This document shows, piece after piece, positions 1 to 64,000 of a stretch of 64,000 nucleotides of DNA. The stretch is from Bacillota bacterium. Its GTDB lineage: Bacteria; Bacillota; Clostridia; Caldicoprobacterales; DTU083. The stretch's first letter is position 1. Each line of letters starts with the position of its first letter. Position numbers and translations under genes: made by a program. Under the pieces are notes generated by a model, which made no database searches, was not told where the DNA came from, and saw only the letters and a list, made by a program, of their open reading frames with translations. The stretch spans positions 62,001 through 126,000 of the forward strand of contig JAKPIB010000017.1 in assembly GCA_029549985.1 (NCBI GenBank). Direction: 5' to 3'.

Positions 1-3000
1 CCACACGGATATCGATCACTGCATCGGGCGCCTTGGGCTCATACTCACCCTTCAGGGACCTGATCGTTTCATCCAGGAGCTTGCAGTAAAGCTCATAGCC
101 CACGGCCGACATCTGGCCGTGCTGCTCCGCGCCAAGCAGGTTGCCCGCTCCGCGGATCTCCAGGTCCTTCATGGCTATCTTGAAGCCCGAGCCGAACTCC
201 GTGAATTCCTTGATCGCCTGCAGCCGCTTTTCTGCCACCTCATTGAGTATCTTATCCTTTTTATAGGTAAGGTAAGCATAAGCGATCCGGTTGGACCGGC
301 CGACCCTGCCTCGAAGCTGGTATAGCTGTGACAGGCCGAACCTGTCGGCATCATAGACTATGAGTGTGTTGACGTTGGGTATATCAAGGCCGTTTTCAAC
401 TATCGTGGAGCAAAGGAGGAGGTCATATTCCCGCTCGTAAAACGCAAGCATTATCTTCTCCAGCATGGCCTCGCTCATCTGCCCGTGAGCCATGGCTATC
501 CTGATATCCGGCAGGAGGGAGTGCAGCCGCTCCGCCATCTTTTCCATGGTTTTGACATGGTTGTATACGAAATATACCTGGCCGCCCCGCTGGACCTCCC
601 TCAATACCGCATCCCTTACGAGGGAATCGCTGTACTCTACCACATAGGTCTGCACGGGGTACCTCTCCTCGGGCGGGGTCTCGATGATGCTGATATCCCT
701 TATGCCTACCAGGGACATATGGAGGGTGCGGGGGATGGGTGTCGCAGTCAGGGTCAAAACGTCTATGTTCTTCTTAAGCTCCTTGATCTGCTCCTTGTGC
801 CCAACGCCAAACCGCTGCTCCTCATCCACTATCAAAAGGCCCAGGTCCTTGAACTTCACGTCCTTGCTCAGAAGGCGGTGGGTACCGATTATGACGTCTA
901 TGTTGCCTTCCCTGAGGGCCTTGAGGATCTCCTTCTGCTCCTTCTGGGTCTTGAAGCGGCTCAATACCTGGATCTTGAACGGAAACTCGCCAAAGCGGCT
1001 TACAAAGGTATTGTAATGCTGCTGGACCAGGATCGTGGTCGGTACGAGGACCGCCACCTGCTTTTCGTCCATGACAGCCTTAAAGGCCGCCCGTATGGCC
1101 ACCTCTGTCTTGCCATAGCCTACATCTCCGCAAAGCAGCCGGTCCATGACCTTTTTGGATTCCATGTCTCTTTTGATCTCAGCCAGGGACTGGAGCTGGT
1201 CCGGTGTCTCCTCATAGGGGAAGGCCTCTTCAAACTGCAGCTGCCAGTCGGTGTCCTTTGAAAACTGGAAGCCGGTCGCCGCCTCCCTCTCCGCATAGAG
1301 CTTCACAAGGTCGATGGCCAGCTCCCTGACAGATTGGCGGGCCTTGTTTTTGGCCTTCTGCCATTCTGCACCTCCAAGCCTGGACAGTCTGGGTGTCTTG
1401 TCGTCCAGGCCGATATAGGGCTGGATCAGGTCCATCTGGTCTGTGGGGATGTACAGCCTGTCAGTGCCTGCATACTGGACATTGAGATAGTCCCGCTCCA
1501 CCCCGTTGACAGTAAGCTTTTCAATGCCCAGGTACCTGCCGATGCCATGGTTTTCATGAACGACATAGTCGCCGACCTTCAGGTCCGTAAAGGGATCGAG
1601 CTTTTTGGCGTGCTTCTTGGCCGCCCGCTTGCGCTTTTGTACGCCGAATATATCCGAGTCTGCCACAAAGGCGAATCTGGACTCCACATATTCAAAGCCC
1701 TTGCTCAGGGTCCCGGGGATTATCACGACCTGGCCCGGGTATATCTCATTGTCGGGGCCCTCCAGTACAGCCGCTTCTATGCCGTACTCCCGGAGCATCG
1801 ATCTTAAGCCCTCGCCCCTTTGACGGGTACCTGACAACAATAGCACAGTATAGGTCTTGCTTTTCCAGTACCTTATGTCATCGGCCAACAGCTCCGGCTT
1901 ACCCTGGTAGCCGGACACGGACCGCGAAGTGACCTGGAATATGCGCCTGGGCTCAAGCCCGACGTTGGTCTTGGGCAGAGCCTGGACCACCATGCATTTA
2001 GAGCCCGATACTTCTGCCAAAAGGTCAGCATAGCTTATAAGGAGGCCTGCCTGCTCGGGCAGGACTTCACCCTGCAGGAAAAGCTCCCTGAAGTGTTCTT
2101 CAAACTCGCTTGCGACATTGTTGGTGCGCTCTCTTATTCTTGACGGTTCGTCGATGATTATTGTTGCATCGCTGCCCAGGTATGACAGGAGCGTAGAGGG
2201 GTTTTTGCAGAAAAAGGGGAAATAGTTGAACAAGGCGTCGGTCAGCGCGCCGCTTTCCATATCAGTCCATACCTGCTCCAGCCGGCTTTTCAGCTTGTCA
2301 AGGTCGAGCCCGGAGTCCCGTCTGGCACCGGAGATGAGCTTTTTAAAGCTTCTTTCCATCTCCAGCTTGCCTGCAGCCAGCTCGTCCCGGCTGAGGATCA
2401 GCTCTCCTGCCGGCGGGATGATGACCTCACCGATCCTGTCATCGGACCTCTGGCTCAAGGGGTCAAAGGTCGTGATAGAATCTACGAACTCGTCAAAAAA
2501 GTCGATACGCGCGGGCTTATCCGAAGTCAAGGGGAAAATGTCGAAGATCCCGCCCCTTATGCTGAACTGGCCGCTGCCCTCAACGGTCTCCACCCGCTCA
2601 TAGCCCAGGCTCACCACCCTTTTTGCCAGCTCCTGGGGGTCGCATTCATCCCCCTCCTTGATCCGGATAAGGCTTTGCCTAAAGACCTCCGGGGGCATAT
2701 TTGGCGTGAGCAGGGCATCTATCGAAGCTACGACAAGGAGTTTTTCGCCGCTCATGATCCGCTGAAGCACCGAAAGCCGCTGCCCTATCACCTCGTGGCT
2801 ATGGGCGGCGGCGTTGTACAGCATAACTTCCCTCTGGGGAAACAGGACCGTCTCCCTGGGGAAGAAGAACTTGAAGTCCTCATAAAATTTATTTGCCTGC
2901 AGCTCGTTGAAGGTTATGAAGAGGCAGGGCTTTTCAAGGGGATAGATGACGCAGCTGGCCAGGTGGCACTTCTGGGCCTCGGACACGCCTGTCACAGAAG

Positions 3001-3085
3001 TAACCCCGCTGAGCCTTGCTACCGATTGCCTTAAGTCGTCAAACTGAGGCCATTCCTCCATTGGCTTGAGCCAGATCGGAACCAT
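1..3085 (-). CDS. mfd: Transcription-repair coupling factor Mfd (3' end outside window)
   Basis: Superfamily 2 DNA translocase that pushes stalled RNA polymerase off lesions and recruits UvrA. About 1028 codons lie in the window; the family is usually 1150-1180 residues, so roughly the last 130-150 residues (the D7 region) lie beyond base 1. The N-terminal UvrB-like module is followed by the RNA-polymerase-interacting domain (PFTDLKVGDYVVHENHGIG), then the helicase: Walker A GDVGYGKTE near residue 652, DEEQ box near 753, TATPIPRT, and the conserved RGRVGR motif near residue 930. The ATG ending at 3085 follows AGGCGG and is preferred. It lies 17 bases after the small membrane-protein gene, as the last visible member of the prs-pth operon, matching the pth-fin-mfd order in Bacillus. 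Confidence 0.97.
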   Translation of the reverse strand, partial: MVPIWLKPMEEWPQFDDLRQSVARLSGVTSVTGVSEAQKCHLASCVIYPLEKPCLFITFNELQANKFYEDFKFFFPRETVLFPQREVMLYNAAAHSHEVIGQRLSVLQRIMSGEKLLVVASIDALLTPNMPPEVFRQSLIRIKEGDECDPQELAKRVVSLGYERVETVEGSGQFSIRGGIFDIFPLTSDKPARIDFFDEFVDSITTFDPLSQRSDDRIGEVIIPPAGELILSRDELAAGKLEMERSFKKLISGARRDSGLDLDKLKSRLEQVWTDMESGALTDALFNYFPFFCKNPSTLLSYLGSDATIIIDEPSRIRERTNNVASEFEEHFRELFLQGEVLPEQAGLLISYADLLAEVSGSKCMVVQALPKTNVGLEPRRIFQVTSRSVSGYQGKPELLADDIRYWKSKTYTVLLLSGTRQRGEGLRSMLREYGIEAAVLEGPDNEIYPGQVVIIPGTLSKGFEYVESRFAFVADSDIFGVQKRKRAAKKHAKKLDPFTDLKVGDYVVHENHGIGRYLGIEKLTVNGVERDYLNVQYAGTDRLYIPTDQMDLIQPYIGLDDKTPRLSRLGGAEWQKAKNKARQSVRELAIDLVKLYAEREAATGFQFSKDTDWQLQFEEAFPYEETPDQLQSLAEIKRDMESKKVMDRLLCGDVGYGKTEVAIRAAFKAVMDEKQVAVLVPTTILVQQHYNTFVSRFGEFPFKIQVLSRFKTQKEQKEILKALREGNIDVIIGTHRLLSKDVKFKDLGLLIVDEEQRFGVGHKEQIKELKKNIDVLTLTATPIPRTLHMSLVGIRDISIIETPPEERYPVQTYVVEYSDSLVRDAVLREVQRGGQVYFVYNHVKTMEKMAERLHSLLPDIRIAMAHGQMSEAMLEKIMLAFYEREYDLLLCSTIVENGLDIPNVNTLIVYDADRFGLSQLYQLRGRVGRSNRIAYAYLTYKKDKILNEVAEKRLQAIKEFTEFGSGFKIAMKDLEIRGAGNLLGAEQHGQMSAVGYELYCKLLDETIRSLKGEYEPKAPDAVIDIRV

Positions 3086-3102
3086 CCGTCACCCGCCTTT
3101 CC

Positions 3103-3483
3103 TTACTTTTTCATTATAATGTAGTTCCATGCGCAATGGGCCAGCACAGCGCCCGCCAGCGCGGGATATATGGTCCCGGTCAGGCTGAAAAGCAGGCATG
3201 TCAGCCCTCCGAAGGCCGAGTGGCTGAGCAGGCTGACCAGGGCAGCCCACCTGCCCGTTTCCCTTCGGCTGCTGAAAAAATCATATATCGCCTCGCCCAG
3301 TCCGAACAAAATATGGACATGCAAAAGAGGCCTATTCAGAAAATAGGCCGGCAAAGTCTTGAACAGCTCCTCAAAGAAGGGAGCTCCGTATATCACTGCT
3401 TTCTCTCTGAGCAGCCTCAGCAGTAGCTTGTTGATGATATATGATGCCGCCAGAGCCGCTGCCGCAAGTACAAGTTCAGCCAT
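3103..3483 (-). CDS. Small multi-TM protein with PrsW/CPBP-like glutamate-histidine motifs
   Basis: A 126-residue hydrophobic protein with about four membrane segments. It carries EExxK (E38, E39, K42), FxxxE (F60, E64), a lone His in a membrane segment (H88) and HxxxN (H116, N120). These are the spaced motifs of PrsW and CPBP-type intramembrane metalloproteases, compressed into half their normal length. The reading frame overlaps the end of pth by 8 bases. An AGGAG lies 6 bases before the ATG, inside pth, so translation is probably coupled. In Bacillus the gene between pth and mfd is fin (anti-sigma-F); this protein shows no fin-like zinc cysteines. Protease activity is inference from motifs; a role as a non-enzymatic membrane protein is equally possible. 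Confidence 0.7.
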   Translation of the reverse strand: MAELVLAAAALAASYIINKLLLRLLREKAVIYGAPFFEELFKTLPAYFLNRPLLHVHILFGLGEAIYDFFSSRRETGRWAALVSLLSHSAFGGLTCLLFSLTGTIYPALAGAVLAHCAWNYIIMKK

Positions 3484-4054
3484 TCATCGCTCCTGACCCG
3501 TTGTATCTGCTCATGGCTTCATTTACGCCCATGGCTATGATGCATTCTATGCCCGCAACTGCCCTTTCACAGGCCTTTTTGACAGGCTCGATCTCCTCGC
3601 CTTCAAACCGCGAAGTCACAAAGTCCGCAAGGTCCAGCCCCTCCGGCGGTTTGCCTATGCCTATCCGTACCCTGGGGAACCTGTCAGTGTTCAAAAGGTA
3701 TATGACGGACTGCATACCCCTGTGGGTGCCTGCGCTGCCGAAGGGCCTGATCCTGATCACGCCCGGGGCCAGGTCCACATCATCATAGACCACTATGATC
3801 CTGTCAACCTCGGGCTTGTACCACTGCATCAATGCTAGCAGGCTTTCCCCGCTGTTGTTCATGTAGGTCTGAGGCTTGGCGAGGACCACCTTTTCGCCCG
3901 CTATGGTACCCTCACCGATCAGCGCCTTGTGCTTTATCTTGTTGACCTTTATCGAGTGGGCCTGGGCGAGGAGGTCTATTACATAAAACCCGATATTGTG
4001 CCTGGTGCCGTGATACTTATCACCCGGATTTCCCAGTCCGGCTATAATATACAT
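3476..4054 (-). CDS. pth: Peptidyl-tRNA hydrolase
   Basis: Cytosolic enzyme that cleaves peptidyl-tRNA released by ribosome drop-off. At 192 residues it has the normal family length. It begins with the family signature IAGLGNPGDKY, followed by the catalytic histidine H19 in GTRHNIGF. The conserved KPQTYMNNSGES segment and the VYDDVDL aspartate loop are both present. The ATG at 4054 follows AGGGG by a normal gap. It is 37 bases downstream of prs and overlaps the next membrane-protein gene, so prs, pth, the membrane protein and mfd look like one transcript. Bacillus has the same order, where this gene is also called spoVC because it is needed for sporulation. Confidence 0.97.
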   Translation of the reverse strand: MYIIAGLGNPGDKYHGTRHNIGFYVIDLLAQAHSIKVNKIKHKALIGEGTIAGEKVVLAKPQTYMNNSGESLLALMQWYKPEVDRIIVVYDDVDLAPGVIRIRPFGSAGTHRGMQSVIYLLNTDRFPRVRIGIGKPPEGLDLADFVTSRFEGEEIEPVKKACERAVAGIECIIAMGVNEAMSRYNGSGAMNG

Positions 4055-4091
4055 AATAGATTTCCCCTATATATTATTCGTACATTACCCT

Positions 4092-5045
4092 TTATTCAAA
4101 CAAGGTGCTGACGGGAAGCCCTTCGAATATCCTCTCTATGGCTTCTGCAAACAGGGGAGCGACTGAAAGCACTTTGATCTTGTCTATCCGCTTTTCAGGA
4201 GATAGGGGGATGGTGTTGGTGATGACCAGCTCCTTGATGGGCGACCTCTCAAGACGCTCTATGGCCGGCCCGGACAATACCCCGTGGGTCGAGCAGGCAT
4301 AGACTTCCTTTGCACCGCCTCTTTCTATCAGGGCAAAGGCTCCCTGCTCAAAGGTACCTCCCGTATCGATGAGGTCATCTATAAGTATGCAGCGCTTGCC
4401 CCTGACGTCCCCGATGATGTTCATTACCTCGGCCACATTGGCCTTGGGCCGCCTCTTGTCTATGATCGCAAGGGGAGCATTGAGCTTGTGGGCAAAGTTC
4501 CGCGCGCGGGTGACGCTGCCAAGGTCCGGAGATACAACAACCAGGTCATCGCCGCAAAAATCCCGCTCGATATAGTACCTTGCCAGGATCGGCATGCCCA
4601 CCAGGTGGTCGACGGGGATATTGAAAAAGCCCTGGATCTGCGCTGCGTGCAGGTCCATGGTCAGTACCCTGTCCGCGCCCGCACTGGTTATAAGGTCGGC
4701 AATCAGCTTGGCTGTGATGGGATCGCGGGCCTTGACCTTGCGGTCCTGCCTGGCATACCCGTAATAGGGGATGACTGCGGTTATCTCGCCCGCTGACGCT
4801 CTCTTGAAGGCATCCACCATGATAAGCAGCTCCATAAGATGCGTGTTGACCGGGGCGCATGTCGACTGAACAATAAAAACATCCGAACCCCTGACAGTCT
4901 CATATATGTCCACCGAGATTTCTCCGTCGCTGAACTTGGAGACCTTGGCGCTCCCCAGGGGCACTCCAACGTTTCTGGCTATCTCCTCGGCCAGCTCCGG
5001 ATTGGAGTTTGCAGTAAAAATCTTGAGGCTTGTACCACGGGACAT
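4092..5045 (-). CDS. prs: Ribose-phosphate pyrophosphokinase (PRPP synthetase)
   Basis: Makes PRPP from ribose 5-phosphate and ATP for purine, pyrimidine, histidine and NAD synthesis. The 317-residue length is typical. Landmarks are FSDGEISV, the ATP-binding YARQDRK, the [13 protein letters not shown] metal/catalytic region, and the PRPP loop [13 protein letters not shown] longer frame reaches 5066, but GGAGGAG sits 8 bases before the ATG ending at 5045, and the protein from there ([10 protein letters not shown]) aligns with the usual Prs start. In Bacillus glmU lies between spoVG and prs; here only about 225 non-coding bases separate them. Confidence 0.97.
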
Positions 5046-5230
5046 TATCAAAACTCCTCCATCCATATACTACCCGTATTAATATGCTCTTAAAATCCTT
5101 CAGCTATAGTATCGGCTTTTGATTATTGTCGCTCCATAGCGTAAATGCAAATAACATTATACCTTAAAATAAATAAAATGTTTATACAGATATGGAGAAA
5201 AATAAATCAAAAAAAACTTAACATTAGGCA

Positions 5231-5276
5231 CAAAAAAATAAGCTTTGAGGAGAGGGGCCTCTCCCTTAAGCTTATT
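5231..5276 (-). terminator. Terminator of spoVG, overlapping its stop codon
   Basis: On the minus strand AATAAGCTT pairs with AAGCTTATT, and an inner GGAGAGG pairs with CCTCTCC. A run of seven T follows. The stem includes the spoVG stop codon, so it is a strong intrinsic terminator separating spoVG from prs. Confidence 0.88.
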
Positions 5277-5532
5277 CTTCACCCATGCCGTTGTACTTTT
5301 CAAGTACCAGACTCTGCAACTTTTCCCTTGTCTCTGAGTTTATCGGGTGTGCAATGTCCCGGTATTCTCCGTCCGGGGTCTTGCGGCTGGGCATCGCAAT
5401 GAACAATCCGTTCTGCCCTTCGATAACTTTTATGTCGTGCACCACGAACTCGTCGTCGAATGTAACGGATGCCACTGCTTTCATTTTCCCTTCTGCGTTG
5501 ATCTTCCTGATCCGTACATCAGTAATGGTCAC
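5272..5532 (-). CDS. spoVG: Septation/sporulation regulator SpoVG
   Basis: Small RNA/DNA-binding regulator, 86 residues, conserved across Firmicutes and linked to asymmetric septation and sporulation. It starts with the family's [11 protein letters not shown] and holds the strongly conserved [19 protein letters not shown] block followed by HPIN. The start is GTG, with AGGTGG a short distance upstream. A sigma-H-like promoter lies 60-90 bases upstream and a strong terminator overlaps the stop, so it is probably a single-gene transcript. purR precedes it as in Bacillus, but yabJ between them is missing. Confidence 0.96.
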
Positions 5533-5592
5533 AAAAGTTCACCACCTCTCGAGCTAGAAAGCATGCGGATTATAATTGGATGTGCTTTATTT

Positions 5593-5619
5593 ATTCGCCA
5601 AAAAAAACCATACTCCTTC
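5593..5619 (-). promoter_or_regulatory. Sigma-H-like promoter of spoVG
   Basis: Minus strand GAAGGAGTA, an 11-base spacer, then GGCGAAT. The Bacillus sigma-H consensus is RnAGGAwww, 11-12 bases, RnnGAAT; only one of the www positions differs. B. subtilis spoVG is a classical sigma-H target, which fits. No good sigma-A promoter is visible in the same gap. Confidence 0.6.
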
Positions 5620-5643
5620 TCATTTCCTAAAATTCCTTAAAAT

Positions 5644-6465
5644 TTATTGATTTAACCAGTCTGCAGGCACTATCTCTATTTTCCTGCCTGATTCGTCCAC
5701 TGTCAGAAGCTCCATCAGGGAGGTATATTCACTGATAAGCTTCACTTCCGGCTCCCTGGTTGCTATTACGACTCCGACGCCGGCGATCTCTACGTCAAAC
5801 TCCTTTAGAAGCTCCTGCATGCCCTTGGCCGTCCCGCCGCCCTTCATGAAGTCATCGATGATCAAGGCCCGGCCGCCCTTCTGGACAGCCCGCCTGGACA
5901 GGGACATGGTCTGCAGCCGCTTTGACGAAGCGGTCACATAGTTTATGCTCACCAGGGACCCTTCGGTCACATTGCCTTCCCTTCTGGCCACGACCACGGG
6001 ACACCCCAGGGAGTGGGCCGTCATTATGGCCACCGGTATGCCCCTGGTCTCTACGGTTATGACGAAATCAGGCTTCTTGCCTAGAAATCTGCTTGCAAAT
6101 ATATCGCCTATCTGCTTCAGTATCCGGGGCATATATATGATGTCGTTCATATATAAAAAGCCCCCGGGCAGGATCCGGTCGGGATCGGACAACCTCCTGC
6201 ACAAATCCTTCACGAAAGCCGCCGCCTGTTGGTATACGGGCTGGGGGATGAACTTGATGCCGCCTGCCGCACCGGGCACGGTCTCTATATCCCCAAGGCC
6301 GAATTTCTGAAAGGTATCCCTGAGCAGGGCAGCGTCTTCGCTGATAGTGGATTTTGCAGTGTTGAAGAGCTCGCTGAAATAGCTTAAGGTGAATATGGTA
6401 TTGGGATTAGAGGTCAGGATCCCGGTAATGGCGGCGATCCGCTCATTCCTGTTCATTCTCAGCAT
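5644..6465 (-). CDS. purR: Purine operon repressor PurR (PRPP-responsive)
   Basis: Gram-positive PurR, 273 residues. The N-terminal winged helix (RNERIAAITGILTSNP onward) binds PurBox DNA. The C-terminal phosphoribosyltransferase-fold domain carries the PRPP loop ALIIDDFMKGGGTAKG and senses PRPP as anti-repressor rather than catalysing a reaction. GGGAGGGG lies 5 bases before the ATG. Its location next to prs, which makes its effector, is conserved in Firmicutes. It lies between mbl and spoVG, the point where two gene groups that are separate in Bacillus meet. Confidence 0.95.
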   Translation of the reverse strand: MLRMNRNERIAAITGILTSNPNTIFTLSYFSELFNTAKSTISEDAALLRDTFQKFGLGDIETVPGAAGGIKFIPQPVYQQAAAFVKDLCRRLSDPDRILPGGFLYMNDIIYMPRILKQIGDIFASRFLGKKPDFVITVETRGIPVAIMTAHSLGCPVVVARREGNVTEGSLVSINYVTASSKRLQTMSLSRRAVQKGGRALIIDDFMKGGGTAKGMQELLKEFDVEIAGVGVVIATREPEVKLISEYTSLMELLTVDESGRKIEIVPADWLNQ

Positions 6466-6617
6466 GAATACCCCTCCCGGTACATGAGCTTGCAGGCTGT
6501 GTGATAATTTTTTATCATATGGTATGATTATACCATAAAACAGACATGTAGCAAAAAAGCTGCCTCAAATTTGCTTTAAGGCAGCTATGGGATTTTATAT
6601 TGTTTGACGCATCTTTT

Positions 6618-7652
6618 CTATCTTGAGGCAGACAAGCCTTTTCTATGCTCGAATACTGCAGTGTTGTTGTATATATCAAGGGCATCCAGGGCGAGGCCTG
6701 TACCCAAAGCCACAGCGGAAACCGCGTCCTCCGCCAGGTAGATAGGTATCCTGGTCCTTTCATGCAATGCCTTGTCCATGCCGTACAGGAGCGCGCCGCC
6801 TCCCGTCAGCACGATGCCCTGGTCACATATGTCCGATGCAAGCTCGGGCGGCGTCCGCTCCAGGGCTGAGCACACCGCTTCTATAATGGCATCCACAGGC
6901 TCGGCCAAAGCTTCCAGCATTTCCTCGCTGGTCACAGTGAGGGTCTTGGGAAGCCCTGATACCATATTGCGCCCCGTGACGGTGATTGAGACCGATTCCT
7001 TGCGGGGATATGCGCACCCTATCTTTATCTTCATATCTTCAGCCGTGCGTTCACCGATGAGTATATTGTGCCTCTTGCGCATGTATCTGATGATGGCATC
7101 GTCAAAATTGTTGCCGGCTACCTTTATGGACTCGGTAAGTACGGCCCCGCCCAGGGAGATTACAGCTATATCTGTCGTACCTCCGCCGATGTCAACGACC
7201 ATGTTGCCACAGGGCTTTGATATGTCGATGCCCGCGCCTATGGCAGCAGCTATGGGCTCCTCTATGAGATAGGTCTTGCCCGCGCCGGCTTCATAAGCCG
7301 CTTCGAGCACCGCCCGCTTCTCGACCTCCGTGACCACGCTGGGTACGCAGATGACCACCCGGGGCTTGCCAAAAAGGCGCCTGCCTGCTGCTTTCCTAAT
7401 GAAATACTTGAGCATTATGAGGGTGGAGTCGTAATCGGATATGACCCCTTCTGCCAGTGGCCGTATGGCAACTATGTTGCCCGGGGTCCTGCCCAGCATC
7501 CTGCGCGCTTCCTCTCCGACAGCAAGGACGGCATTGGTATTGCTGTCCTTGGAAATGACCGATGGCTCCTTGAGTACTATGCCCTTCCCTTTAACATAAA
7601 CCAGTACTGTGGCAGTACCAAGATCTATGCCGATATCCCTGAAACCGAACAA
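6618..7652 (-). CDS. mbl: Rod-shape-determining actin homologue Mbl/MreB
   Basis: Bacterial actin that forms membrane-associated filaments guiding lateral wall synthesis. At 344 residues it has the family length. Actin-fold ATP-binding motifs are present: phosphate-1 IGIDLGTATVLVYV, phosphate-2 VVDIGGGTTDIAVISLGG, and adenosine loop IVLTGGGALLYGMD. It is the MreB paralogue found downstream of spoIIID, which in B. subtilis is Mbl; the paralogue name rests on that position, since no mreC/mreD lie nearby. The gap to spoIIID contains that gene's terminator, so mbl probably has its own promoter. Confidence 0.93.
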   Translation of the reverse strand: MFGFRDIGIDLGTATVLVYVKGKGIVLKEPSVISKDSNTNAVLAVGEEARRMLGRTPGNIVAIRPLAEGVISDYDSTLIMLKYFIRKAAGRRLFGKPRVVICVPSVVTEVEKRAVLEAAYEAGAGKTYLIEEPIAAAIGAGIDISKPCGNMVVDIGGGTTDIAVISLGGAVLTESIKVAGNNFDDAIIRYMRKRHNILIGERTAEDMKIKIGCAYPRKESVSITVTGRNMVSGLPKTLTVTSEEMLEALAEPVDAIIEAVCSALERTPPELASDICDQGIVLTGGGALLYGMDKALHERTRIPIYLAEDAVSAVALGTGLALDALDIYNNTAVFEHRKGLSASR

Positions 7653-7771
7653 ACTACAGCACCTGCCTCTTTTGTATATATCTGTATATAAATTCTGACA
7701 TTAATCACGATTGTTGATAAATATTCTATTTGCATTTAGAAAATCCTCTTTTTTTATTTGAAAATATTAAG

Positions 7772-7806
7772 AAAAAACCCGATTGCTGCCTGCAGACAAC
7801 CGGGTC
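7772..7806 (-). terminator. Terminator of spoIIID
   Basis: Minus strand ACCCGGTTG pairs with CAATCGGGT (one G-T pair), with extra CTGC/GCAG pairing in the loop, followed by TTTTTT. It separates spoIIID from mbl. Confidence 0.85.
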
Positions 7807-7891
7807 TCATGAGGCTGTATCCTGTTGCTCATAAATATGTATGATTATCTCTCCTTCAGTGTTTTATCAGACTGAAAAGGTGCGGACAGCT

Positions 7892-8152
7892 CTATTCACT
7901 CTGCCTGGCCAGCTTGTATTTGGCCCGGGTTGCGCGCCCGCCCCTTATGTGTCTCTCAGCTTTATTCTGTCCCAGTACTTTCTTTACCTCTTCTGAAATA
8001 GCGGGGTTTATCTTCGGAAGGCGCTCCGACACATCCTTATGCACAGTACTCTTGCTCACTTTGAATACCTTGGCTGCTTCACGTACCGTTGCCTTTGTCT
8101 CAATTATGTAGTTGGCAATTTCAACAGCTCTTTCCTCAATATAATCCTTCAA
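7892..8152 (-). CDS. spoIIID: Mother-cell sporulation regulator SpoIIID
   Basis: DNA-binding regulator that switches genes in the mother cell during the sigma-E stage. At 86 residues it matches the family. It begins MKDYIEERAVEIANYI, then a helix-turn-helix (TVREAAKVFKVSKSTVHKDVSERL) and a basic C-terminal tail with RGGRATRAKYK. The start is a TTG with a run of eight G about 8 bases upstream. It lies between spoIIQ and mbl as in other spore formers. This is strong evidence for endospore formation in the host. Confidence 0.96.
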   Translation of the reverse strand: MKDYIEERAVEIANYIIETKATVREAAKVFKVSKSTVHKDVSERLPKINPAISEEVKKVLGQNKAERHIRGGRATRAKYKLARQSE

Positions 8153-8236
8153 AGTCTAATCCCCCCCCTAACAATATCTGCCCGAGACTGCCTTATATAT
8201 AAAATTAATATGCTGAATAAGCCGAATATAGAATGA

Positions 8237-8268
8237 CAAAAAAATAAAGTCCGGATATTTCCGAACTT
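8237..8268 (-). terminator. Terminator of spoIIQ
   Basis: Minus strand AAGTTCGG pairs with CCGGACTT (one G-T pair) around a 6-base loop, followed by a T-rich run that includes seven T in a row. It ends the spoIIQ transcript upstream of spoIIID. Confidence 0.75.
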
Positions 8269-8325
8269 TTGAAGCCTGCTGGCTGTTATATTTTCAAAAC
8301 TGTATACAGGTTCTGATGCTTTCTG

Positions 8326-9096
8326 CTAATTGTCCTTGATGAACAGGAGCGGGTCCTGGCATTCACCGTCCAGAATCACTTCAAAGTGCAGGTGGGCCGG
8401 ATCGAGTATCTCAAAGGCCGCTGTCTGGCCCAGGCCGCTTATGGTCTGGCCCTGGACCACCTGCTGGCCGACCTTTACCATATCCCCGGTAGAGACGCCA
8501 GTGTACACGGTCCGCAGGTCCTTTTCATGCTCATGCTTCAGGACTATTTCTATGCCCCTTAAGGGGTCCTCGCTGATGCTCTCCACCACGCCATCCATGG
8601 CAGCCTTGACTTCCCCGCCAGGCATGCCCTTTATGTCTATGCCGGTGTGGCCGCACCACTGCTTCAGGGTCTTGCTGTAGACCAGGTGGCCGTCCTCGGT
8701 GAAACCGTTGATTATCTCACCGTTGACCGGCAGTATCATCAGCTTCAGGTCCTTCTTGTTCCCTGAGGCCGGCAAGGAATCATCATCCTCGTTGCCCGTC
8801 CCGGCATTTTCCCCGTCCTCATCCCCTGTCTCTTCAGACCCGCCGGTCTCATCGGTCTTGTCGTCTCCCTTGAGATCACCTTCGTTTTCCGCTATAGTCG
8901 GAGTGGGATCTGCCGCTTCGGCGAGATTATCCTTTTTATCATTCCCGTGGCCGTTGGCCGTCAGCAGAGCGGTGATTCCGACTATGCATACACAAAGCAT
9001 CAGGACTATATAGAATCCATACCTGTCCAGAAAGGCGGCAAATCTCTTTTTCGAAAAGGTATTTTTCATCCTTTCCCTAAAGGTCATCTTCCCCAT
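8326..9096 (-). CDS. spoIIQ: SpoIIQ-type membrane-anchored M23 peptidase
   Basis: Forespore membrane protein expected to pair with SpoIIIAH in the engulfment channel. The 256-residue protein has a short basic cytoplasmic part, one membrane segment near residues 25-47, an acidic Gly/Glu/Asp-rich linker (about 55-115) and a LytM/M23 domain. The zinc ligands H150 and D154 (GHTGID) and the H235-x-H237 pair (HLHFE) are all present, so the site looks catalytic, as in clostridial SpoIIQ and unlike the B. subtilis protein. The ATG at 9096 is chosen because GGAGGTG lies about 8 bases upstream; a longer frame to 9171 has no such site. Confidence 0.88.
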   Translation of the reverse strand: MGKMTFRERMKNTFSKKRFAAFLDRYGFYIVLMLCVCIVGITALLTANGHGNDKKDNLAEAADPTPTIAENEGDLKGDDKTDETGGSEETGDEDGENAGTGNEDDDSLPASGNKKDLKLMILPVNGEIINGFTEDGHLVYSKTLKQWCGHTGIDIKGMPGGEVKAAMDGVVESISEDPLRGIEIVLKHEHEKDLRTVYTGVSTGDMVKVGQQVVQGQTISGLGQTAAFEILDPAHLHFEVILDGECQDPLLFIKDN

Positions 9097-9109
9097 CAAA
9101 TATGCACCT

Positions 9110-9152
9110 CCATTAGTATTCTCTCCATTTAAATAGAAATTAATACTAATGG
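9110..9152 (-). promoter_or_regulatory. 11-bp inverted repeat in the spoIIQ leader, touching the ribosome binding site
   Basis: CCATTAGTATT (9110-9120) and AATACTAATGG (9142-9152) are perfect complements separated by 21 bases. In the minus-strand mRNA they would form a hairpin whose 3' arm ends in the first two G of the GGAGGTG ribosome binding site. It may be a translational control hairpin or a protein site; no T-run follows, so it is not a terminator. Confidence 0.45.
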
Positions 9153-9176
9153 ATTGAATATTTGGTATCAAATTTA

Positions 9177-10169
9177 TCAGTAGTGCTCGATAGCGACTCC
9201 CTGGTAATAATGAAGGAGGATATCCCTGAACGTGCTGCCCGCCTTGGCCATCCTGTCGGCCCCCACCTGGCTCATGCCGACACCGTGACCGAAGCCCTTT
9301 GTATATATGGTCACGGAGCTTTTGCCAAACTGCAGGGTGAAATCAGTGGAGTTGAGCCCGTACATCATGCGAAAATCCGTGGCTCTTAGGGTGATCCCCC
9401 CGACAGTTATGCTCTTGACCCTGCCGCTTTTCGTATAGCCGTTGATCTTCACCTGGTTTGCCAGGTTGTTGGGGTTCAGGCTGTTTTTGTAATGCCGGCT
9501 GAATATGTCCACAAACTCCTTGTTGCTGAAAGTCACCCCGGTGCCGGTCAGGTCTTCTCCTTCCGGGCTGCTCACCACCTTATAGTATGGCAGGGATCTT
9601 GAAAAGACCTCCCCCGCATCTTCGGTCTTGCCATTGCTGGTCGAATGGTAAAATACTTCTATGGGTTTGCCCTCATATTTCATGATGAGCCCCACCGTTT
9701 CATTGACCGCCTGCTTCAACCTGCCATAATACTTGTCAAAGCTGCCGCCCCAGTTTTTCTGCATGGACTCGAGGGGGATCCATTCCTGGCAATGGGCATA
9801 GGAGCTGCAGACATCAGCGCCGGGGTTTTTGCTGCATCCTTTGCCGCCGAACCTTTTGAGCTTGGATATTATAAGGGTCCGTGCCGCCACAGCCTGGGCC
9901 TTGAGCGCTTCCATCTCATAGCTGGCAGGCATTTCTCCCGCCAGCACTCCTATCAGGTATTCCTCAAGGGGCATTTTCTCAAGCTTTCCGGTCCTGTGGT
10001 TGTACATCGTGATCTCTATATCATCAGTTTCAGGCACGATAATGATCTTGTCAGGATCAAAGGTCTCATTCGGACCTGGGCTTCCCTCACCGGAAAACCT
10101 CGAGACCACTACAGCAAAAATAAGCAAAAATGCAAAAGCGATAAGTATCACGCTGGCATATCGCCTCAT
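9177..10169 (-). CDS. spoIID: Stage II sporulation protein D (lytic transglycosylase)
   Basis: Mother-cell membrane enzyme that, with SpoIIP and SpoIIM, degrades peptidoglycan during engulfment. The 330-residue protein has an N-terminal signal anchor at residues 7-25. The SpoIID domain follows: YLIGVLAGEMPASYEMEALKAQ with its catalytic-region glutamate, the EVFYHSTSNGKTEDAGEV segment, and near the C-terminus GFGHGVGMSQVGADRMA. The ATG follows GAGGTG. It lies about 70 bases downstream of murA in the conserved murA-spoIID-spoIIQ-spoIIID order. Confidence 0.95.
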   Translation of the reverse strand: MRRYASVILIAFAFLLIFAVVVSRFSGEGSPGPNETFDPDKIIIVPETDDIEITMYNHRTGKLEKMPLEEYLIGVLAGEMPASYEMEALKAQAVAARTLIISKLKRFGGKGCSKNPGADVCSSYAHCQEWIPLESMQKNWGGSFDKYYGRLKQAVNETVGLIMKYEGKPIEVFYHSTSNGKTEDAGEVFSRSLPYYKVVSSPEGEDLTGTGVTFSNKEFVDIFSRHYKNSLNPNNLANQVKINGYTKSGRVKSITVGGITLRATDFRMMYGLNSTDFTLQFGKSSVTIYTKGFGHGVGMSQVGADRMAKAGSTFRDILLHYYQGVAIEHY

Positions 10170-10237
10170 ATGGAAGGCACCTCGCTCATCAAAGTCGTAC
10201 CCTTCATACTATGAATACTCACCGCTTTTTAGAACAG

Positions 10238-11488
10238 CTATTGGGTTCTTTCTATGTTGGCTCCAAGAGCCTTGAGCTTCTCTTCTATCCTTTCATAGCC
10301 CCTGTCTATATGGTAGATGTCCCTTACCCTTGTAGTCCCATCGGCATAGAGCCCGGCTATCAGGAGGGCTGCGCCTGCCCTCAGGTCCGTCGCCCTGACA
10401 TCCGTGCCCGTCAACCGCTTCACCCCTTCTATGATCGCGCTGCGCCCTTCTATCTTGATACGTGCCCCCAGCCGCTTGAGCTCACTTACATGCATGAACC
10501 GGTTTTCGAACACTGTTTCCGTTATTATGCTCGTACCTGGCAGCACACACATAAGTGCCATCATCTGGGCCTGCATATCCGTGGGGAAACCCGGGTAGGG
10601 CAAGGTCTTCAGGTCTATGGGCCTGAGCGGCCTCTCGACCGTGACCCTCATCCCGTCATCAAGCTCATAGATACTGATGCCCGCTTCCTTGAGCTTTGCC
10701 TCGACCGGCCTTAGGTGGTCCGCTATTACGTTTTTGAGTATGATGTCTCCGCCGGTTATCGCCGCGGCTACCATAAAGGTCCCGGCTTCTATCCTGTCAG
10801 GGATGATGGTATGGCTTGCACCGGACAGGCATTTCACGCCCTCGATCTTTATCGTGTCCGTACCGGCCCCCCTGACGCTGCCGCCCATCGAGTTGATGAA
10901 GTTGGCCAGATCTATGATCTCCGGCTCCTCGGCGGCGTTTTCTATTATGGTCAGCCCGTCAGCCAGGGCTGCCGCCATTATGATGTTTTCGGTGGCGCCC
11001 ACGCTGGGAAAGTCCAGATAGATACGGTTGCCCCTCAGCCTGTCGGCCCTTGCCTCTATATAGCCATGGCCCAGAGTGATATCAGCACCGAGGGAGGCAA
11101 ACCCCTTGAGATGTAAATCTATCGGCCTTGTACCTATCGCACATCCGCCCGGCAGCGAGATCTTCACGCTGCCAAAGCGGGACAGGATCGGGCCCATCAC
11201 CAGGAATGACGCCCTCATCTTCCTTACCAGCTCATAGGGAGCAGATGTATTGGCAATGCTATTGTTATCTATGGTTATATGTGATCCTTCACGGGTTATC
11301 TTCGAACCGAAATGCTCCAGCAGCTCACACATGACCTCGACATCCTCAAGGTCCGGAATGTCATCCAGTCTGCTTGTATCATCCGTCAACAGCGATGCAG
11401 CCAGGATCGGCAGGACCGAATTCTTTGCACCGCTGATCACTACCTCTCCCTTCAGCGGGCCGCTTTTCGATACCAGTAAGCTGGGCAT
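10238..11488 (-). CDS. murA: UDP-N-acetylglucosamine 1-carboxyvinyltransferase
   Basis: Catalyses the first committed step of peptidoglycan synthesis, transferring enolpyruvate from PEP to UDP-GlcNAc. 416 residues. The active-site cysteine lies in LPGGCAIGTRPIDLH, so the fosfomycin-reactive form is expected. The start LLVSKSGPLKGEVVISGAKN is typical for the family. A longer frame begins at 11506, but GGAGGAGGTG lies 6-8 bases before the ATG ending at 11488. The neighbours ywmB upstream and spoIID downstream mark it as the MurA1/MurAA paralogue. Confidence 0.96.
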   Translation of the reverse strand: MPSLLVSKSGPLKGEVVISGAKNSVLPILAASLLTDDTSRLDDIPDLEDVEVMCELLEHFGSKITREGSHITIDNNSIANTSAPYELVRKMRASFLVMGPILSRFGSVKISLPGGCAIGTRPIDLHLKGFASLGADITLGHGYIEARADRLRGNRIYLDFPSVGATENIIMAAALADGLTIIENAAEEPEIIDLANFINSMGGSVRGAGTDTIKIEGVKCLSGASHTIIPDRIEAGTFMVAAAITGGDIILKNVIADHLRPVEAKLKEAGISIYELDDGMRVTVERPLRPIDLKTLPYPGFPTDMQAQMMALMCVLPGTSIITETVFENRFMHVSELKRLGARIKIEGRSAIIEGVKRLTGTDVRATDLRAGAALLIAGLYADGTTRVRDIYHIDRGYERIEEKLKALGANIERTQ

Positions 11489-11539
11489 ATCAGTCACCTC
11501 CTCCACTCGATATGCTATGTATCGGTGCCATGTATGTTG

Positions 11540-12289
11540 CTAATACCCCGTAAATATGATCGGGGTCCCCAGCCAGACATGGGTCGCTTTATCATACTCG
11601 CTGTATCTGAGTGCAACATTCAGGTTTATTTTCCGGCCGTCGGCACTGAGACTGCTGCCCTCTATGAAATCAGACCAGCCTGTCAGGCTTATGAAGCCAT
11701 CAGCCTTTACTCCTTCGGTTATCTTTCCCCTGCAGGAAGCAAATATCTGCCTGCAGACCCGGTCCATGTTCGGCCCGGTCAGCCTGCCGGGCAGGGTGCC
11801 CATGTACAGGGTACTGACAAAGCTGTCCCGGGAAAGTCCCTTCAAAAAGCCCGTCAATGCACAATGCACACTATTATAGACAGCTTCGGAGGGGTTATCG
11901 ATAAGGACCTCTACGGTCATGAAGGTCCCAGGGCCGCCGCCCGCGGGACTGTATCCCTTGTATAGACCCCACCTGATAGAGACGCCGTCAATACCGATCT
12001 CATTGCTGACATTCCCATCACTGCTCGAATTTAAGATTTTGCCGGCCAGAAGGTCTGTTTGAGGATCGATCGGGTATCCATCATCTAGTTTTGCCCAACC
12101 CTTGATCTGAATTGCATCCAGATCGATCCCCAGGTCATCAAAAATCCGCCCCGGGTCAGGCCTTCCCGTATCTGTCGTCTCAGCATGCATGCAGGCAAGG
12201 CCGGCAGCCGGAGCCACTATCAGCGCCAGGGTCACTATCAGCATAAGAGCCGTCAAAAGCAGATCCGGCACGGAAAAATATCTTTTCAT
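11540..12289 (-). CDS. ywmB: YwmB-family exported protein
   Basis: A 249-residue exported protein with an N-terminal signal segment (about residues 9-32). The C-terminus INLNVALRYSEYDKATHVWL followed by GTPIIFTGY is the hallmark ending of the YwmB (DUF1779) family. It lies directly upstream of murA, as in Bacillus and many Clostridia. Its biochemical function is unknown. GAGGTG precedes the ATG. It is transcribed divergently from murC with about 230 bases between them. Confidence 0.88.
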   Translation of the reverse strand: MKRYFSVPDLLLTALMLIVTLALIVAPAAGLACMHAETTDTGRPDPGRIFDDLGIDLDAIQIKGWAKLDDGYPIDPQTDLLAGKILNSSSDGNVSNEIGIDGVSIRWGLYKGYSPAGGGPGTFMTVEVLIDNPSEAVYNSVHCALTGFLKGLSRDSFVSTLYMGTLPGRLTGPNMDRVCRQIFASCRGKITEGVKADGFISLTGWSDFIEGSSLSADGRKINLNVALRYSEYDKATHVWLGTPIIFTGY

Positions 12290-12459
12290 ACAAACACCTC
12301 ACAAAATACTGCACTTCAATTATTGCCCAAGGGTTTATCTTGTATACCCCGGCCGGTAAATGATTCATGTATATCACAGATGTGTAGCTATACCCTGAAA
12401 TCTGCTCTGTTTCCAACCTTTTTTCATATGCAGATGTGCATGAATTGAGTCTGCATCCG

Positions 12460-12489
12460 TTTACAAACTACAAACCCGTATAATATAAT
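12460..12489 (+). promoter_or_regulatory. Promoter of murC
   Basis: TTTACA (12460-12465), an 18-base spacer, then TATAAT (12484-12489). A second overlapping TATAAT starts at 12479. This gives a transcription start near 12496, about 27 bases before the murC ATG. Confidence 0.65.
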
Positions 12490-12522
12490 GTAGACAAACA
12501 TATCATCAGGGGGCGCGCGGTT

Positions 12523-13956
12523 ATGGAAAGAGCGGAGTTGTCACGGGTCAGGAAGATCCATTTTATAGGCATAGGCGGGACAAGCATGAGCGGGCTTGCC
12601 CACATCGCCCTGCACAAGGGTTTTGAAATATCAGGATCCGATATGCGGCCCTGCATCTACACGGAAAAGCTGGAAAAGGAAGGACACCACGTCTGCATCG
12701 GACACCATGCCGAGAATATCCCGGATGATTGTGACCTTGTCGTATATACACCGGCTATAAACGAAAGCAATCCCGAGCTGCAGGAGGCAAAAAGGCGCGG
12801 CCTGCCCCTTATGCAGCGCAAGGAGTTCCTGGGGTGGCTGACATCCCTCTATCCTTGCACGATAGCTGTATCCGGGACCCATGGAAAGACCACGACATCG
12901 TCAATGATCTCCATGATGCTGCTGAATGCCGGCCTTGACCCTACCATCAGCGTAGGCGGCACTATACCCGAGATAGACAACAATTACAGGGTGGGCTCCA
13001 GCCAGTACTTTGTGACGGAGGCTTGTGAGTTCGTTGACAGCTTTCTCCACTCCGTACACCGTATCGCAGTCATCCTGAATGTTGAAGAGGACCATCTTGA
13101 CTATTTCAAGGGCGGGATCAGGCAGATCCGGTCATCCTTCCTGAAATTCGCGCAGATCGTGCCGGAGGACGGCCTTTTGATACTGAACGGCGATGATCCC
13201 GGCTTAAGCTTCATCAAGGAGGAATGCAGGTGCAAGGTCCTGACCTTCGGCCTTGGAGAGCACAATGACTATACTGTCACTGACATCGAGTACAACTCTG
13301 TAGGGCTGCCGACATTCAATGTGCTCAAGCAGGGCAGGCTGCTCGGACAGTTCAGCTTGTCCATCCCAGGCCGCCACAATGCTATGAATGCCCTGGCTGC
13401 CATCATCTGCGGGGACTACCTTGGTATCCCCCTGGAGAGCATGCAGAAGACCCTCTTCGATTTCAAGGGGGCAAGGCGCAGGTTTGAGTTCAGGGGCGAG
13501 GTCAACGGGATCAAGGTGTTCGAGGACTATGCCCACCATCCCACAGAAGTCGAGATAACCATAGAGGCCTGCCGGAACTACAAGCACCGCAAGCTCTGGG
13601 TGGTCTTCCAGCCCCATACCTACTCCCGGGTCCATTACTTCTTTGATCAGTTTGTAAAAGCCCTGGGGACATGCGATTTCCTTGTCATGAACGATATCTA
13701 CTCAGACCGCGAGGCCAATGCCTGGGGAGTATCAAGCGAGATGGTGTCCCAGGCGGTCACGGAGAGGTACGGCACACCTGCTGTGACCATCAGCACTTTC
13801 GAGGATATCGTCTCCTTCCTCGCCGACAGGCTACAGCCGGGAGACCTGGTCCTGGTCGCGGGTTCTCAGAGCATCAACAAGGTGGCCTTCATGCTGGTGG
13901 ACAGGCTCAAGGAGCTGGCTGCAGACCAGGTCGCCGCAAGTATTGACCAGGGTTGA
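12523..13956 (+). CDS. murC: UDP-N-acetylmuramate--L-alanine ligase
   Basis: Cytosolic Mur ligase that adds L-alanine to UDP-MurNAc. 477 residues, usual length. The N-terminal Rossmann part has HFIGIGGTSMSGLA, the ATP loop is VSGTHGKTTTSSMI near residue 118, the central domain has EACEFVDSFLHSVH and NVEEDHLDYF, and the C-terminal domain has EDYAHHPTEVEIT and FQPHTYSRV. AGGGGG lies about 10 bases before the ATG. It stands alone on the plus strand, with its own promoter and a downstream hairpin shared with tetR. Confidence 0.97.
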   Translation: MERAELSRVRKIHFIGIGGTSMSGLAHIALHKGFEISGSDMRPCIYTEKLEKEGHHVCIGHHAENIPDDCDLVVYTPAINESNPELQEAKRRGLPLMQRKEFLGWLTSLYPCTIAVSGTHGKTTTSSMISMMLLNAGLDPTISVGGTIPEIDNNYRVGSSQYFVTEACEFVDSFLHSVHRIAVILNVEEDHLDYFKGGIRQIRSSFLKFAQIVPEDGLLILNGDDPGLSFIKEECRCKVLTFGLGEHNDYTVTDIEYNSVGLPTFNVLKQGRLLGQFSLSIPGRHNAMNALAAIICGDYLGIPLESMQKTLFDFKGARRRFEFRGEVNGIKVFEDYAHHPTEVEITIEACRNYKHRKLWVVFQPHTYSRVHYFFDQFVKALGTCDFLVMNDIYSDREANAWGVSSEMVSQAVTERYGTPAVTISTFEDIVSFLADRLQPGDLVLVAGSQSINKVAFMLVDRLKELAADQVAASIDQG

Positions 13957-14005
13957 TAGGTTTGTATGACATAAGGATATGATTTGCTTTTACAGGACAT
14001 AAAAT

Positions 14006-14038
14006 GCCCCTGCTTCCGTTTTTCACGGATGCAGGGGC
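14006..14038. terminator. Shared hairpin between murC and tetR
   Basis: GCCCCTGC-T-TCCGT pairs with ACGGA-T-GCAGGGGC (one internal mismatch). Short T-rich tracts flank both sides, so it can serve the convergent murC and tetR transcripts. Confidence 0.7.
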
Positions 14039-14066
14039 TTCTATATTCTTACCCGCTTTACTTCGT

Positions 14067-14768
14067 CTATCTCAATGCTTTCAGCATAAGCTTCATCGTG
14101 CGGTCCTTCAGGGCTTTTATGAGCTCGTCGTCTGAACGCACGCTCATATGCCCTTGCTCTGTCGACACAACTTCCACATCTGCCGCCTTTTCAGGTGGCT
14201 GCAAGCTGAGCCTCGGCAGGATCCCCTTGTTTAAAAATATAACTTCATTGCAGAAGGCTGAAAGGAAACCGTTTAGGATAAGCCTGCAATCATCGGCTGA
14301 TATTTCCTTGGCGATCAGCCCTTCTTTTTTGCCTGTCGCGAGTATGGTATCGATCTGCTCATCCACACCCTCCCTGATCGCCGTAAGCATGCCGGGGTCC
14401 TCATATATGAGCTGGGCAAGCTCCGACTGGCCCAGGTTCAGAAACATCAACAGCAGGCCGGAGAAGCGCGTATCAAGCATATCTACAAGATAGTCCATGG
14501 TATTCCGTAAGATATCAACAAGCCCCTTATGTTTTGAAACAAAGGACTTGAATTCCCTGTACTCCTTGTGCACATGATAATGCACCGCTTCCCTGATAAG
14601 CTCCTCCTTGCTTTCAAAGTACTCGTAGGCAGTGCTTTTCCCCATGCCGGCCGCAGCCGCGATGTCGGCCACCTTGAGCTCGTGAAGCCTGTATCCCCGG
14701 TTCAGGAGCGCCATGATGCCTTCGAATATGGATATCTCCTTTTCAGAGTATTCCCTTGGCTGATCCAT
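14067..14768 (-). CDS. TetR-family repressor of the RND exporter operon
   Basis: A 233-residue regulator with an N-terminal TetR helix-turn-helix (LKVADIAAAAGMGKSTAYEYFESKEEL, residues about 32-56) and a helical ligand-binding C-terminus of no recognised subclass. The ATG follows GGAGGTG. It lies 31 bases downstream of the RND exporter gene on the same strand, so the two form one operon. A CCGACCG-TT-CGGTCGG palindrome at the operon promoter is the obvious candidate operator, giving autoregulation together with the pump. The inducer is unknown. Confidence 0.9.
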   Translation of the reverse strand: MDQPREYSEKEISIFEGIMALLNRGYRLHELKVADIAAAAGMGKSTAYEYFESKEELIREAVHYHVHKEYREFKSFVSKHKGLVDILRNTMDYLVDMLDTRFSGLLLMFLNLGQSELAQLIYEDPGMLTAIREGVDEQIDTILATGKKEGLIAKEISADDCRLILNGFLSAFCNEVIFLNKGILPRLSLQPPEKAADVEVVSTEQGHMSVRSDDELIKALKDRTMKLMLKALR

Positions 14769-14799
14769 TCAAACACCTCCGTCAAGGCTGCACAGATCC

Positions 14800-17700
14800 T
14801 TACTCAGCCTTAAAGCTCCTCACAGGCTTTCTGTTGAATATATCATACATGACCGGCACCACGATCAGGGTAAGCAGGGTAGCATAGGTCAACCCACCTA
14901 TGGTTACAACAGCCATGGGCTGCATCATCTCGGCACCGGAGCCGTATCCCAGGGCAAGGGTCGTCATAGCCAGTATGGTAGTCAGGGCTGTCATAAATAT
15001 TGGCCTTATCCTGGTGGCACCTGCAGTCACAAGGGCTTCCCTCTTATCCATACCGCCCTCCCGCAGCTGATTGACATAGTCGACAAAGACGATACCGTTG
15101 TTCACGACCACACCGGCCAGTACGAGGAAGCCAAGGAGGGATATGACTGACAGCTCCATGCCGCTTGCCCAAAGGAGGAGCAGGCCTCCGGTGAAGGCCA
15201 GGGGCAGGGTGAACATCACTATGAAGGGCGACAGGAGGCTCTGGAACTGGGCTACCATGATCAGGTAGATGAACACAACGGCCAGGGCGATCATCAATGC
15301 AAGGTCATTCATGGAGTTTTTGATCATCTCATTTTCACCCTCCAGGCTGACCACATAGCCTGCCGGCGCCTTGTAATCCTTGAGCCTTGCCTCGACATCG
15401 CGGCTTACCAGGCCTATATTGTAGCCATCCGCTATCTCAGCTGATACGGTCATATACCTGGACTGGTTTTCCCTGTTGATGGATCTTAAGCTGTCGGTCT
15501 CCTTGATCTCTGCGATATCTCCCAGGGCTATCTCCTTTTTGGTGCCGTCCTTTTGGGTGACTTCGAACTTATACTCAGCCAGGTTGTCGCGGGTTATGCC
15601 CTGCTGGTCGGTTTTCACCAGCATGACCGGATAGTTTTCACTGCCCTCGGTCAGTATCGTTGCCTGGGTCTCAGTCTGAAGGGCCGAAGCAATCTGGGCA
15701 AAAACCTGAGCTACGGTGAGCCCTTCCCGTATCGCCTTGTCCTTGTCGACCAGTATCCTGGTTTCCCTGTCGGCGTCCTCCAGCCCTGTTTCCACATTGG
15801 CCGTACCCTCTGTACTCCTCAGGATCTCCGCTATATCCTTCGCTATCCCAGCCAGAGTATCAAGGTCCTGGCCCTTGATATTGACCTGGATGCCACTGCC
15901 ACCCAGTATAGAAATATCCATGTTTGTGGCGCTGACCTCGATCTCCGCATCCAGATCCTTCGTCTTTTCATAGATCAGCTTCTCAACATCTCTGTTGGTC
16001 AGGTTTCTTTTTTCTTTAAGCAGTATATAGAAGGTCGTGCTGTCGCCTGAACCGCGGCCCATAAGAGTCAGGCCTGACTGTCCGCCACCGCTCATGGCGC
16101 CCACGGTCTCCACCGCCTCGATCTCCAGGATCCGCTTCATGACCTCATCGTTCATGGCATAGGTCTCTTCGCGGCTGGCCCCCTTGGGCATTTTCAGGGT
16201 AGCGCTCATCTGGGGTGAATCAACCTCAGGCATAAAGGCAGTACCCATTATCGTTGCCCCGTATATGCTAAGCCCCAGCAGCGCCAGGGATAAGACGATG
16301 ACGACCGCCTTCCTGTTCAGGCAGAACCTGAGCAGCTTTTCATACGACCTGACAAAGGCTCCAAACCAGCGGTGCTCCTTGACGGCAGTCTGCTTTAGCA
16401 GGGTAGCGCCCATGACAGGTACAAGGGTCAGAGCTACGATCAGGCTTGCCACAAGGCTGTAGGCTATGGTCAGCCCCATATCGGTAAAGAGCTGGCGGGA
16501 CAAGCCCTCTGTAAAGACGATGGGCAAAAATACGCAGATGGTAGTCAGGGTCGAGGCAGTGATAGCACCCGCCACCTCCTTCGCGCCCCTTATCGATGCT
16601 TGTGAAGCAGACATGCCCTCGTTTCTGAGCCTGTAGATGTTTTCAATGACAACTATGCTGTTGTCTACCAGCATGCCCACACCAAGGGCCAGGCCTGAAA
16701 GGGAGATCACGTTTATCGTCACATTGGTGAAATACATAAGGGCAACTGCAAACATAAGGCTTATGGGTATGCTGAAGGCGATAACTATGGTCGGCCTTGC
16801 ATCCCTCAGGAAGAGGATGAGTATAAGTATGGCAAGGGCCCCGCCTATGAGCAGGTTTTCTATGACGCTACCCGTGATCATGCCGATATAGTCGCCCTGG
16901 TCCATAAGCGGACGGATGCTGAGGCCTTCATAGTCAGCCTGGAGCCTTTTGATCTCCTTGTTGATCGCTTCAGCCACCTCGGCTGTGGAGGCCGTGCTCT
17001 GCTTCTGGAATGACAGCACTATCCCGTCATTGCCGTTGACCTTGGCATACATCTCCTCTGAATTGTCCGTCATCTCAATGCTTGCAATGTCAGAGAGCCT
17101 GATATCCCCTATAGGATCGATGTTGAAGATCACCATGGCCTCGATCTCTTCGGTGGATTTGAAGGTGTCCCCGACCTTGACCAGGTGCTGGCTGCCCCCT
17201 TCCTTGATATAGCCCGCAGGCATGCTGAAGTTCTGGGCAGCTAAAATGTTTTTGATGAGGTCCTGGGTCAGTATCTTGTTAAGGTCCGCACCGGCCAGGG
17301 CTTGAGCCCTTGCCTTTTCAAACTCGCTGAGGCCCTCCTTGAGCTCCGACTCGCCCTTTTCAAGCTGGAGCTGGGCCTTGGCAAGCTCAACTGCCATGGT
17401 TATCTTGCCGGATTCAAGCTTTTCATAAGCTTCGGTCGCCTCCTTCAGCCCGCTTTCAAGCTGGGGCTTCATGGCAGAAAAGGCCATCTGCCGGATGCTT
17501 ATATTCTGAAGCTCCACGTCAATCGCCGCGATCCTGACAGGAGCATCCTCAGCCTTCTTTTTAAGGGCTGCCATCTCAGACTGGGACAGGCCCTTCAGCT
17601 CTTGAGGCAGCATATGTGAAACCTGGCCCAATATGGCCTGGTACATTTCCGGTGTCAGGTTTTCGATCCCCAGGGGGAACAACTGGTCAAAAAGCTGGTT

Positions 17701-18549
17701 CAGCTCCGCTAGCTGGGACAGGCCTGCCCTCTCCTGCTCAAAGGCGGCCTTCTGGGCATCCAGCAGGGCGCCTTCTGCCAGCAGGGCATTCAGGTTTGCA
17801 ATGGCGCTGCTGAGCTCTGCGCCGGCCTTTGCAAGCTGGGCCTGCTTGCCGGGAGTCTCCTTTTCAAGGGCTTCCCGGCCCTTCGAAATATCCTTCTGGG
17901 CATCATCCAGGGCCTTGCGGTTTTCATCCAGCTTTTTCTCAAGTTCGGCCCTGACCTTGTCATTAAGGTCCGATATCTTATCGTTGTTTAAAATTATTTC
18001 AAGCTGCTTTTTTATAAGCCCGGAGGCGCTGACCGAGGCAACACCGTCCAGCCTTTCAAAGGCAGGTATAACGACATCATTGGTAAAACCGGACAGCTCC
18101 GCCTTATCCATGCCTTCCCGGTCAACACTGGCGACAACGATCGGGATCATGTCCGGGCTGATCTTCAGCAGGATCGGAGTCCCCACCTCGTCGGCCAGCT
18201 GGCCTCTGACCAGGTCTATCTTGCCGGACAGGTCTATCATCGCACTGTCCATATTGGTGTCCTGGACATATTCGAGTATTATCACGCTGGAATTTTCACT
18301 GGATATCGAGCTGATATTCTTAAGCCCGCTGGAGGTGCCAAGCACCGCCTCCATGGGCCTGGTCACGGCCTGCTCCACCTTTTCAGGGCTGGCCCCGGGA
18401 TACGAAGTGATGACTACGATATAGGGCAGCTCCATCGAAGGCAGCAGGTCCGTTGTCATGTTGATGAACGAAATCACACCAAGCACTATTATGAGTATTA
18501 CTGCAACGACCACTGTATATGGCCTTCTTACGCTGTATTCAGCAAGCAT
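14800..18549 (-). CDS. RND-family efflux permease with coiled-coil insertion
   Basis: HAE-type RND transporter of 1249 residues from the ATG at 18549 (GGGAGG 7 bases upstream; the frame stays open to 18720 without a better site). Landmarks: MLAEYSVRRPYTVVV first membrane helix, SYPGASPEKVEQAVTRPMEA, and TM4 with GMLVDNSIVVIENIYR. TM4 has D-N where AcrB has the proton-relay pair D-D. Residues about 195-425 are an insertion rich in Lys, Glu, Ala and Gln, with heptad-like stretches, placed in the first porter domain right after KKQLEIILNNDKI. AcrB-type proteins are about 1050 residues and lack this. No adaptor or outer-membrane partner gene is nearby, as expected for a single-membrane cell. Substrate unknown. 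Confidence 0.92.
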   Translation of the reverse strand: MLAEYSVRRPYTVVVAVILIIVLGVISFINMTTDLLPSMELPYIVVITSYPGASPEKVEQAVTRPMEAVLGTSSGLKNISSISSENSSVIILEYVQDTNMDSAMIDLSGKIDLVRGQLADEVGTPILLKISPDMIPIVVASVDREGMDKAELSGFTNDVVIPAFERLDGVASVSASGLIKKQLEIILNNDKISDLNDKVRAELEKKLDENRKALDDAQKDISKGREALEKETPGKQAQLAKAGAELSSAIANLNALLAEGALLDAQKAAFEQERAGLSQLAELNQLFDQLFPLGIENLTPEMYQAILGQVSHMLPQELKGLSQSEMAALKKKAEDAPVRIAAIDVELQNISIRQMAFSAMKPQLESGLKEATEAYEKLESGKITMAVELAKAQLQLEKGESELKEGLSEFEKARAQALAGADLNKILTQDLIKNILAAQNFSMPAGYIKEGGSQHLVKVGDTFKSTEEIEAMVIFNIDPIGDIRLSDIASIEMTDNSEEMYAKVNGNDGIVLSFQKQSTASTAEVAEAINKEIKRLQADYEGLSIRPLMDQGDYIGMITGSVIENLLIGGALAILILILFLRDARPTIVIAFSIPISLMFAVALMYFTNVTINVISLSGLALGVGMLVDNSIVVIENIYRLRNEGMSASQASIRGAKEVAGAITASTLTTICVFLPIVFTEGLSRQLFTDMGLTIAYSLVASLIVALTLVPVMGATLLKQTAVKEHRWFGAFVRSYEKLLRFCLNRKAVVIVLSLALLGLSIYGATIMGTAFMPEVDSPQMSATLKMPKGASREETYAMNDEVMKRILEIEAVETVGAMSGGGQSGLTLMGRGSGDSTTFYILLKEKRNLTNRDVEKLIYEKTKDLDAEIEVSATNMDISILGGSGIQVNIKGQDLDTLAGIAKDIAEILRSTEGTANVETGLEDADRETRILVDKDKAIREGLTVAQVFAQIASALQTETQATILTEGSENYPVMLVKTDQQGITRDNLAEYKFEVTQKDGTKKEIALGDIAEIKETDSLRSINRENQSRYMTVSAEIADGYNIGLVSRDVEARLKDYKAPAGYVVSLEGENEMIKNSMNDLALMIALAVVFIYLIMVAQFQSLLSPFIVMFTLPLAFTGGLLLLWASGMELSVISLLGFLVLAGVVVNNGIVFVDYVNQLREGGMDKREALVTAGATRIRPIFMTALTTILAMTTLALGYGSGAEMMQPMAVVTIGGLTYATLLTLIVVPVMYDIFNRKPVRSFKAE

Positions 18550-18592
18550 AGAGATCCTCCCGTCTTGTAAGTAAACTTGCACTCTATTCCGA

Positions 18593-18608
18593 CCGACCGT
18601 TCGGTCGG
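18593..18608. promoter_or_regulatory. Palindromic TetR operator at the RND operon start
   Basis: CCGACCG and CGGTCGG form 7-bp half-sites around a 2-base centre. The site lies about 9-24 bases after the predicted transcription start of the RND-tetR operon, an ideal roadblock position. Its form matches common TetR-family operators. Confidence 0.75.
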
Positions 18609-18623
18609 GTAGATACAAAAAAT

Positions 18624-18652
18624 ATAATAGCACTCTTTTTGATGTATGTAAA
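18624..18652 (-). promoter_or_regulatory. Promoter of the RND-tetR operon
   Basis: Minus strand TTTACA, 17 bases, TATTAT. Start predicted near 18617, immediately upstream of the palindrome at 18593-18608. Confidence 0.65.
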
Positions 18653-18701
18653 GAATATCGCCAGGAGCCCTGAGCCTGATCCACCCTTGCAGATGTAACA
18701 A

Positions 18702-18769
18702 AAGCAGGCCGGTCCGGCATGCAGAAAGCATTCGAAAGCTTATTACCTCACGATCCGGACAGCCTGCTT
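18702..18769 (-). terminator. Long inverted repeat downstream of rubrerythrin
   Basis: Minus strand AAGCAGGCTGTCCGG pairs with CCGGACCGGCCTGCTT with one bulge, leaving a loop of about 34 bases, and ends in TTTT. It is probably the rubrerythrin terminator, though the loop is long for an intrinsic terminator. Confidence 0.45.
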
Positions 18770-18794
18770 CTTAAGGAGGGCTATTGTAAACTGT

Positions 18795-19289
18795 TTAGAA
18801 TTTTATGAACCTGTCGCCCGGAACACCGCAGATACTGCATTTTTCAGGAACAGCCTTTTCGATATTGCCACAAACCGGGCAGAGGTAATAGAAGACCTCC
18901 TCTGTCTCATCAAGGTTCTCAAGGGCTTCCTTGTAGAGCCTTGCATGGACCTCTTCAGCCTTCATTGCATATGTAAAAGCTGTAAGCGCAGCTTTATTGC
19001 CTGAGGCTTCCGCTTCCTTTACGAACTCAGGATACATCTCCTTGTATTCATAGGTCTCACCGGCAATGCCATCCTGCAGGTTTTCAGCAGTCGTGCCGAC
19101 TTTACCGGCCAGCTCATAGAGCTTCATGGCATGCAGGGTCTCAGCCTCTGCAGCGGCCCTGAAGAGCTTCGCTGCATTGAGCTTGCCTTCCTTTTCGGCC
19201 TTCTTTGCATAGGCCAGATACTTCCTGTTTGCCTGTGACTCCCCGGCAAAGGCAGCCATCAGGTTTTTGAGTGTTTGGTTCTCGTTCAT
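18795..19289 (-). CDS. rbr: Rubrerythrin
   Basis: Non-haem iron peroxidase that protects anaerobes by reducing hydrogen peroxide. 164 residues. The N-terminal ferritin-like four-helix domain carries the diiron ligands in FAGESQANRKYLAYAKKAE, AEAETLHAMKLYEL and MKAEEVHARLYKEAL. The C-terminal rubredoxin-like domain has CPVCG and CSICGVPGDRF for one Fe(SCys)4 centre. The ATG at 19289 is preferred because AAGGAGGAA lies 6-8 bases upstream and the protein then begins MNENQTLKNLMAAF; the open frame to 19355 is spurious extension. It fits an anaerobic lifestyle. Confidence 0.95.
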   Translation of the reverse strand: MNENQTLKNLMAAFAGESQANRKYLAYAKKAEKEGKLNAAKLFRAAAEAETLHAMKLYELAGKVGTTAENLQDGIAGETYEYKEMYPEFVKEAEASGNKAALTAFTYAMKAEEVHARLYKEALENLDETEEVFYYLCPVCGNIEKAVPEKCSICGVPGDRFIKF

Positions 19290-19488
19290 AAAGCATTCCT
19301 CCTTGATCATATGAATTTCATGCTTTTGCATCGATCCTGACTGCAAAGCCATCAATATCTATATATAAACCGAAACAGCCATGGGAAACATTTAAAATCA
19401 AATGTACTGCTGTGTTTTTGTGTCCAGGATTTGTGTTAATATAAAGCCAGGGTCTAATTATGGCTTCATGAAAGGGTGTGCAAATGCA

Positions 19489-20238
19489 ATGGGTTTTTCG
19501 GATAAGACCGTGATCATAACAGGAGCTGCAAACGGGATAGGCAGGGGCATCGCCCTGCTGTATGCGGAAAAAGGGGCAAATGTGGTCGTAGCAGATATAG
19601 ATGCAAAAGCAGGAACGCAAACAACCGCCCTGATCAAGGAAAACGGCGGAGAAGCGCTTTTCGTACATACGGATGTGAGGCTGGAGTCAGATATCATCCG
19701 TCTTATGGAAACAGCCTTTCAGGCATACGGCCGCATCGACATTCTTATAAACAATGCGGGGATAGCGATTTTCAAATCACCCCTGGACCTAACATTGACT
19801 GAATGGGAAAATGTCATAAACACCAACCTGAGAAGCGTTTTCCTGGGATCGCGCGAAGCGGCAAAATACATGAAACAGAACGAGGACGGCGGGGCTATCG
19901 TGAACATTGCCTCGACCCGGGCCATCATGTCGGAGCCTGACTCCGAGGCCTATGCCGCATCCAAAGGCGGGATCGTCGCCCTGACCCATGCACTGGCAGC
20001 CTCCTTGAGCGAGTACGGTATCACCGTCAATGCCATCTCTCCAGGATGGATCGAGACCGGTGACTATTCTAAGCTAAGGAAAATCGACCATGAGCAGCAC
20101 CTGTCAGGGCGTGTGGGCAAGCCTGACGATATAGCGCGCGCCTGCCTGTACCTGACAGCCAGGGAAAACAACTTCGTAACCGGGATCAACCTGGTCATAG
20201 ACGGCGGGATGACAAAAAAAATGATCTATGAGGAATAG
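19489..20238 (+). CDS. Short-chain dehydrogenase/reductase
   Basis: Classical SDR oxidoreductase of 249 residues. Motifs: cofactor loop TGAANGIGRG near residue 11, DADIDAKAG-type acidic end of beta-2 (VVVADIDAKAG), which suggests NAD rather than NADP, LINNAGIAIF, and the catalytic YAASK. The C-terminal substrate loop FVTGINLVIDGGMTKKM is typical of FabG/glucose dehydrogenase-like members. AAGGGTG lies about 10 bases before the ATG at 19489; the frame extends to 19402 without a credible site. Substrate cannot be assigned; it stands alone. Confidence 0.88.
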   Translation: MGFSDKTVIITGAANGIGRGIALLYAEKGANVVVADIDAKAGTQTTALIKENGGEALFVHTDVRLESDIIRLMETAFQAYGRIDILINNAGIAIFKSPLDLTLTEWENVINTNLRSVFLGSREAAKYMKQNEDGGAIVNIASTRAIMSEPDSEAYAASKGGIVALTHALAASLSEYGITVNAISPGWIETGDYSKLRKIDHEQHLSGRVGKPDDIARACLYLTARENNFVTGINLVIDGGMTKKMIYEE

Positions 20239-20262
20239 ATCTTTGCTCTCAGACCCTCTATC

Positions 20263-20656
20263 CTACTTTTTAACAATAGGTACCCACAGCTCCTGTTCGA
20301 TTTTGCTTCCCGGAGCCAGGTAGTTTTCTATACAAGGCTGGTTGGCAAGCTCACAGCCTGATGTGGGGAGCCACTCCGAATATAGCCTGTTCAAAGCCTC
20401 AACAACATTGGGGAACACTGCATATGTGCATGGGGGAATTATTATCTCCTCCATGCCTTCAGGCACTTCGTAGTCATAGCGTACGCTCACGGCCATAAAG
20501 CTCTTGTATCTCAAGCGGAAATTCATGCTTTATGGCTTCAAACTTCTCTCTTTCCGCTTCAGTGGTTTTCTTTCCTTGCCGGAATCTAACGCATGGAGTA
20601 TCGTAATACATGCCTGCGGCCTCATCAAGCCGATATTTACCACGCATAAATCTCAC
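20263..20656 (-). pseudogene. Decayed GyrI/AraC-type effector-binding gene
   Basis: The 3' part (20263-20526) encodes 87 residues matching the C-terminal half of a GyrI-like effector-binding domain: VPEGMEEIIIPPCTYAVF, then LYSEWLPTSGCELANQPCIENYL and ELWVPIVKK. The N-terminal half of that domain and any DNA-binding domain are missing. A second open stretch in another frame (20474-20656, GMYYDTPCVRFRQGKKT) overlaps it and stops shortly after. The pattern is best explained by truncation plus frameshift. Whether the upstream fragment belonged to the same gene is unclear. Confidence 0.55.
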
Positions 20657-20724
20657 TGTGTCCAGCCTTGCCTTGTCGAACCTCCTTCATTTGGACAACC
20701 CCTGCTTATGTTCATTCTTCTATT

Positions 20725-20853
20725 TTAAGGATCATTTTTGTAATACTCGATCGTTTTGCCCTCAGCAGAGTCTTTCGCCCATGACCACAAATACTGGAAC
20801 CGCTTCTCATAACAGCGTATGGCAGGGCTGTCCATATCATACCATGATTCCAT
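20725..20853 (-). pseudogene. 42-codon C-terminal-like gene fragment
   Basis: Minus-strand frame of 42 codons beginning MESWYDMDSPAIRCYEKRF and ending EGKTIEYYKNDP. The composition is protein-like, rich in aromatic residues, and looks like the tail of a larger soluble protein. I see no ribosome binding site and do not recognise the family. It lies next to the decayed GyrI-like gene and may be part of the same relic. Apart from these relics, the stretch 20239-20940 shows nothing else recognisable. Confidence 0.25.
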
Positions 20854-20944
20854 ATGATAAAGGCGGCTTGTAACTTTTTTGTAACGTTATAAATGGAAAG
20901 GCATATAATTGAATATTGAACATAAAATTATAATTAAATACTTA

Positions 20945-20973
20945 TTGACAAACAAAAAACTTTACGTTAATAT
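20945..20973 (+). promoter_or_regulatory. Promoter of the amt leader
   Basis: TTGACA, a 17-base spacer and TAATAT give a near-consensus sigma-A promoter in AT-rich DNA. The predicted start near 20980 leaves a leader of about 235 bases before the amt ATG. Confidence 0.7.
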
Positions 20974-20987
20974 AGGACGAAATAGCA

Positions 20988-21165
20988 AAGGCGCTGTTGT
21001 CGTTAGATAACAGCGCCTTTATTAGTATATAGCTCTGCTGATCCTGCCAGAATATAATAACACAAAGGCGTGTATTTTATTGATCCATCAATAGAATGCA
21101 CGCCTTTTTTGGTACCAGGAGATATCCGTCAGGGCAATGCCATATGATATGGCCCTGCTGTTTCA
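20988..21165 (+). promoter_or_regulatory. Attenuator-like leader of amt (three hairpins)
   Basis: Hairpin 1: AAAGGCGCTGTT pairs with AACAGCGCCTTT (20989-21022). Hairpin 2: AAAGGCGTG at 21065 pairs with CACGCCTTTTTT ending at 21110, a terminator-like stem with a T6 tail. Hairpin 3: CAGGGC near 21131 pairs with GCCCTG near 21160. The 3' arm of hairpin 1 (GCGCCTTT) can instead pair 8 bases with the 5' arm of hairpin 2 (AAAGGCGT), which would break the terminator. That mutual exclusion is the layout of a transcription attenuator. The signal is not identifiable from the sequence. Confidence 0.55.
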
Positions 21166-21215
21166 ACCAAAATGTCATCAATAAATTCAATATATATATC
21201 AAAGGGGGAATTTCT

Positions 21216-22970
21216 ATGGATATCACTATGATCGTTGACACCATTTGGGTTGTGCTCGCGGCTGTACTGGTGTTCTTTATGAACCTCGGTTTTGCTGCGG
21301 TCGAGTCGGGCATGGCAAGGTCAAAGAATACAGTCAACATACTGTCAAAGAACTTCATAGTCTTTGCAGTATCCTCCCTTGGCTTTATGCTGCTTGGGTG
21401 GGGGCTTATGTTCGGCGGTGACAACCCGCTTATAGGTACACAGAACCTGTTTATCTTGAGCAATTCCAATCTCGGCTTCTACAAGGATACCCTGACATCA
21501 AGTGTACCGTTTTGGGGGAAGTTCTTCTTCCAGCTGGTCTTTTGCGGTACAGCGGCGACGATCGTATCCGGTGCGGTCGCAGAACGTATCAAGTATTTGT
21601 CCTTTATTTTATTTTCGTTCGTTCTGACCCTTGTTATCTACCCGGTCGTCGGGCACTGGATCTGGGGCGGCGGTTGGCTCGCTGAGCTAGGCTTTCTTGA
21701 CTTTGCCGGCGATACGGTGGTCCACTCGGTGGGTGGCTGGGCAGCCTTGGCCGGAGCCATGATACTGGGGCCCCGTCTTGGGAAGTATGATAAAAACGGA
21801 AAGCCTAAGGCGATCCCGGGACACAATATGTCTCTGGCGGTCATTGGCCTCTTTGTGCTGTGGCTGGGGTGGTTCGGCTTCAATCCCGGTTCTACAATGA
21901 GCTTTCAGAATCCCTCTGATGTCGTTCATATCATAATGACCACAAATACTGCCGCTATCGCAGCCGTACTTACTTCCACGATTACATCATGGCTCTACAT
22001 TGGCAAGCCGGACCTTGGCATGACCATCAACGGATGTCTTGCCGGTCTTGTAGGCATCACAGGCAGCTGTGCCTATGTAAGCGTTTCAAGCTCTCTTATC
22101 ATAGGCGCCATTGCAGGTGTGATAGTTGTATTTGCTGTGATCCTGTTTGACAAGGCAAAAATCGATGACCCCGTAGGTGCCACCTCCGTACATTTGGTCT
22201 GTGGTATCTTCGGAACGATCTGTGTAGGGCTTTTCGCCGAGGAAGGCGTGACCGGCCTATCGACCGTGAACGGCCTGTTCTTCGGAGGCGGCCTGTCATT
22301 GCTCGGAATAGAAATATTAGGTGTAGTTGCAGTCGGTGCATTTGTGTTCGCTTCATCCGTTCTTATGTGGCTTGCCCTTAAGCACACCATAGGTATCCGT
22401 GTCAGCGCGGAGGAAGAGATCCAGGGCCTCGATATCGGTGAGCATGGAAACTCCGCTTATCCTGATTTTGCATTGATTGCTCCCATAATGGACACAGGCC
22501 TTGGCAATGGCTTAAAGGCACCTGCTACCGTAAGCTACGAAGCAACTGATCAGGCTCAGGGCAAGGTGTCCCCGGATGAGGCGATCTCGGTAGTAAATAC
22601 GGCACGTAAGGGGGCAAAGATGACAAAAGTCACCGTCATCACGAATCAGGATAAGTTCACAAGGCTGCAGGCCGATCTTGATAAAATCGGCATCACCGGT
22701 CTGACAGTCACCAATGTGCTCGGCTATGGCATGCAGAAAGGCCATCCGGAGTACTATCGCGGCTTGCCGGTAAAAACAAGGCTCCTTCCCAAGGTCCAGG
22801 TCGATATCGTCATTTGCAAGATACCGGTCGAAACCCTGGTCAACACGATCAAGAATGCACTGTATACAGGCAATGTGGGCGATGGCAAGATCTTCATCTA
22901 TGACGTGGAAAACGTCATCAAGATCCGGACCGGCGAAGAAGGCTATGACGCTTTGCAGGATGAGGAATAA
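21216..22970 (+). CDS. amt: Ammonium channel Amt fused to a C-terminal PII domain
   Basis: A 584-residue fusion. Residues 1 to about 410 are an Amt ammonium channel with eleven membrane helices: GFAAVESGMARSKN near the start, VVHSVGGWAALAGAMILGPR with the first pore histidine, and VHLVCGIFGTICVGLF with a second histidine. Residues about 469-580 are a GlnB/PII fold: GYGMQKGHPEYYRG, LLPKV, and the ATP loop GNVGDGKIF followed by IRTGEEG. The uridylylation tyrosine Y51 of E. coli GlnB aligns with Val here, so regulation should be by nucleotide and 2-oxoglutarate only. The ATG at 21216 follows AAGGGGG. A leader with alternative hairpins precedes it. Confidence 0.94.
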   Translation: MDITMIVDTIWVVLAAVLVFFMNLGFAAVESGMARSKNTVNILSKNFIVFAVSSLGFMLLGWGLMFGGDNPLIGTQNLFILSNSNLGFYKDTLTSSVPFWGKFFFQLVFCGTAATIVSGAVAERIKYLSFILFSFVLTLVIYPVVGHWIWGGGWLAELGFLDFAGDTVVHSVGGWAALAGAMILGPRLGKYDKNGKPKAIPGHNMSLAVIGLFVLWLGWFGFNPGSTMSFQNPSDVVHIIMTTNTAAIAAVLTSTITSWLYIGKPDLGMTINGCLAGLVGITGSCAYVSVSSSLIIGAIAGVIVVFAVILFDKAKIDDPVGATSVHLVCGIFGTICVGLFAEEGVTGLSTVNGLFFGGGLSLLGIEILGVVAVGAFVFASSVLMWLALKHTIGIRVSAEEEIQGLDIGEHGNSAYPDFALIAPIMDTGLGNGLKAPATVSYEATDQAQGKVSPDEAISVVNTARKGAKMTKVTVITNQDKFTRLQADLDKIGITGLTVTNVLGYGMQKGHPEYYRGLPVKTRLLPKVQVDIVICKIPVETLVNTIKNALYTGNVGDGKIFIYDVENVIKIRTGEEGYDALQDEE

Positions 22971-22996
22971 CGGGAATATAACCCCCCAAATATTAA

Positions 22997-23041
22997 AACC
23001 AGGAAGCATAAAAGCACGGCTCTTACGCTTCCTGGTTTTTT
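22997..23041 (+). terminator. Terminator of amt
   Basis: AACCAGGAAGC pairs perfectly with GCTTCCTGGTT, followed by TTTT. Intrinsic terminator just past the amt stop. Confidence 0.88.
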
Positions 23042-23044
23042 GTG

Positions 23045-23848
23045 CTATTTCCTGCATGCATTTATATATTCATTCACCTGCCGGCGGCTCACTGTTATGC
23101 ACGACTGCTCGCTATAGCGCTCAAGCTCGGTATAAATCGCATCTGTGAGCACATCAAGATGCCGCCAAAGTGCCTCTTGCGTTAAGCTTGAAACGAGTGT
23201 TGCATTGAGGATGGCCAGTTCGGTCTCGGGGAGCTTGTCCACTTCTCTGTTTCGATCGGCGTCAAGAGAATACCTGCAGCAGACCAGCTCGATAAGCCGG
23301 TTTCGAGCAAGCTCAAGCTCTGCATATGCCCTCCAATACTGCCTGCGCTTTATTGCAACAGCAGCCAGCATCAGATTATGCCAGACCGAATCTGCGCACT
23401 CGGCCAGCTTTCTGCTGTGTCCATTTGCCTTGAAGTCAGCTTCTGTTTGCTCCCAGGAGGAGCGCATGGCTTTATCCACCGTTCCTGATTTATCAAAGAG
23501 CACCTTCCAATGCTTCCTGAAGGCGGCCGCTCCGGTGTAGGCACCATAGCCGATGTCGATCTCAAGGTAATTATCTGTCAGAAAAACCTGGAGCCTTTTC
23601 TGGGGGATTTGCTTATAGTATATGAAGTTCAGGCGTTTGCCAAGCTGTGACCTGACATATTCCATGACCGTTTCCATGCTGTCATCACTGTCAAGGGCTA
23701 TCACAAAATCCAAATCGGATAATTCATCATAAAAGCCATATGAGCCCGAGCCGACAGCGACAAGTGTTATGATATGCTCGTTAGGTTCAGTGAAGGATAC
23801 TATGTGATCTAAAACATTTTTCCGATCTGCCGCGCTGAACAACGGCAT
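23045..23848 (-). CDS. Nucleotidyltransferase-domain protein (AadK/KNTase-like)
   Basis: A 267-residue protein with an N-terminal polymerase-beta-type nucleotidyltransferase core: VAVGSGSYGFYDELSDLDFVIAL holds the GS motif and the DxD metal pair (residues about 33-48), and a third acidic residue lies in NYLEIDIGYG. The C-terminal helical half resembles the substrate-binding domain of aminoglycoside adenylyltransferases, but no specific family member is recognisable. It could modify a small molecule or be part of housekeeping; resistance is not implied. No gene partner on the same strand is close. Confidence 0.7.
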   Translation of the reverse strand: MPLFSAADRKNVLDHIVSFTEPNEHIITLVAVGSGSYGFYDELSDLDFVIALDSDDSMETVMEYVRSQLGKRLNFIYYKQIPQKRLQVFLTDNYLEIDIGYGAYTGAAAFRKHWKVLFDKSGTVDKAMRSSWEQTEADFKANGHSRKLAECADSVWHNLMLAAVAIKRRQYWRAYAELELARNRLIELVCCRYSLDADRNREVDKLPETELAILNATLVSSLTQEALWRHLDVLTDAIYTELERYSEQSCITVSRRQVNEYINACRK

Positions 23849-24075
23849 ATGATCCGCCCCCTCTTACTTTCTTTCTTACAGTAACATCAGGAATGCTTAA
23901 CTCTCTATGTTGTTAATCTTGTTCCCGGCTTCTTATCTCAGGCAGATTGCCTTCAGGATCAACAACATATTACCGCATATTACATGGAAGCAATGCATAT
24001 ACATACTGCCAAGCTGTGACAATCCCCGGGTGCCCCACAGGATAGAGAAATCCTTTAGTTCATACAGTCTGTGTT

Positions 24076-24777
24076 TCATGGTTTCAGAAAATCATAGCAT
24101 TCATCGATCATCCTGTCTATCATGCGGGCAATTATCCTGCTCCCTTTATCCTTTGTAGCAAATGAGGGATAGCCCAGGCTGCCGACATAGCCTTCGGGCA
24201 GATCGCCTGCTTCATGGAACAGGTATTTCCTGAAATCATCAAACGGTATATCATGCTCCCGGACCGACTCCATTTTTACCTTTTCGGGATACAAGTAAAG
24301 GGCAACTGACGTTTCTGCTTCACAGGCATGTCTGATGGAAGCCTGCCTCTCAAGAATATCCGAATATTCGATCTCTGACAGATCATATAGCTTGATGTCA
24401 TCAGATATATCTTTCATGGCTTGCAGGTGGAACGGATCACCGTGATATGTCAGCAGCAGAAAATGTCTGAACCCTTGCTGTCTCCACCAGTCTGTTATCG
24501 ATATAATCATTTCCCTCAGGGTTTCAGGCTTTATTGATGTGGTCCCTGCCAAATGCACATCACATGGGAGATTGACTCCATAGTTCATAGTCGGAGCAAC
24601 CAGGGCCTTCGTTCTTTGAGACAGAATACCTGCCATATATTCTGCGATGAAAGTATCATTGCCTAACGGCAGATGGTATCCGTGCTGTTCACAAGTCGCC
24701 ACGGGAATTATCAGATTGTCGTTGACCTCTGATATATGTTTCTTGACCTCATGCCATGTCATATATGCCATAAGCAT
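24076..24777 (-). CDS. Creatininase-family amidohydrolase
   Basis: A 233-residue member of the creatininase/creatinine amidohydrolase family, which includes enzymes of cofactor and riboflavin-like pathways besides creatininase itself. Metal-site motifs are visible: CEQHGYHLPLGND gives the Glu, His and Asp ligands (residues 30-41), YHGD near residue 111 replaces the usual GHGGN, and HACEAETS gives a late Glu. The altered GHGGN loop suggests a substrate other than creatinine. GGGGGTGG precedes the ATG at 24777. Its neighbours give no functional clue. Confidence 0.78.
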   Translation of the reverse strand: MLMAYMTWHEVKKHISEVNDNLIIPVATCEQHGYHLPLGNDTFIAEYMAGILSQRTKALVAPTMNYGVNLPCDVHLAGTTSIKPETLREMIISITDWWRQQGFRHFLLLTYHGDPFHLQAMKDISDDIKLYDLSEIEYSDILERQASIRHACEAETSVALYLYPEKVKMESVREHDIPFDDFRKYLFHEAGDLPEGYVGSLGYPSFATKDKGSRIIARMIDRMIDECYDFLKP

Positions 24778-24897
24778 ACTCGGCCCACCCCCTGAGACAT
24801 TTGGTGAATATCAAAGCTTATTAAATCACGTATCCTGTATCAAGATTATTCTACAAGAAAAAGGATATAATGGGAATAGGCATGAGGAAAAAACCTG

Positions 24898-24926
24898 TTG
24901 AATCACAGGGCCGATAGAGTTATAAT
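24898..24926 (+). promoter_or_regulatory. Promoter of tRNA-Val
   Basis: TTGAAT, 17 bases, TATAAT. The -10 ends 16 bases before the mature tRNA 5' end. Confidence 0.8.
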
Positions 24927-24942
24927 TTTAAAAAGGAAATAC

Positions 24943-25018
24943 GGGCAATTAACTCAGCTGGTAGAGTGCTATCGTCACATGGTAGAAGTCGAGGGTTCGA
25001 GTCCCCCATTGCCCACCA
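24943..25018 (+). tRNA. tRNA-Val, anticodon CAC
   Basis: 76 bases with encoded CCA. The acceptor stem GGGCAAT pairs with ATTGCCC; D-arm contains CTCAGCTGGTAGAG; the anticodon stem CTATC/GGTAG encloses loop GTCACAT with anticodon CAC (reads GUG); the T-arm contains GGTTCGAGTCCC. It has its own promoter and terminator, so it is a solitary tRNA gene. Confidence 0.95.
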
Positions 25019-25020
25019 GC

Positions 25021-25060
25021 AAAGGACCCCTGTTTATATGCAAAGCCGGGGGTCCTTTTC
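25021..25060 (+). terminator. Terminator of tRNA-Val
   Basis: AAAGGACCCC pairs with GGGGTCCTTT around a loop of about 18 bases, followed by TTTTC. Confidence 0.85.
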
Positions 25061-25232
25061 TATGCCTGTATAAGCCAAAATACATGATAAACCTGAGCAC
25101 AAAGGGGATTTATGGTATAATATATAAAGCACCAGTGATGTTGCAGCTGCATATGAAATATTGATACTCTTCGTAATTCTTCTTACTTTAATGATGGTTT
25201 GCAGGCAAACCTGAAGAGGAGTGATGTTAGGG

Positions 25233-26045
25233 TTGAAGAGCAAGCTGGCCCTATACGGATTCAACAATCTTACCAAATCGCTCAGCTTTAACATTTACGA
25301 CGTGTGCTATGCAGAGACCGAAAGAGATAAGAGAGATTATATAGAGTATATAGACGAGCAGTATAATTCGGACAGGCTTACCGGTATATTATGCAAGGTC
25401 GCTGACATCATAGGAGCCAACATCCTTAATATCTCCAAGCAGGATTATGAGCCCCAGGGTGCTTCCGTCAATGTGCTGATAGCAGAGGGGCCGCTGCCTC
25501 CCCACGAAATAGATGAGACCTGCAATCAGGGCAAGCTAAACGGCATTCTTCTGCCAAAGCAAACAGTACATGCCCATTTAGATAAAAGCCATATATCTGT
25601 CCATACCTATCCGGAGCATCACCCTGACAATGCCATATCCACATTCCGGGTGGACATAGATGTATCTACCTGTGGCAAAATCTCTCCTTTAAATGCATTG
25701 GATTTCCTGATCAGGAGCTTTGACTCGGATATAATAACGATAGACTACCGGGTACGGGGATTCACCCGGGACATATACGGGAAAAAATACTATATAGATC
25801 ACGAGATAAAGTCAATACAGGATTATATAGATGACAGCATTTTGAGAAAATATGACGCCATAGATATAAACGTGTATCAATCCAATACATTCCATACAAA
25901 GATGCTGATCAGGGAAATAAATCTGGACGACTATCTTTTCAACCAGGACGCAGACGAGCTTCCCCATGATAAGAGGCTTGAGATCACAGACAGTCTTCAT
26001 AAGGAAATGATCGAGATCTTCAGCGGTATGAATGTTTATGACTAG
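25233..26045 (+). CDS. speD: S-adenosylmethionine decarboxylase, long bacterial type
   Basis: Makes decarboxylated SAM, the aminopropyl donor for spermidine. This is the E. coli-like long form, not the short Bacillus form: 270 residues beginning [18 protein letters not shown] with NIYDVCYAE. The self-cleavage site is [12 protein letters not shown]; by family knowledge the chain breaks before Ser119 to create the pyruvoyl group. I prefer the TTG at 25233: the AGAGGAG site lies 8-10 bases before it and the N-terminus then matches the family. GTG at 25221 overlaps that site and ATG at 25224 is too close. speE follows after 35 bases, so both are one operon. Confidence 0.93.
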
Positions 26046-26080
26046 CAGGTTCTTCTCGCACAAGATTTTGGAGGGATAAG

Positions 26081-26920
26081 ATGGACTTATGGTTTACTGA
26101 ATACCACACACAGAACGCCTGCTTTTCAATAAAGGTCAAAAAGCAGGTGGTAAGCCTGGAAAGCGAGTTCCAGCGTATTGATGTGTTTGATTCCTATGAC
26201 TTCGGCAGGATCCTGGTGCTGGACGGATACCTGATGCTCACGGAAAAGGACGAGTTCATATACCACGAAATGATAACGCATGTGCCAATGGCTGTAAACC
26301 CCGGGATCCGTGACGTTTTGGTCATCGGCGCAGGCGATGGCGGAGTCGTGAGAGAGCTGACCAAGTATGAGTCTATCAACAGAATCGATATGGTGGAGAT
26401 AGATAAGCTCGTAGTGGATGTTTGCAGGGAGTATCTCCCCCGGACCTCATGCAGGCTTGATGATCCGCGGGTACATATATACTATGAAAACGGCCTTGAT
26501 TTCGTAGTAAGAAAAGACAAGGAATACGATTTGATAATAGTGGACTCAACAGATCCCTTTGGGCCTGGTGAAGAGCTGTTCACCAGGGTGTTCTACGCCA
26601 ATTGCTTCAAGGCACTAAAGGGATCGGGCATCATGGTAAATCAGCATGAAAGTCCTTATTATCCCAACGATGCATTGGCTGTACAAAAAACTCATAAGCA
26701 CATCAAATCAGTTTTCCCCATAGCCTTGGTTTACCAGGCGCATATACCGACTTATCCATCGGGGCATTTCCTTTTCGGCTTTGCTTCCAAAGGCCTTGAT
26801 CCGGTAGCAAATCTGGATGCAGGCTGGGATTCCCTTGGTATAGAGACCCGGTACTACAATACAGGCCTGCACAAGGGCTGCTTTGCCTTGCCGAACTATG
26901 TAAAGGAGCTTTTGGATTAG
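26081..26920 (+). CDS. speE: Spermidine synthase
   Basis: Aminopropyltransferase joining decarboxylated SAM and putrescine. 279 residues. Motifs: N-terminal LWFTEYHTQNACFSIKVKK, FQRIDVFDSYDFGRILVLDG, the nucleotide-binding GAGDGGVVRELTKY, and the catalytic DSTDPFGPGEELF aspartates; SPYYPN in the C-terminal part. GGAGGG lies 6 bases before the ATG. It lies directly downstream of speD, which supplies its co-substrate. Confidence 0.96.
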   Translation: MDLWFTEYHTQNACFSIKVKKQVVSLESEFQRIDVFDSYDFGRILVLDGYLMLTEKDEFIYHEMITHVPMAVNPGIRDVLVIGAGDGGVVRELTKYESINRIDMVEIDKLVVDVCREYLPRTSCRLDDPRVHIYYENGLDFVVRKDKEYDLIIVDSTDPFGPGEELFTRVFYANCFKALKGSGIMVNQHESPYYPNDALAVQKTHKHIKSVFPIALVYQAHIPTYPSGHFLFGFASKGLDPVANLDAGWDSLGIETRYYNTGLHKGCFALPNYVKELLD

Positions 26921-26980
26921 TCAATAGGTATATTTACATTCAAAAATGCTCAATAGGCAATTAGTGTATTTCGGAGGTAT

Positions 26981-27100
26981 ATGTGGGGCAATATATTTGT
27001 AAGTAAACGCATTCTCATCAACCTGGATCATAAACGAAAGCATAGAGGCCAGAATATGCACCTAGGCTGTCCTCGTTTTATTTTCGTTGACTCTTGTTAA
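26981..27100 (+). CDS. Possible 39-residue peptide
   Basis: A short frame with a strong CGGAGG five bases before its ATG. The peptide starts MWGNIFVSKRILINLDHK and ends GCPRFIFVDSC, basic, with no recognisable family. It lies in the 277-base gap between speE and the glycosyltransferase, where I see no other feature. The good ribosome binding site is the only support. Confidence 0.25.
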   Translation: MWGNIFVSKRILINLDHKRKHRGQNMHLGCPRFIFVDSC

Positions 27101-27197
27101 ATATTGCAGCATCAATAGGTGTCGGAAGTAACACTCACATCGCTTTCTGCGAACAGATACTATAAGCCCAAGTCCACAGGTAATTCTCGCATATCGC

Positions 27198-29000
27198 TTA
27201 TGCCCTGCAGGCTTCCATTTGCTTGCGGGCAGCCTGCATCCTGAGCTCCGAGTCGGTTTCGAGATCCGCAGCGATCGGGTATATGGGCTTTCCTATATGA
27301 AGGCGCATGACCGGTTTTTTACGTATAAGCTTCATAAGACCTTTTGGAGCTTCAAAGGTGATCAGCATGGGCACGATCGGCACCCGGGCCTGGGCCGCCA
27401 GATAGAATGCTCCCTTTTTGAAGTCACGCAGGCTGGTATCATAGGGCTTGAGCTCCCCCTCGGGGAAAAAGTGCACGATGCAGTTGTTCATCAATAGGAA
27501 CTCCATCTCATCGAAGAAGGTCCTAAGCTCCATAATACTGTCAGGAATGGCTATTCCGCCAAGGACACGAACGATCGTGCCCGGCCAGAGGGTCTTTATG
27601 TTCTGAGGGATCGTTGGGAAGATGACCCTGCGGGGGAAAAAGGCCAGGCCCACCAAGGCACTGTCCAGCAGGTGGACATGATTGCATACCGTAAGCGCGC
27701 TCCTCAGGCCACGGAGATTCTTCCTGCCATAGACCCTGACGCCCAGGATGAAGCGGGTCCAGAACAGGAGTAAGGGATAGGCGATGACAACCTGGAACAA
27801 GCGGGTAAGGAACCTGAAAAATACGCTGCGGTAATATTCATTTCCACCCTTTTTGGACATGGACAAATATACCTTTTCCATTTTTCTCACGCTGTGCTCC
27901 AGTGCGTACTGCTTCCCAAAGCGAGCGTATTTTTTGCCGGCCTCTCTCAGCCGCTTCGGATCATCCAGCCAATAATCGATCCTTTCCGCCAATGATTCCG
28001 GAGACCCTGCTTTAAAGGTATTCTGAGAGCTGAGCGCAAACTGGGCCGCGGCGCTCCGCCTGCTGTCGGAGATTATCGGGACCAGCCCGCATGCGATCGC
28101 TTCGATGCAGGAGATGCCTTCGATCTCCACATCCGAGGCATGTACATACAGGTCGCAGTCGTGTATTAGCCTGATCAGGTCGTCGCGGTCATAATAACCG
28201 AACACGGGAGGGTTGGGTAGCTTGGACCCAAGGCGGCGAAGCTTCTTTCCCCAGGGGCCCTTCCCGGCAAAATAGAGCTGGATGCGGTCGGCATAGCGGG
28301 ACCTCATGACGGCGCGGATCAGGACATCCTGCCTTTTTTCAGGAGAAAGCCTGCCTATCATAAGTATCTTGATCGGGTCAAAGGAATGCTCCTTCGGCTG
28401 ATCAGGAGGACAAAACGCCGGATGGACACCGTTTGAGATGACGTGCAGCCGTGATCTATACCCATGGTTTCGAAGCTGGGCGGCAATAAACTTCGAGGGG
28501 CAGTGGATATGGGTAAACCTGCGGTAGAAAAGCAGGTAAAACATGAAATATACCAGGTGTCCAACCAGGGGGACCGATTTAAGGCCTATGTTGTAGGTGA
28601 TGTTTTCAGGCTGTATGTGGAATGCAGCGATAGCAGGGATGTTCATCCGCCTGGCAGCTTTCTGCGCTGAACGTCCAAGGGCCCAGGGCTGATAGATATG
28701 CACTACATCTGACCCCGATATCGCCTTTTCCAGGATGGACCGAACCGGCTTTGCGAAGAGCGTATTCTGCTTATGGGCCAGCCTGCTTGCGATAGGGATC
28801 TTAAACTCAGGCAGATAGAACATTTCAAAACCGGTATTCTGGTCTTTGCCGCTTTTGGCAGGGTCACCGCATGTGAGTATGCGGATCTGGTGGCCGCGCC
28901 GCGCCAATACTTCTGCGAACCGCATAGCTGAAATGGTGGTCCCGTTGTTGTTTATATTAAAGGTATCATTCACGAGTGTAATAACCATAGGATACCTCAC
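27198..29000 (-). CDS. Glycosyltransferase (GT4) fused to PlsC-type acyltransferase
   Basis: A 600-residue two-domain protein. Residues 1-380 are a GT-B glycosyltransferase of family 4: glycine-rich N-terminus VNDTFNINNNGTTIS, GRLSPEKRQD near 216-225, and the nucleotide-sugar site with the EX7E pair E292/E300 in EIEGISCIEAIACGLVP. Residues 400-600 are a lysophospholipid acyltransferase domain: block I NHVHLLDS (H441, D446) and block III FPEGEL (512-517), preceded by a hydrophobic stretch at 395-420. The pairing suggests synthesis of a membrane glycolipid with both sugar and acyl transfer done by one membrane-associated protein. The acceptor is unknown. No neighbour belongs obviously to the same pathway. 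Confidence 0.88.
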   Translation of the reverse strand: MRYPMVITLVNDTFNINNNGTTISAMRFAEVLARRGHQIRILTCGDPAKSGKDQNTGFEMFYLPEFKIPIASRLAHKQNTLFAKPVRSILEKAISGSDVVHIYQPWALGRSAQKAARRMNIPAIAAFHIQPENITYNIGLKSVPLVGHLVYFMFYLLFYRRFTHIHCPSKFIAAQLRNHGYRSRLHVISNGVHPAFCPPDQPKEHSFDPIKILMIGRLSPEKRQDVLIRAVMRSRYADRIQLYFAGKGPWGKKLRRLGSKLPNPPVFGYYDRDDLIRLIHDCDLYVHASDVEIEGISCIEAIACGLVPIISDSRRSAAAQFALSSQNTFKAGSPESLAERIDYWLDDPKRLREAGKKYARFGKQYALEHSVRKMEKVYLSMSKKGGNEYYRSVFFRFLTRLFQVVIAYPLLLFWTRFILGVRVYGRKNLRGLRSALTVCNHVHLLDSALVGLAFFPRRVIFPTIPQNIKTLWPGTIVRVLGGIAIPDSIMELRTFFDEMEFLLMNNCIVHFFPEGELKPYDTSLRDFKKGAFYLAAQARVPIVPMLITFEAPKGLMKLIRKKPVMRLHIGKPIYPIAADLETDSELRMQAARKQMEACRA

Positions 29001-29230
29001 TCCTCTTTCTTAAACAGCTGGTGCTTGTCTTTCCGTGAATACACTCATCTACCTTTATATATATTTTAGCAGAAAAATCGTCAAAAGTTAAGATATTTTA
29101 AGAATCTCACAAACATTTTCATATGATGACTGCATGCCTCGATCAGGTTAGTGCCATGTGGAACGTGTGCTACTATAATGTATGATATACATTTGGAAAT
29201 ATGACGAGCTGTTTAAATCAGCTCTATAAG

Positions 29231-29259
29231 TTGACTGGCCAGCCGGAAAACGATACAAT
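29231..29259 (+). promoter_or_regulatory. Promoter of the riboswitch-eam operon
   Basis: TTGACT, 17 bases, TACAAT; predicted start near 29266, about 50 bases before the riboswitch aptamer. The rest of the 29001-29316 gap shows no gene and presumably also holds the promoter of the divergent glycosyltransferase. Confidence 0.65.
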
Positions 29260-29315
29260 AAAATACACACATGGTGGCTAATCAGCATATAACAATTACA
29301 TACTCATATATACCT

Positions 29316-29466
29316 GAACCATAAGCGCTGAATTTCTGTGTAGACAGGATACGGGGGAACCATTTTTGGGGTGAATCCGGGCTCTCACACGCCGGGAGAT
29401 CGGTAGGGCTAATTCCTTTCGGTCCGAATCCGTCAGCTAACCTCGGAAGCTTTGAAGGGATAAGGT
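29316..29466 (+). ncRNA. Cyclic-di-AMP riboswitch (ydaO-yuaA type)
   Basis: All conserved blocks of the ydaO motif appear in order: CGCTGAAT at 29326, GGGGGAACC at 29353, GGGGTGAATCC near 29369, CACGCCGGGAG near 29389, GTAGGGCTAAT near 29403, and the diagnostic CCGAATCCGTCAGCTAACC at 29424-29442 followed by CGGAAGCTTTGAAGGGA. This class binds two c-di-AMP molecules and normally turns expression off when c-di-AMP is high. A terminator hairpin directly follows, then the aminomutase gene, so the switch should act on termination. Confidence 0.95.
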
Positions 29467-29480
29467 GATATTTTGCATTT

Positions 29481-29516
29481 AAAGCGGTCTTCACAGTCAG
29501 TGAGACCGCTTTTTAA
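29481..29516 (+). terminator. Riboswitch expression-platform terminator
   Basis: AAAGCGGTCTTCAC pairs with GTGAGACCGCTTT (one unpaired base) around a short loop, followed by TT and A-rich DNA. It lies 15 bases after the aptamer and 28 bases before the eam ATG. Confidence 0.85.
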
Positions 29517-29543
29517 ATAATCTAAATGGAGGTGTTATCCCAT

Positions 29544-30779
29544 ATGGGACATTTCACTGCAAAACCGGCTTTTCAAGCCAGGACCGACAGGTTTGACAAA
29601 TTAAAGGATTCCATAGCGGATTACCTTCAGTGCAAGGACAAAATACTGACAGGCCTTGATGATGAGGAGCGTATTGGGGCCCAGAAAAGAAAGATAATGG
29701 ACCGGCTGGGGGCCACCGAAGAGCAGTGGAACGACTACAGATGGCAGCTGGCCAACCGGTTTACCGATATTGACGATTTTGCCGACCTTATCGGAGTATC
29801 ACCTGAAGCCGCAGCGAAAATCAAAGAGGTTGGCACGACCTATCGCTATGCCATATCACCCTACTACCTGTCGCTGATCGACCCTGAGGATCCAGCCTGC
29901 CCTATCAGGCGGCAGGCGGTACCATCGCCGGAGGAGCTCGATCCTGACGGAGACCTCGATCCAATGGACGAGGCCGGCTGGACTCCTGTTGACCTTGTAA
30001 CGAGAAGGTATCCGGACCGCCTGATCATAAAGGTCACGAACGTGTGCGGGATGTACTGCCGTTTTTGCCAAAGGCGGCGCCTGATCGGAGAAACGGACAC
30101 CCATGCGCCCTGGGACCAGATCAAGCAGGCCATCGAATACGTGAGAGAACACGAGGAGATCCGGGATGTGCTGATCACGGGCGGAGACGCATTCATGCTC
30201 AGTGATAGCATGATCGAAAGGCTGCTTATATCACTTAGAGAGATCGACCACGTGGAGATCATAAGATTCGGGACTCGGACACCCGTTACCCTTCCCCAGC
30301 GCATCACTGAAAATCTGGTAAATATACTGAAGAAATATCATCCGGTTTATGTAAACACACATTTCAACAGTACGCGGGAAATCACCAGGGAATCAAAGGA
30401 GGCCTGCGAACGGCTGGCTAATGCGGGCATCCCCCTTGGAAACCAGATGGTGCTGCTGAACGGGGTCAACAACGATCCACACATAGTGAGAAAGCTGAAC
30501 CAAAGCCTTCTGAAGATCCGGGTCAAGCCCTACTATATCTTCCACCCAAAGACGATCAAGGGTACTTCGCATTTTTGGGTCCGCATCGAAGACGGCATGG
30601 AGATAATGGAGTCCTTGAGGGGGCGTACATCGGGCATGGCGATCCCCGCATACATCGTCAACGGGCCGGGCGGCCTCGGGAAAACCCCGATCCTGCCCAA
30701 TTACCTGATGTACCTCGGGACTGAAAAGGCGGTATTCCGCAACTGGGAAGGCAAGCTCTTTGAGATAGAAAATAAATAA
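29544..30779 (+). CDS. eam: Glutamate 2,3-aminomutase (radical SAM, PLP)
   Basis: KamA-family radical-SAM/PLP aminomutase, 411 residues from the ATG at 29544, chosen because GGAGGTG lies 9 bases upstream. C168, C172 and C175 (CGMYCRFC) hold the 4Fe-4S cluster; K380 in GPGGLGKTP binds PLP. In lysine 2,3-aminomutase two Asp (293 and 330 of the C. subterminale enzyme) bind the lysine side-chain amine. In a gap-free alignment these are K336 and N373 here. The same Lys/Asn pair with the same spacing is reported for glutamate 2,3-aminomutase of C. difficile. The product would be beta-glutamate, a compatible solute. No ablB-type acetyltransferase is nearby, which also argues against the beta-lysine pathway. 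It lies behind a c-di-AMP riboswitch. Confidence 0.88.
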   Translation: MGHFTAKPAFQARTDRFDKLKDSIADYLQCKDKILTGLDDEERIGAQKRKIMDRLGATEEQWNDYRWQLANRFTDIDDFADLIGVSPEAAAKIKEVGTTYRYAISPYYLSLIDPEDPACPIRRQAVPSPEELDPDGDLDPMDEAGWTPVDLVTRRYPDRLIIKVTNVCGMYCRFCQRRRLIGETDTHAPWDQIKQAIEYVREHEEIRDVLITGGDAFMLSDSMIERLLISLREIDHVEIIRFGTRTPVTLPQRITENLVNILKKYHPVYVNTHFNSTREITRESKEACERLANAGIPLGNQMVLLNGVNNDPHIVRKLNQSLLKIRVKPYYIFHPKTIKGTSHFWVRIEDGMEIMESLRGRTSGMAIPAYIVNGPGGLGKTPILPNYLMYLGTEKAVFRNWEGKLFEIENK

Positions 30780-30795
30780 ACTAGCACTGGGGATA

Positions 30796-32445
30796 ATGCT
30801 GCTGATCCCGATGCTTGCAGTGCTCCTGGCGGTCATCATATCACCGATTGCAGGCATGCTTAGCCGTTCCCTGACCGATTATAACATTATAGATCCGCCG
30901 CGTTTTATCGGGCTGGAAAACTACATCGAATTATTTAAAAATGATGATATTTTTACTATAGCTTTGGCCAACACCTTTGGACTTGCTTTGCTGACCGCAT
31001 CGATCTCAGGGACATTGGCATATGCGCTATCACTGTTGTTAAGAAAGGCACACAGGGCCATCAGGTATATAGTCATCCTGGTCTTTGACCTGGTTTCGCT
31101 TTATATGCTGACAGGCGACGCTCTTAATTTTCTCCTTGACAGTGACCGCCATGGCTTGCTCAACTACCTGCTGATGGACCTTAGTATCATCAAGGAGCCT
31201 GTTCAGTTTTTGCTAAAATATGTTTGGCAGATACATCTGTTGTATATGTGCCTTATACTGTTCGGCCCCATGCTCACTGTACTGAGCCTTGTAAAAATGC
31301 GAAAGGTCCGGGGAAATTCGTTTCTGCAGCTTTTGCTCCCGCTGGAAAGCAGCCTGCACGTCTACCTGGCCGGAGCCCTGCCCTTGCTGCTGATGCCTTT
31401 ATGCAGAAATGCATCCTTGTCTGCCTTCGGGCCCGTCTCTCTTGACTACGCAGCCCATACGATCATGGGGCATTATATCAATCAATACGCGACTCTGTTG
31501 CAGGCCGGCTATGCTTCGGCGGTTGGCATAGCATCACTGCTTTTGACCGGAGCGTATCTGATCATACTCATAGCGATAAGCTGCGGAATAATGCATTTGG
31601 TGGCACTGTTGAAGCGGGGAATCAAATCAAGACAAGGCAATACGGAAATGCAGCCAGGTCCGGCCGGAGATCTCGCCCCAAATATAGTTGGGATCGTGAT
31701 GATCTTCATAGGTCTTGTTTTCCTGTTCCCGTTTTTCCTGGTGCTGATGACCTCATTCAAGGATGTCTCTGATTTGCTTATGTATCCTCCGACGATCATG
31801 CCCAGAAAGCCGACCCTTATAAACTATATCGACCTGTTCACGAACAGCTTTGACGGCTATCCCTTCTCAGGCTTGCTGGTCAGTATGTTGGCAGTTCCCT
31901 TCCTGCCTGCCCTTGCAGTGACATTGGTGAGCACTGTCTCGGCGTTTGGCGCTGCCTATTATGAATATAAGGGCCGCCGGCCGCTTTATGCGCTTATACT
32001 GGCAAGCTTTATGCTGCTGCCGACCGCTATGCTGCCTGATTATAGCAATCGTCTTATATATAACAATGACATGCTGCTTGGCTTTTATGCGGCATTTTTC
32101 AGCGCAGCCCCGCTTATAGGCTTAGCCTGGTTCAAGTCGGTTATCGATAGGGCAAGACAAACCGGTACCGGCTTGTTTAAGGCGGTCCTGCTAAACTCTA
32201 TCCCTGTGATTTTAGTGACCTATCTTATGTGCTACATAAGCCCCTTCGCAAATGACTTATCATTAAAACAGACTGGTTTCACATTGTATTCGAGCATCGT
32301 AGAGTCGTCCACAGTCGCGAATAGAGGTATCGTTACGGCTTCCTGGGTGATAAGATCAGGAATCGCTTCCCTGTTCCTCCTGGCAGCCTTCCTGACCGCG
32401 GTCAAATTTTCCCCCCGAAAAGGAAGGGAGCAGGACAGGATCTAG
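30796..32445 (+). CDS. Fused MalF-MalG-like ABC permease with degenerate coupling loops
   Basis: A 549-residue protein with about twelve membrane segments. The first half resembles MalF-type (CUT1) permeases (SLTDYNIIDPPRFIGLENYI), and the second half MalG-type permeases (LMTSFKDVSDLLMYPPTIMP then TLINYIDLF). In both halves the EAA loop that docks the ATPase has lost its EAA...DGA residues (first half KMRKVRGNSFLQLLLPL, second half KSVIDRARQTGTGLFKAVLL). No binding protein or ATPase gene is near. It starts 16 bases after eam, with only a GGGG 3 bases before the ATG, and family similarity begins slightly upstream, so translational coupling or an upstream non-ATG start is possible. Same operon as eam. 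Substrate unknown. Confidence 0.78.
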   Translation: MLLIPMLAVLLAVIISPIAGMLSRSLTDYNIIDPPRFIGLENYIELFKNDDIFTIALANTFGLALLTASISGTLAYALSLLLRKAHRAIRYIVILVFDLVSLYMLTGDALNFLLDSDRHGLLNYLLMDLSIIKEPVQFLLKYVWQIHLLYMCLILFGPMLTVLSLVKMRKVRGNSFLQLLLPLESSLHVYLAGALPLLLMPLCRNASLSAFGPVSLDYAAHTIMGHYINQYATLLQAGYASAVGIASLLLTGAYLIILIAISCGIMHLVALLKRGIKSRQGNTEMQPGPAGDLAPNIVGIVMIFIGLVFLFPFFLVLMTSFKDVSDLLMYPPTIMPRKPTLINYIDLFTNSFDGYPFSGLLVSMLAVPFLPALAVTLVSTVSAFGAAYYEYKGRRPLYALILASFMLLPTAMLPDYSNRLIYNNDMLLGFYAAFFSAAPLIGLAWFKSVIDRARQTGTGLFKAVLLNSIPVILVTYLMCYISPFANDLSLKQTGFTLYSSIVESSTVANRGIVTASWVIRSGIASLFLLAAFLTAVKFSPRKGREQDRI

Positions 32446-32762
32446 ACATTTTCAACCAGCCTTTTGAAGAGCTCCACCGCCCCGTTTATGTCCTTTTCAT
32501 CCGGGTGCCCTTTGGCGATCCCCCCGAACAGCTTGAACGGGCCGAAGGTGTCATAGCCCCTGCAGCAATATGTTCCAAGCAGGCTGCATGACTTATCCCT
32601 TACGATCCGTTTCACTTTCCTTGTATAATCCGTAGTATTTGAACCGCAGGTATATATGAGGAAAACCCTCTTGCCTGGGGGCAGGTTGTTCCTTGCAAAG
32701 TCCATGACTGCCTTGCTGAACCTACTGAAATATACGCCGGATGCAAAGCCTATAAGAGAATA
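32442..32762 (-). pseudogene. N-terminally truncated flavodoxin-like gene
   Basis: The readable frame covers only the C-terminal two thirds of a flavodoxin-fold protein: LIGFASGVYFSRFSKAVMDF, then PPGKRVFLIYTCGSNT and SCSLLGTYCCRGYDTFGPF. The FMN phosphate-binding N-terminus (normally a VVYYSxTGNT-type loop) is missing, and an in-frame stop lies at 32763-32765, exactly where the DNA turns AT-rich. An internal ATG at 32705 has no evident ribosome binding site. Its stop codon overlaps that of the fused permease by 4 bases on the opposite strand. Confidence 0.7.
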
Positions 32763-32791
32763 TTATTCCTTTTGAATATTATTACTTTTAA

Positions 32792-32822
32792 ACTAAAAAA
32801 AAGAGTATTTTACTACTCTTTT
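32792..32822 (-). terminator. Terminator of the AT-rich small gene
   Basis: Minus strand AAAAGAGTA pairs with TACTCTTTT around 6 bases, followed by more T. The stem overlaps the stop codon of the 86-residue gene. Confidence 0.8.
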
Positions 32823-33081
32823 ATTTTAGTATTTCATGCTCAAATATACTAAATTTTCCCAAATTCAATTTTCTGCACCAATATTCAATTCTTTCATCAA
32901 CTTCTTCTTCTGAATATTTCTTATCTTCCAATATTTGACAATACTTTTCTTCTTCTTCATCAAAGCCTATTCCTAAATCCCTTATAATACCTATTTTTTC
33001 ACCCTCTGCCGTTTTTATTTTAGCAACGTAAAGATTTTTTGTTTTAGTGTCGTCAAGGTCAATTACTATCATGTTTTTCAT
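32821..33081 (-). CDS. Hypothetical acidic 86-residue protein, AT-rich gene
   Basis: A small acidic soluble protein: MKNMIVIDLDDTKTKNLYVA, a central EEEEKYCQILEDKKYSEEEV and a C-terminal WCRKLNLGKFSIFEHEIL. Two cysteines, no membrane segment. I do not recognise the family. GGAG lies 8 bases before the ATG, and a terminator overlaps the stop, so it is a self-contained unit. Codons strongly favour A/T, unlike all neighbours, which suggests acquisition from a low-G+C relative. Confidence 0.65.
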   Translation of the reverse strand: MKNMIVIDLDDTKTKNLYVAKIKTAEGEKIGIIRDLGIGFDEEEEKYCQILEDKKYSEEEVDERIEYWCRKLNLGKFSIFEHEILK

Positions 33082-33229
33082 AATCGTTTCTCCTTTCTTT
33101 TTTTATTTTTTATATCATAAATGTAAGCTGACAGGTCTGCCTTCCTGCATTCGGCCGCATCGATCAACCTTCATAAGAACACCTCCGCCCAAGTACTTAC
33201 TAAAGCTAAAGTTTATCGTCAGATGACCT

Positions 33230-34321
33230 TTATATAAGTCCCTCCAGGTATTCAACTATGTCTCTGGCCTTAGGCGGGCAACCCCTGACGCATTTGTCAA
33301 ATCCTGAGGCGCATGCGCCGATGCCTATCCCGTCCAGCTTCTTGTTTCTGAAGTTCTGGCCTATGTACAATTTGTCCTCTAACCTGCTCAGCAAACCCCT
33401 TTCATCCAGTCTCTCCAGCGCATAAATCAGGCTCCCATAGCAGGCTGAGCAGGCGCTGTCTTCGACTATATGCCGGGCTAAGTACCGGACCCTTCTCGAA
33501 GGTGTTATTTTTCTAATGCCCTCATCCTTGTTCAGCTCGACTATATCGGCCTTTTCCAGATCTGATGAGCCGGCTCCGATTTGCTCAGCCATGCTTATAT
33601 ACGGGACTTCCTCTATGCTATAGCCTATCAGGTGGGCTGCGTATGAGTCGACCAGCACGGGATCCTTGCCCGCGATGATCCTGTTCATCTGGACCGGATT
33701 GCCGCCCTCCTCAAAATTGAGGTCTCCGTTCATGCCATCTACGATTATGAGGTCTTGTCTTATGAGCTTGTTCAAATATGCTATGGGCTTGTGCAAACCC
33801 ATGGTGTGGAACCGTCTCTTCTCGGAATCGGGAATGCAGCCCTTCAGGTTCTTCAGGGCGCAGGTCAGGTTGGTCTGGCAGTGGCCCTTGAGGACCGGTA
33901 CATTGATCAGATAATCGACCTTTGCCGCATACTCGCAGATGCTTATGGTCATGCCGCCGGTTTCAACCGGCCTTGAACTGTCCCTCTGGAGATCGACCAG
34001 GGGGACTCCGTATTCCTTCGACAGGTCCTCATACCCGCATACTCTAAAGGCTTCCCCTGTCCTGCCTCCTACCCAGGAGCCCTCCATGATGACTATGTTG
34101 TCGTGCCCCTTTGATTTGAGGTATTCGATGATACCTGCCACTATTTCGGGTGAGGTCGTTGCGCCCGAGCTTGCTGGCTTTGCCACAACGAGATTGGGCT
34201 TGATGCCGATAAGGGCATTATCCCCTATTTCCTTCTCAGGCTTTATGGCTTCCAGCACCTCCATGACCATTTGCTTCGGACTATCTCCGTAAATGACCCG
34301 GATCCAATTCCTATCGAGCAT
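33230..34321 (-). CDS. DUF362-domain protein with C-terminal cysteine clusters
   Basis: A 363-residue member of the DUF362 family, often associated with iron-sulfur ferredoxin-like domains in anaerobes. Typical segments: IGIKPNLVVAKPASSGATTS, VDYLINVPVLKGHCQTNLT, ALKNLKGCIPDSEKRRFH and LIIVDGMNGDL. The C-terminus has CSAC (VEDSACSACYG) and CASGFDKCVRGCPP, which could bind a metal cluster. The start at 34321 is chosen because AAGGAG lies upstream at normal spacing; the frame is open to 34345. Enzymatic function unknown. Confidence 0.8.
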   Translation of the reverse strand: MLDRNWIRVIYGDSPKQMVMEVLEAIKPEKEIGDNALIGIKPNLVVAKPASSGATTSPEIVAGIIEYLKSKGHDNIVIMEGSWVGGRTGEAFRVCGYEDLSKEYGVPLVDLQRDSSRPVETGGMTISICEYAAKVDYLINVPVLKGHCQTNLTCALKNLKGCIPDSEKRRFHTMGLHKPIAYLNKLIRQDLIIVDGMNGDLNFEEGGNPVQMNRIIAGKDPVLVDSYAAHLIGYSIEEVPYISMAEQIGAGSSDLEKADIVELNKDEGIRKITPSRRVRYLARHIVEDSACSACYGSLIYALERLDERGLLSRLEDKLYIGQNFRNKKLDGIGIGACASGFDKCVRGCPPKARDIVEYLEGLI

Positions 34322-34395
34322 CGAAACCCGCTCCTTTGCCTGCATTTCTTCCTTCGCCAGTAATTCTGCCTGAATCCTGGTGATTCCTGCTTGTG

Positions 34396-34424
34396 TTGAA
34401 ACACATATCTGTTTTTACTATAAT
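34396..34424 (+). promoter_or_regulatory. Promoter of the Cys-rich small protein
   Basis: TTGAAA, 17 bases, TATAAT, about 35 bases before the ATG at 34459. Confidence 0.75.
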
Positions 34425-34458
34425 TATCATGTAGATTATAAATTCCGGGGGGTTTAAA

Positions 34459-34650
34459 ATGGCTTGCAATAATACTATAAAGTGCACATGTACATATACC
34501 TCATGCTCCCGTCACGGCAAGTGCTGTGAATGCGTTGCATACCACCGCAGGAGCGGAGAAGTGCCGGGTTGCTTCTTTTCCGCATCCGGTGAAAAGACTT
34601 ATGACAGGTCGATCGATAACCTTTATCAGGATCATAAAAAGAGCCGCTAA
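34459..34650 (+). CDS. Small Cys-rich protein (DUF6485-like)
   Basis: A 63-residue protein with a compact cysteine pattern: [20 protein letters not shown], then [14 protein letters not shown]. Seven or eight cysteines with two histidines suggest a metal site. Similar short proteins are common in Clostridia and have no known function. GGGGGG lies a few bases before the ATG. It is a monocistronic unit with its own near-consensus promoter and terminator, which argues that it is truly expressed. Confidence 0.8.
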
Positions 34651-34657
34651 ACACTCA

Positions 34658-34693
34658 CCCCCCTTCCCTGATACAGGGCAAGGGGGGCGTTTT
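34658..34693 (+). terminator. Terminator of the Cys-rich small gene
   Basis: CCCCCCTTCCCTG pairs with CAGGGCAAGGGGGG (one bulged base) around a 3-base loop, followed by CGTTTT. The convergent methyltransferase gene ends just beyond. Confidence 0.8.
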
Positions 34694-34711
34694 ATACAGA
34701 TGCGCTTATAT

Positions 34712-35740
34712 CTATTTGATCCCTGTTATCATAGGATCAAGCTCTATTGGAGCCTCAAGCTCCGTCACTACCTTTACGACTTTTCTGACCGCTTCATCGA
34801 CCGACTCAAGGTCCGACGGCCGGTCATCGGCTGCATATGAATCAAACAGCCTTGCAGCAGCCATGCTCCCGCTGTAAGTCGCCACCACTTCTTTGAACCC
34901 TATCTCCTTGAGCCATGAAACCAGGGTCCTGCCTGAAGGGTGAATGGTCTTGCATACCTGGGCACTGGTTATAATGCCTTTTATCCCTTCCAGGAAATGC
35001 TCGGTAACATGTCTGAAGCTGACCTCTCCGTCTACAGACAGCTTTTCTTTGAGCTCTTTTTCCGGTATGGCTATCGTCAGTCCGTACTGGAGGGCATATT
35101 CATGCTCCGGGTCCCTTTTGTACAAGATCAGCTTGCTCCTGTCCCCAGCCAGGCCGAATATCCATATGTCGTATTCCAAACCGCCCTTGTACTCACCCAA
35201 GGTTTCATAAAAGATCCTGATCCGCCCTCCCGGCTTCAGCACCCTGTACAATTCGCTCAAGGTTTGTTTCGGGTCCGGGGTCTGCTCTATCGAGGATGCG
35301 GCCATGATACCGTCAAAGCTGTCGTCCTCAAAAGGCAGCCTGGACCCGGATCTATAGGAGACAAACCGCGCATTACTGATCCCGAGCCTTCTGGCGTTTT
35401 CGATGCAGGTCTCAACGCGTTTCGGTGATGAGTCGACACCTACTACCTCTTTTACAAAGGGGGCGACCAACAATGATGGCCATCCGTCTCCCGGCCCGAA
35501 ATCCAGCAGCCTTTTCCCTTCTCCCCTGGTAGTGTACAGGAAATCATACAGGCTCCCCCTGTCGCTCCAGTGCCATCTCACGGCGGCATCGAAGGGCTGA
35601 TATATGACCGGCAGGCTGTATGCCGACTGCGACTCCATGTCATTGTAAATAAGGTCTTCTGTTGTACAGGCCTTCGGATCCAATTCTTTCTCTATCCAGC
35701 TGAAAATATCCCCTGTGCGATCATTACCCTTGTCCGCCAT
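34712..35740 (-). CDS. SAM-dependent methyltransferase
   Basis: A 342-residue class I methyltransferase. Motif I is LLDFGPGDGWPSLLV with GVDSSPKRVE as motif II (residues about 76-106), followed by SFDGIMAASSIEQTPDP and LSELYRVLKPGGRIRIFYE. The C-terminal 150 residues form an additional domain of unknown role. GGAGAGGAG lies before the ATG. It starts 25 bases after the XRE-TPR regulator, so both are probably one operon. The methyl acceptor is unknown; the regulator does not reveal it. Confidence 0.85.
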   Translation of the reverse strand: MADKGNDRTGDIFSWIEKELDPKACTTEDLIYNDMESQSAYSLPVIYQPFDAAVRWHWSDRGSLYDFLYTTRGEGKRLLDFGPGDGWPSLLVAPFVKEVVGVDSSPKRVETCIENARRLGISNARFVSYRSGSRLPFEDDSFDGIMAASSIEQTPDPKQTLSELYRVLKPGGRIRIFYETLGEYKGGLEYDIWIFGLAGDRSKLILYKRDPEHEYALQYGLTIAIPEKELKEKLSVDGEVSFRHVTEHFLEGIKGIITSAQVCKTIHPSGRTLVSWLKEIGFKEVVATYSGSMAAARLFDSYAADDRPSDLESVDEAVRKVVKVVTELEAPIELDPMITGIK

Positions 35741-35765
35741 ATACTGCTCCTCTCCATGGTATTGC

Positions 35766-36869
35766 TTATCTAAGCTTCGCGTAACTCTTGAGCTTTTCCT
35801 CTATCTTTATGAATTCTTTGTTGTGCCTGATCTCATCAAAGGCAGGATCATTCATCTCGTTGAGTTGGTGCATCGATTCATTTTCTGGAATATGGTGCAT
35901 TACCGGGCCGAACTTCATACCCTTGAAAAGCAGGCAAGTGTACTCCTTGTTCGGGTCATACTCCTGATCATATTTAATGGAATGTTCTGCGGCGATTCTA
36001 AGGCTGTCGATTGCTTTATCATACTCCTTCAGCCTGGCATAGAACACGGCCATGTCAATGTATGTCCAGCCAAGCATCTGCCTGTAGAATCCGTAATTTC
36101 CGTCCTCAAACATGGTTTCAAGAAGCCTTACAACCTTTTTCCTGATCTGGATCAGCTCTTCCGTGGAATGGGGCTTGCTCCCATCATCCAGCGGCGCGCT
36201 GTTGCAGGTCATGTTTAATATAAGCAGGTCAATCAGATGAAAAAGGGTGCTCCTTATTGTTTCATACCGCTTCGTGCCAGTATAGATATTGCCCAACAGA
36301 ACCTCGGATGTTAGATACAGGCTGGGCATCTTCTTCGCCAGCTCCACAGCTTTTTCCGTTTCCCCAACATCAGGATACGTGGTGCACAGGATCTGTATAG
36401 CATTATGTCTTACACTATCGTCGGTACACCTTGAGAGGATCTTCTCCCCCAGGCTTATGACCTCCTTTGAGATCTCGCATTTTTTCTCTTTTGAGTCCTG
36501 GAGGTTACGTTCCTTCCACATGCAGGTCATGAGGCCATTCATAAGCAAATAGCTGTCAGGATATACCCTCAGGCCTTCTCGGAATACTTCAGCTGCTTTC
36601 TGGTGATATCCTGTATAAAGGTATTTGTCTCCCCGGTCTATATATTCCTTTATTACTTTCTCCTTCGCTTCAAGCTCAATGCCAAGCAGAACATCAGCTG
36701 ATGTTTCAAAGATGTTAGCCAGGACCGGTATCAGAGTGATGTCCGGATATGACAGCCCGTTCTCCCATTTGGATACTGCCTGTGTGGAGACGTTTAGATA
36801 TTCTGCAAGCTGCTCCTGAGTCATGCTCCTTTCATGCCTCAGCTTTTTCAAAACTGCTCCGATGTTCAT
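35766..36869 (-). CDS. XRE-family helix-turn-helix regulator with TPR-like C-terminus
   Basis: A 367-residue protein. Residues about 3-60 form an XRE/Cro-type DNA-binding domain (LKKLRHERSMTQEQLAEYL, STQAVSKWENGLSYPDI). The remaining 300 residues are helical TPR-like repeats, the architecture of Rgg/PlcR-like and other peptide- or protein-sensing regulators. The start at 36869 is preferred for its GGGGTG at proper spacing; the frame extends to 36887. It precedes the methyltransferase gene. Whether it senses a peptide cannot be told; no small peptide gene is evident next to it. Confidence 0.85.
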   Translation of the reverse strand: MNIGAVLKKLRHERSMTQEQLAEYLNVSTQAVSKWENGLSYPDITLIPVLANIFETSADVLLGIELEAKEKVIKEYIDRGDKYLYTGYHQKAAEVFREGLRVYPDSYLLMNGLMTCMWKERNLQDSKEKKCEISKEVISLGEKILSRCTDDSVRHNAIQILCTTYPDVGETEKAVELAKKMPSLYLTSEVLLGNIYTGTKRYETIRSTLFHLIDLLILNMTCNSAPLDDGSKPHSTEELIQIRKKVVRLLETMFEDGNYGFYRQMLGWTYIDMAVFYARLKEYDKAIDSLRIAAEHSIKYDQEYDPNKEYTCLLFKGMKFGPVMHHIPENESMHQLNEMNDPAFDEIRHNKEFIKIEEKLKSYAKLR

Positions 36870-37007
36870 TGAAACACCCCGTTTCACAAAAAAGTATTCA
36901 AAAGCGCTTTTGCAGTTTTACTATAGCAACTTCATCCATCTAAAACCATACATCGATGTTCAACTTGCAGTAAACCATAGGTTGAACTAAGGCTAATAAC
37001 ATTTCCC

Positions 37008-38945
37008 CTAGTCCAGTTCCACCGCGCCGGTATAGAGCTGATAGTATCTCCCACCCAGCGCCAGGAGCTCCTCGTGGGTGCCCTGCTCGATGATCTCGCC
37101 GTGCTCCAGCACTATGATCTGGTCAGCGTTTCGCACTGTGGACAGCCTGTGGGCGATCACAAAGGTGGTCCGGTTCTTCATCAGCCGGTCCATGCCCCGC
37201 TCGATGTATCTTTCAGTCCTAGTGTCTACAGAGCTGGTGGCCTCGTCCAGGATGAGGATGGGAGCCTTGGATATGGCGGCCCTCGCGATGCTGAGAAGCT
37301 GCCTCTCGCCCTGGCTCAGGTTTGCCCCGTCTCCGTCCAGCACAGTGTCATAGCCCTGGGGCAGCCTTTCGATAAAGGAATGGGCACAGGCTATTTTCGC
37401 GGCAGCAACGACTTCCTCGTCTGTGGCGTCAAGGCGCCCGTACCGGATGTTTTCCTTGACCGTGCCGGAAAAGAGGTGGGTATCCTGGAGCACCATGGCT
37501 ATGTTGCTTCTCAGGGAATCCTTCCTGATATCCTTTATATTGATGCCGTCGATCAGTATTTCGCCCTCTTCGATCTCATAGAACCTGTTTATCAGGTTGG
37601 TTACGGTCGTCTTCCCTGCGCCCGTTGATCCAACGAAGGCGACTTTCTGGCCTGGTCTTGCTGTCACATTGATACGCTTCAGCACAGTCCTGCCGGGGAC
37701 ATACCCGAAGGTCACATCCTTCAGGACAACCTCACCCTTGATCGGCCTGGCACCTTCCACCGGGTCTGCTTCGGAGCATATTTCCACCGCATCCGCCGGG
37801 TCTGCCGTTTCAGGGGCCTCATCCATCACCTCAAACACCCTTTCAGCTCCGGCCAGTGCGGCATAGATGACATTCATCTGCAGGGACAGCTCGCTGACCG
37901 GTCTGGCAAACTGCCTTGAGTAGTTTGTAAAAATGGTAAGGCCGCCGATATCGAAGTTGGCTGTCAGGCACAGGACCCCACCTACCGTGGCGGTCAGAGC
38001 GAAGCTGATCTGGCTGAGGTTACCCATGACCGGGCCCATGATGCCGCCGAAGAACTGCGCCTTCATCTGCTTTTTGCGCAGGTCGTCGCTTAAAAACTCG
38101 AACTCCTCCACCGCTGTCTCCTCATGGCAGAATACCTTTATCACCTTCTGGCCGGTCACGCTTTCTTCAATGTATCCATTGACTGCGCCAAGGGCCTGCT
38201 GCTGGGCCGCAAAGTACTTTCGGCTTTGCTTTCCGATCTGCCCGCCTACGAAGACCAGGAGAGGTACAGTGACAATAGTGACGACAGCGAGTACCCAGTT
38301 CACTATGAACATGATGGTGACCGTGCCGATCAGGGTGATGAAGCCTGAAAAGATCTGGGCCATGGTATTGTTGAGCATCTCTCCGACCGAGTCCAGGTCA
38401 TTCGTAAACCGGCTCATTATGTCTCCGTGGGTGTGAGTGTCGTGATACTTTACAGGCAGCCTCTGGACCTTGCTGAACAGCTCCTCCCTGATCTTGACCA
38501 GGGCATTTTGTGAAACCCCTATCATGATCCTCTGCTGCAGGTAAGTACAGGTCGTTGTGACAAGGTAGATGCATGCCATGGTCAATATGCCTGCCAGCAG
38601 GTTCCTGACCTTTTGCTCCGCGCTCTGGTCAACTGAAACCAGGTTGTTGATGACCGGACGCAGGATATAGCTTCCGGCCAGGTTGGACAGGCTGGTGCCC
38701 AATACACAGGCAAGTACAAAGAGGATCTTGAATTTATCCCGCCCGATATATGCAAGCAGCCTTCTGACAGTGGCTGCAGCATTCTTCGGTTTGCCGCCCA
38801 TCATGGCTCCACGCGGCCCTCTGGGCCCGCCGAAGCCCCCCGGCCTTCTCCCGCCGGGGCCCATTCCGCCCGGGCCGCCAGATGCATTAGTATTTCCATA
38901 CCTGCGCAGCAGTTCTTCTTTTCTTTCTTCGCTTAACCGGCTCAT
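37008..38945 (-). CDS. Heterodimeric ABC exporter, catalytic-site subunit (TM288/BmrD-like)
   Basis: A 645-residue exporter half with six membrane segments and an ABC ATPase. The N-terminus has a Gly/Pro/Arg-rich tail (residues 15-50). Walker A is FVGSTGAGKTT, Walker B ILILDEATSSVD with the catalytic Glu, and the signature is the aberrant LSQGERQ. That combination, together with the partner's Asp, is that of asymmetric heterodimers such as TM287/TM288 and BmrCD with one active and one degenerate ATP site. It overlaps the partner gene by 4 bases. Drug or lipid export is likely; substrate unknown. Confidence 0.92.
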   Translation of the reverse strand: MSRLSEERKEELLRRYGNTNASGGPGGMGPGGRRPGGFGGPRGPRGAMMGGKPKNAAATVRRLLAYIGRDKFKILFVLACVLGTSLSNLAGSYILRPVINNLVSVDQSAEQKVRNLLAGILTMACIYLVTTTCTYLQQRIMIGVSQNALVKIREELFSKVQRLPVKYHDTHTHGDIMSRFTNDLDSVGEMLNNTMAQIFSGFITLIGTVTIMFIVNWVLAVVTIVTVPLLVFVGGQIGKQSRKYFAAQQQALGAVNGYIEESVTGQKVIKVFCHEETAVEEFEFLSDDLRKKQMKAQFFGGIMGPVMGNLSQISFALTATVGGVLCLTANFDIGGLTIFTNYSRQFARPVSELSLQMNVIYAALAGAERVFEVMDEAPETADPADAVEICSEADPVEGARPIKGEVVLKDVTFGYVPGRTVLKRINVTARPGQKVAFVGSTGAGKTTVTNLINRFYEIEEGEILIDGINIKDIRKDSLRSNIAMVLQDTHLFSGTVKENIRYGRLDATDEEVVAAAKIACAHSFIERLPQGYDTVLDGDGANLSQGERQLLSIARAAISKAPILILDEATSSVDTRTERYIERGMDRLMKNRTTFVIAHRLSTVRNADQIIVLEHGEIIEQGTHEELLALGGRYYQLYTGAVELD

Positions 38946-40681
38946 GATGCTGTCACCTTCTTGTCTGTCTGTGAATAGTAGATCTCAGAGTATGTCCCGC
39001 ACTTATCCAGCAGCTCCTCGTGGGTGCCGATGCCGACGATCCTACCGTCATCGAGGACTACGATCTTGTCCGCATCTAGCACTGATGAGATCCTCTGGGC
39101 GATGATGATCTTCGTAGTACCCTGGAGCATATTCCTGAAGTTTTCCCGGATCCTTGCTTCGGTCGCGGTATCTACTGCGCTCGTGCTGTCATCAAGGATC
39201 AGGATCCTCGGCTTCTTCAAAAGTGCCCTGGCTATGCACAGTCTTTGCTTCTGGCCGCCGGATACGTTTACACCGCCCTGGCCCAACTCGGTATCATAGC
39301 CCTTTTCAAAGGATGTGATAAATCCATGGGCCTGGGCGCTTTCGGCACACCTGTAGACCTCCTCATCGCTCGCGTTCTCATCGCCCCATTTGAGGTTTTC
39401 CTTGATGGTGCCGCAAAAGAGGGTGTTTTTCTGCAGCACGATGCCGACTCCGCTTCGGAGGTTCCTGAGCGAATAGTCCTTGACATTTATGCCGTCCACC
39501 CGCACTTCCCCGCGGTCAACATCATACAGCCTTGGGATAAGCTGAACAAGGCTCGTTTTGCCGCAGCCGGTGGAACCGATGATGCCGACCGTCTCGCCCG
39601 GCTCTATCACAAGGTTTATATCCTCCAGGACCCATTTTTCATTGTTCTTGTAGTACTTGAAGCAGACATCTCTGAACTCGATCCTGCCATGCTGAACGGT
39701 CGCTTCCTTGTGGAGGGCATCCTCGTCAGTCAGGTCTATGTCCGTATTAAGGACCTCATTGATACGCTTGGCGGATGCCAGGGACCTGGACCCATTCAGG
39801 ATGATCATTGAAACCATTATCAGCGACATGAGTATCTGTACAACATAGTTGACAAAGGCCGTCAGGATACCGGAGGTCATGCTGCCTGCTATGACCTGTT
39901 TCCCGCCGAACCATACCACAGCAAGGGTCGTAATGTTCATGGACAGGGTCATGACCGGCATTGTGAAGATAACTGCTTTCATAGCATTAAGCGTGCTTTC
40001 CTTCAGGTCCGTATTGGCTTTTCTGAACCTGGCCTCCTCATGGTCCTCCCTGACAAAGGATTTCACGACCCTTATATTCCTCAGGTTTTCCTGAGTGGTG
40101 GTGTTGAGGGCATCCAGCTTTTTCTGCATAGCCGTGAACCGGGGAAAGGCGACCTTCAGGATGGTATAGATCGCAAGGGCCAGCAGGGGTATGACGATAA
40201 AGATGACCAGGGCCAGCCTGGGATTCAGCGTAAAGGCCATTATCAGCGCTCCGATGAGCATGCCCGGTGCCCTTAAAGCCATTCGCATCAGCATCTGGAT
40301 CATGTTCTGTACCTGGGTTATATCGTTGGTCAGCCTGGTGACCAAGGACCCGGTGTTGTATTGGTCGATATTCTTGAAAGAAAATTCCTGGATCTTGCTG
40401 AACAGGTCCTTTCTCAGATCGTTGGCAAATCCCGACGATGCCTTGATGGCAAAGTAGGCTCCTCCAACGCCGCCTGCCATCATCACAAGGGCTGTGAGCG
40501 CCATGGTGATGCCCATGGTTATGATATAAGCAACGCCCCGGCCGCCGGTGACCCCTTTGTCAATGATGTTGCTCAGGATCAGGGGCATTACGACTTCGCC
40601 GATGACCTCTACTATCATAAGGATCGGCCCTATGATAAACGCCGGCAGATATGGCCTTATATACTTCCAGTACCGTTTCAT
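38942..40681 (-). CDS. Heterodimeric ABC exporter, degenerate-site subunit (TM287/BmrC-like)
   Basis: A 579-residue exporter half: six membrane segments (residues about 15-310), then the ATPase with Walker A GIIGSTGCGKTS, canonical signature VSGGQKQRLCIARA, and Walker B ILILDDSTSAVD, where Asp replaces the catalytic Glu. Thus this subunit supplies the degenerate Walker B and the good signature, complementary to its neighbour. The ATG overlaps the marR stop by 4 bases and its own stop overlaps the next gene by 4 bases, so all three are tightly coupled. Confidence 0.92.
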   Translation of the reverse strand: MKRYWKYIRPYLPAFIIGPILMIVEVIGEVVMPLILSNIIDKGVTGGRGVAYIITMGITMALTALVMMAGGVGGAYFAIKASSGFANDLRKDLFSKIQEFSFKNIDQYNTGSLVTRLTNDITQVQNMIQMLMRMALRAPGMLIGALIMAFTLNPRLALVIFIVIPLLALAIYTILKVAFPRFTAMQKKLDALNTTTQENLRNIRVVKSFVREDHEEARFRKANTDLKESTLNAMKAVIFTMPVMTLSMNITTLAVVWFGGKQVIAGSMTSGILTAFVNYVVQILMSLIMVSMIILNGSRSLASAKRINEVLNTDIDLTDEDALHKEATVQHGRIEFRDVCFKYYKNNEKWVLEDINLVIEPGETVGIIGSTGCGKTSLVQLIPRLYDVDRGEVRVDGINVKDYSLRNLRSGVGIVLQKNTLFCGTIKENLKWGDENASDEEVYRCAESAQAHGFITSFEKGYDTELGQGGVNVSGGQKQRLCIARALLKKPRILILDDSTSAVDTATEARIRENFRNMLQGTTKIIIAQRISSVLDADKIVVLDDGRIVGIGTHEELLDKCGTYSEIYYSQTDKKVTAS

Positions 40682-41166
40682 ACATCAAACCCTTTCTTTT
40701 TCTGATTTATTTCAGCTTCCATCCTGGTCAGATTGGCATCCAGCTTATGCAGCAAGGCAGACAGGGTGAGCATCTCCTTTTCCGTGAACCCCTCAAAAAC
40801 CTTCCGGTCAGTCGTTTCAAATATCTGCCTGCTTTGCTCCACGACCCTGTTGCCCTTCTCTGTGATGGTGATCTTGTTGATGCGGTTGTCCGCCTCATCC
40901 GCCACTCTGTTGATGTACCCGCCCTTCTCCAGCTTTTTGAGTGATACAGCCACTGTCGCCGTGGATATGTCCATAGTATCTGCAATATCCTTTTGCGAAG
41001 CGTACGGGTTGCAGGCGACCGCCATCAGCAAGCGATGCTGGGACTGATAGACCCCGGTCTCATCCAGATAGTGCATCATGATTTTCCTGTGTTTGATCGT
41101 AAAGTTGATCAGTTGATGAATAACCTTCTTATTGCTGATCCTGCTATTATCATGATCATCCATCAT
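40678..41166 (-). CDS. MarR-family regulator of the ABC exporter
   Basis: A 162-residue winged-helix regulator: NPYASQKDIADTMDISTATVAVSLKKLEKGGYINRVADEADNR contains the recognition helix and wing (residues about 52-95). The first gene of a three-gene operon with two exporter subunits, overlapping by 4 bases. ATG at 41166 is preferred (GGCGGTGA about 9 bases upstream); a GTG at 41175 is also in frame. Two TTAAC-type palindromes upstream are candidate operators, so ligand-released autorepression of the pump is likely. Confidence 0.88.
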   Translation of the reverse strand: MMDDHDNSRISNKKVIHQLINFTIKHRKIMMHYLDETGVYQSQHRLLMAVACNPYASQKDIADTMDISTATVAVSLKKLEKGGYINRVADEADNRINKITITEKGNRVVEQSRQIFETTDRKVFEGFTEKEMLTLSALLHKLDANLTRMEAEINQKKKGFDV

Positions 41167-41208
41167 ACCTGACACTCACCGCCTTATACCGACTAACTAT
41201 ATCTATTG

Positions 41209-41260
41209 TTAACCTGTTAATAGTTATCATCATAATTATTAGCTAGTTAACAATTGTTGA
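41209..41260. promoter_or_regulatory. Candidate MarR operators
   Basis: Two inverted repeats share a TTAAC half-site: TTAAC-CT-GTTAA at 41209-41220 and TTAACAATTGTTGA at 41247-41260, the latter containing the perfect palindrome AACAATTGTT. They lie 43-95 bases upstream of the marR ATG, in an AT-rich region suited for a promoter. No single clear -35/-10 pair could be chosen. Confidence 0.55.
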
Positions 41261-41523
41261 TTATACACTCCCATAGAATCCATGTCAATCAAGATTGGAT
41301 CATTTTATAGCCCTGATCATAGCAGTGTGGCTTTCCTTTCAAAGGTGAAGTGGTGGAGGGGTCAAATGAGATGATACAGTCCAGCTCAAAGCAAGTCCCG
41401 CACCCTATGTCCAGCAGGCTTTCAACGGATGATAACAGCAGGTGCACCATCCACTCATAATGAGCCTTCCACCGGGCCATATGTTCTTCGAGCTTCAAAA
41501 AAGCCCGCCATGGCTTCCTGCAT

Positions 41524-41560
41524 AAAAATCGATGCCATGCATTCAAGGCTGCATGGCATC
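41524..41560 (-). terminator. Terminator of tRNA-Ala
   Basis: Minus strand GATGCCATGCA pairs perfectly with TGCATGGCATC around 8 bases, followed by GATTTTT. It begins 18 bases past the tRNA CCA. The remaining stretch to marR (41261-41523) shows no credible gene. Confidence 0.85.
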
Positions 41561-41578
41561 TGAACCAGCTTGTATCGA

Positions 41579-41654
41579 TGGTGGAGACGAAGAGGTTCGA
41601 ACTCTCGACCTTACGGATGCGAACCGTACGCTCTACCAGCTGAGCTACGCCCCC
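41579..41654 (-). tRNA. tRNA-Ala, anticodon CGC
   Basis: 76 bases with encoded CCA. Acceptor GGGGGCG pairs with CGTCTCC and includes G3-U70, the alanine identity pair. D-arm has GCTCAGCTGGTAGAGC; anticodon stem TACGG/CCGTA encloses TTCGCAT with anticodon CGC (reads GCG); T-arm has GAGTTCGAACCTC. Solitary gene with its own promoter and terminator. Confidence 0.95.
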
Positions 41655-41675
41655 ACATCTGAAACCCTATATGAC

Positions 41676-41704
41676 ATTATAGCACTAGTCCCCTGCTTTG
41701 TTAA
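41676..41704 (-). promoter_or_regulatory. Promoter of tRNA-Ala
   Basis: Minus strand TTAACA, 17 bases, TATAAT; the -10 ends 21 bases before the mature tRNA 5' end. Confidence 0.75.
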
Positions 41705-41827
41705 GTATGATTTGCTTATTAGGCAGCAGACAAGCTCTCATATACCACTCCCTGTATACTGGCCGGCAGCATATTATCATAACATCATCGCCCTATATGA
41801 CTTATCACAAGCCCATAAGGCTCCACC

Positions 41828-42199
41828 TCATCTGCTTTTAACCGGTACAACCTTATTCATCACTAATATGACATAATAGAAGGCATACGGGACAAGCGAT
41901 ACCAAAGCAAGTGCACGAAATTCAGAGACAGGGATCATAAACAGGAGCACCGCCAGTACGGCCCCGACTACGGTAAGCAGATAAAAGGCCGGTCTGAAGC
42001 AGGCGCTTAAGATTATGAGGATACCCAGGACCAAGAACACCAGCAAGAACATAACCACTGCCGGCGACAGCCTGGTGTCCGGTATGGATTGCATCCGAAT
42101 ATCCTGCGAAATAATCATTGTGGCTAAGAAGAAAAACATATAAAAAGCCACGCATGCAATTACTATAAGGGAAATATACCTTGCCCTGCTCTCATCCAT
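41828..42199 (-). CDS. Hypothetical four-helix membrane protein
   Basis: A 123-residue hydrophobic protein with four predicted membrane helices (residues about 8-30, 46-67, 70-90, 95-115) and a basic C-terminus VPVKSR. No family recognised. Only one base separates it from the upstream PstS-like gene, so they are translated from one mRNA and may work together at the membrane. No charged residues inside the helices suggest a catalytic role. Confidence 0.7.
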   Translation of the reverse strand: MDESRARYISLIVIACVAFYMFFFLATMIISQDIRMQSIPDTRLSPAVVMFLLVFLVLGILIILSACFRPAFYLLTVVGAVLAVLLFMIPVSEFRALALVSLVPYAFYYVILVMNKVVPVKSR

Positions 42200-42200
42200 A

Positions 42201-43202
42201 CTAGTCCACCGCCTTGCAATACCCGGCCATGGAGATAGTATCCTGGCCCTCTGGAGTCAAAAGGTAATCTCTCAGTATCCTGGCCGGTGAATCCTCCGGC
42301 TCGTCGCCACGTATCACGGCATAGTAGCTGGTAGTAAAGGGATAGGCACCGCTGATCAGGTTATCATTGACGGGAGCGATCCCATTGACCTTGAGCACCT
42401 TGATATTCTCGTTCTTATACAGGTTGTTGATGTAGTAATAATATGTATAGCCGATGCTGGCCGGACCGTTTTCATATTCTGCGACAGCGTCCACAAGCAT
42501 TCCCATGCCGAAATGCACCTTTACATCGATGGGTGACAGCATTTCCTTGCCCTGCATCACCATCTGCTCCATGGCAGTCTGGCTGCCGGAGTTCTTTTCA
42601 CGCTGGTATGCCCTGATCTCTCTGTCTTCCCCGCCGACCTGCTTCCAGTTGGTGATCTTGCCTGTATATATATCCTGTATCTGCTCTATTGTCAATGAAT
42701 CGACAGGGTTGTCCTTGTGGGTTATGAAGACGAAGCCGTCCTTGGCTATAGGAGTCAGTTCCAGCTCGACATTCTTGCTTTTTGCATATTCCTGCTCCTC
42801 ATCGGAGGGCGGTGTGACAAAAATCAGGCTGGTTCGAATGTCACTCACCCGGGGCTGACGATCTATCAAATTCAGATAGGCAGAATGAGTGGTGGAATGA
42901 AGGACAACATCATTACGCTCAACCTGCATGTCGGTAAAATCGAAAAACTGCCTGAAAAGCTCAGCTGTAATTGGGATCGTAGCTGTTGAACCGTCGATCA
43001 TCGCCATATCTTTTATGGTTATAACAGGCTCTTTGACGATCTTTTTCCAGTTGTCTGGGCGTGTCAGCATGACATTCACGTTATTGGTCCTGTCAGCTAT
43101 CCCGACAGGCTCCCGGGTCAGCATCGTATAAACTATTTGCACGCCCAGGGCAAGCACCAAAGCAATAAGTATGCAGCCCAGGATTATTGCCGCCTTTTTC
43201 AA
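42201..43202 (-). CDS. Membrane-anchored PstS-like phosphate-binding protein
   Basis: A 333-residue protein with an N-terminal uncleaved membrane helix (residues 4-27) and a PstS-type periplasmic-binding fold: MIDGSTATIPI, LIFVTPPSDEE, LTIEQIQDIYTGKITNWKQVGG and YQREKNSGSQTAMEQMV, the usual phosphate-contact regions. The lipobox is poor (ILGC at residue 10), so it is probably tethered rather than a true lipoprotein. No pstC, pstA, pstB or phoU gene is present here; instead a small membrane protein follows. It may be a sensor or wall-associated phosphate-binding protein rather than an importer component. Confidence 0.82.
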   Translation of the reverse strand: MKKAAIILGCILIALVLALGVQIVYTMLTREPVGIADRTNNVNVMLTRPDNWKKIVKEPVITIKDMAMIDGSTATIPITAELFRQFFDFTDMQVERNDVVLHSTTHSAYLNLIDRQPRVSDIRTSLIFVTPPSDEEQEYAKSKNVELELTPIAKDGFVFITHKDNPVDSLTIEQIQDIYTGKITNWKQVGGEDREIRAYQREKNSGSQTAMEQMVMQGKEMLSPIDVKVHFGMGMLVDAVAEYENGPASIGYTYYYYINNLYKNENIKVLKVNGIAPVNDNLISGAYPFTTSYYAVIRGDEPEDSPARILRDYLLTPEGQDTISMAGYCKAVD

Positions 43203-43362
43203 GGCCGGTCACCCCCATGACTATAATCCATTATCATCACAAGATCATATAAGTGTCTAGTATGAGTCTATAGTACTCCTATTCAGTGTGTATGTCAATA
43301 TATACCTATTTTAGATAAACTGTTCAGGTATGTAAAACAACAGGCGGCTTGTTAAGTATATT

Positions 43363-43391
43363 AAAAAAATGACCAGCTTTTCGCCGGTCAT
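43363..43391 (-). terminator. Terminator of the opp operon
   Basis: Minus strand ATGACCGGC pairs with GCTGGTCAT (one G-T) around 5 bases, followed by TTTTTTT. It lies 28 bases past the oppF stop. Confidence 0.88.
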
Positions 43392-43418
43392 CTGCAAGCA
43401 TCCGAAAAATCGCCTATA

Positions 43419-44243
43419 TTAAACAGTCGACAGATCCCATACCTCATATATCTTTGGCACATCACTAATCAAGCGTTTGGTATTGTATGTCTTCGGATTG
43501 AGGATGACCTCATCCGCGGAACCATACTCCACGATCTTGCCTTGTTCCATGATATATACGGAATCGGACACGTAATACGCAAGCCCTATATCATGGGTTA
43601 TGAATATGATCGTCATACCCGTTTCCTTCCGAAGGTTCATCAGCATATCCAGAATGGTAGCACGGGAGCACGCATCGATCATGGATGTGGGTTCATCCGC
43701 CAGGAGGACCTTTGGCTTCAGCAGGAAGATCCGCGCTATCATAAGCCGCTGCATCTGGCCGCCGGACAGCTCAAAGGGATATTTGTTCGTCAGCTCCTCA
43801 AACTTCAGATTGACAAAGCTGCATGCCTCTGTCATCAGCTCGATCTTTTTGTCCCTGGGCAAATGCCTTCCCCCGCGCATGTTTATACAATCAAGCAGGA
43901 CCGTATCGATTTTGGAAAAGACATTGAAGGAGGAAAAGGGATCCTGAAATATCGCCTGGACATTTGTCCAGTACTCTTTTTTCTTTTTGCGGGTCCTGAT
44001 ATCCCTGGGTTTGCCTTGATAATAAATCTGGCCTTCAGTCACACTGGTGAGACCGAGAAGCATCTTTGCCAGCGTCGTTTTGCCGCTTCCTGATTCTCCT
44101 ACGATTGATACGATCTCACCCTCATAGAAATCAAAATCCACATGGTCGACGGCAACCGTCTTCCTCGACCCAAAGCCATATACCTTGGTGACCCCCCTGC
44201 CACTTAAGCAGACCGGACCATGATGAGTCTTATTGCTGCTCAT
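43419..44243 (-). CDS. oppF: Opp-type ABC importer ATPase (OppF-like)
   Basis: A 274-residue ATPase subunit: Walker [15 protein letters not shown], signature [13 protein letters not shown], Walker [13 protein letters not shown] and the H-loop [11 protein letters not shown]. It is shorter than standard OppF (about 310-330), lacking the C-terminal oligopeptide-transporter domain with its cysteine motif, which the OppD partner keeps. The start overlaps oppD by 14 bases. Last gene of the oppABCDF operon. Confidence 0.9.
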
Positions 44244-45243
44244 TCTTATATACCTCCCTCAGCCTGGCGGAGTCGATCAGGCAGCGATAACTGCGGCCTT
44301 CATCAAAATCCTTGAGACCCACAGCATTTGCTTTGCATTCATTAAAAGCATATTTGCATCGTTCGGCGAACCTGCAGCCCGCCGGCGGTTTCTTCAGGTT
44401 CGGAGGGGTCCCTGGTATGGCCGTCAGCTTCGTATTGCGGGCGCCTGCCTCCGGAACGATGATCGAGCCCATCAAGCCCTTGGAATATGGATGGATCGGG
44501 TCGAATATCATATCCTTTGCAGTACTCTTTTCAACGATCTGGCCGGCGTACATGACCATGATATCATCAGTGACATTGTATAGAAGAGGCAGTTCATGGG
44601 TTATGAAGATCATGGATTTGATATAGCCCTTCTCCATCAGGTTTTTAAGCATCCTGATGACCATCTTCTGGCTCGTAACATCCAAAGCGCTGGATGGCTC
44701 ATCGGCGATCAGGACCTTTGGTGAAAGGATCGTTGAAATCGCTATGACTGTCCTTTGCTTCATGCCTCCCGACAATTCCACCGGATACTTTTCCAGAACG
44801 GCCGGAGAAAGGTTCAGCTCTTCAAAGCGCTTCCTGGCCGATTCATATATCTCCTTCCTTGACATTTCGGGATAGTGGGCATGGATGACATCCTCGATAA
44901 AGGAAATGATCCTTTGTGTCGGGTTCAGCGCGTTCATTGCCGCCTGCGGTATATATGCGATCTCTTTGCCCAATATGTTTTTCCGGATCGTGTCCGGATC
45001 CATTTTGGAGATATTCTTTCCATCAATGATGATTTCCCCGCTGACATAGTGCAGCGGTGGAAAATAATAACCCATCAGGCTCAGGGCGAGAGTCGATTTA
45101 CCGCACCCGGATTCTCCTGCGATACCCAGGGACTTCCCTTCCTCCAGGGACAAGGACACATGATCGACAGCATATACATCTTCTCTGAATCTGGTTATGT
45201 ATTTCGTGGTAAGGTCTTTTACCTCTAGAATCGTCTTTCCCAT
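44230..45243 (-). CDS. oppD: Opp-type ABC importer ATPase (OppD-like)
   Basis: A 337-residue ATPase: Walker [21 protein letters not shown]-loop [16 protein letters not shown], signature [12 protein letters not shown], Walker [17 protein letters not shown]. The C-terminal oligopeptide-transport extension is present, with the [21 protein letters not shown] and C-rich segment that may hold a 4Fe-4S cluster, as reported for some OppD/DppD proteins. It starts 10 bases after oppC and overlaps oppF. Confidence 0.92.
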
Positions 45244-45253
45244 TGCAGGCCTC

Positions 45254-46504
45254 CTAATCTCTCAAAGTCGGGTTGAATACCTGATCAAGACCCGTATTCA
45301 TAAGGTTTAACGAGAAGGATATGAGGGCAATAAACAGCAGGACTGGGAAGTAGGCCCACCAATAGCCATGGGTGTGTGCGGAATAAAGCATCGCCCAGTT
45401 CATCATCAGTCCCAAAGTTGGCCTTTCCGTTGTCTTCGGTCCAAGGCCCAGCATGGACAGCTGCGCCTCTGCCAGTATTGCGGTTGAGATTTGCAGTATC
45501 AAAGCCATAACAACATATGAAGCAATATACGGTAGGATGTCGGTCAGTATGATCCTGGCCAGGCCATGGCCGGACAGCTTGCTTAGGTTTACATGATCAC
45601 GGTTGCGCAAAGACAGTACCTGGGAGCGGACAGACCTCGCAGTCCAGGTCCAGGAGGTGACACCGATCACCAGGGCGACAACAGCGGCCCCCCTCTTATC
45701 CTGATCGATCCCATAGGAGATCAGTATAAGGAGGATAAAGCCCGGGATCACGGTAAAGAGATTTGTGATGAACATGATAAAATCATCGACTATGCCTCCC
45801 ACATAGCCTGCCAGAAGTCCGAAGGTCAGTCCGATAAAGGTGGCGATGCTGCCGGCGATCAGGCCGATCATTATGGACGTTTTCGCTGCAGAAACCAGTT
45901 TCTTCGCTACATCAGCCCCGAAGTTGTCCGTGCCAAGGGGCAAATAGACTACATTTGCTACATCGTTGATATTTATGTAATCATTGCTGGAAACCGTCTT
46001 CTCTTCGTTCAGTTCTCCCGTTTCCTCATCCTTTGTAGCAATGATGATCCTGCTATAGTCAAAGGCCTTTTCCAGGCTGGCATTTAACCGCTTGTAATAA
46101 TTGCGCTTGGCAAGCGTCATACCCTCGGGCTTCAAGGACGGATCATAGCTGTCTTTCCAAAGCTTCAGCAGACCGTCCGTATCAAGGATGTCTATGACAT
46201 CTTCGGGAGTACCGGTAGCGACCAGCCATTCCTTCATTGCCAGCCGGTCTTCGTTGCTTAGCTTCTTCATAAGCCTTTTGACATCTGCATCCGGCAGCTT
46301 CATGGTGGAAGGCTCGGAGTCAATAGCATCATAGACAGAAACATAGATACCCGGCTTGGAGAATGAGCTGAGGCCGATCATCTGCAGCGGATCACCCGGA
46401 AAAATAAGCGGGTAGATGAAAAGTATCAGCAAAATGATCATCAGGATGGAAAAGCCTGCGACAAATTTTTGAGAGTGGAATATCTGATAAAAAATATTCT
46501 TCAT
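45254..46504 (-). CDS. oppC: Opp-type ABC permease with large external insertion (OppC-like)
   Basis: A 416-residue permease; ordinary OppC is about 290-300. The first membrane helix (residues 14-34) is followed by an extra hydrophilic stretch to about residue 190, before the family motif [13 protein letters not shown] that normally follows the first helix closely. Five more membrane helices follow with the coupling loop [17 protein letters not shown]. The insertion (about 150 residues, acidic, including [18 protein letters not shown]) would lie outside the cell and could contact the binding protein. 15-base gap to oppB. Confidence 0.9.
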
Positions 46505-46519
46505 TCTCTTCTCACCCCC

Positions 46520-47524
46520 TTATTCAAACTGAGTGGCCTTCACCCGCGGATCGATCAGACCATATATGATGTCTATGGCGAAGTTGGCCACAAGCACCAT
46601 TATAGTGATGATCAGCGTCGCTGCTGACAGAAGAGGATAATCCGAAGCGGTTACGGCTTTCAGTATCGTTGTACCCAGACCGGGATAGCTAAAGACTGTC
46701 TCCGCTACCAATGCGCCTCCTACCATGGTACCCAGGGAAAGAGCAAGACCTGTGACCTGCGGGAGCATCGCATTCCTGAATACATAGCGAACGATTTTTC
46801 TGTCCTTGACTCCAAGATAGCGGCTGTATTTCACATAGTCAGCATTCAGCTCATATATAGACATGGAACGCATACCGATCGCCTGACCGCCTATGGAAAT
46901 GATAACAATAGACCAGAATGGCAACTGATAATGCAGCAGGATCGATTTTATGAATTTCCAACTGAAAGTGGGGATCAGGTCAAAGCCATATCCTCCTGCA
47001 ACCGGAAAGATCTTCAGCTTTACGGCAAAAAGCCCGAGCAATATCACCGCCATCCCAAAGGCCGGCACACAGCTTAAAAAGAGGCTGAGCGGCATCAGGA
47101 GCTTGTCGAAGCCTTTCCTGATATATGCTGCCAATGCGCCCAGGATGTTGCCCAGCAGCCATCCCACGATTATAGCCGGCATCTGCAGACCGATAGTCCA
47201 CAGGATGGCATTGGATATAATGTCATTTACTTTGCGCGGGTATTGGCTGAAGGATTGTCCAAAATCACCTCTAAATGCATTTCTGACATATGTGGTGAAT
47301 TGAACGATCGCCGGCTTGTCAAGGCCGAACGCCTTCACATAGTTCTCATACATGGCTCTGGTAGCTGCGCTTTCATTGATGCCCCGGGCTGTCCTTGACA
47401 TGATGTTTGCAATCGGGTCTGCGGGCATCAAGCGGGGCAGCACGAAATTCAGTACAAAGGCAATGATCAGCGTCAGAAAAAACCATAACAGTTTTTTGGC
47501 AAAATACTTGCGATATCCTTTCAT
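46520..47524 (-). CDS. oppB: Opp-type ABC permease (OppB-like)
   Basis: A 334-residue permease with six membrane helices. The first helix ([20 protein letters not shown]) and the [10 protein letters not shown] motif are typical of OppB/DppB, as is the coupling loop [21 protein letters not shown] and the terminal DPRVKA. The ATG at 47524 follows GGAGGTAGTA; the frame opens further to 47536. It lies about 115 bases after oppA, with a hairpin in between. Confidence 0.93.
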
Positions 47525-47547
47525 TACTACCTCCAAAGATATTGAAA

Positions 47548-47584
47548 TCAGCCATGTTTCAAGGACTACTCAAAACATGGCTGA
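47548..47584 (-). repeat. Hairpin between oppA and oppB
   Basis: Minus strand TCAGCCATGTTT pairs perfectly with AAACATGGCTGA around a 13-base loop, with only TTTC after it. Such intergenic hairpins commonly stabilise the binding-protein message or cause partial termination, so that oppA is made in excess over the membrane subunits. Confidence 0.75.
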
Positions 47585-47638
47585 CTACAGACTCAAGTGA
47601 TACTACTTACACATGTCTATCTATAGCCGGCTGAAAAA

Positions 47639-49507
47639 TTACTCAACCGGTCTGATATGATACAGGGCAGCAATGCCGTATCCATCGGTGCAGCAAGTCG
47701 GAGGAATGTTCAGGCCGTCGTCCTTCTCCGGGAAACCGGTCCATACTGATTCGTTGACAGCATGGAACTTGTCAGGACGGTACATCAAGGAGAATGAAGG
47801 TACATCTGTCAGGTAGATCCTTACGGCCTCAGTGTAGTACTCTTTCAGCTTGACAGGATCGGTCTCAAGCGGGATGAGCTTGATCAGCTCCTGTATCCTG
47901 TCATTGCTGTAATGGCCATAGTTGCCTGACCAGTTGTTGTCAAGCCCGTTGAACTCGCTGCTCATCAGATAACGCAGACGGCCCCAGGGCTGAACAGGTG
48001 ATGCACTGTCAGTCCACATCATGAAGATATCATAATCCTGCTGATGGGCTGAGGTTACTACAGTCAGATAGGTATCTGCTTCAGGATACTGGGTCGTTAT
48101 CTCTATACCGATATTCTTGCCTGCGGCAGCAACGATCTCGATAGCCGCCTGCCAGTCAGACCAGCCATTGGGGCAAGCCGCTACCAGGGACAGCTTTTCA
48201 CCGTTATATTCACGGAAGCCGTCACCGTCGGTATCGATTATGCCGGCCTCATCCAGCAGCTTCTTGGCACCTTCAATGTCGTTGCCGGCCCACTGCAGAT
48301 CCTTTACTGCCTCGCGATCATATGTGGATTGCTCAGCTTCAGTCGGGTTCATAAGAGAGCGGGGTACATCACGGAATGAGGGTGACTGCCCTGTCATAGC
48401 GTTTGCAATGATTGCGTCGTAGTCAACTGCTATGGCTATGGCTTTGCGAAGTGCTATATTTTGAAGAGCGGGTTTCTCCAGGTTGTAGAAGGCTGTTGGC
48501 ATGTTGACGCAGATGCCGTATGGAGGTTCATCGATATAGGTTGAGATCGGGAGACCGTCTTTCAACCAGAGGTCCTGAATATTGGCTATGAACTGCTGGT
48601 TGACATCGATCTCACCGGCCTTGAAGGCTACCTCGGTCGCAGCATTGTCTGCATAGATAGCATGGACTATATACTTGGGTGCAGGAAGCTTGCCCCACAT
48701 GGAAGGATCCTTGCCCCAGTAATCGTCGTTGCGGATAAAGACTACCTTTTGATCATCAGCAAAGTACTTTCCGTAAGGTCCGGAATATACGACATCTTCA
48801 CCGGGATCGTTCATGATCGCAGTGGGATCGTTGTTGTTGCGTGCTTCTACCTTTTGGATCCAGGCCTTCTGGGCAATATAGAAGGATCCAAGGAAGTTGA
48901 CCAGCATCAAGGGGTTGGCAGCTTTGCCTTCCTCGTTCTTGACAGCCTTGATGACAACTGTCTGAGGATCGACAGCTACTACCGACTCAATATACGGTTT
49001 ATTCGCATTACCTGCATTGTTACCGATCTTGACACAGGTTTCGTATGTATACGCCACATCTTCAGCAGTAACCGGTGTGCCATCGCTCCACTTTGCAGCT
49101 TTCTTTATCTTGACTGTGATCTCGGTACGGTCCTCGTTCCATACATAATCTCCGTCAGCCAGCAGAGGTGTCATGGAACCGTCAAGGAAATTGTACATAT
49201 ACAGGGTCTCAAACATGATGGTACGGGACCCGCTTCCGGACGACGCCAAAGCCATGGCATTGTTGTTGTTGTCGCCCAGTGGATTCCAGCCGTTGACCGT
49301 GCCCCATTGCTGTCCGCCAAAGTATAATGTCTCTTTCCTGGGAAGCTCAGTCGTCTTTCCGGGCTCATCCGTCGGTCCTTCCGTCGGTTGATCCGTCGGC
49401 TCCTCTGTGCCGGATGGTCCGGTCGGCCGCTTGCATGCTGACACAACGCTGAAGACCATGAGCAAAACCATCGTCAATGCCAGCATTTTAAGGATCTTTT
49501 TACTCAT
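47639..49507 (-). CDS. oppA: Opp-type solute-binding lipoprotein (OppA-like, family 5)
   Basis: A 622-residue binding protein. Signal peptide with lipobox VVSAC (Cys25), a Thr/Pro/Glu-rich linker (30-56), then a family-5 fold: [43 protein letters not shown]. The C-terminal [20 protein letters not shown] resembles members that bind cello- or other oligosaccharides (CbtA/TM0031 type) more than peptide binders, so an oligosaccharide substrate is plausible, but this is inference. GGGAGG lies before the ATG. First gene of the operon. Confidence 0.92.
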
Positions 49508-49535
49508 AATATAACCTCCCCATTACTTTATCGTA

Positions 49536-49552
49536 ATAACCATAATGGTTAT
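49536..49552. promoter_or_regulatory. Palindrome upstream of oppA
   Basis: ATAACCAT-A-ATGGTTAT, a perfect 8-1-8 inverted repeat, extendable to 11-bp arms with one mismatch (49533-49555). It lies 29 bases before the oppA ATG and is a likely repressor site. Confidence 0.65.
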
Positions 49553-49707
49553 CACTGCCTTTGGAAATGCAGTCTTTGAGATAGTTTGGATGATAAAGTC
49601 CTGGAATTTGTGGGTTAATATTATGACATATATTGCTTTGTCGTTTATAGGGGTCTTTTGTAGATATGGTCGTATTTTGAATTATTGCATTTGTTTATAC
49701 ATATGGT

Positions 49708-49730
49708 GGTATATCTGTATCTAATACCAT
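49708..49730. promoter_or_regulatory. Second inverted repeat near the oppA transcription start
   Basis: TGGTAT and ATACCA are separated by 11 bases and lie about 10-33 bases downstream of the predicted start at 49741. The half-site shares TGGT with the palindrome at 49536. The remaining part of the 49508-50110 gap shows no gene; a weak CCCTGC/GCAGGG hairpin lies at 49860-49886. Confidence 0.4.
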
Positions 49731-49747
49731 TACGTTGGCGCATATAT

Positions 49748-49777
49748 AGTATATTCCATCTTTTGCATGGCTGTCAA
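49748..49777 (-). promoter_or_regulatory. Promoter of the opp operon
   Basis: Minus strand TTGACA, 18 bases, TATACT. The leader to the oppA ATG would be about 235 bases. Confidence 0.65.
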
Positions 49778-50110
49778 TAGCTTTTATCCTACACCCGGTC
49801 ACAACACCCCATAAAGCATGGCCAGACCGCATCATGCTTATATATATGAAAAACAATAACCCTGCAGACCTAAAGGATCAGCAGGGCCTTTACTACCATC
49901 ACCTCTGTATACGGCAGAGCCTCTATTATACGCTTTTTAGGCCAAATAGCATATCTGGCTTGGCTGCGGCTGTATATAAGGCAAAAGGAATGGTCTATCC
50001 CGCCGCTTTGTGCTATATTTAATATATGAAGTCATTTTACCGCATCAAACTCATATATCAAGCATATATCATCATGTATCTGTATGATTTTACCAAAGGA
50101 AGTGCATGAC

Positions 50111-50989
50111 ATGAGCATAAAGCTGGACACTGATACTTTGAGGGCTTTGCAGAAAGCCCAGAAAAACGAGATCACCGAATACCATATATACATGAAGCTT
50201 TCATCGCGCATAAAGGACAAGCACAACAGCGAGGTCCTTCAGCAGATCGCCCGGGACGAGCTTCGCCACCATGAGAGGCTGAAGCAGTTCACAGGAACGG
50301 ATGCAAAGCCGGCAAAGCTGAAAATATGGTTTTATACCTTTATCTCCTTGATATTTGGCATCACATTCGGCATAAAGCTGATGGAGCGGGGCGAAGAAGG
50401 CTCCGAGCGGCTGTATCGTGAGCTCGGGGATGATATTGAAGACTTCCGGCTCATAGCAAAGGAAGAGGACCACCACGAAAAAGAACTGGTTGACATAATC
50501 GAGGAGGAAAGGCTCCAGTTCGTAGGTTCGATGGTCCTCGGTCTGAATGATGCCCTGGTGGAGCTTACAGGTACCCTGGCAGGCCTCACCTTCGCACTGA
50601 AGGATACCCGCCTCATAGCGCTGGCAGGGCTTATAACTGGTGTCGCTGCATCCCTCTCCATGGCAGCATCGGAATACCTTTCAGCCAGGACCGAGCAGGA
50701 TAATGCCCATGCCCTGAAATCATCCCTGTATACAGGAGGGGCATATGTGTTCACAGTAGCATGCCTCGTGCTGCCCTATCTTGTGTTTGCCAACTATGTT
50801 GTGAGCCTTGTGTTTACAATAGCTGCAGCTATTCTGATCATCCTCGTGTTCAACTTCTATATCTCGGTTGCCAAGGACCTTCCCTTCAAAGAAAGGTTCT
50901 TCGAAATGGCCGGTATCAGCCTGGGTGTAGCCGTCATTTCATTCATAATCGGGTACCTGATCAGGCTCTTCCTCGGAGTGGATATCTAG
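50111..50989 (+). CDS. Ferritin-like/VIT1 fusion membrane protein (iron or manganese transport)
   Basis: A 292-residue protein. Residues 1-135 are a rubrerythrin/ferritin-like helical domain with metal-ligand-like residues in NEITEYHIYMKLSSRI, RDELRHHERL and KEEDHHEKEL. Residues 140-292 are a VIT1/CCC1-type transporter: GLNDALVELTGTLAGLTFAL, SMAASEYLSARTEQD, and three further helices. Such MbfA/CCC1-like proteins move Fe2+ or Mn2+ out of the cytosol. AAAGGAAG precedes the ATG at 50111; the open frame to 50084 includes that site. It stands alone. Confidence 0.88.
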   Translation: MSIKLDTDTLRALQKAQKNEITEYHIYMKLSSRIKDKHNSEVLQQIARDELRHHERLKQFTGTDAKPAKLKIWFYTFISLIFGITFGIKLMERGEEGSERLYRELGDDIEDFRLIAKEEDHHEKELVDIIEEERLQFVGSMVLGLNDALVELTGTLAGLTFALKDTRLIALAGLITGVAASLSMAASEYLSARTEQDNAHALKSSLYTGGAYVFTVACLVLPYLVFANYVVSLVFTIAAAILIILVFNFYISVAKDLPFKERFFEMAGISLGVAVISFIIGYLIRLFLGVDI

Positions 50990-51173
50990 TAGATACTCAT
51001 GGTAATGTGGCTGCTATTTCCGCGCACTTTGCCAGTAACCGGAACATTTCCGGAGTCGGCTTTACTGCGTTGACCTTTTCATTGCCATCCCCACTACTTT
51101 ATATACTGTATCAGACATGAATGTCCCACCTCTGACAATAATTTCGTTATGTGCTTGAATAATACCAGAGCAG

Positions 51174-52175
51174 CTATATATATAAAAGCAAGGCCATTAT
51201 GGTGTGGTCTGTCTTCATCCTGGCTGGAGTCCTCCAGTCATCCGATAATCTCTGGCATGAAAAATCCTTTCCAAAGCACCAAAACCCGTCCGGATCCCGT
51301 TTACCTTTAAGGTGGTCCAGTTCTTTTTCAAATTCGTTTTTGAAGTTTGAAAACCTGGAAAGAGCAGAATATACCCTGTACAAGTCAGAGAAATCATTGC
51401 TGAGGCCCTGATCCAGCACTACGCTTGTGTAGCCTATCACTTTTCCGTTGTAATGCAGCCATTTAAGGTAAAGCTGTTTCAGCTCATCGCTTATTCCTGA
51501 CTGCATGTTGCCGAATAGTTCGATCAGATATATGGAGTTGAGCCCGATGTAGCTGCCGTCGATAGCGCAGCCCAATAGTTCTTTAGCTGCTTTGTCTGCT
51601 CTTTCCCTGCTATACTCGCCGTCAGCAAATGCCTCCTTCAATATGCTGTGCCAGCAATCGAATACTTCAGTGAACTCACTGCAATCCGAACCGAATATCG
51701 ACAGCCTAGAAGCTACGAACAGGGGCTGGGCAGGCCTGTACCATTGGTTCTTCTCAAAACCATCCGGCCATTCGATTTCACGCTTCAGTATCCCCTCCAT
51801 ATAATCGCATAGTCTGTCTACCAACGGGGTTCCGCGCCGGATATCCAGCATTTTTATGGAATCAACGGCTCTTTCGGTCGTAGGGAACTTTCGCTTCAGC
51901 TTAGAATCCTGGGAATGAAACCTTCCGTACCCCCCGTCATCAAGCTGGTTTCTCTTCAATAATTCAACCCATTTGCTGCTGTAGAATTCTGCGAACAGGT
52001 CCTGGTCAATGTCCTGACCGAGTATTCTTTTGGCCCTGTATCTGACAGCAGCACAGGGGGACAGCTCCAGGATCCGATCGATCACATCAAACATGCTGAT
52101 GCCGTACTTCCTTTCCAAAGCCGGTTGCAGCTTTATATGGAGATAGGTATATACCCTTCCTGAATAGTTTATCAT
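51174..52175 (-). CDS. Hypothetical alpha/alpha-toroid-like protein
   Basis: A 333-residue soluble protein. The segment LLKRNQLDDGGYGRFHSQDS followed by TTERAVDSIKMLDIRRGTPL resembles repeats of prenyltransferase/squalene-cyclase toroids, and a late RDPDGFWCFGKDF could be another repeat turn. No DDXXD or DXDD catalytic motif is visible, so enzymatic cyclisation is not supported. There is no clear ribosome binding site before the ATG at 52175; a later Met may be used. Function unknown. It lies convergent to nothing and just downstream of the V-ATPase terminator. Confidence 0.6.
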   Translation of the reverse strand: MINYSGRVYTYLHIKLQPALERKYGISMFDVIDRILELSPCAAVRYRAKRILGQDIDQDLFAEFYSSKWVELLKRNQLDDGGYGRFHSQDSKLKRKFPTTERAVDSIKMLDIRRGTPLVDRLCDYMEGILKREIEWPDGFEKNQWYRPAQPLFVASRLSIFGSDCSEFTEVFDCWHSILKEAFADGEYSRERADKAAKELLGCAIDGSYIGLNSIYLIELFGNMQSGISDELKQLYLKWLHYNGKVIGYTSVVLDQGLSNDFSDLYRVYSALSRFSNFKNEFEKELDHLKGKRDPDGFWCFGKDFSCQRLSDDWRTPARMKTDHTIMALLLYI

Positions 52176-52190
52176 AGTTATGCTGATAGG

Positions 52191-52232
52191 AAAATAATAA
52201 GCCCCTCACTCGCAAATCGCAGAGCAGGGGCT
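52191..52232 (-). terminator. Terminator of the V/A-ATPase operon
   Basis: Minus strand AGCCCCT pairs with AGGGGCT, with partial inner pairing, followed by TATTATTTT. It lies 40 bases after the atpD stop. Confidence 0.75.
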
Positions 52233-52275
52233 CATATATACACTTTGATACTTGTTTTGTTTATGCTCTTAGGCT

Positions 52276-52917
52276 CTATGCATTACGCTTTTCTATCATA
52301 TCCTTGACCTTCATTAGCCTGGTACGGCTGCTCCGCTCGTTCTCATCCAGCTTCATCGATATATAGCGGATGGTCTCCTCGAGCTGGGGTATCATCACAT
52401 ATTCCAGGGCATTTACCCTGCGCCTTGCCTTTTCGATCTCATCGGCCAGCATCTGGCAGGTCTTTTCTATCTCAGCCAGCTCCAACAGCTTTGGCAGCAG
52501 ACCCGACAAGGTCTTTATAGCGCTGTCCAGCTCTCCGGAGGTATTGGCAAAGCCATAGGGATAAGGAGATACGTCTTCCAGCCGCTTTTCCTCAAACTCT
52601 ATCCTGGGCACGTCAACGCTCATGATGTTCCGCTTGGAAACCTTTAGCTCCACGGTGCGGGTAGGGAACATGACCGCCTCCTCCAGCACCTCCGTTGACA
52701 TGACCGCCCGGGCCAGCACAAAATTGCCCAGGGCATCGGACAGCTCTGCCTCGACCTGCTCCCTGATCTCCTTGTTTTTCCTGACCAGGTCTATGAACCT
52801 TCTCATCATCTCATCCCGTTTGTCCTTCAGGAGCTTGTGCCCCCTTACGGCCACCTTGTGCCTTTTCTTGAGGGAGGTCAGCTCCATGCGGGTAGGATTA
52901 ACGCGAAGCAGTGCCAT
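52276..52917 (-). CDS. atpD: V/A-type ATPase subunit D (central stalk)
   Basis: 213 residues, long helical rotor-shaft subunit. It starts with the family motif [20 protein letters not shown] followed by [16 protein letters not shown], and the C-terminal helix [22 protein letters not shown] is typical. It transmits rotation from the A3B3 head to the membrane ring with subunits F and C. Last gene of the operon, 2 bases after atpB. Confidence 0.95.
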
Positions 52918-52919
52918 GG

Positions 52920-54302
52920 CTATTCATCCCCTTTATTGGGCAGGTACTTGTCAAGGTACTCGTCCCTGATACGCTTGAGCTCTGCCCTGGGCAGTATGGC
53001 CAGGAGCTTCCAGCCCAGGTCCAGGGTCTCCTCTATGCTGCGGTTGGTATCATAGCCCTGGGAAACATATTCCCGCTCAAAGGCATCGGCAAACTTAGCA
53101 TAAAGCTTGTCAACATCGCTCAGGGCAGCCTCGCCCAGGATGACCGCCAGTTCCTTTGCCTCCTTGCCCCTTGCATAGGCTGCAAAGAGCTGGTTCATAG
53201 TATCTGCGTGGTCTTCCCTGGTCTTGCCCTTGCCTATACCCTTGTCCTTAAGCCTTGACAGGGAGGGCAGCACATCGATGGGAGGTGTTATGCCCTTTCT
53301 GTGAAGCTCGCGGCTTAGGATGATCTGCCCCTCGGTGATATATCCCGTAAGGTCCGGGATCGGATGGGTCTTGTCATCCTCGGGCATGGTCAGGATCGGT
53401 ATCTGGGTGATGGAACCCTCCTTGCCCTTGATCCTGCCTGCGCGCTCATACATGGTGGCAAGGTCCGTGTACATGTAACCGGGATAGCCCCTGCGGCCCG
53501 GTACCTCCTTGCGGGCGGCGGATATCTCACGCAGGGCCTCCGCGTAGTTGGTTATATCGGTCAGTATGACAAGCACGTGCATGTCTTCTTCATAGGCAAG
53601 GTATTCTGCAGCCGTGAGTGCCATACGGGGTGTGGCTATACGTTCGATTGCCGGGTCATCGGCCAGGTTCATAAAGAGGACCGACCTGTCGATGGCGCCG
53701 GTGCGTCTGAAGTCGGAGATAAAGAAGTCCGCTTCCTCAAAGGTGATGCCGATAGCGGCAAATACAACGGCGAACCTGCTGTCGGTGCCGAGCACCTTGG
53801 CCTGCCTGGCTATCTGGGCAGCCAGGTTGGCGTGGGGAAGTCCGGAGCCTGAAAACACCGGCAGCTTCTGGCCGCGGACCAGGGTGTTGAGGCCGTCTAT
53901 GGCAGATATGCCGGTCTGTATGAATTCGGAAGGATAGTCCCTAGCCGCCGGGTTGATGGGCTGGGCATTGATGTCCATCCGTTTTTCGGCTATGATCCTG
54001 GGACCGTTGTCCTTCGGGCGGCCCATGCCGTCAAAGACCCTGCCCAGCATATCCTTTGAGACCGCCAGCTCTATGCCCCGGCCTAAAAACCGGGCCTTGC
54101 TCTCCGAGATCTTGAGCCCCTGGGACCCTTCGAAAAGCTGCACCAGAGCGCGGGGGCCGTCTATCTCAAGCACGCGGCCTGTGCGTATCTCGCCGTTTTC
54201 CTGCTCTATTTCAACCAGTTCGTCGTATTTTACCCCCTCAACGCCGTCAACCAGCATCAGAGGGCCGACTACTTCACGGATCGTCCTGTATTCCTTAAGC
54301 AT
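52920..54302 (-). CDS. atpB: V/A-type ATPase subunit B (regulatory, non-catalytic)
   Basis: 460 residues. Shares the nucleotide-binding fold of subunit A but lacks a Walker A lysine loop ([16 protein letters not shown] in its place). Family motifs: [38 protein letters not shown] and [22 protein letters not shown]. Alternates with A in the head. Its start overlaps the end of atpA by 8 bases. Confidence 0.96.
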
Positions 54303-56067
54303 ACTGCAATCCTCCCTCCTGGGTCAGGGAATTTATCTGCTCCTGCAGCTCCTGCATTATTTCATCAAGAGTATCAAGCTCTGTCTCGGGTACATACTTG
54401 GCGCGCCCTATGCGCTCCCTGACGGGGAAGCTTATGATGCTGCTGAACTCAGCGCCGGCTTCCAGCGCCCTCTGGGCACCGTGGTGGAACTCCAGTATCA
54501 GCTTGATCATCTTATACTGCTTTTTCATAGAGGTGTATGTATCGACCTCATGGAAGGCATTCTGGTGGAGGTAGTCCTCGCGGATGGATTTTGCTGTCTC
54601 CAGGGTTATCCTGTCCTTCAGTGACAGGGCATCGACACCTACCAGGCGCACGATCTCCTCAAGCTCGGATTCCTCCTGGAGGATCCGCATGGCCTCGAGC
54701 CTGACCTCATCCCAGTCATTTGCCACATTCTGCTCCATCCATTCGCTAAGCCTGTCTGTGTAAAGGGAATAGCTCAGCAGCCAGTTTATCGCAGGGAAAT
54801 GCCTGCGGTATGCCAGGGCCGCATCAAGGCCCCAGAACACCTTTACTATGCGCAGGGTGCTCTGTGTGACCGGCTCGGATATGTCTCCGCCCGGGGGTGA
54901 AACTGCGCCTATCGCCGTGATAGCGCCTTCCCTACCGTCGGACCCCAGGCAGACCACCCTGCCGGCACGCTCATAAAACTCTGCCAGGCGGGAAGCCAGG
55001 TATGCAGGATAGCCCTCTTCGCCGGGCATCTCCTCAAGACGGCCGGACATCTCCCTCAGGGCCTCCGCCCAGCGGGAGGTGGAGTCTGCCATGATAGCGA
55101 CTGAGTAGCCCATGTCCCTGAAATATTCCGCTATCGTAATACCTGTGTAGATAGAGGCTTCACGGGCAGCAACCGGCATGTCCGAGGTGTTGGCTATGAG
55201 GACTGTACGCTTCATCAAAGGCTCCCCGGACTTGGGGTCCTTGAGGACCGGAAACTCCATGAGAACGTCCGTCATCTCATTGCCGCGCTCGCCGCAGCCT
55301 ACATAAACGATGATATCGGCATCGGCCCACTTGGCCAGCTGGTGCTGGACAACGGTTTTGCCGCTTCCAAAGGGTCCGGGCACTGCTGCCACGCCGCCCT
55401 TGGCCACCGGGAAGAAGGTGTCGATGACCCTCTGCCCTGTGAGCATGGGAATATTGGGGGCCAGCTTTTCCTTATAGCGCCTGCCGATACGGACCGGGGT
55501 CTTCTGGAGCATCGTAAGCTCCTTTACTGTACCGTCCTTCAGCTTTACTCTGGCTACAGGCTCAACTACGGTAGCTTCGCCCTGGTATATCCATTCTACG
55601 GTGCCTTCGATCCCGGCGGGCACCATGATCCTGTGCTCGACTATCGTCGTTTCCTGTACGACACCTATTATGTCGCCGGTCGTTACATAGTCGCCGACCT
55701 TGACCCTGGGGACAAAATCCCACTTCTTATTGCGGTCAAGGGCTGGGACCTCGATACCCCTGGGTATGCGGTCGCCGACTGTATCGCGGATCGTCGTCAA
55801 AGGCCTTTGTATGCCGTCATATATCGATTCTATCAGGCCAGGCCCAAGCTCTACGCTGAGCGGAGCCCCGGTCGATTCCACCGGCTCTCCCGGCCCCAGG
55901 CCTGCTGTTTCCTCATAAACCTGGATAGAGGCCCTGTCGCCCCTAAGCTCTATGACTTCACCGATCAGCCGCTTATCACTGACACGGACAACATCGAACA
56001 TCTTAACATCAGCCATGCCCTCCGCTATGACAAGAGGCCCGGATACCTTAACTATTTTTCCTTGCAT
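54295..56067 (-). CDS. atpA: V/A-type ATPase catalytic subunit A
   Basis: 590 residues. Walker [18 protein letters not shown] near residue 232, the V-type insertion region upstream ([14 protein letters not shown]), [13 protein letters not shown] with the catalytic Glu, and [20 protein letters not shown]. Starts [16 protein letters not shown]. It carries out ATP hydrolysis or synthesis at the A-B interface. Eight bases separate it from atpF, and it overlaps atpB. Confidence 0.97.
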
Positions 56068-56075
56068 TCGGTCAT

Positions 56076-56405
56076 CTACCCTCTTTCTCCAAATAGTATG
56101 TCAGCACCGATTGCCTTTTCTACGTTTTCCCTGATCCCCTTCATGCCAAGGCCCATACTGCCCTGGTTGCCGGGTATCAGTATGATGGCAGGATAAGGCA
56201 CTGTCTTATACCTTTCAATGGTTTCCCCCAAGTCTTTGGCTATGGCCTCCGTCATGAATATTACAACGTAGTTTTCCTTGGCCAGCCTGTGAACCAACCT
56301 GGCGGCTTGTTCAGGTTCGGTTACCGGAAATATGTCAAGTCCCAGGGTCTTAAAGCCCAGGATCGAATCCCTGTCCCCGATTACTCCTATCTTAGACATA
56401 TACAT
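56076..56405 (-). CDS. atpF: V/A-type ATPase subunit F
   Basis: 109 residues from the ATG at 56405 (AAAGG 7 bases upstream; a GTG at 56408 and an ATG at 56399 are alternatives). Rossmann-like small rotor subunit that binds subunit [38 protein letters not shown]-type core and [16 protein letters not shown]. The start overlaps the end of atpC by about 14 bases. Confidence 0.94.
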
Positions 56406-57387
56406 CACGTAGCCTTTCCCGTATTTTATCCGTCGAAATATTGTTGATCTTGCCTACCATGATCAAGCGCACCAGCTTAATTTCATTTTCCTTGGCCATT
56501 ATGTAGCCTGCAATGGCTTCAAAGCCCAGAGGATCAAAGCTGCGGGATTTTACGAAGTGAAGCAGGAAGTCATCTGCAAGCCTTTCGTAAACCGTAAGGC
56601 TCCCATCCCGTTCAAAGGCCCTGACGCCCAAGGCCACCACCTGGGCATACTCGCTGTCCCGCAAAGCGTAGACCAGCTTGTCCACCGGCTCATCAAGGGC
56701 TTTGATCAGAAGCTCGTCGGCTATGGTGCCGCCCGGGATAAGCATGCTGCTTAAAAAGCCGGCGTCCTCCCCGAGGCCCTTAACCCTGAGCAGCATCTTG
56801 ATATTGATAAGATCCACGCGCTTTTGGAAGAACTCCTGCAAAAAGGCGTTTTTCTTTTTCCTGAGCACATTGAATATATGTTTATAGCCCGCCTTGTCCA
56901 GGGCGACCTCTATGCGGTGGGGGTCGAATCTCTCACCGTATTTCTCATCTATTTCCCTGAGGACTTCACTTACGAAGGGGGGCACATCGCTGTGATCACC
57001 TTTATATACAGCGGCTTTCAGGCTGTCTGAAACGATGCTGCCTGTATCCATCAAGGGCTCATCCCCACCGCCTATGGCGCGGGCTTTCAACAGCACCTTC
57101 AGATTGTGGACGTCGTACTGCAGCCAGAACAAATCGGTCAGCTCCTTGTCGGGAGTGACCTCCTCTATGAAGTCATAAACCTTTCTTAGCTCTGCAGCCA
57201 GCAGCTTTTCATAGTCATGGGCAGATGCCAGCTCCTGTCCGGTACCGTACTCGCTCTCAGCGAGGATCTTCAGTACATCCGCGGGAGTGTCGGCCTCGAT
57301 CATCCGCTCAACCTTGTCGTTGTTCAAAAGCTTGTTTTCAAGCACTCTGATCCTGCCTATTGCATAAGGATAACTGGCCTGCGGCAT
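56392..57387 (-). CDS. atpC: V/A-type ATPase subunit C
   Basis: 331 residues, the funnel-shaped subunit that joins the central stalk to the membrane K ring (homologue of eukaryotic subunit d). Family features: YPYAIGRIRVLENKLLN near the N-terminus, LFWLQYDVHNLKVLLKAR, and the ENEIKLVRLIMVGKINNIS ending. The ATG follows GGGGGTGGAGG. Confidence 0.94.
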   Translation of the reverse strand: MPQASYPYAIGRIRVLENKLLNNDKVERMIEADTPADVLKILAESEYGTGQELASAHDYEKLLAAELRKVYDFIEEVTPDKELTDLFWLQYDVHNLKVLLKARAIGGGDEPLMDTGSIVSDSLKAAVYKGDHSDVPPFVSEVLREIDEKYGERFDPHRIEVALDKAGYKHIFNVLRKKKNAFLQEFFQKRVDLINIKMLLRVKGLGEDAGFLSSMLIPGGTIADELLIKALDEPVDKLVYALRDSEYAQVVALGVRAFERDGSLTVYERLADDFLLHFVKSRSFDPLGFEAIAGYIMAKENEIKLVRLIMVGKINNISTDKIRERLRDVYV

Positions 57388-57398
57388 ACCTCCACCCC

Positions 57399-57995
57399 CT
57401 AAAACAAGATTTCAGCCACCCGGGGCTCTAGTTCTTCCCTGATAAGACGCAGCAAGGCCGGAAAGGTGCTGTTTGTTTCCACTCCGCCCTTTCTGAGGAT
57501 AAATCCACCGGCGGTAAGGCCTGGATCCACGGCCAGCTTTAGCCCGCCCTTTTTGCCCATAGCTGCAAGGCGTGCATTAACATCCGCTAAAAAGTCGTCG
57601 CCCAGCCTGGCGGCATCCCCTTGGGAAAGGACCATCTCTTCGTCGCCGGTCTCTACGGCCTTTATGAGCATATCCTCCAGCATGGTCCGGTATTCCTCGT
57701 CGGGCATGGAGCCGAGGGCTTCCAGACAAGCCTGGAAGGCCTTGTCTATCATGTCCTGCTTGACAGCCAGCACTTTTTTGCGCATGTCAAGCTGGGCTGC
57801 CGATACCATGCGCCTGCTTGTGTCCTGGGCCCTGGCTTCATACTCAGCCCTGATCCTGGCTGCAGCCTCACTGGCCCTGGCTTCAGCTGCTTTTTTTATC
57901 TCTTCTGCTCTTTTTTCAGCATCAGCTATCTTGCTCCGGGCTTCCATCCGGGCGTCCTCAAGGATGCGCTCCTTGATCCTGTTAAGTCCGTTCAT
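57399..57995 (-). CDS. atpE: V/A-type ATPase subunit E (peripheral stalk)
   Basis: 198 residues. The N-terminal half is a charged Ala-rich helix (EARSKIADAEKRAEEIKKA and on) forming a coiled coil with subunit H; the C-terminal half is the globular head-binding domain ending in GGVETNSTFPALLRLIREEL. AAGGGGAG precedes the ATG. It acts as stator. Confidence 0.94.
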   Translation of the reverse strand: MNGLNRIKERILEDARMEARSKIADAEKRAEEIKKAAEARASEAAARIRAEYEARAQDTSRRMVSAAQLDMRKKVLAVKQDMIDKAFQACLEALGSMPDEEYRTMLEDMLIKAVETGDEEMVLSQGDAARLGDDFLADVNARLAAMGKKGGLKLAVDPGLTAGGFILRKGGVETNSTFPALLRLIREELEPRVAEILF

Positions 57996-58007
57996 CAGTA
58001 TCTCCCC

Positions 58008-60431
<2,424 letters not shown>

Positions 60432-60445
<14 letters not shown>

Positions 60446-60758
60446 AGGATTTCACGATCCTTTCCTTGATAAAGGCAACCGCTTCATCCATATGGCCTTG
60501 TGCTGAAGCGACGATCTCCTGGCTAAGCGCGTCATTCTCCCCTTGCAGCCGGCTGATCTCCTCCTCGGCCTTGAGCCTGGCGGCTTCAAGGGCCGCTTCC
60601 CCGTCCTGCTTCGCCTTTTGGATAATAGAAGCTTCCAGTCTTTCAGCTTCAGCGGTAGCCTGCTGGACAAGGGCTCTGGCCTTTTCAGCCGCTTCCTTGC
60701 GGATCTGCTCAGCTTCCTGCTCTGTCGCCCTTATATCACTAACTGCATCTAAAGACAA
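60432..60758 (-). CDS. atpH: V/A-type ATPase subunit H (peripheral stalk)
   Basis: 108 residues, almost entirely a charged Ala/Glu/Lys-rich helix (TEQEAEQIRKEAAEKARAL onward) that pairs with subunit E. The frame is open to 60821, but that would overlap upp. The TTG at 60758 is chosen because AGGGTGG lies about 7 bases upstream and the protein then starts SLDAVSDIRATEQ. Only 31 bases after the upp stop, so upp and the ATPase are probably co-transcribed. Confidence 0.85.
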
Positions 60759-60789
60759 GTCCTCACCACCCTTTTTGCCTGCTTTATAC

Positions 60790-61437
<648 letters not shown>

Positions 61438-61493
61438 TTAGAATACATTTGTTTAGCAGTGCTGCAATCAGTAGTGTTCCCAGACGTGCAGGG

Positions 61494-62198
61494 TCATATG
61501 GCAGGGTATATCGTCCTCACTTCATTTTTACAGCCTATTATGGCCATTTCGGCCATACCTAAAAACAACCCTGTCTCAACGAGACCCGGGATGTCTTTTA
61601 GTAACAGGTCCAGCTCCTTCAGATCATCAGGTATCGATCCAAAGGATATGTCCAGTATAAAGTTGCCGTTTTCTGAAATGACCGGCCCGTCCTTGCGTAC
61701 AGCCATCCGGATATTCGCCTCCCCGCCGAGGGCGGCTATCCTTTTGCGGGCGAGCGACAAAGCCCCGGGCATGACCTCTACCGGCAAGGGAAAACTGGTA
61801 AGCAGCCTTGGCACCAGCTTGGTTTCATCCGCTATGAGGATAAACCGGTCGGCCATGGAAGCTATCACCTTTTCCATGGTGTGGGCAGCTCCCCCGCCCT
61901 TGATCGCATTCAGGCCCGGGTCGATCTCGTCAGCCCCGTCTACGGCTATATCAAGCTTGTCCAAAAAGGAGGCATCGACCAGGGGTATCCCGGCCTGCTG
62001 ACATAAAATACGGGACTGATACGATGTTGCAGTGGCTTTGATTTCGAGCCCCTGCTTCATCCTTCGTCCCAGCTCCTCAATAAAAAAGGCAACTGTGGAG
62101 CCTGTCCCGATCCCCACTGTCATGCCACTGTGGATGAGGTCGGCGGCTTTTATGCCTGTAAGCCTTTTCAGTTCTATATTGCTGGAAACTGATTTCAA
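61494..62198 (-). CDS. rpiA: Ribose-5-phosphate isomerase A
   Basis: 234 residues. Interconverts ribulose 5-phosphate and ribose 5-phosphate, the substrate of Prs. Motifs: GMTVGIGTGSTVAFFIEELG, DGADEIDPGLNAIKGGGAAH (with the catalytic Asp and Lys), and ADETKLVPRL. Starts with TTG at 62198, GGAGGT 7 bases upstream. In Bacillus the unrelated isozyme RpiB lies at this position between ywlE and upp; here RpiA serves. Confidence 0.95.
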   Translation of the reverse strand: MKSVSSNIELKRLTGIKAADLIHSGMTVGIGTGSTVAFFIEELGRRMKQGLEIKATATSYQSRILCQQAGIPLVDASFLDKLDIAVDGADEIDPGLNAIKGGGAAHTMEKVIASMADRFILIADETKLVPRLLTSFPLPVEVMPGALSLARKRIAALGGEANIRMAVRKDGPVISENGNFILDISFGSIPDDLKELDLLLKDIPGLVETGLFLGMAEMAIIGCKNEVRTIYPAI

Positions 62199-62414
62199 CC
62201 CTGGACCTCCATGCCTTCAGCTTGCTTATTCAGCTTTATATTATATACTAAAAGCAAGGGTTAGTCTACAAATTATCCGAATCTTTGTCAGAAAAGGCAG
62301 GCAGGCTTTAAAAAGATATTCAAAAACAAGTTTTATCTGCTATAATAGATGAGTATGCAGGTATGTTCTCTTGTTTGACAATTATGGAACAGGAAGCACA
62401 ACAGGGGGGAACAA

Positions 62415-63569
62415 ATGATAGATATGGCAATAATATTGACGATACTGTCACCTTATCTGACGATAATCCCGGCACTAGGGGTTTTATATTTTGTATGCAT
62501 AAAAAAGGTCCCTGTCTACTCAAATCCGTTGAATACAGGCTTGCTCCTGCTATTTATCTGGGCCCTTGTTTCGGGTATAGCCAATATGTCCCTCTTCTCA
62601 GCCGCAGCTTCCCTGGTGTTGCTGTTTTATTTTTTCATAGCCGCTTACCTGCAGCACGTTTTTACGGATAAGGATGCTATATATGCTTTCTTTCGCAAGG
62701 TATACAAGTATTCCTTGTTCCCGGCCCTTTTGGGGATCGTGGAGAAGCTTGCCTCCTATTTCTTTGACCTGTCATGGATAGCTGCCTTTTACCTGGACGA
62801 GCCGACCAAGTACGTCTACAGGATCTACACCACCTTCGGCAACCCGAATGTCGCCGGCAGCTGGTTTGCGGTGATGATCGTCCTCACCCTGTATTTCTTT
62901 GAACGCGATGATTACCAGCACAAGCTGTACTACATATTCTACCTGACTACCTTTGCGATCGCTTTGGTCTTTACCGGCTCAAGGGGAGCGACTATGGCCC
63001 TGGAGGCAGCCATACTCCTGTATGCCCTTTTGTCCAGGAGCAGGCTCAGCCGGACCGTCATGCTGTCCACGTTTTTCATGATCATCATCCTGGCCTTGTC
63101 CTCACCGGAGATCAACTTTGACCATCCCATGAACAGCCGGGTCAGGATCTGGATGGAATCCCTGAAGATATTCGTGAAAAAGCCCCTGCTCGGCTGGGGA
63201 GTGTTTGGCATCCTGAAGGAAACCAACTGGATACATTCCCACAACATATGGATCTCCCTCATGACCATGTTCGGCACCGTAGGCCTGGCCATATATTTGT
63301 GGATCAAAACCTGTATCTACAGGAACATCATCCTGCTCTACAGGCATAATCCCCATACCGCCGCCCTGCTTGCAGCCATCCAGGTTTTGATGGTCGTACA
63401 CGGCGTGGTAGACTCCATCATGCTAACCCCCCAGGGAGGACTTATGTTCATCGCAAGCTGCGCCATAACCATCAGCCTGACCCGGCGCTATGAGCCCTAT
63501 CCCCAGCTGGAGCTCGCTCAAGGCTGGGCCAGGCTTAAATCCAATTTTACATCAGGTATGAATGCATAG
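62415..63569 (+). CDS. O-antigen ligase-like (Wzy/WaaL fold) membrane protein
   Basis: 384 residues with about ten membrane helices. The TTFGNPNVAGSWFAVMIVL and FTGSRGATMALEAA segments and the large loop with LLGWGVFGILKETNWIHSHNIW (the conserved His region) are typical of the O-antigen ligase/polymerase family. In a Gram-positive it may ligate or polymerise a surface polysaccharide or wall glycopolymer. AGGGGGG precedes the ATG. It is isolated on the plus strand among minus-strand genes, and no glycan cluster is visible. Confidence 0.82.
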   Translation: MIDMAIILTILSPYLTIIPALGVLYFVCIKKVPVYSNPLNTGLLLLFIWALVSGIANMSLFSAAASLVLLFYFFIAAYLQHVFTDKDAIYAFFRKVYKYSLFPALLGIVEKLASYFFDLSWIAAFYLDEPTKYVYRIYTTFGNPNVAGSWFAVMIVLTLYFFERDDYQHKLYYIFYLTTFAIALVFTGSRGATMALEAAILLYALLSRSRLSRTVMLSTFFMIIILALSSPEINFDHPMNSRVRIWMESLKIFVKKPLLGWGVFGILKETNWIHSHNIWISLMTMFGTVGLAIYLWIKTCIYRNIILLYRHNPHTAALLAAIQVLMVVHGVVDSIMLTPQGGLMFIASCAITISLTRRYEPYPQLELAQGWARLKSNFTSGMNA

Positions 63570-63583
63570 TATCCTGAATCATC

Positions 63584-63622
63584 AAAAAAGCCCCGGGCTC
63601 ACGGATCGTGAGCCCGGGGCTT
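63584..63622 (-). terminator. Strong terminator of ywlE
   Basis: AAGCCCCGGGCTCACG pairs perfectly over 16 bp with CGTGAGCCCGGGGCTT around a GAT loop. The T-run (TTTTTT) is on the minus-strand side, so it ends the ywlE transcript; it may also block the convergent ligase-like gene. Confidence 0.88.
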
Positions 63623-63691
63623 GCTATATCGGCCTGTTTCTCGCAAATCTATATCATTTCCCCGTTTGGGGTCATTTTTGTATCCATCGTC

Positions 63692-64000
63692 CTATCTTTG
63701 GCCGTCCGCTTCTTCACCCAGCTTGCTGACCAATATCCCAAGGGCCTGCTCGATTTCTGAAAGGCAGCTTTCATAATCTGCCTCGGAGCCGCCGTAGGGG
63801 TCTTTGATATCCATACCCTCCAGGCCGGCATACTCCCTGAGGGTATAGATCTTGCTCCAGACAGAAGGCTCGGCAGCCTGTATCGCGATTTTATGGCCTT
63901 CGGTCATGGTCAGCACAAGGTCTGCCTTCTTCAGCATATCCTGATCAAGGCGCCTGGCTATGTGGCCGGACAGATCTATGCCCCTTTTCTGCATCACCCG
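63692..64000 (-). CDS. ywlE: Low-molecular-weight phosphatase YwlE-type (5' end outside window)
   Basis: The visible 102 codons are the C-terminal two thirds of a low-molecular-weight protein phosphatase: KRGIDLSGHIARRLDQDML, ADLVLTMTEGHKIAI, and DIKDPYGGSEADYESCL with the catalytic acid Asp in DPYGG. The active-site CxxxxxR loop lies upstream of the window edge. In Bacillus ywlE (protein-arginine phosphatase) is a near neighbour of rpiB, glyA, upp and the ATPase, which supports the assignment over a generic tyrosine phosphatase. Confidence 0.85.
   Translation of the reverse strand, partial: RVMQKRGIDLSGHIARRLDQDMLKKADLVLTMTEGHKIAIQAAEPSVWSKIYTLREYAGLEGMDIKDPYGGSEADYESCLSEIEQALGILVSKLGEEADGQR

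Follow-up and report, generated by a model that had tools for sequence, protein, structure and literature searches.

Whether a permease that has parted with its ATPase contacts can persist as an intact gene, and what it might then do, is the question raised by a single-chain MalF-MalG-like protein encoded behind eam, the gene for glutamate 2,3-aminomutase, and a c-di-AMP riboswitch in a Bacillota bacterium. The window (the whole 64,000-nucleotide stretch of DNA that was analysed) contains this permease as one uninterrupted open reading frame of 549 codons on the forward strand (Table 1). The spacing between the eam stop and the permease start is 16 nt, too short for a promoter between the genes, so that eam and the permease are likely co-transcribed under c-di-AMP control in this genome. 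An earlier note had placed the permease 16 bases after eam under the same riboswitch, and both the ORF spacing and the RF00379 match bear this out. The hairpin of the expression platform would act as the OFF switch of the riboswitch. The eam frame is listed from 29526, but translation more likely begins at the ATG at 29544, which follows GGAGG. On the downstream side, the permease abuts a flavodoxin-like gene lacking its 5' part (32442-32764, reverse strand; weak Pfam match only), with a junction at about 32764 where an AT-rich stretch begins, and then an island of 26.5% GC amid ~50% GC (32765-33100) that holds an 86-aa ORF of unknown kind. The truncated gene and the AT-rich island suggest that this locus is rearranging.

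Table 1. Features of the riboswitch, eam and permease locus, in window coordinates.
Feature	Position	Strand	Evidence or remark
c-di-AMP riboswitch aptamer RF00379	29316..29466	+	88.1 bits
Terminator-like hairpin and U-run, riboswitch expression platform	29481..29514 (about)	+	sequence and fold, z -3.25
eam, glutamate 2,3-aminomutase	29544..30779	+	TIGR04368 628 bits, just below 650 cut-off
Single-chain MalF-MalG-like permease	30796..32445	+	549 aa; ORF, homology and fold evidence
N-half external loop 1, residues 24-60	30865..30975	+	well conserved; segment 1-62 keeps 16/22
N-half external loop 2, residues 105-140	31108..31215	+	SDRHGLLN..EPVQF; keeps 6/12
N-half TM4-TM5 cytoplasmic loop, residues ~165-187	31288..31356	+	EAA unrecognisable; net +3 in aligned columns
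N-half external loop 3, residues 209-242	31420..31521	+	SLDYAAHT..GYASA; segment 209-248 keeps 12/24
C-half, MalG-like, residues 291-549	31666..32442	+	homology and structural match
C-half coupling loop, residues 445-470	32128..32205	+	degenerate DRARQTGTG; net +3 in aligned columns

Both halves of the protein are homologous to CUT1 permeases by tblastn and blastp, with E values down to 4e-27 for MalF-like and down to 4e-14 for MalG-like proteins, and profiles built without the fusion score 110 and 56 bits for the halves, solely in the annotated frame. The N-terminal half is ~31-34% identical to its best matches, and no relative above about 34% identity to the fusion was found. Searches of Pfam, NCBIfam and PDB sequences with the permease returned no family match, and PF00528 (BPD_transp_1), which matches 24 of 24 ordinary MalF/MalG pairs, fails to match the fusion even at E 10. 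The closest CUT1 kin are the permeases of SBP-MalF-MalG-NHL-Yip1-DUF5696 operons, whose MalF/MalG pairs (L203-L206, together with L207 and L208 of this genome) align along both halves of the fusion and share its external motifs. These pairs are two separate genes with intact EAA loops, accompanied in most operons by an SBP of ~960-1040 aa and by NHL, Yip1 and DUF5696-type partners, with Pfam used to confirm the domains in the C49 operon alone; the fusion, in contrast, is one chain and stands alone, with no SBP, NHL, Yip1 or DUF5696 gene beside it. The previous description of two complete CUT1-type halves in one chain holds for the homology of both halves and for the fold, but the fusion lacks both the cytoplasmic tail of about 30 aa with which MalF-type proteins begin and the SGIK tail with which MalG-type proteins end. 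In MalG this end of the chain reaches into the interface of the MalK dimer (PMC3150292).

The AF2 model of the fusion, built with an 84-row alignment (pLDDT 74, pTM 0.75) and superseding one from 25 rows (pLDDT 50), predicts for each half a type I importer fold. This model matches FbpB (9j4r_A) with Z 17.3 and 433 residues aligned at rmsd 4.2, and the next structural matches, for each half alone, are SugA (Z 14), MalF, and MalG and SugB (Z 11-12). FbpB of the Thermus thermophilus FbpBC system likewise carries two permease domains in one chain, and the fused layout therefore has precedent. FbpB is 16% identical to the fusion and is partnered with the ATPase FbpC, whereas the fusion, with only a degenerate loop in the C-half, does not carry EAA loops in both domains and has no partner ATPase gene; despite the structural match, its nearest relatives in sequence are CUT1 permeases. 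MalF-MalG of MalFGK2 and SugA-SugB of LpqY-SugABC resemble each fusion half in their type I importer fold (Z about 11-14), but in them the two permeases are distinct polypeptides whose EAA coupling helices dock on the ATPase.

The contacts for the ATPase are where the fusion departs from these systems. Both EAA loops had been reported as gone; in the N-half no EAA motif is recognisable, whereas the C-half loop is degenerate yet in register. There, DRARQTGTG aligns gap-free with EAxxIDGAx, with D-R-A---G in register: A453, G457 and the later P470 are kept, E is replaced by D, and IDGA by QTGT. The conserved Asp of both coupling loops is lost. A frameshift hiding an EAA loop was considered and rejected, with no match in other frames. 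In the structure prediction of the coupling helices, AF2 still forms a helix-turn-helix at the C-half loop and gives low confidence to TM4 and the loop of the N-half. Judged against 55 normal loops of each kind, the coupling segments each carry a net charge of +3 (controls: -3 to +1 in MalF, -4 to +1 in MalG) and keep 8 of 36 and 4 of 23 conserved positions, below the minimum of the 55 controls in each case. Negative helices that face positive ATPase surfaces have been described (PMC8603345). Loss of ATPase coupling is thus supported by sequence, charge and the pattern of conservation, and, judged from its sequence, the permease has most likely ceased to operate as an ATP-driven ABC importer.

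The outer face of the protein has fared differently. With conservation defined as agreement in no fewer than 70% of controls, 47 of 85 conserved positions survive in the external segments (16/22, 6/12, 12/24, 9/18 and 4/9) versus 28 of 118 in the membrane and cytoplasmic segments (6/18, 8/36, 5/19, 4/23 and 5/22; Fisher p 8e-6), a count that leans on the N-half TM4-TM5 alignment, itself uncertain, and on segment borders that were set from the alignment after viewing and that take parts of TM helices into some external segments. Conserved residues have also been lost at several TM positions, so that the loss reaches beyond the coupling loops and the divergence is broad but uneven.

The permease frame contains no stop or frameshift, no other frame gives a better match, and none of the marks of a pseudogene (stop, frameshift, lost coding statistics) was found. 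Its codon score of 0.068 compares with 0.046-0.214 for neighbouring genes and values below zero for the other forward frames, and its GC content by codon position resembles that of the neighbours. The terminal branch of the fusion is the longest of the set for both halves (N-half 1.78 against a control maximum of 1.51; C-half 2.70 against 1.36). Under a simple neutral simulation, 0.1 substitutions per site leave 81% of residues and already bring about 4 stops, and 0.3 substitutions per site bring about 10. Such long divergence with an open frame, where simulated drift is rich in stops, argues that most of the divergence took place under constraint on the frame. Long neutral decay is thus unlikely, with neither stops nor a frameshift and with normal codon usage, and recent relaxation or decay of the permease is possible. 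The earlier note had offered decay or a function free of the ABC motor; long decay is disfavored by the open frame and codon statistics, while uncoupling from the ATPase gains support.

Only one sequence of the fusion is known, from one genome. No orthologue or fusion was found elsewhere in about 1,200 genomes (99 relatives, 391 of the class, 398 of the phylum, 392 of another order and 20 with related eams, some counted twice), in which the long best matches span pairs of genes separated by a stop, and scans of genome_contigs and viral_contigs with the fusion gave no close homologue. The eam of the window shares 82-86% identity with its counterparts in other Clostridia but only 52-54% with those of the family and order to which its genome belongs, a pattern that suggests probable acquisition by horizontal transfer. 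Of 11 relatives scanned, 9 have an RF00379-family riboswitch ahead of the eam locus. Conserved linkage to eam, which had been proposed as a check, was not found: no permease follows eam in the examined close relatives of this eam or in the family, and conserved synteny of the flanking genes was not seen in relatives. The idea that a deletion fused shortened eam and permease genes was rejected on the eam side, since eams of the clade normally end in FEIDNK. The riboswitch, eam and permease are therefore a local arrangement and no evolved module; so tight an arrangement in one genome can mislead, and the comparative data lend the linkage no support.

Four accounts of the permease can be weighed against these results. 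The best supported, which we put at about an even chance, sees the gene as still open and its product as a former CUT1 permease that evolves fast and has come uncoupled from the ATPase. Counted against it are the alanine, the glycine, the acidic first residue and the predicted helix-turn-helix retained at the C-half loop, the losses in the TM core that would suit general relaxation, the want of a known SBP partner, the single known sequence, and the rearranging locus downstream. A second account is a relic in early decay: a MalFG fusion, displaced or brought in by horizontal transfer, whose operon was lost and which now drifts, no stop codon having yet arisen. The restriction to one genome, the longest branches of the set, the want of an adjoining SBP or operon partner, the broad loss of conserved positions including the TM core, and the truncation of the flavodoxin-like gene downstream, together with the AT-rich island, all speak for such a relic, which we hold possible but somewhat unlikely in view of a frame that stays open for all 549 codons and shows no sign of a frameshift, normal codon bias, the sparing of the external segments and the constraint on the frame that the simulated stops imply.

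Continued work as an ABC importer would require an ATPase from elsewhere. Neither an SBP nor a MalK-type ATPase gene adjoins the permease, as had been claimed before, and the complete peptide-type ABC importer and the ABC exporter pair elsewhere in the window are both of other kinds. The genome does hold one OB_MalK (MalK/UgpC-type) ATPase, on another contig than the window (C20:155309-156466; NF008653 500 bits, cut-off 432). The two normal permease relatives in this genome also have no ATPase gene in their operons, so that its absence near the fusion is not diagnostic and was rejected as evidence of uncoupling. Homologues with intact EAA loops beside ATPase genes, which the earlier note had named as evidence against its reading, were found in part: the EAA loops are intact, but the examined homologues have no adjoining ATPase genes. 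An importer with diverged coupling helices, powered by the distant UgpC/MalK-type ATPase, would also be consistent with the residues in register at the C-half loop, with the variable first EAA residue among published CUT1 transporters (PMC8603345) and with fused two-domain permeases such as FbpB, which have been solved as importers. It is nonetheless unlikely, as the N-half motif is absent, the Asp of both loops and the MalG tail are lost, no SBP gene is adjacent, and both loops have reversed to +3, in contrast to the negative helices described as facing positive ATPase surfaces (PMC8603345). Far less probable is a release channel for osmolytes or beta-glutamate, or an osmosensor, functionally tied to eam. 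The 16-nt spacing and the upstream riboswitch suggest such a device, but close eam relatives (82-86% identical) mostly keep the riboswitch without the permease, family eams likewise have no permease behind them, and the 20 genomes carrying related eams yielded no orthologue of the fusion. The osmolyte-channel, release-valve and eam-link ideas raised previously gain no support, given this absence of linkage and a permease family made up of sugar-type importers.

In the favored account of an uncoupled permease, a single-chain former CUT1 permease of the DUF5696/Yip1/NHL-operon branch has kept its frame, its predicted two-domain fold and much of its outer face, and has lost the motif, the charge and the C-terminal tail for engaging a MalK-type ATPase. 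The analysis shows the homology, the predicted fold, the loss of motif and charge and the integrity of the frame, whereas any function is inferred. If it works, it may do so as an ATPase-free membrane protein that still meets an SBP or ligand outside, and a receptor or passive gate would be the most economical mechanism. The fuller proposal, in which a fused CUT1 heterodimer shed its ATPase interface, kept its SBP face and now serves, without an ATPase, as a receptor or gate controlled osmotically through c-di-AMP, is unlikely. If stable, the protein would be an ABC importer permease that has parted from its motor in evolution yet remained intact, and thus a natural test of transmembrane domains without ATP coupling.

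Several related loci were noted during the searches. The two operon copies in this genome (L207 and L208; G000 C49 and C20) are uncharacterised and encode an SBP of ~960-990 aa, MalF, MalG, NHL-repeat and Yip1 proteins and a large protein, which is DUF5696 in L207. A 1363-aa ORF of genome G079 (L153:356-4447, reverse strand) begins like a MalF-type permease and continues, through gene fusion or assembly error, into unrelated domains, and was rejected as kin of the fusion. Two candidate SBP genes of G000 have no permease nearby: an orphan lipoprotein gene between dut-like and holA-like genes (L190:4262-5512; C48:93501) and a gene that adjoins a sensor-looking membrane protein (L191:3048-6083; C39:17039).
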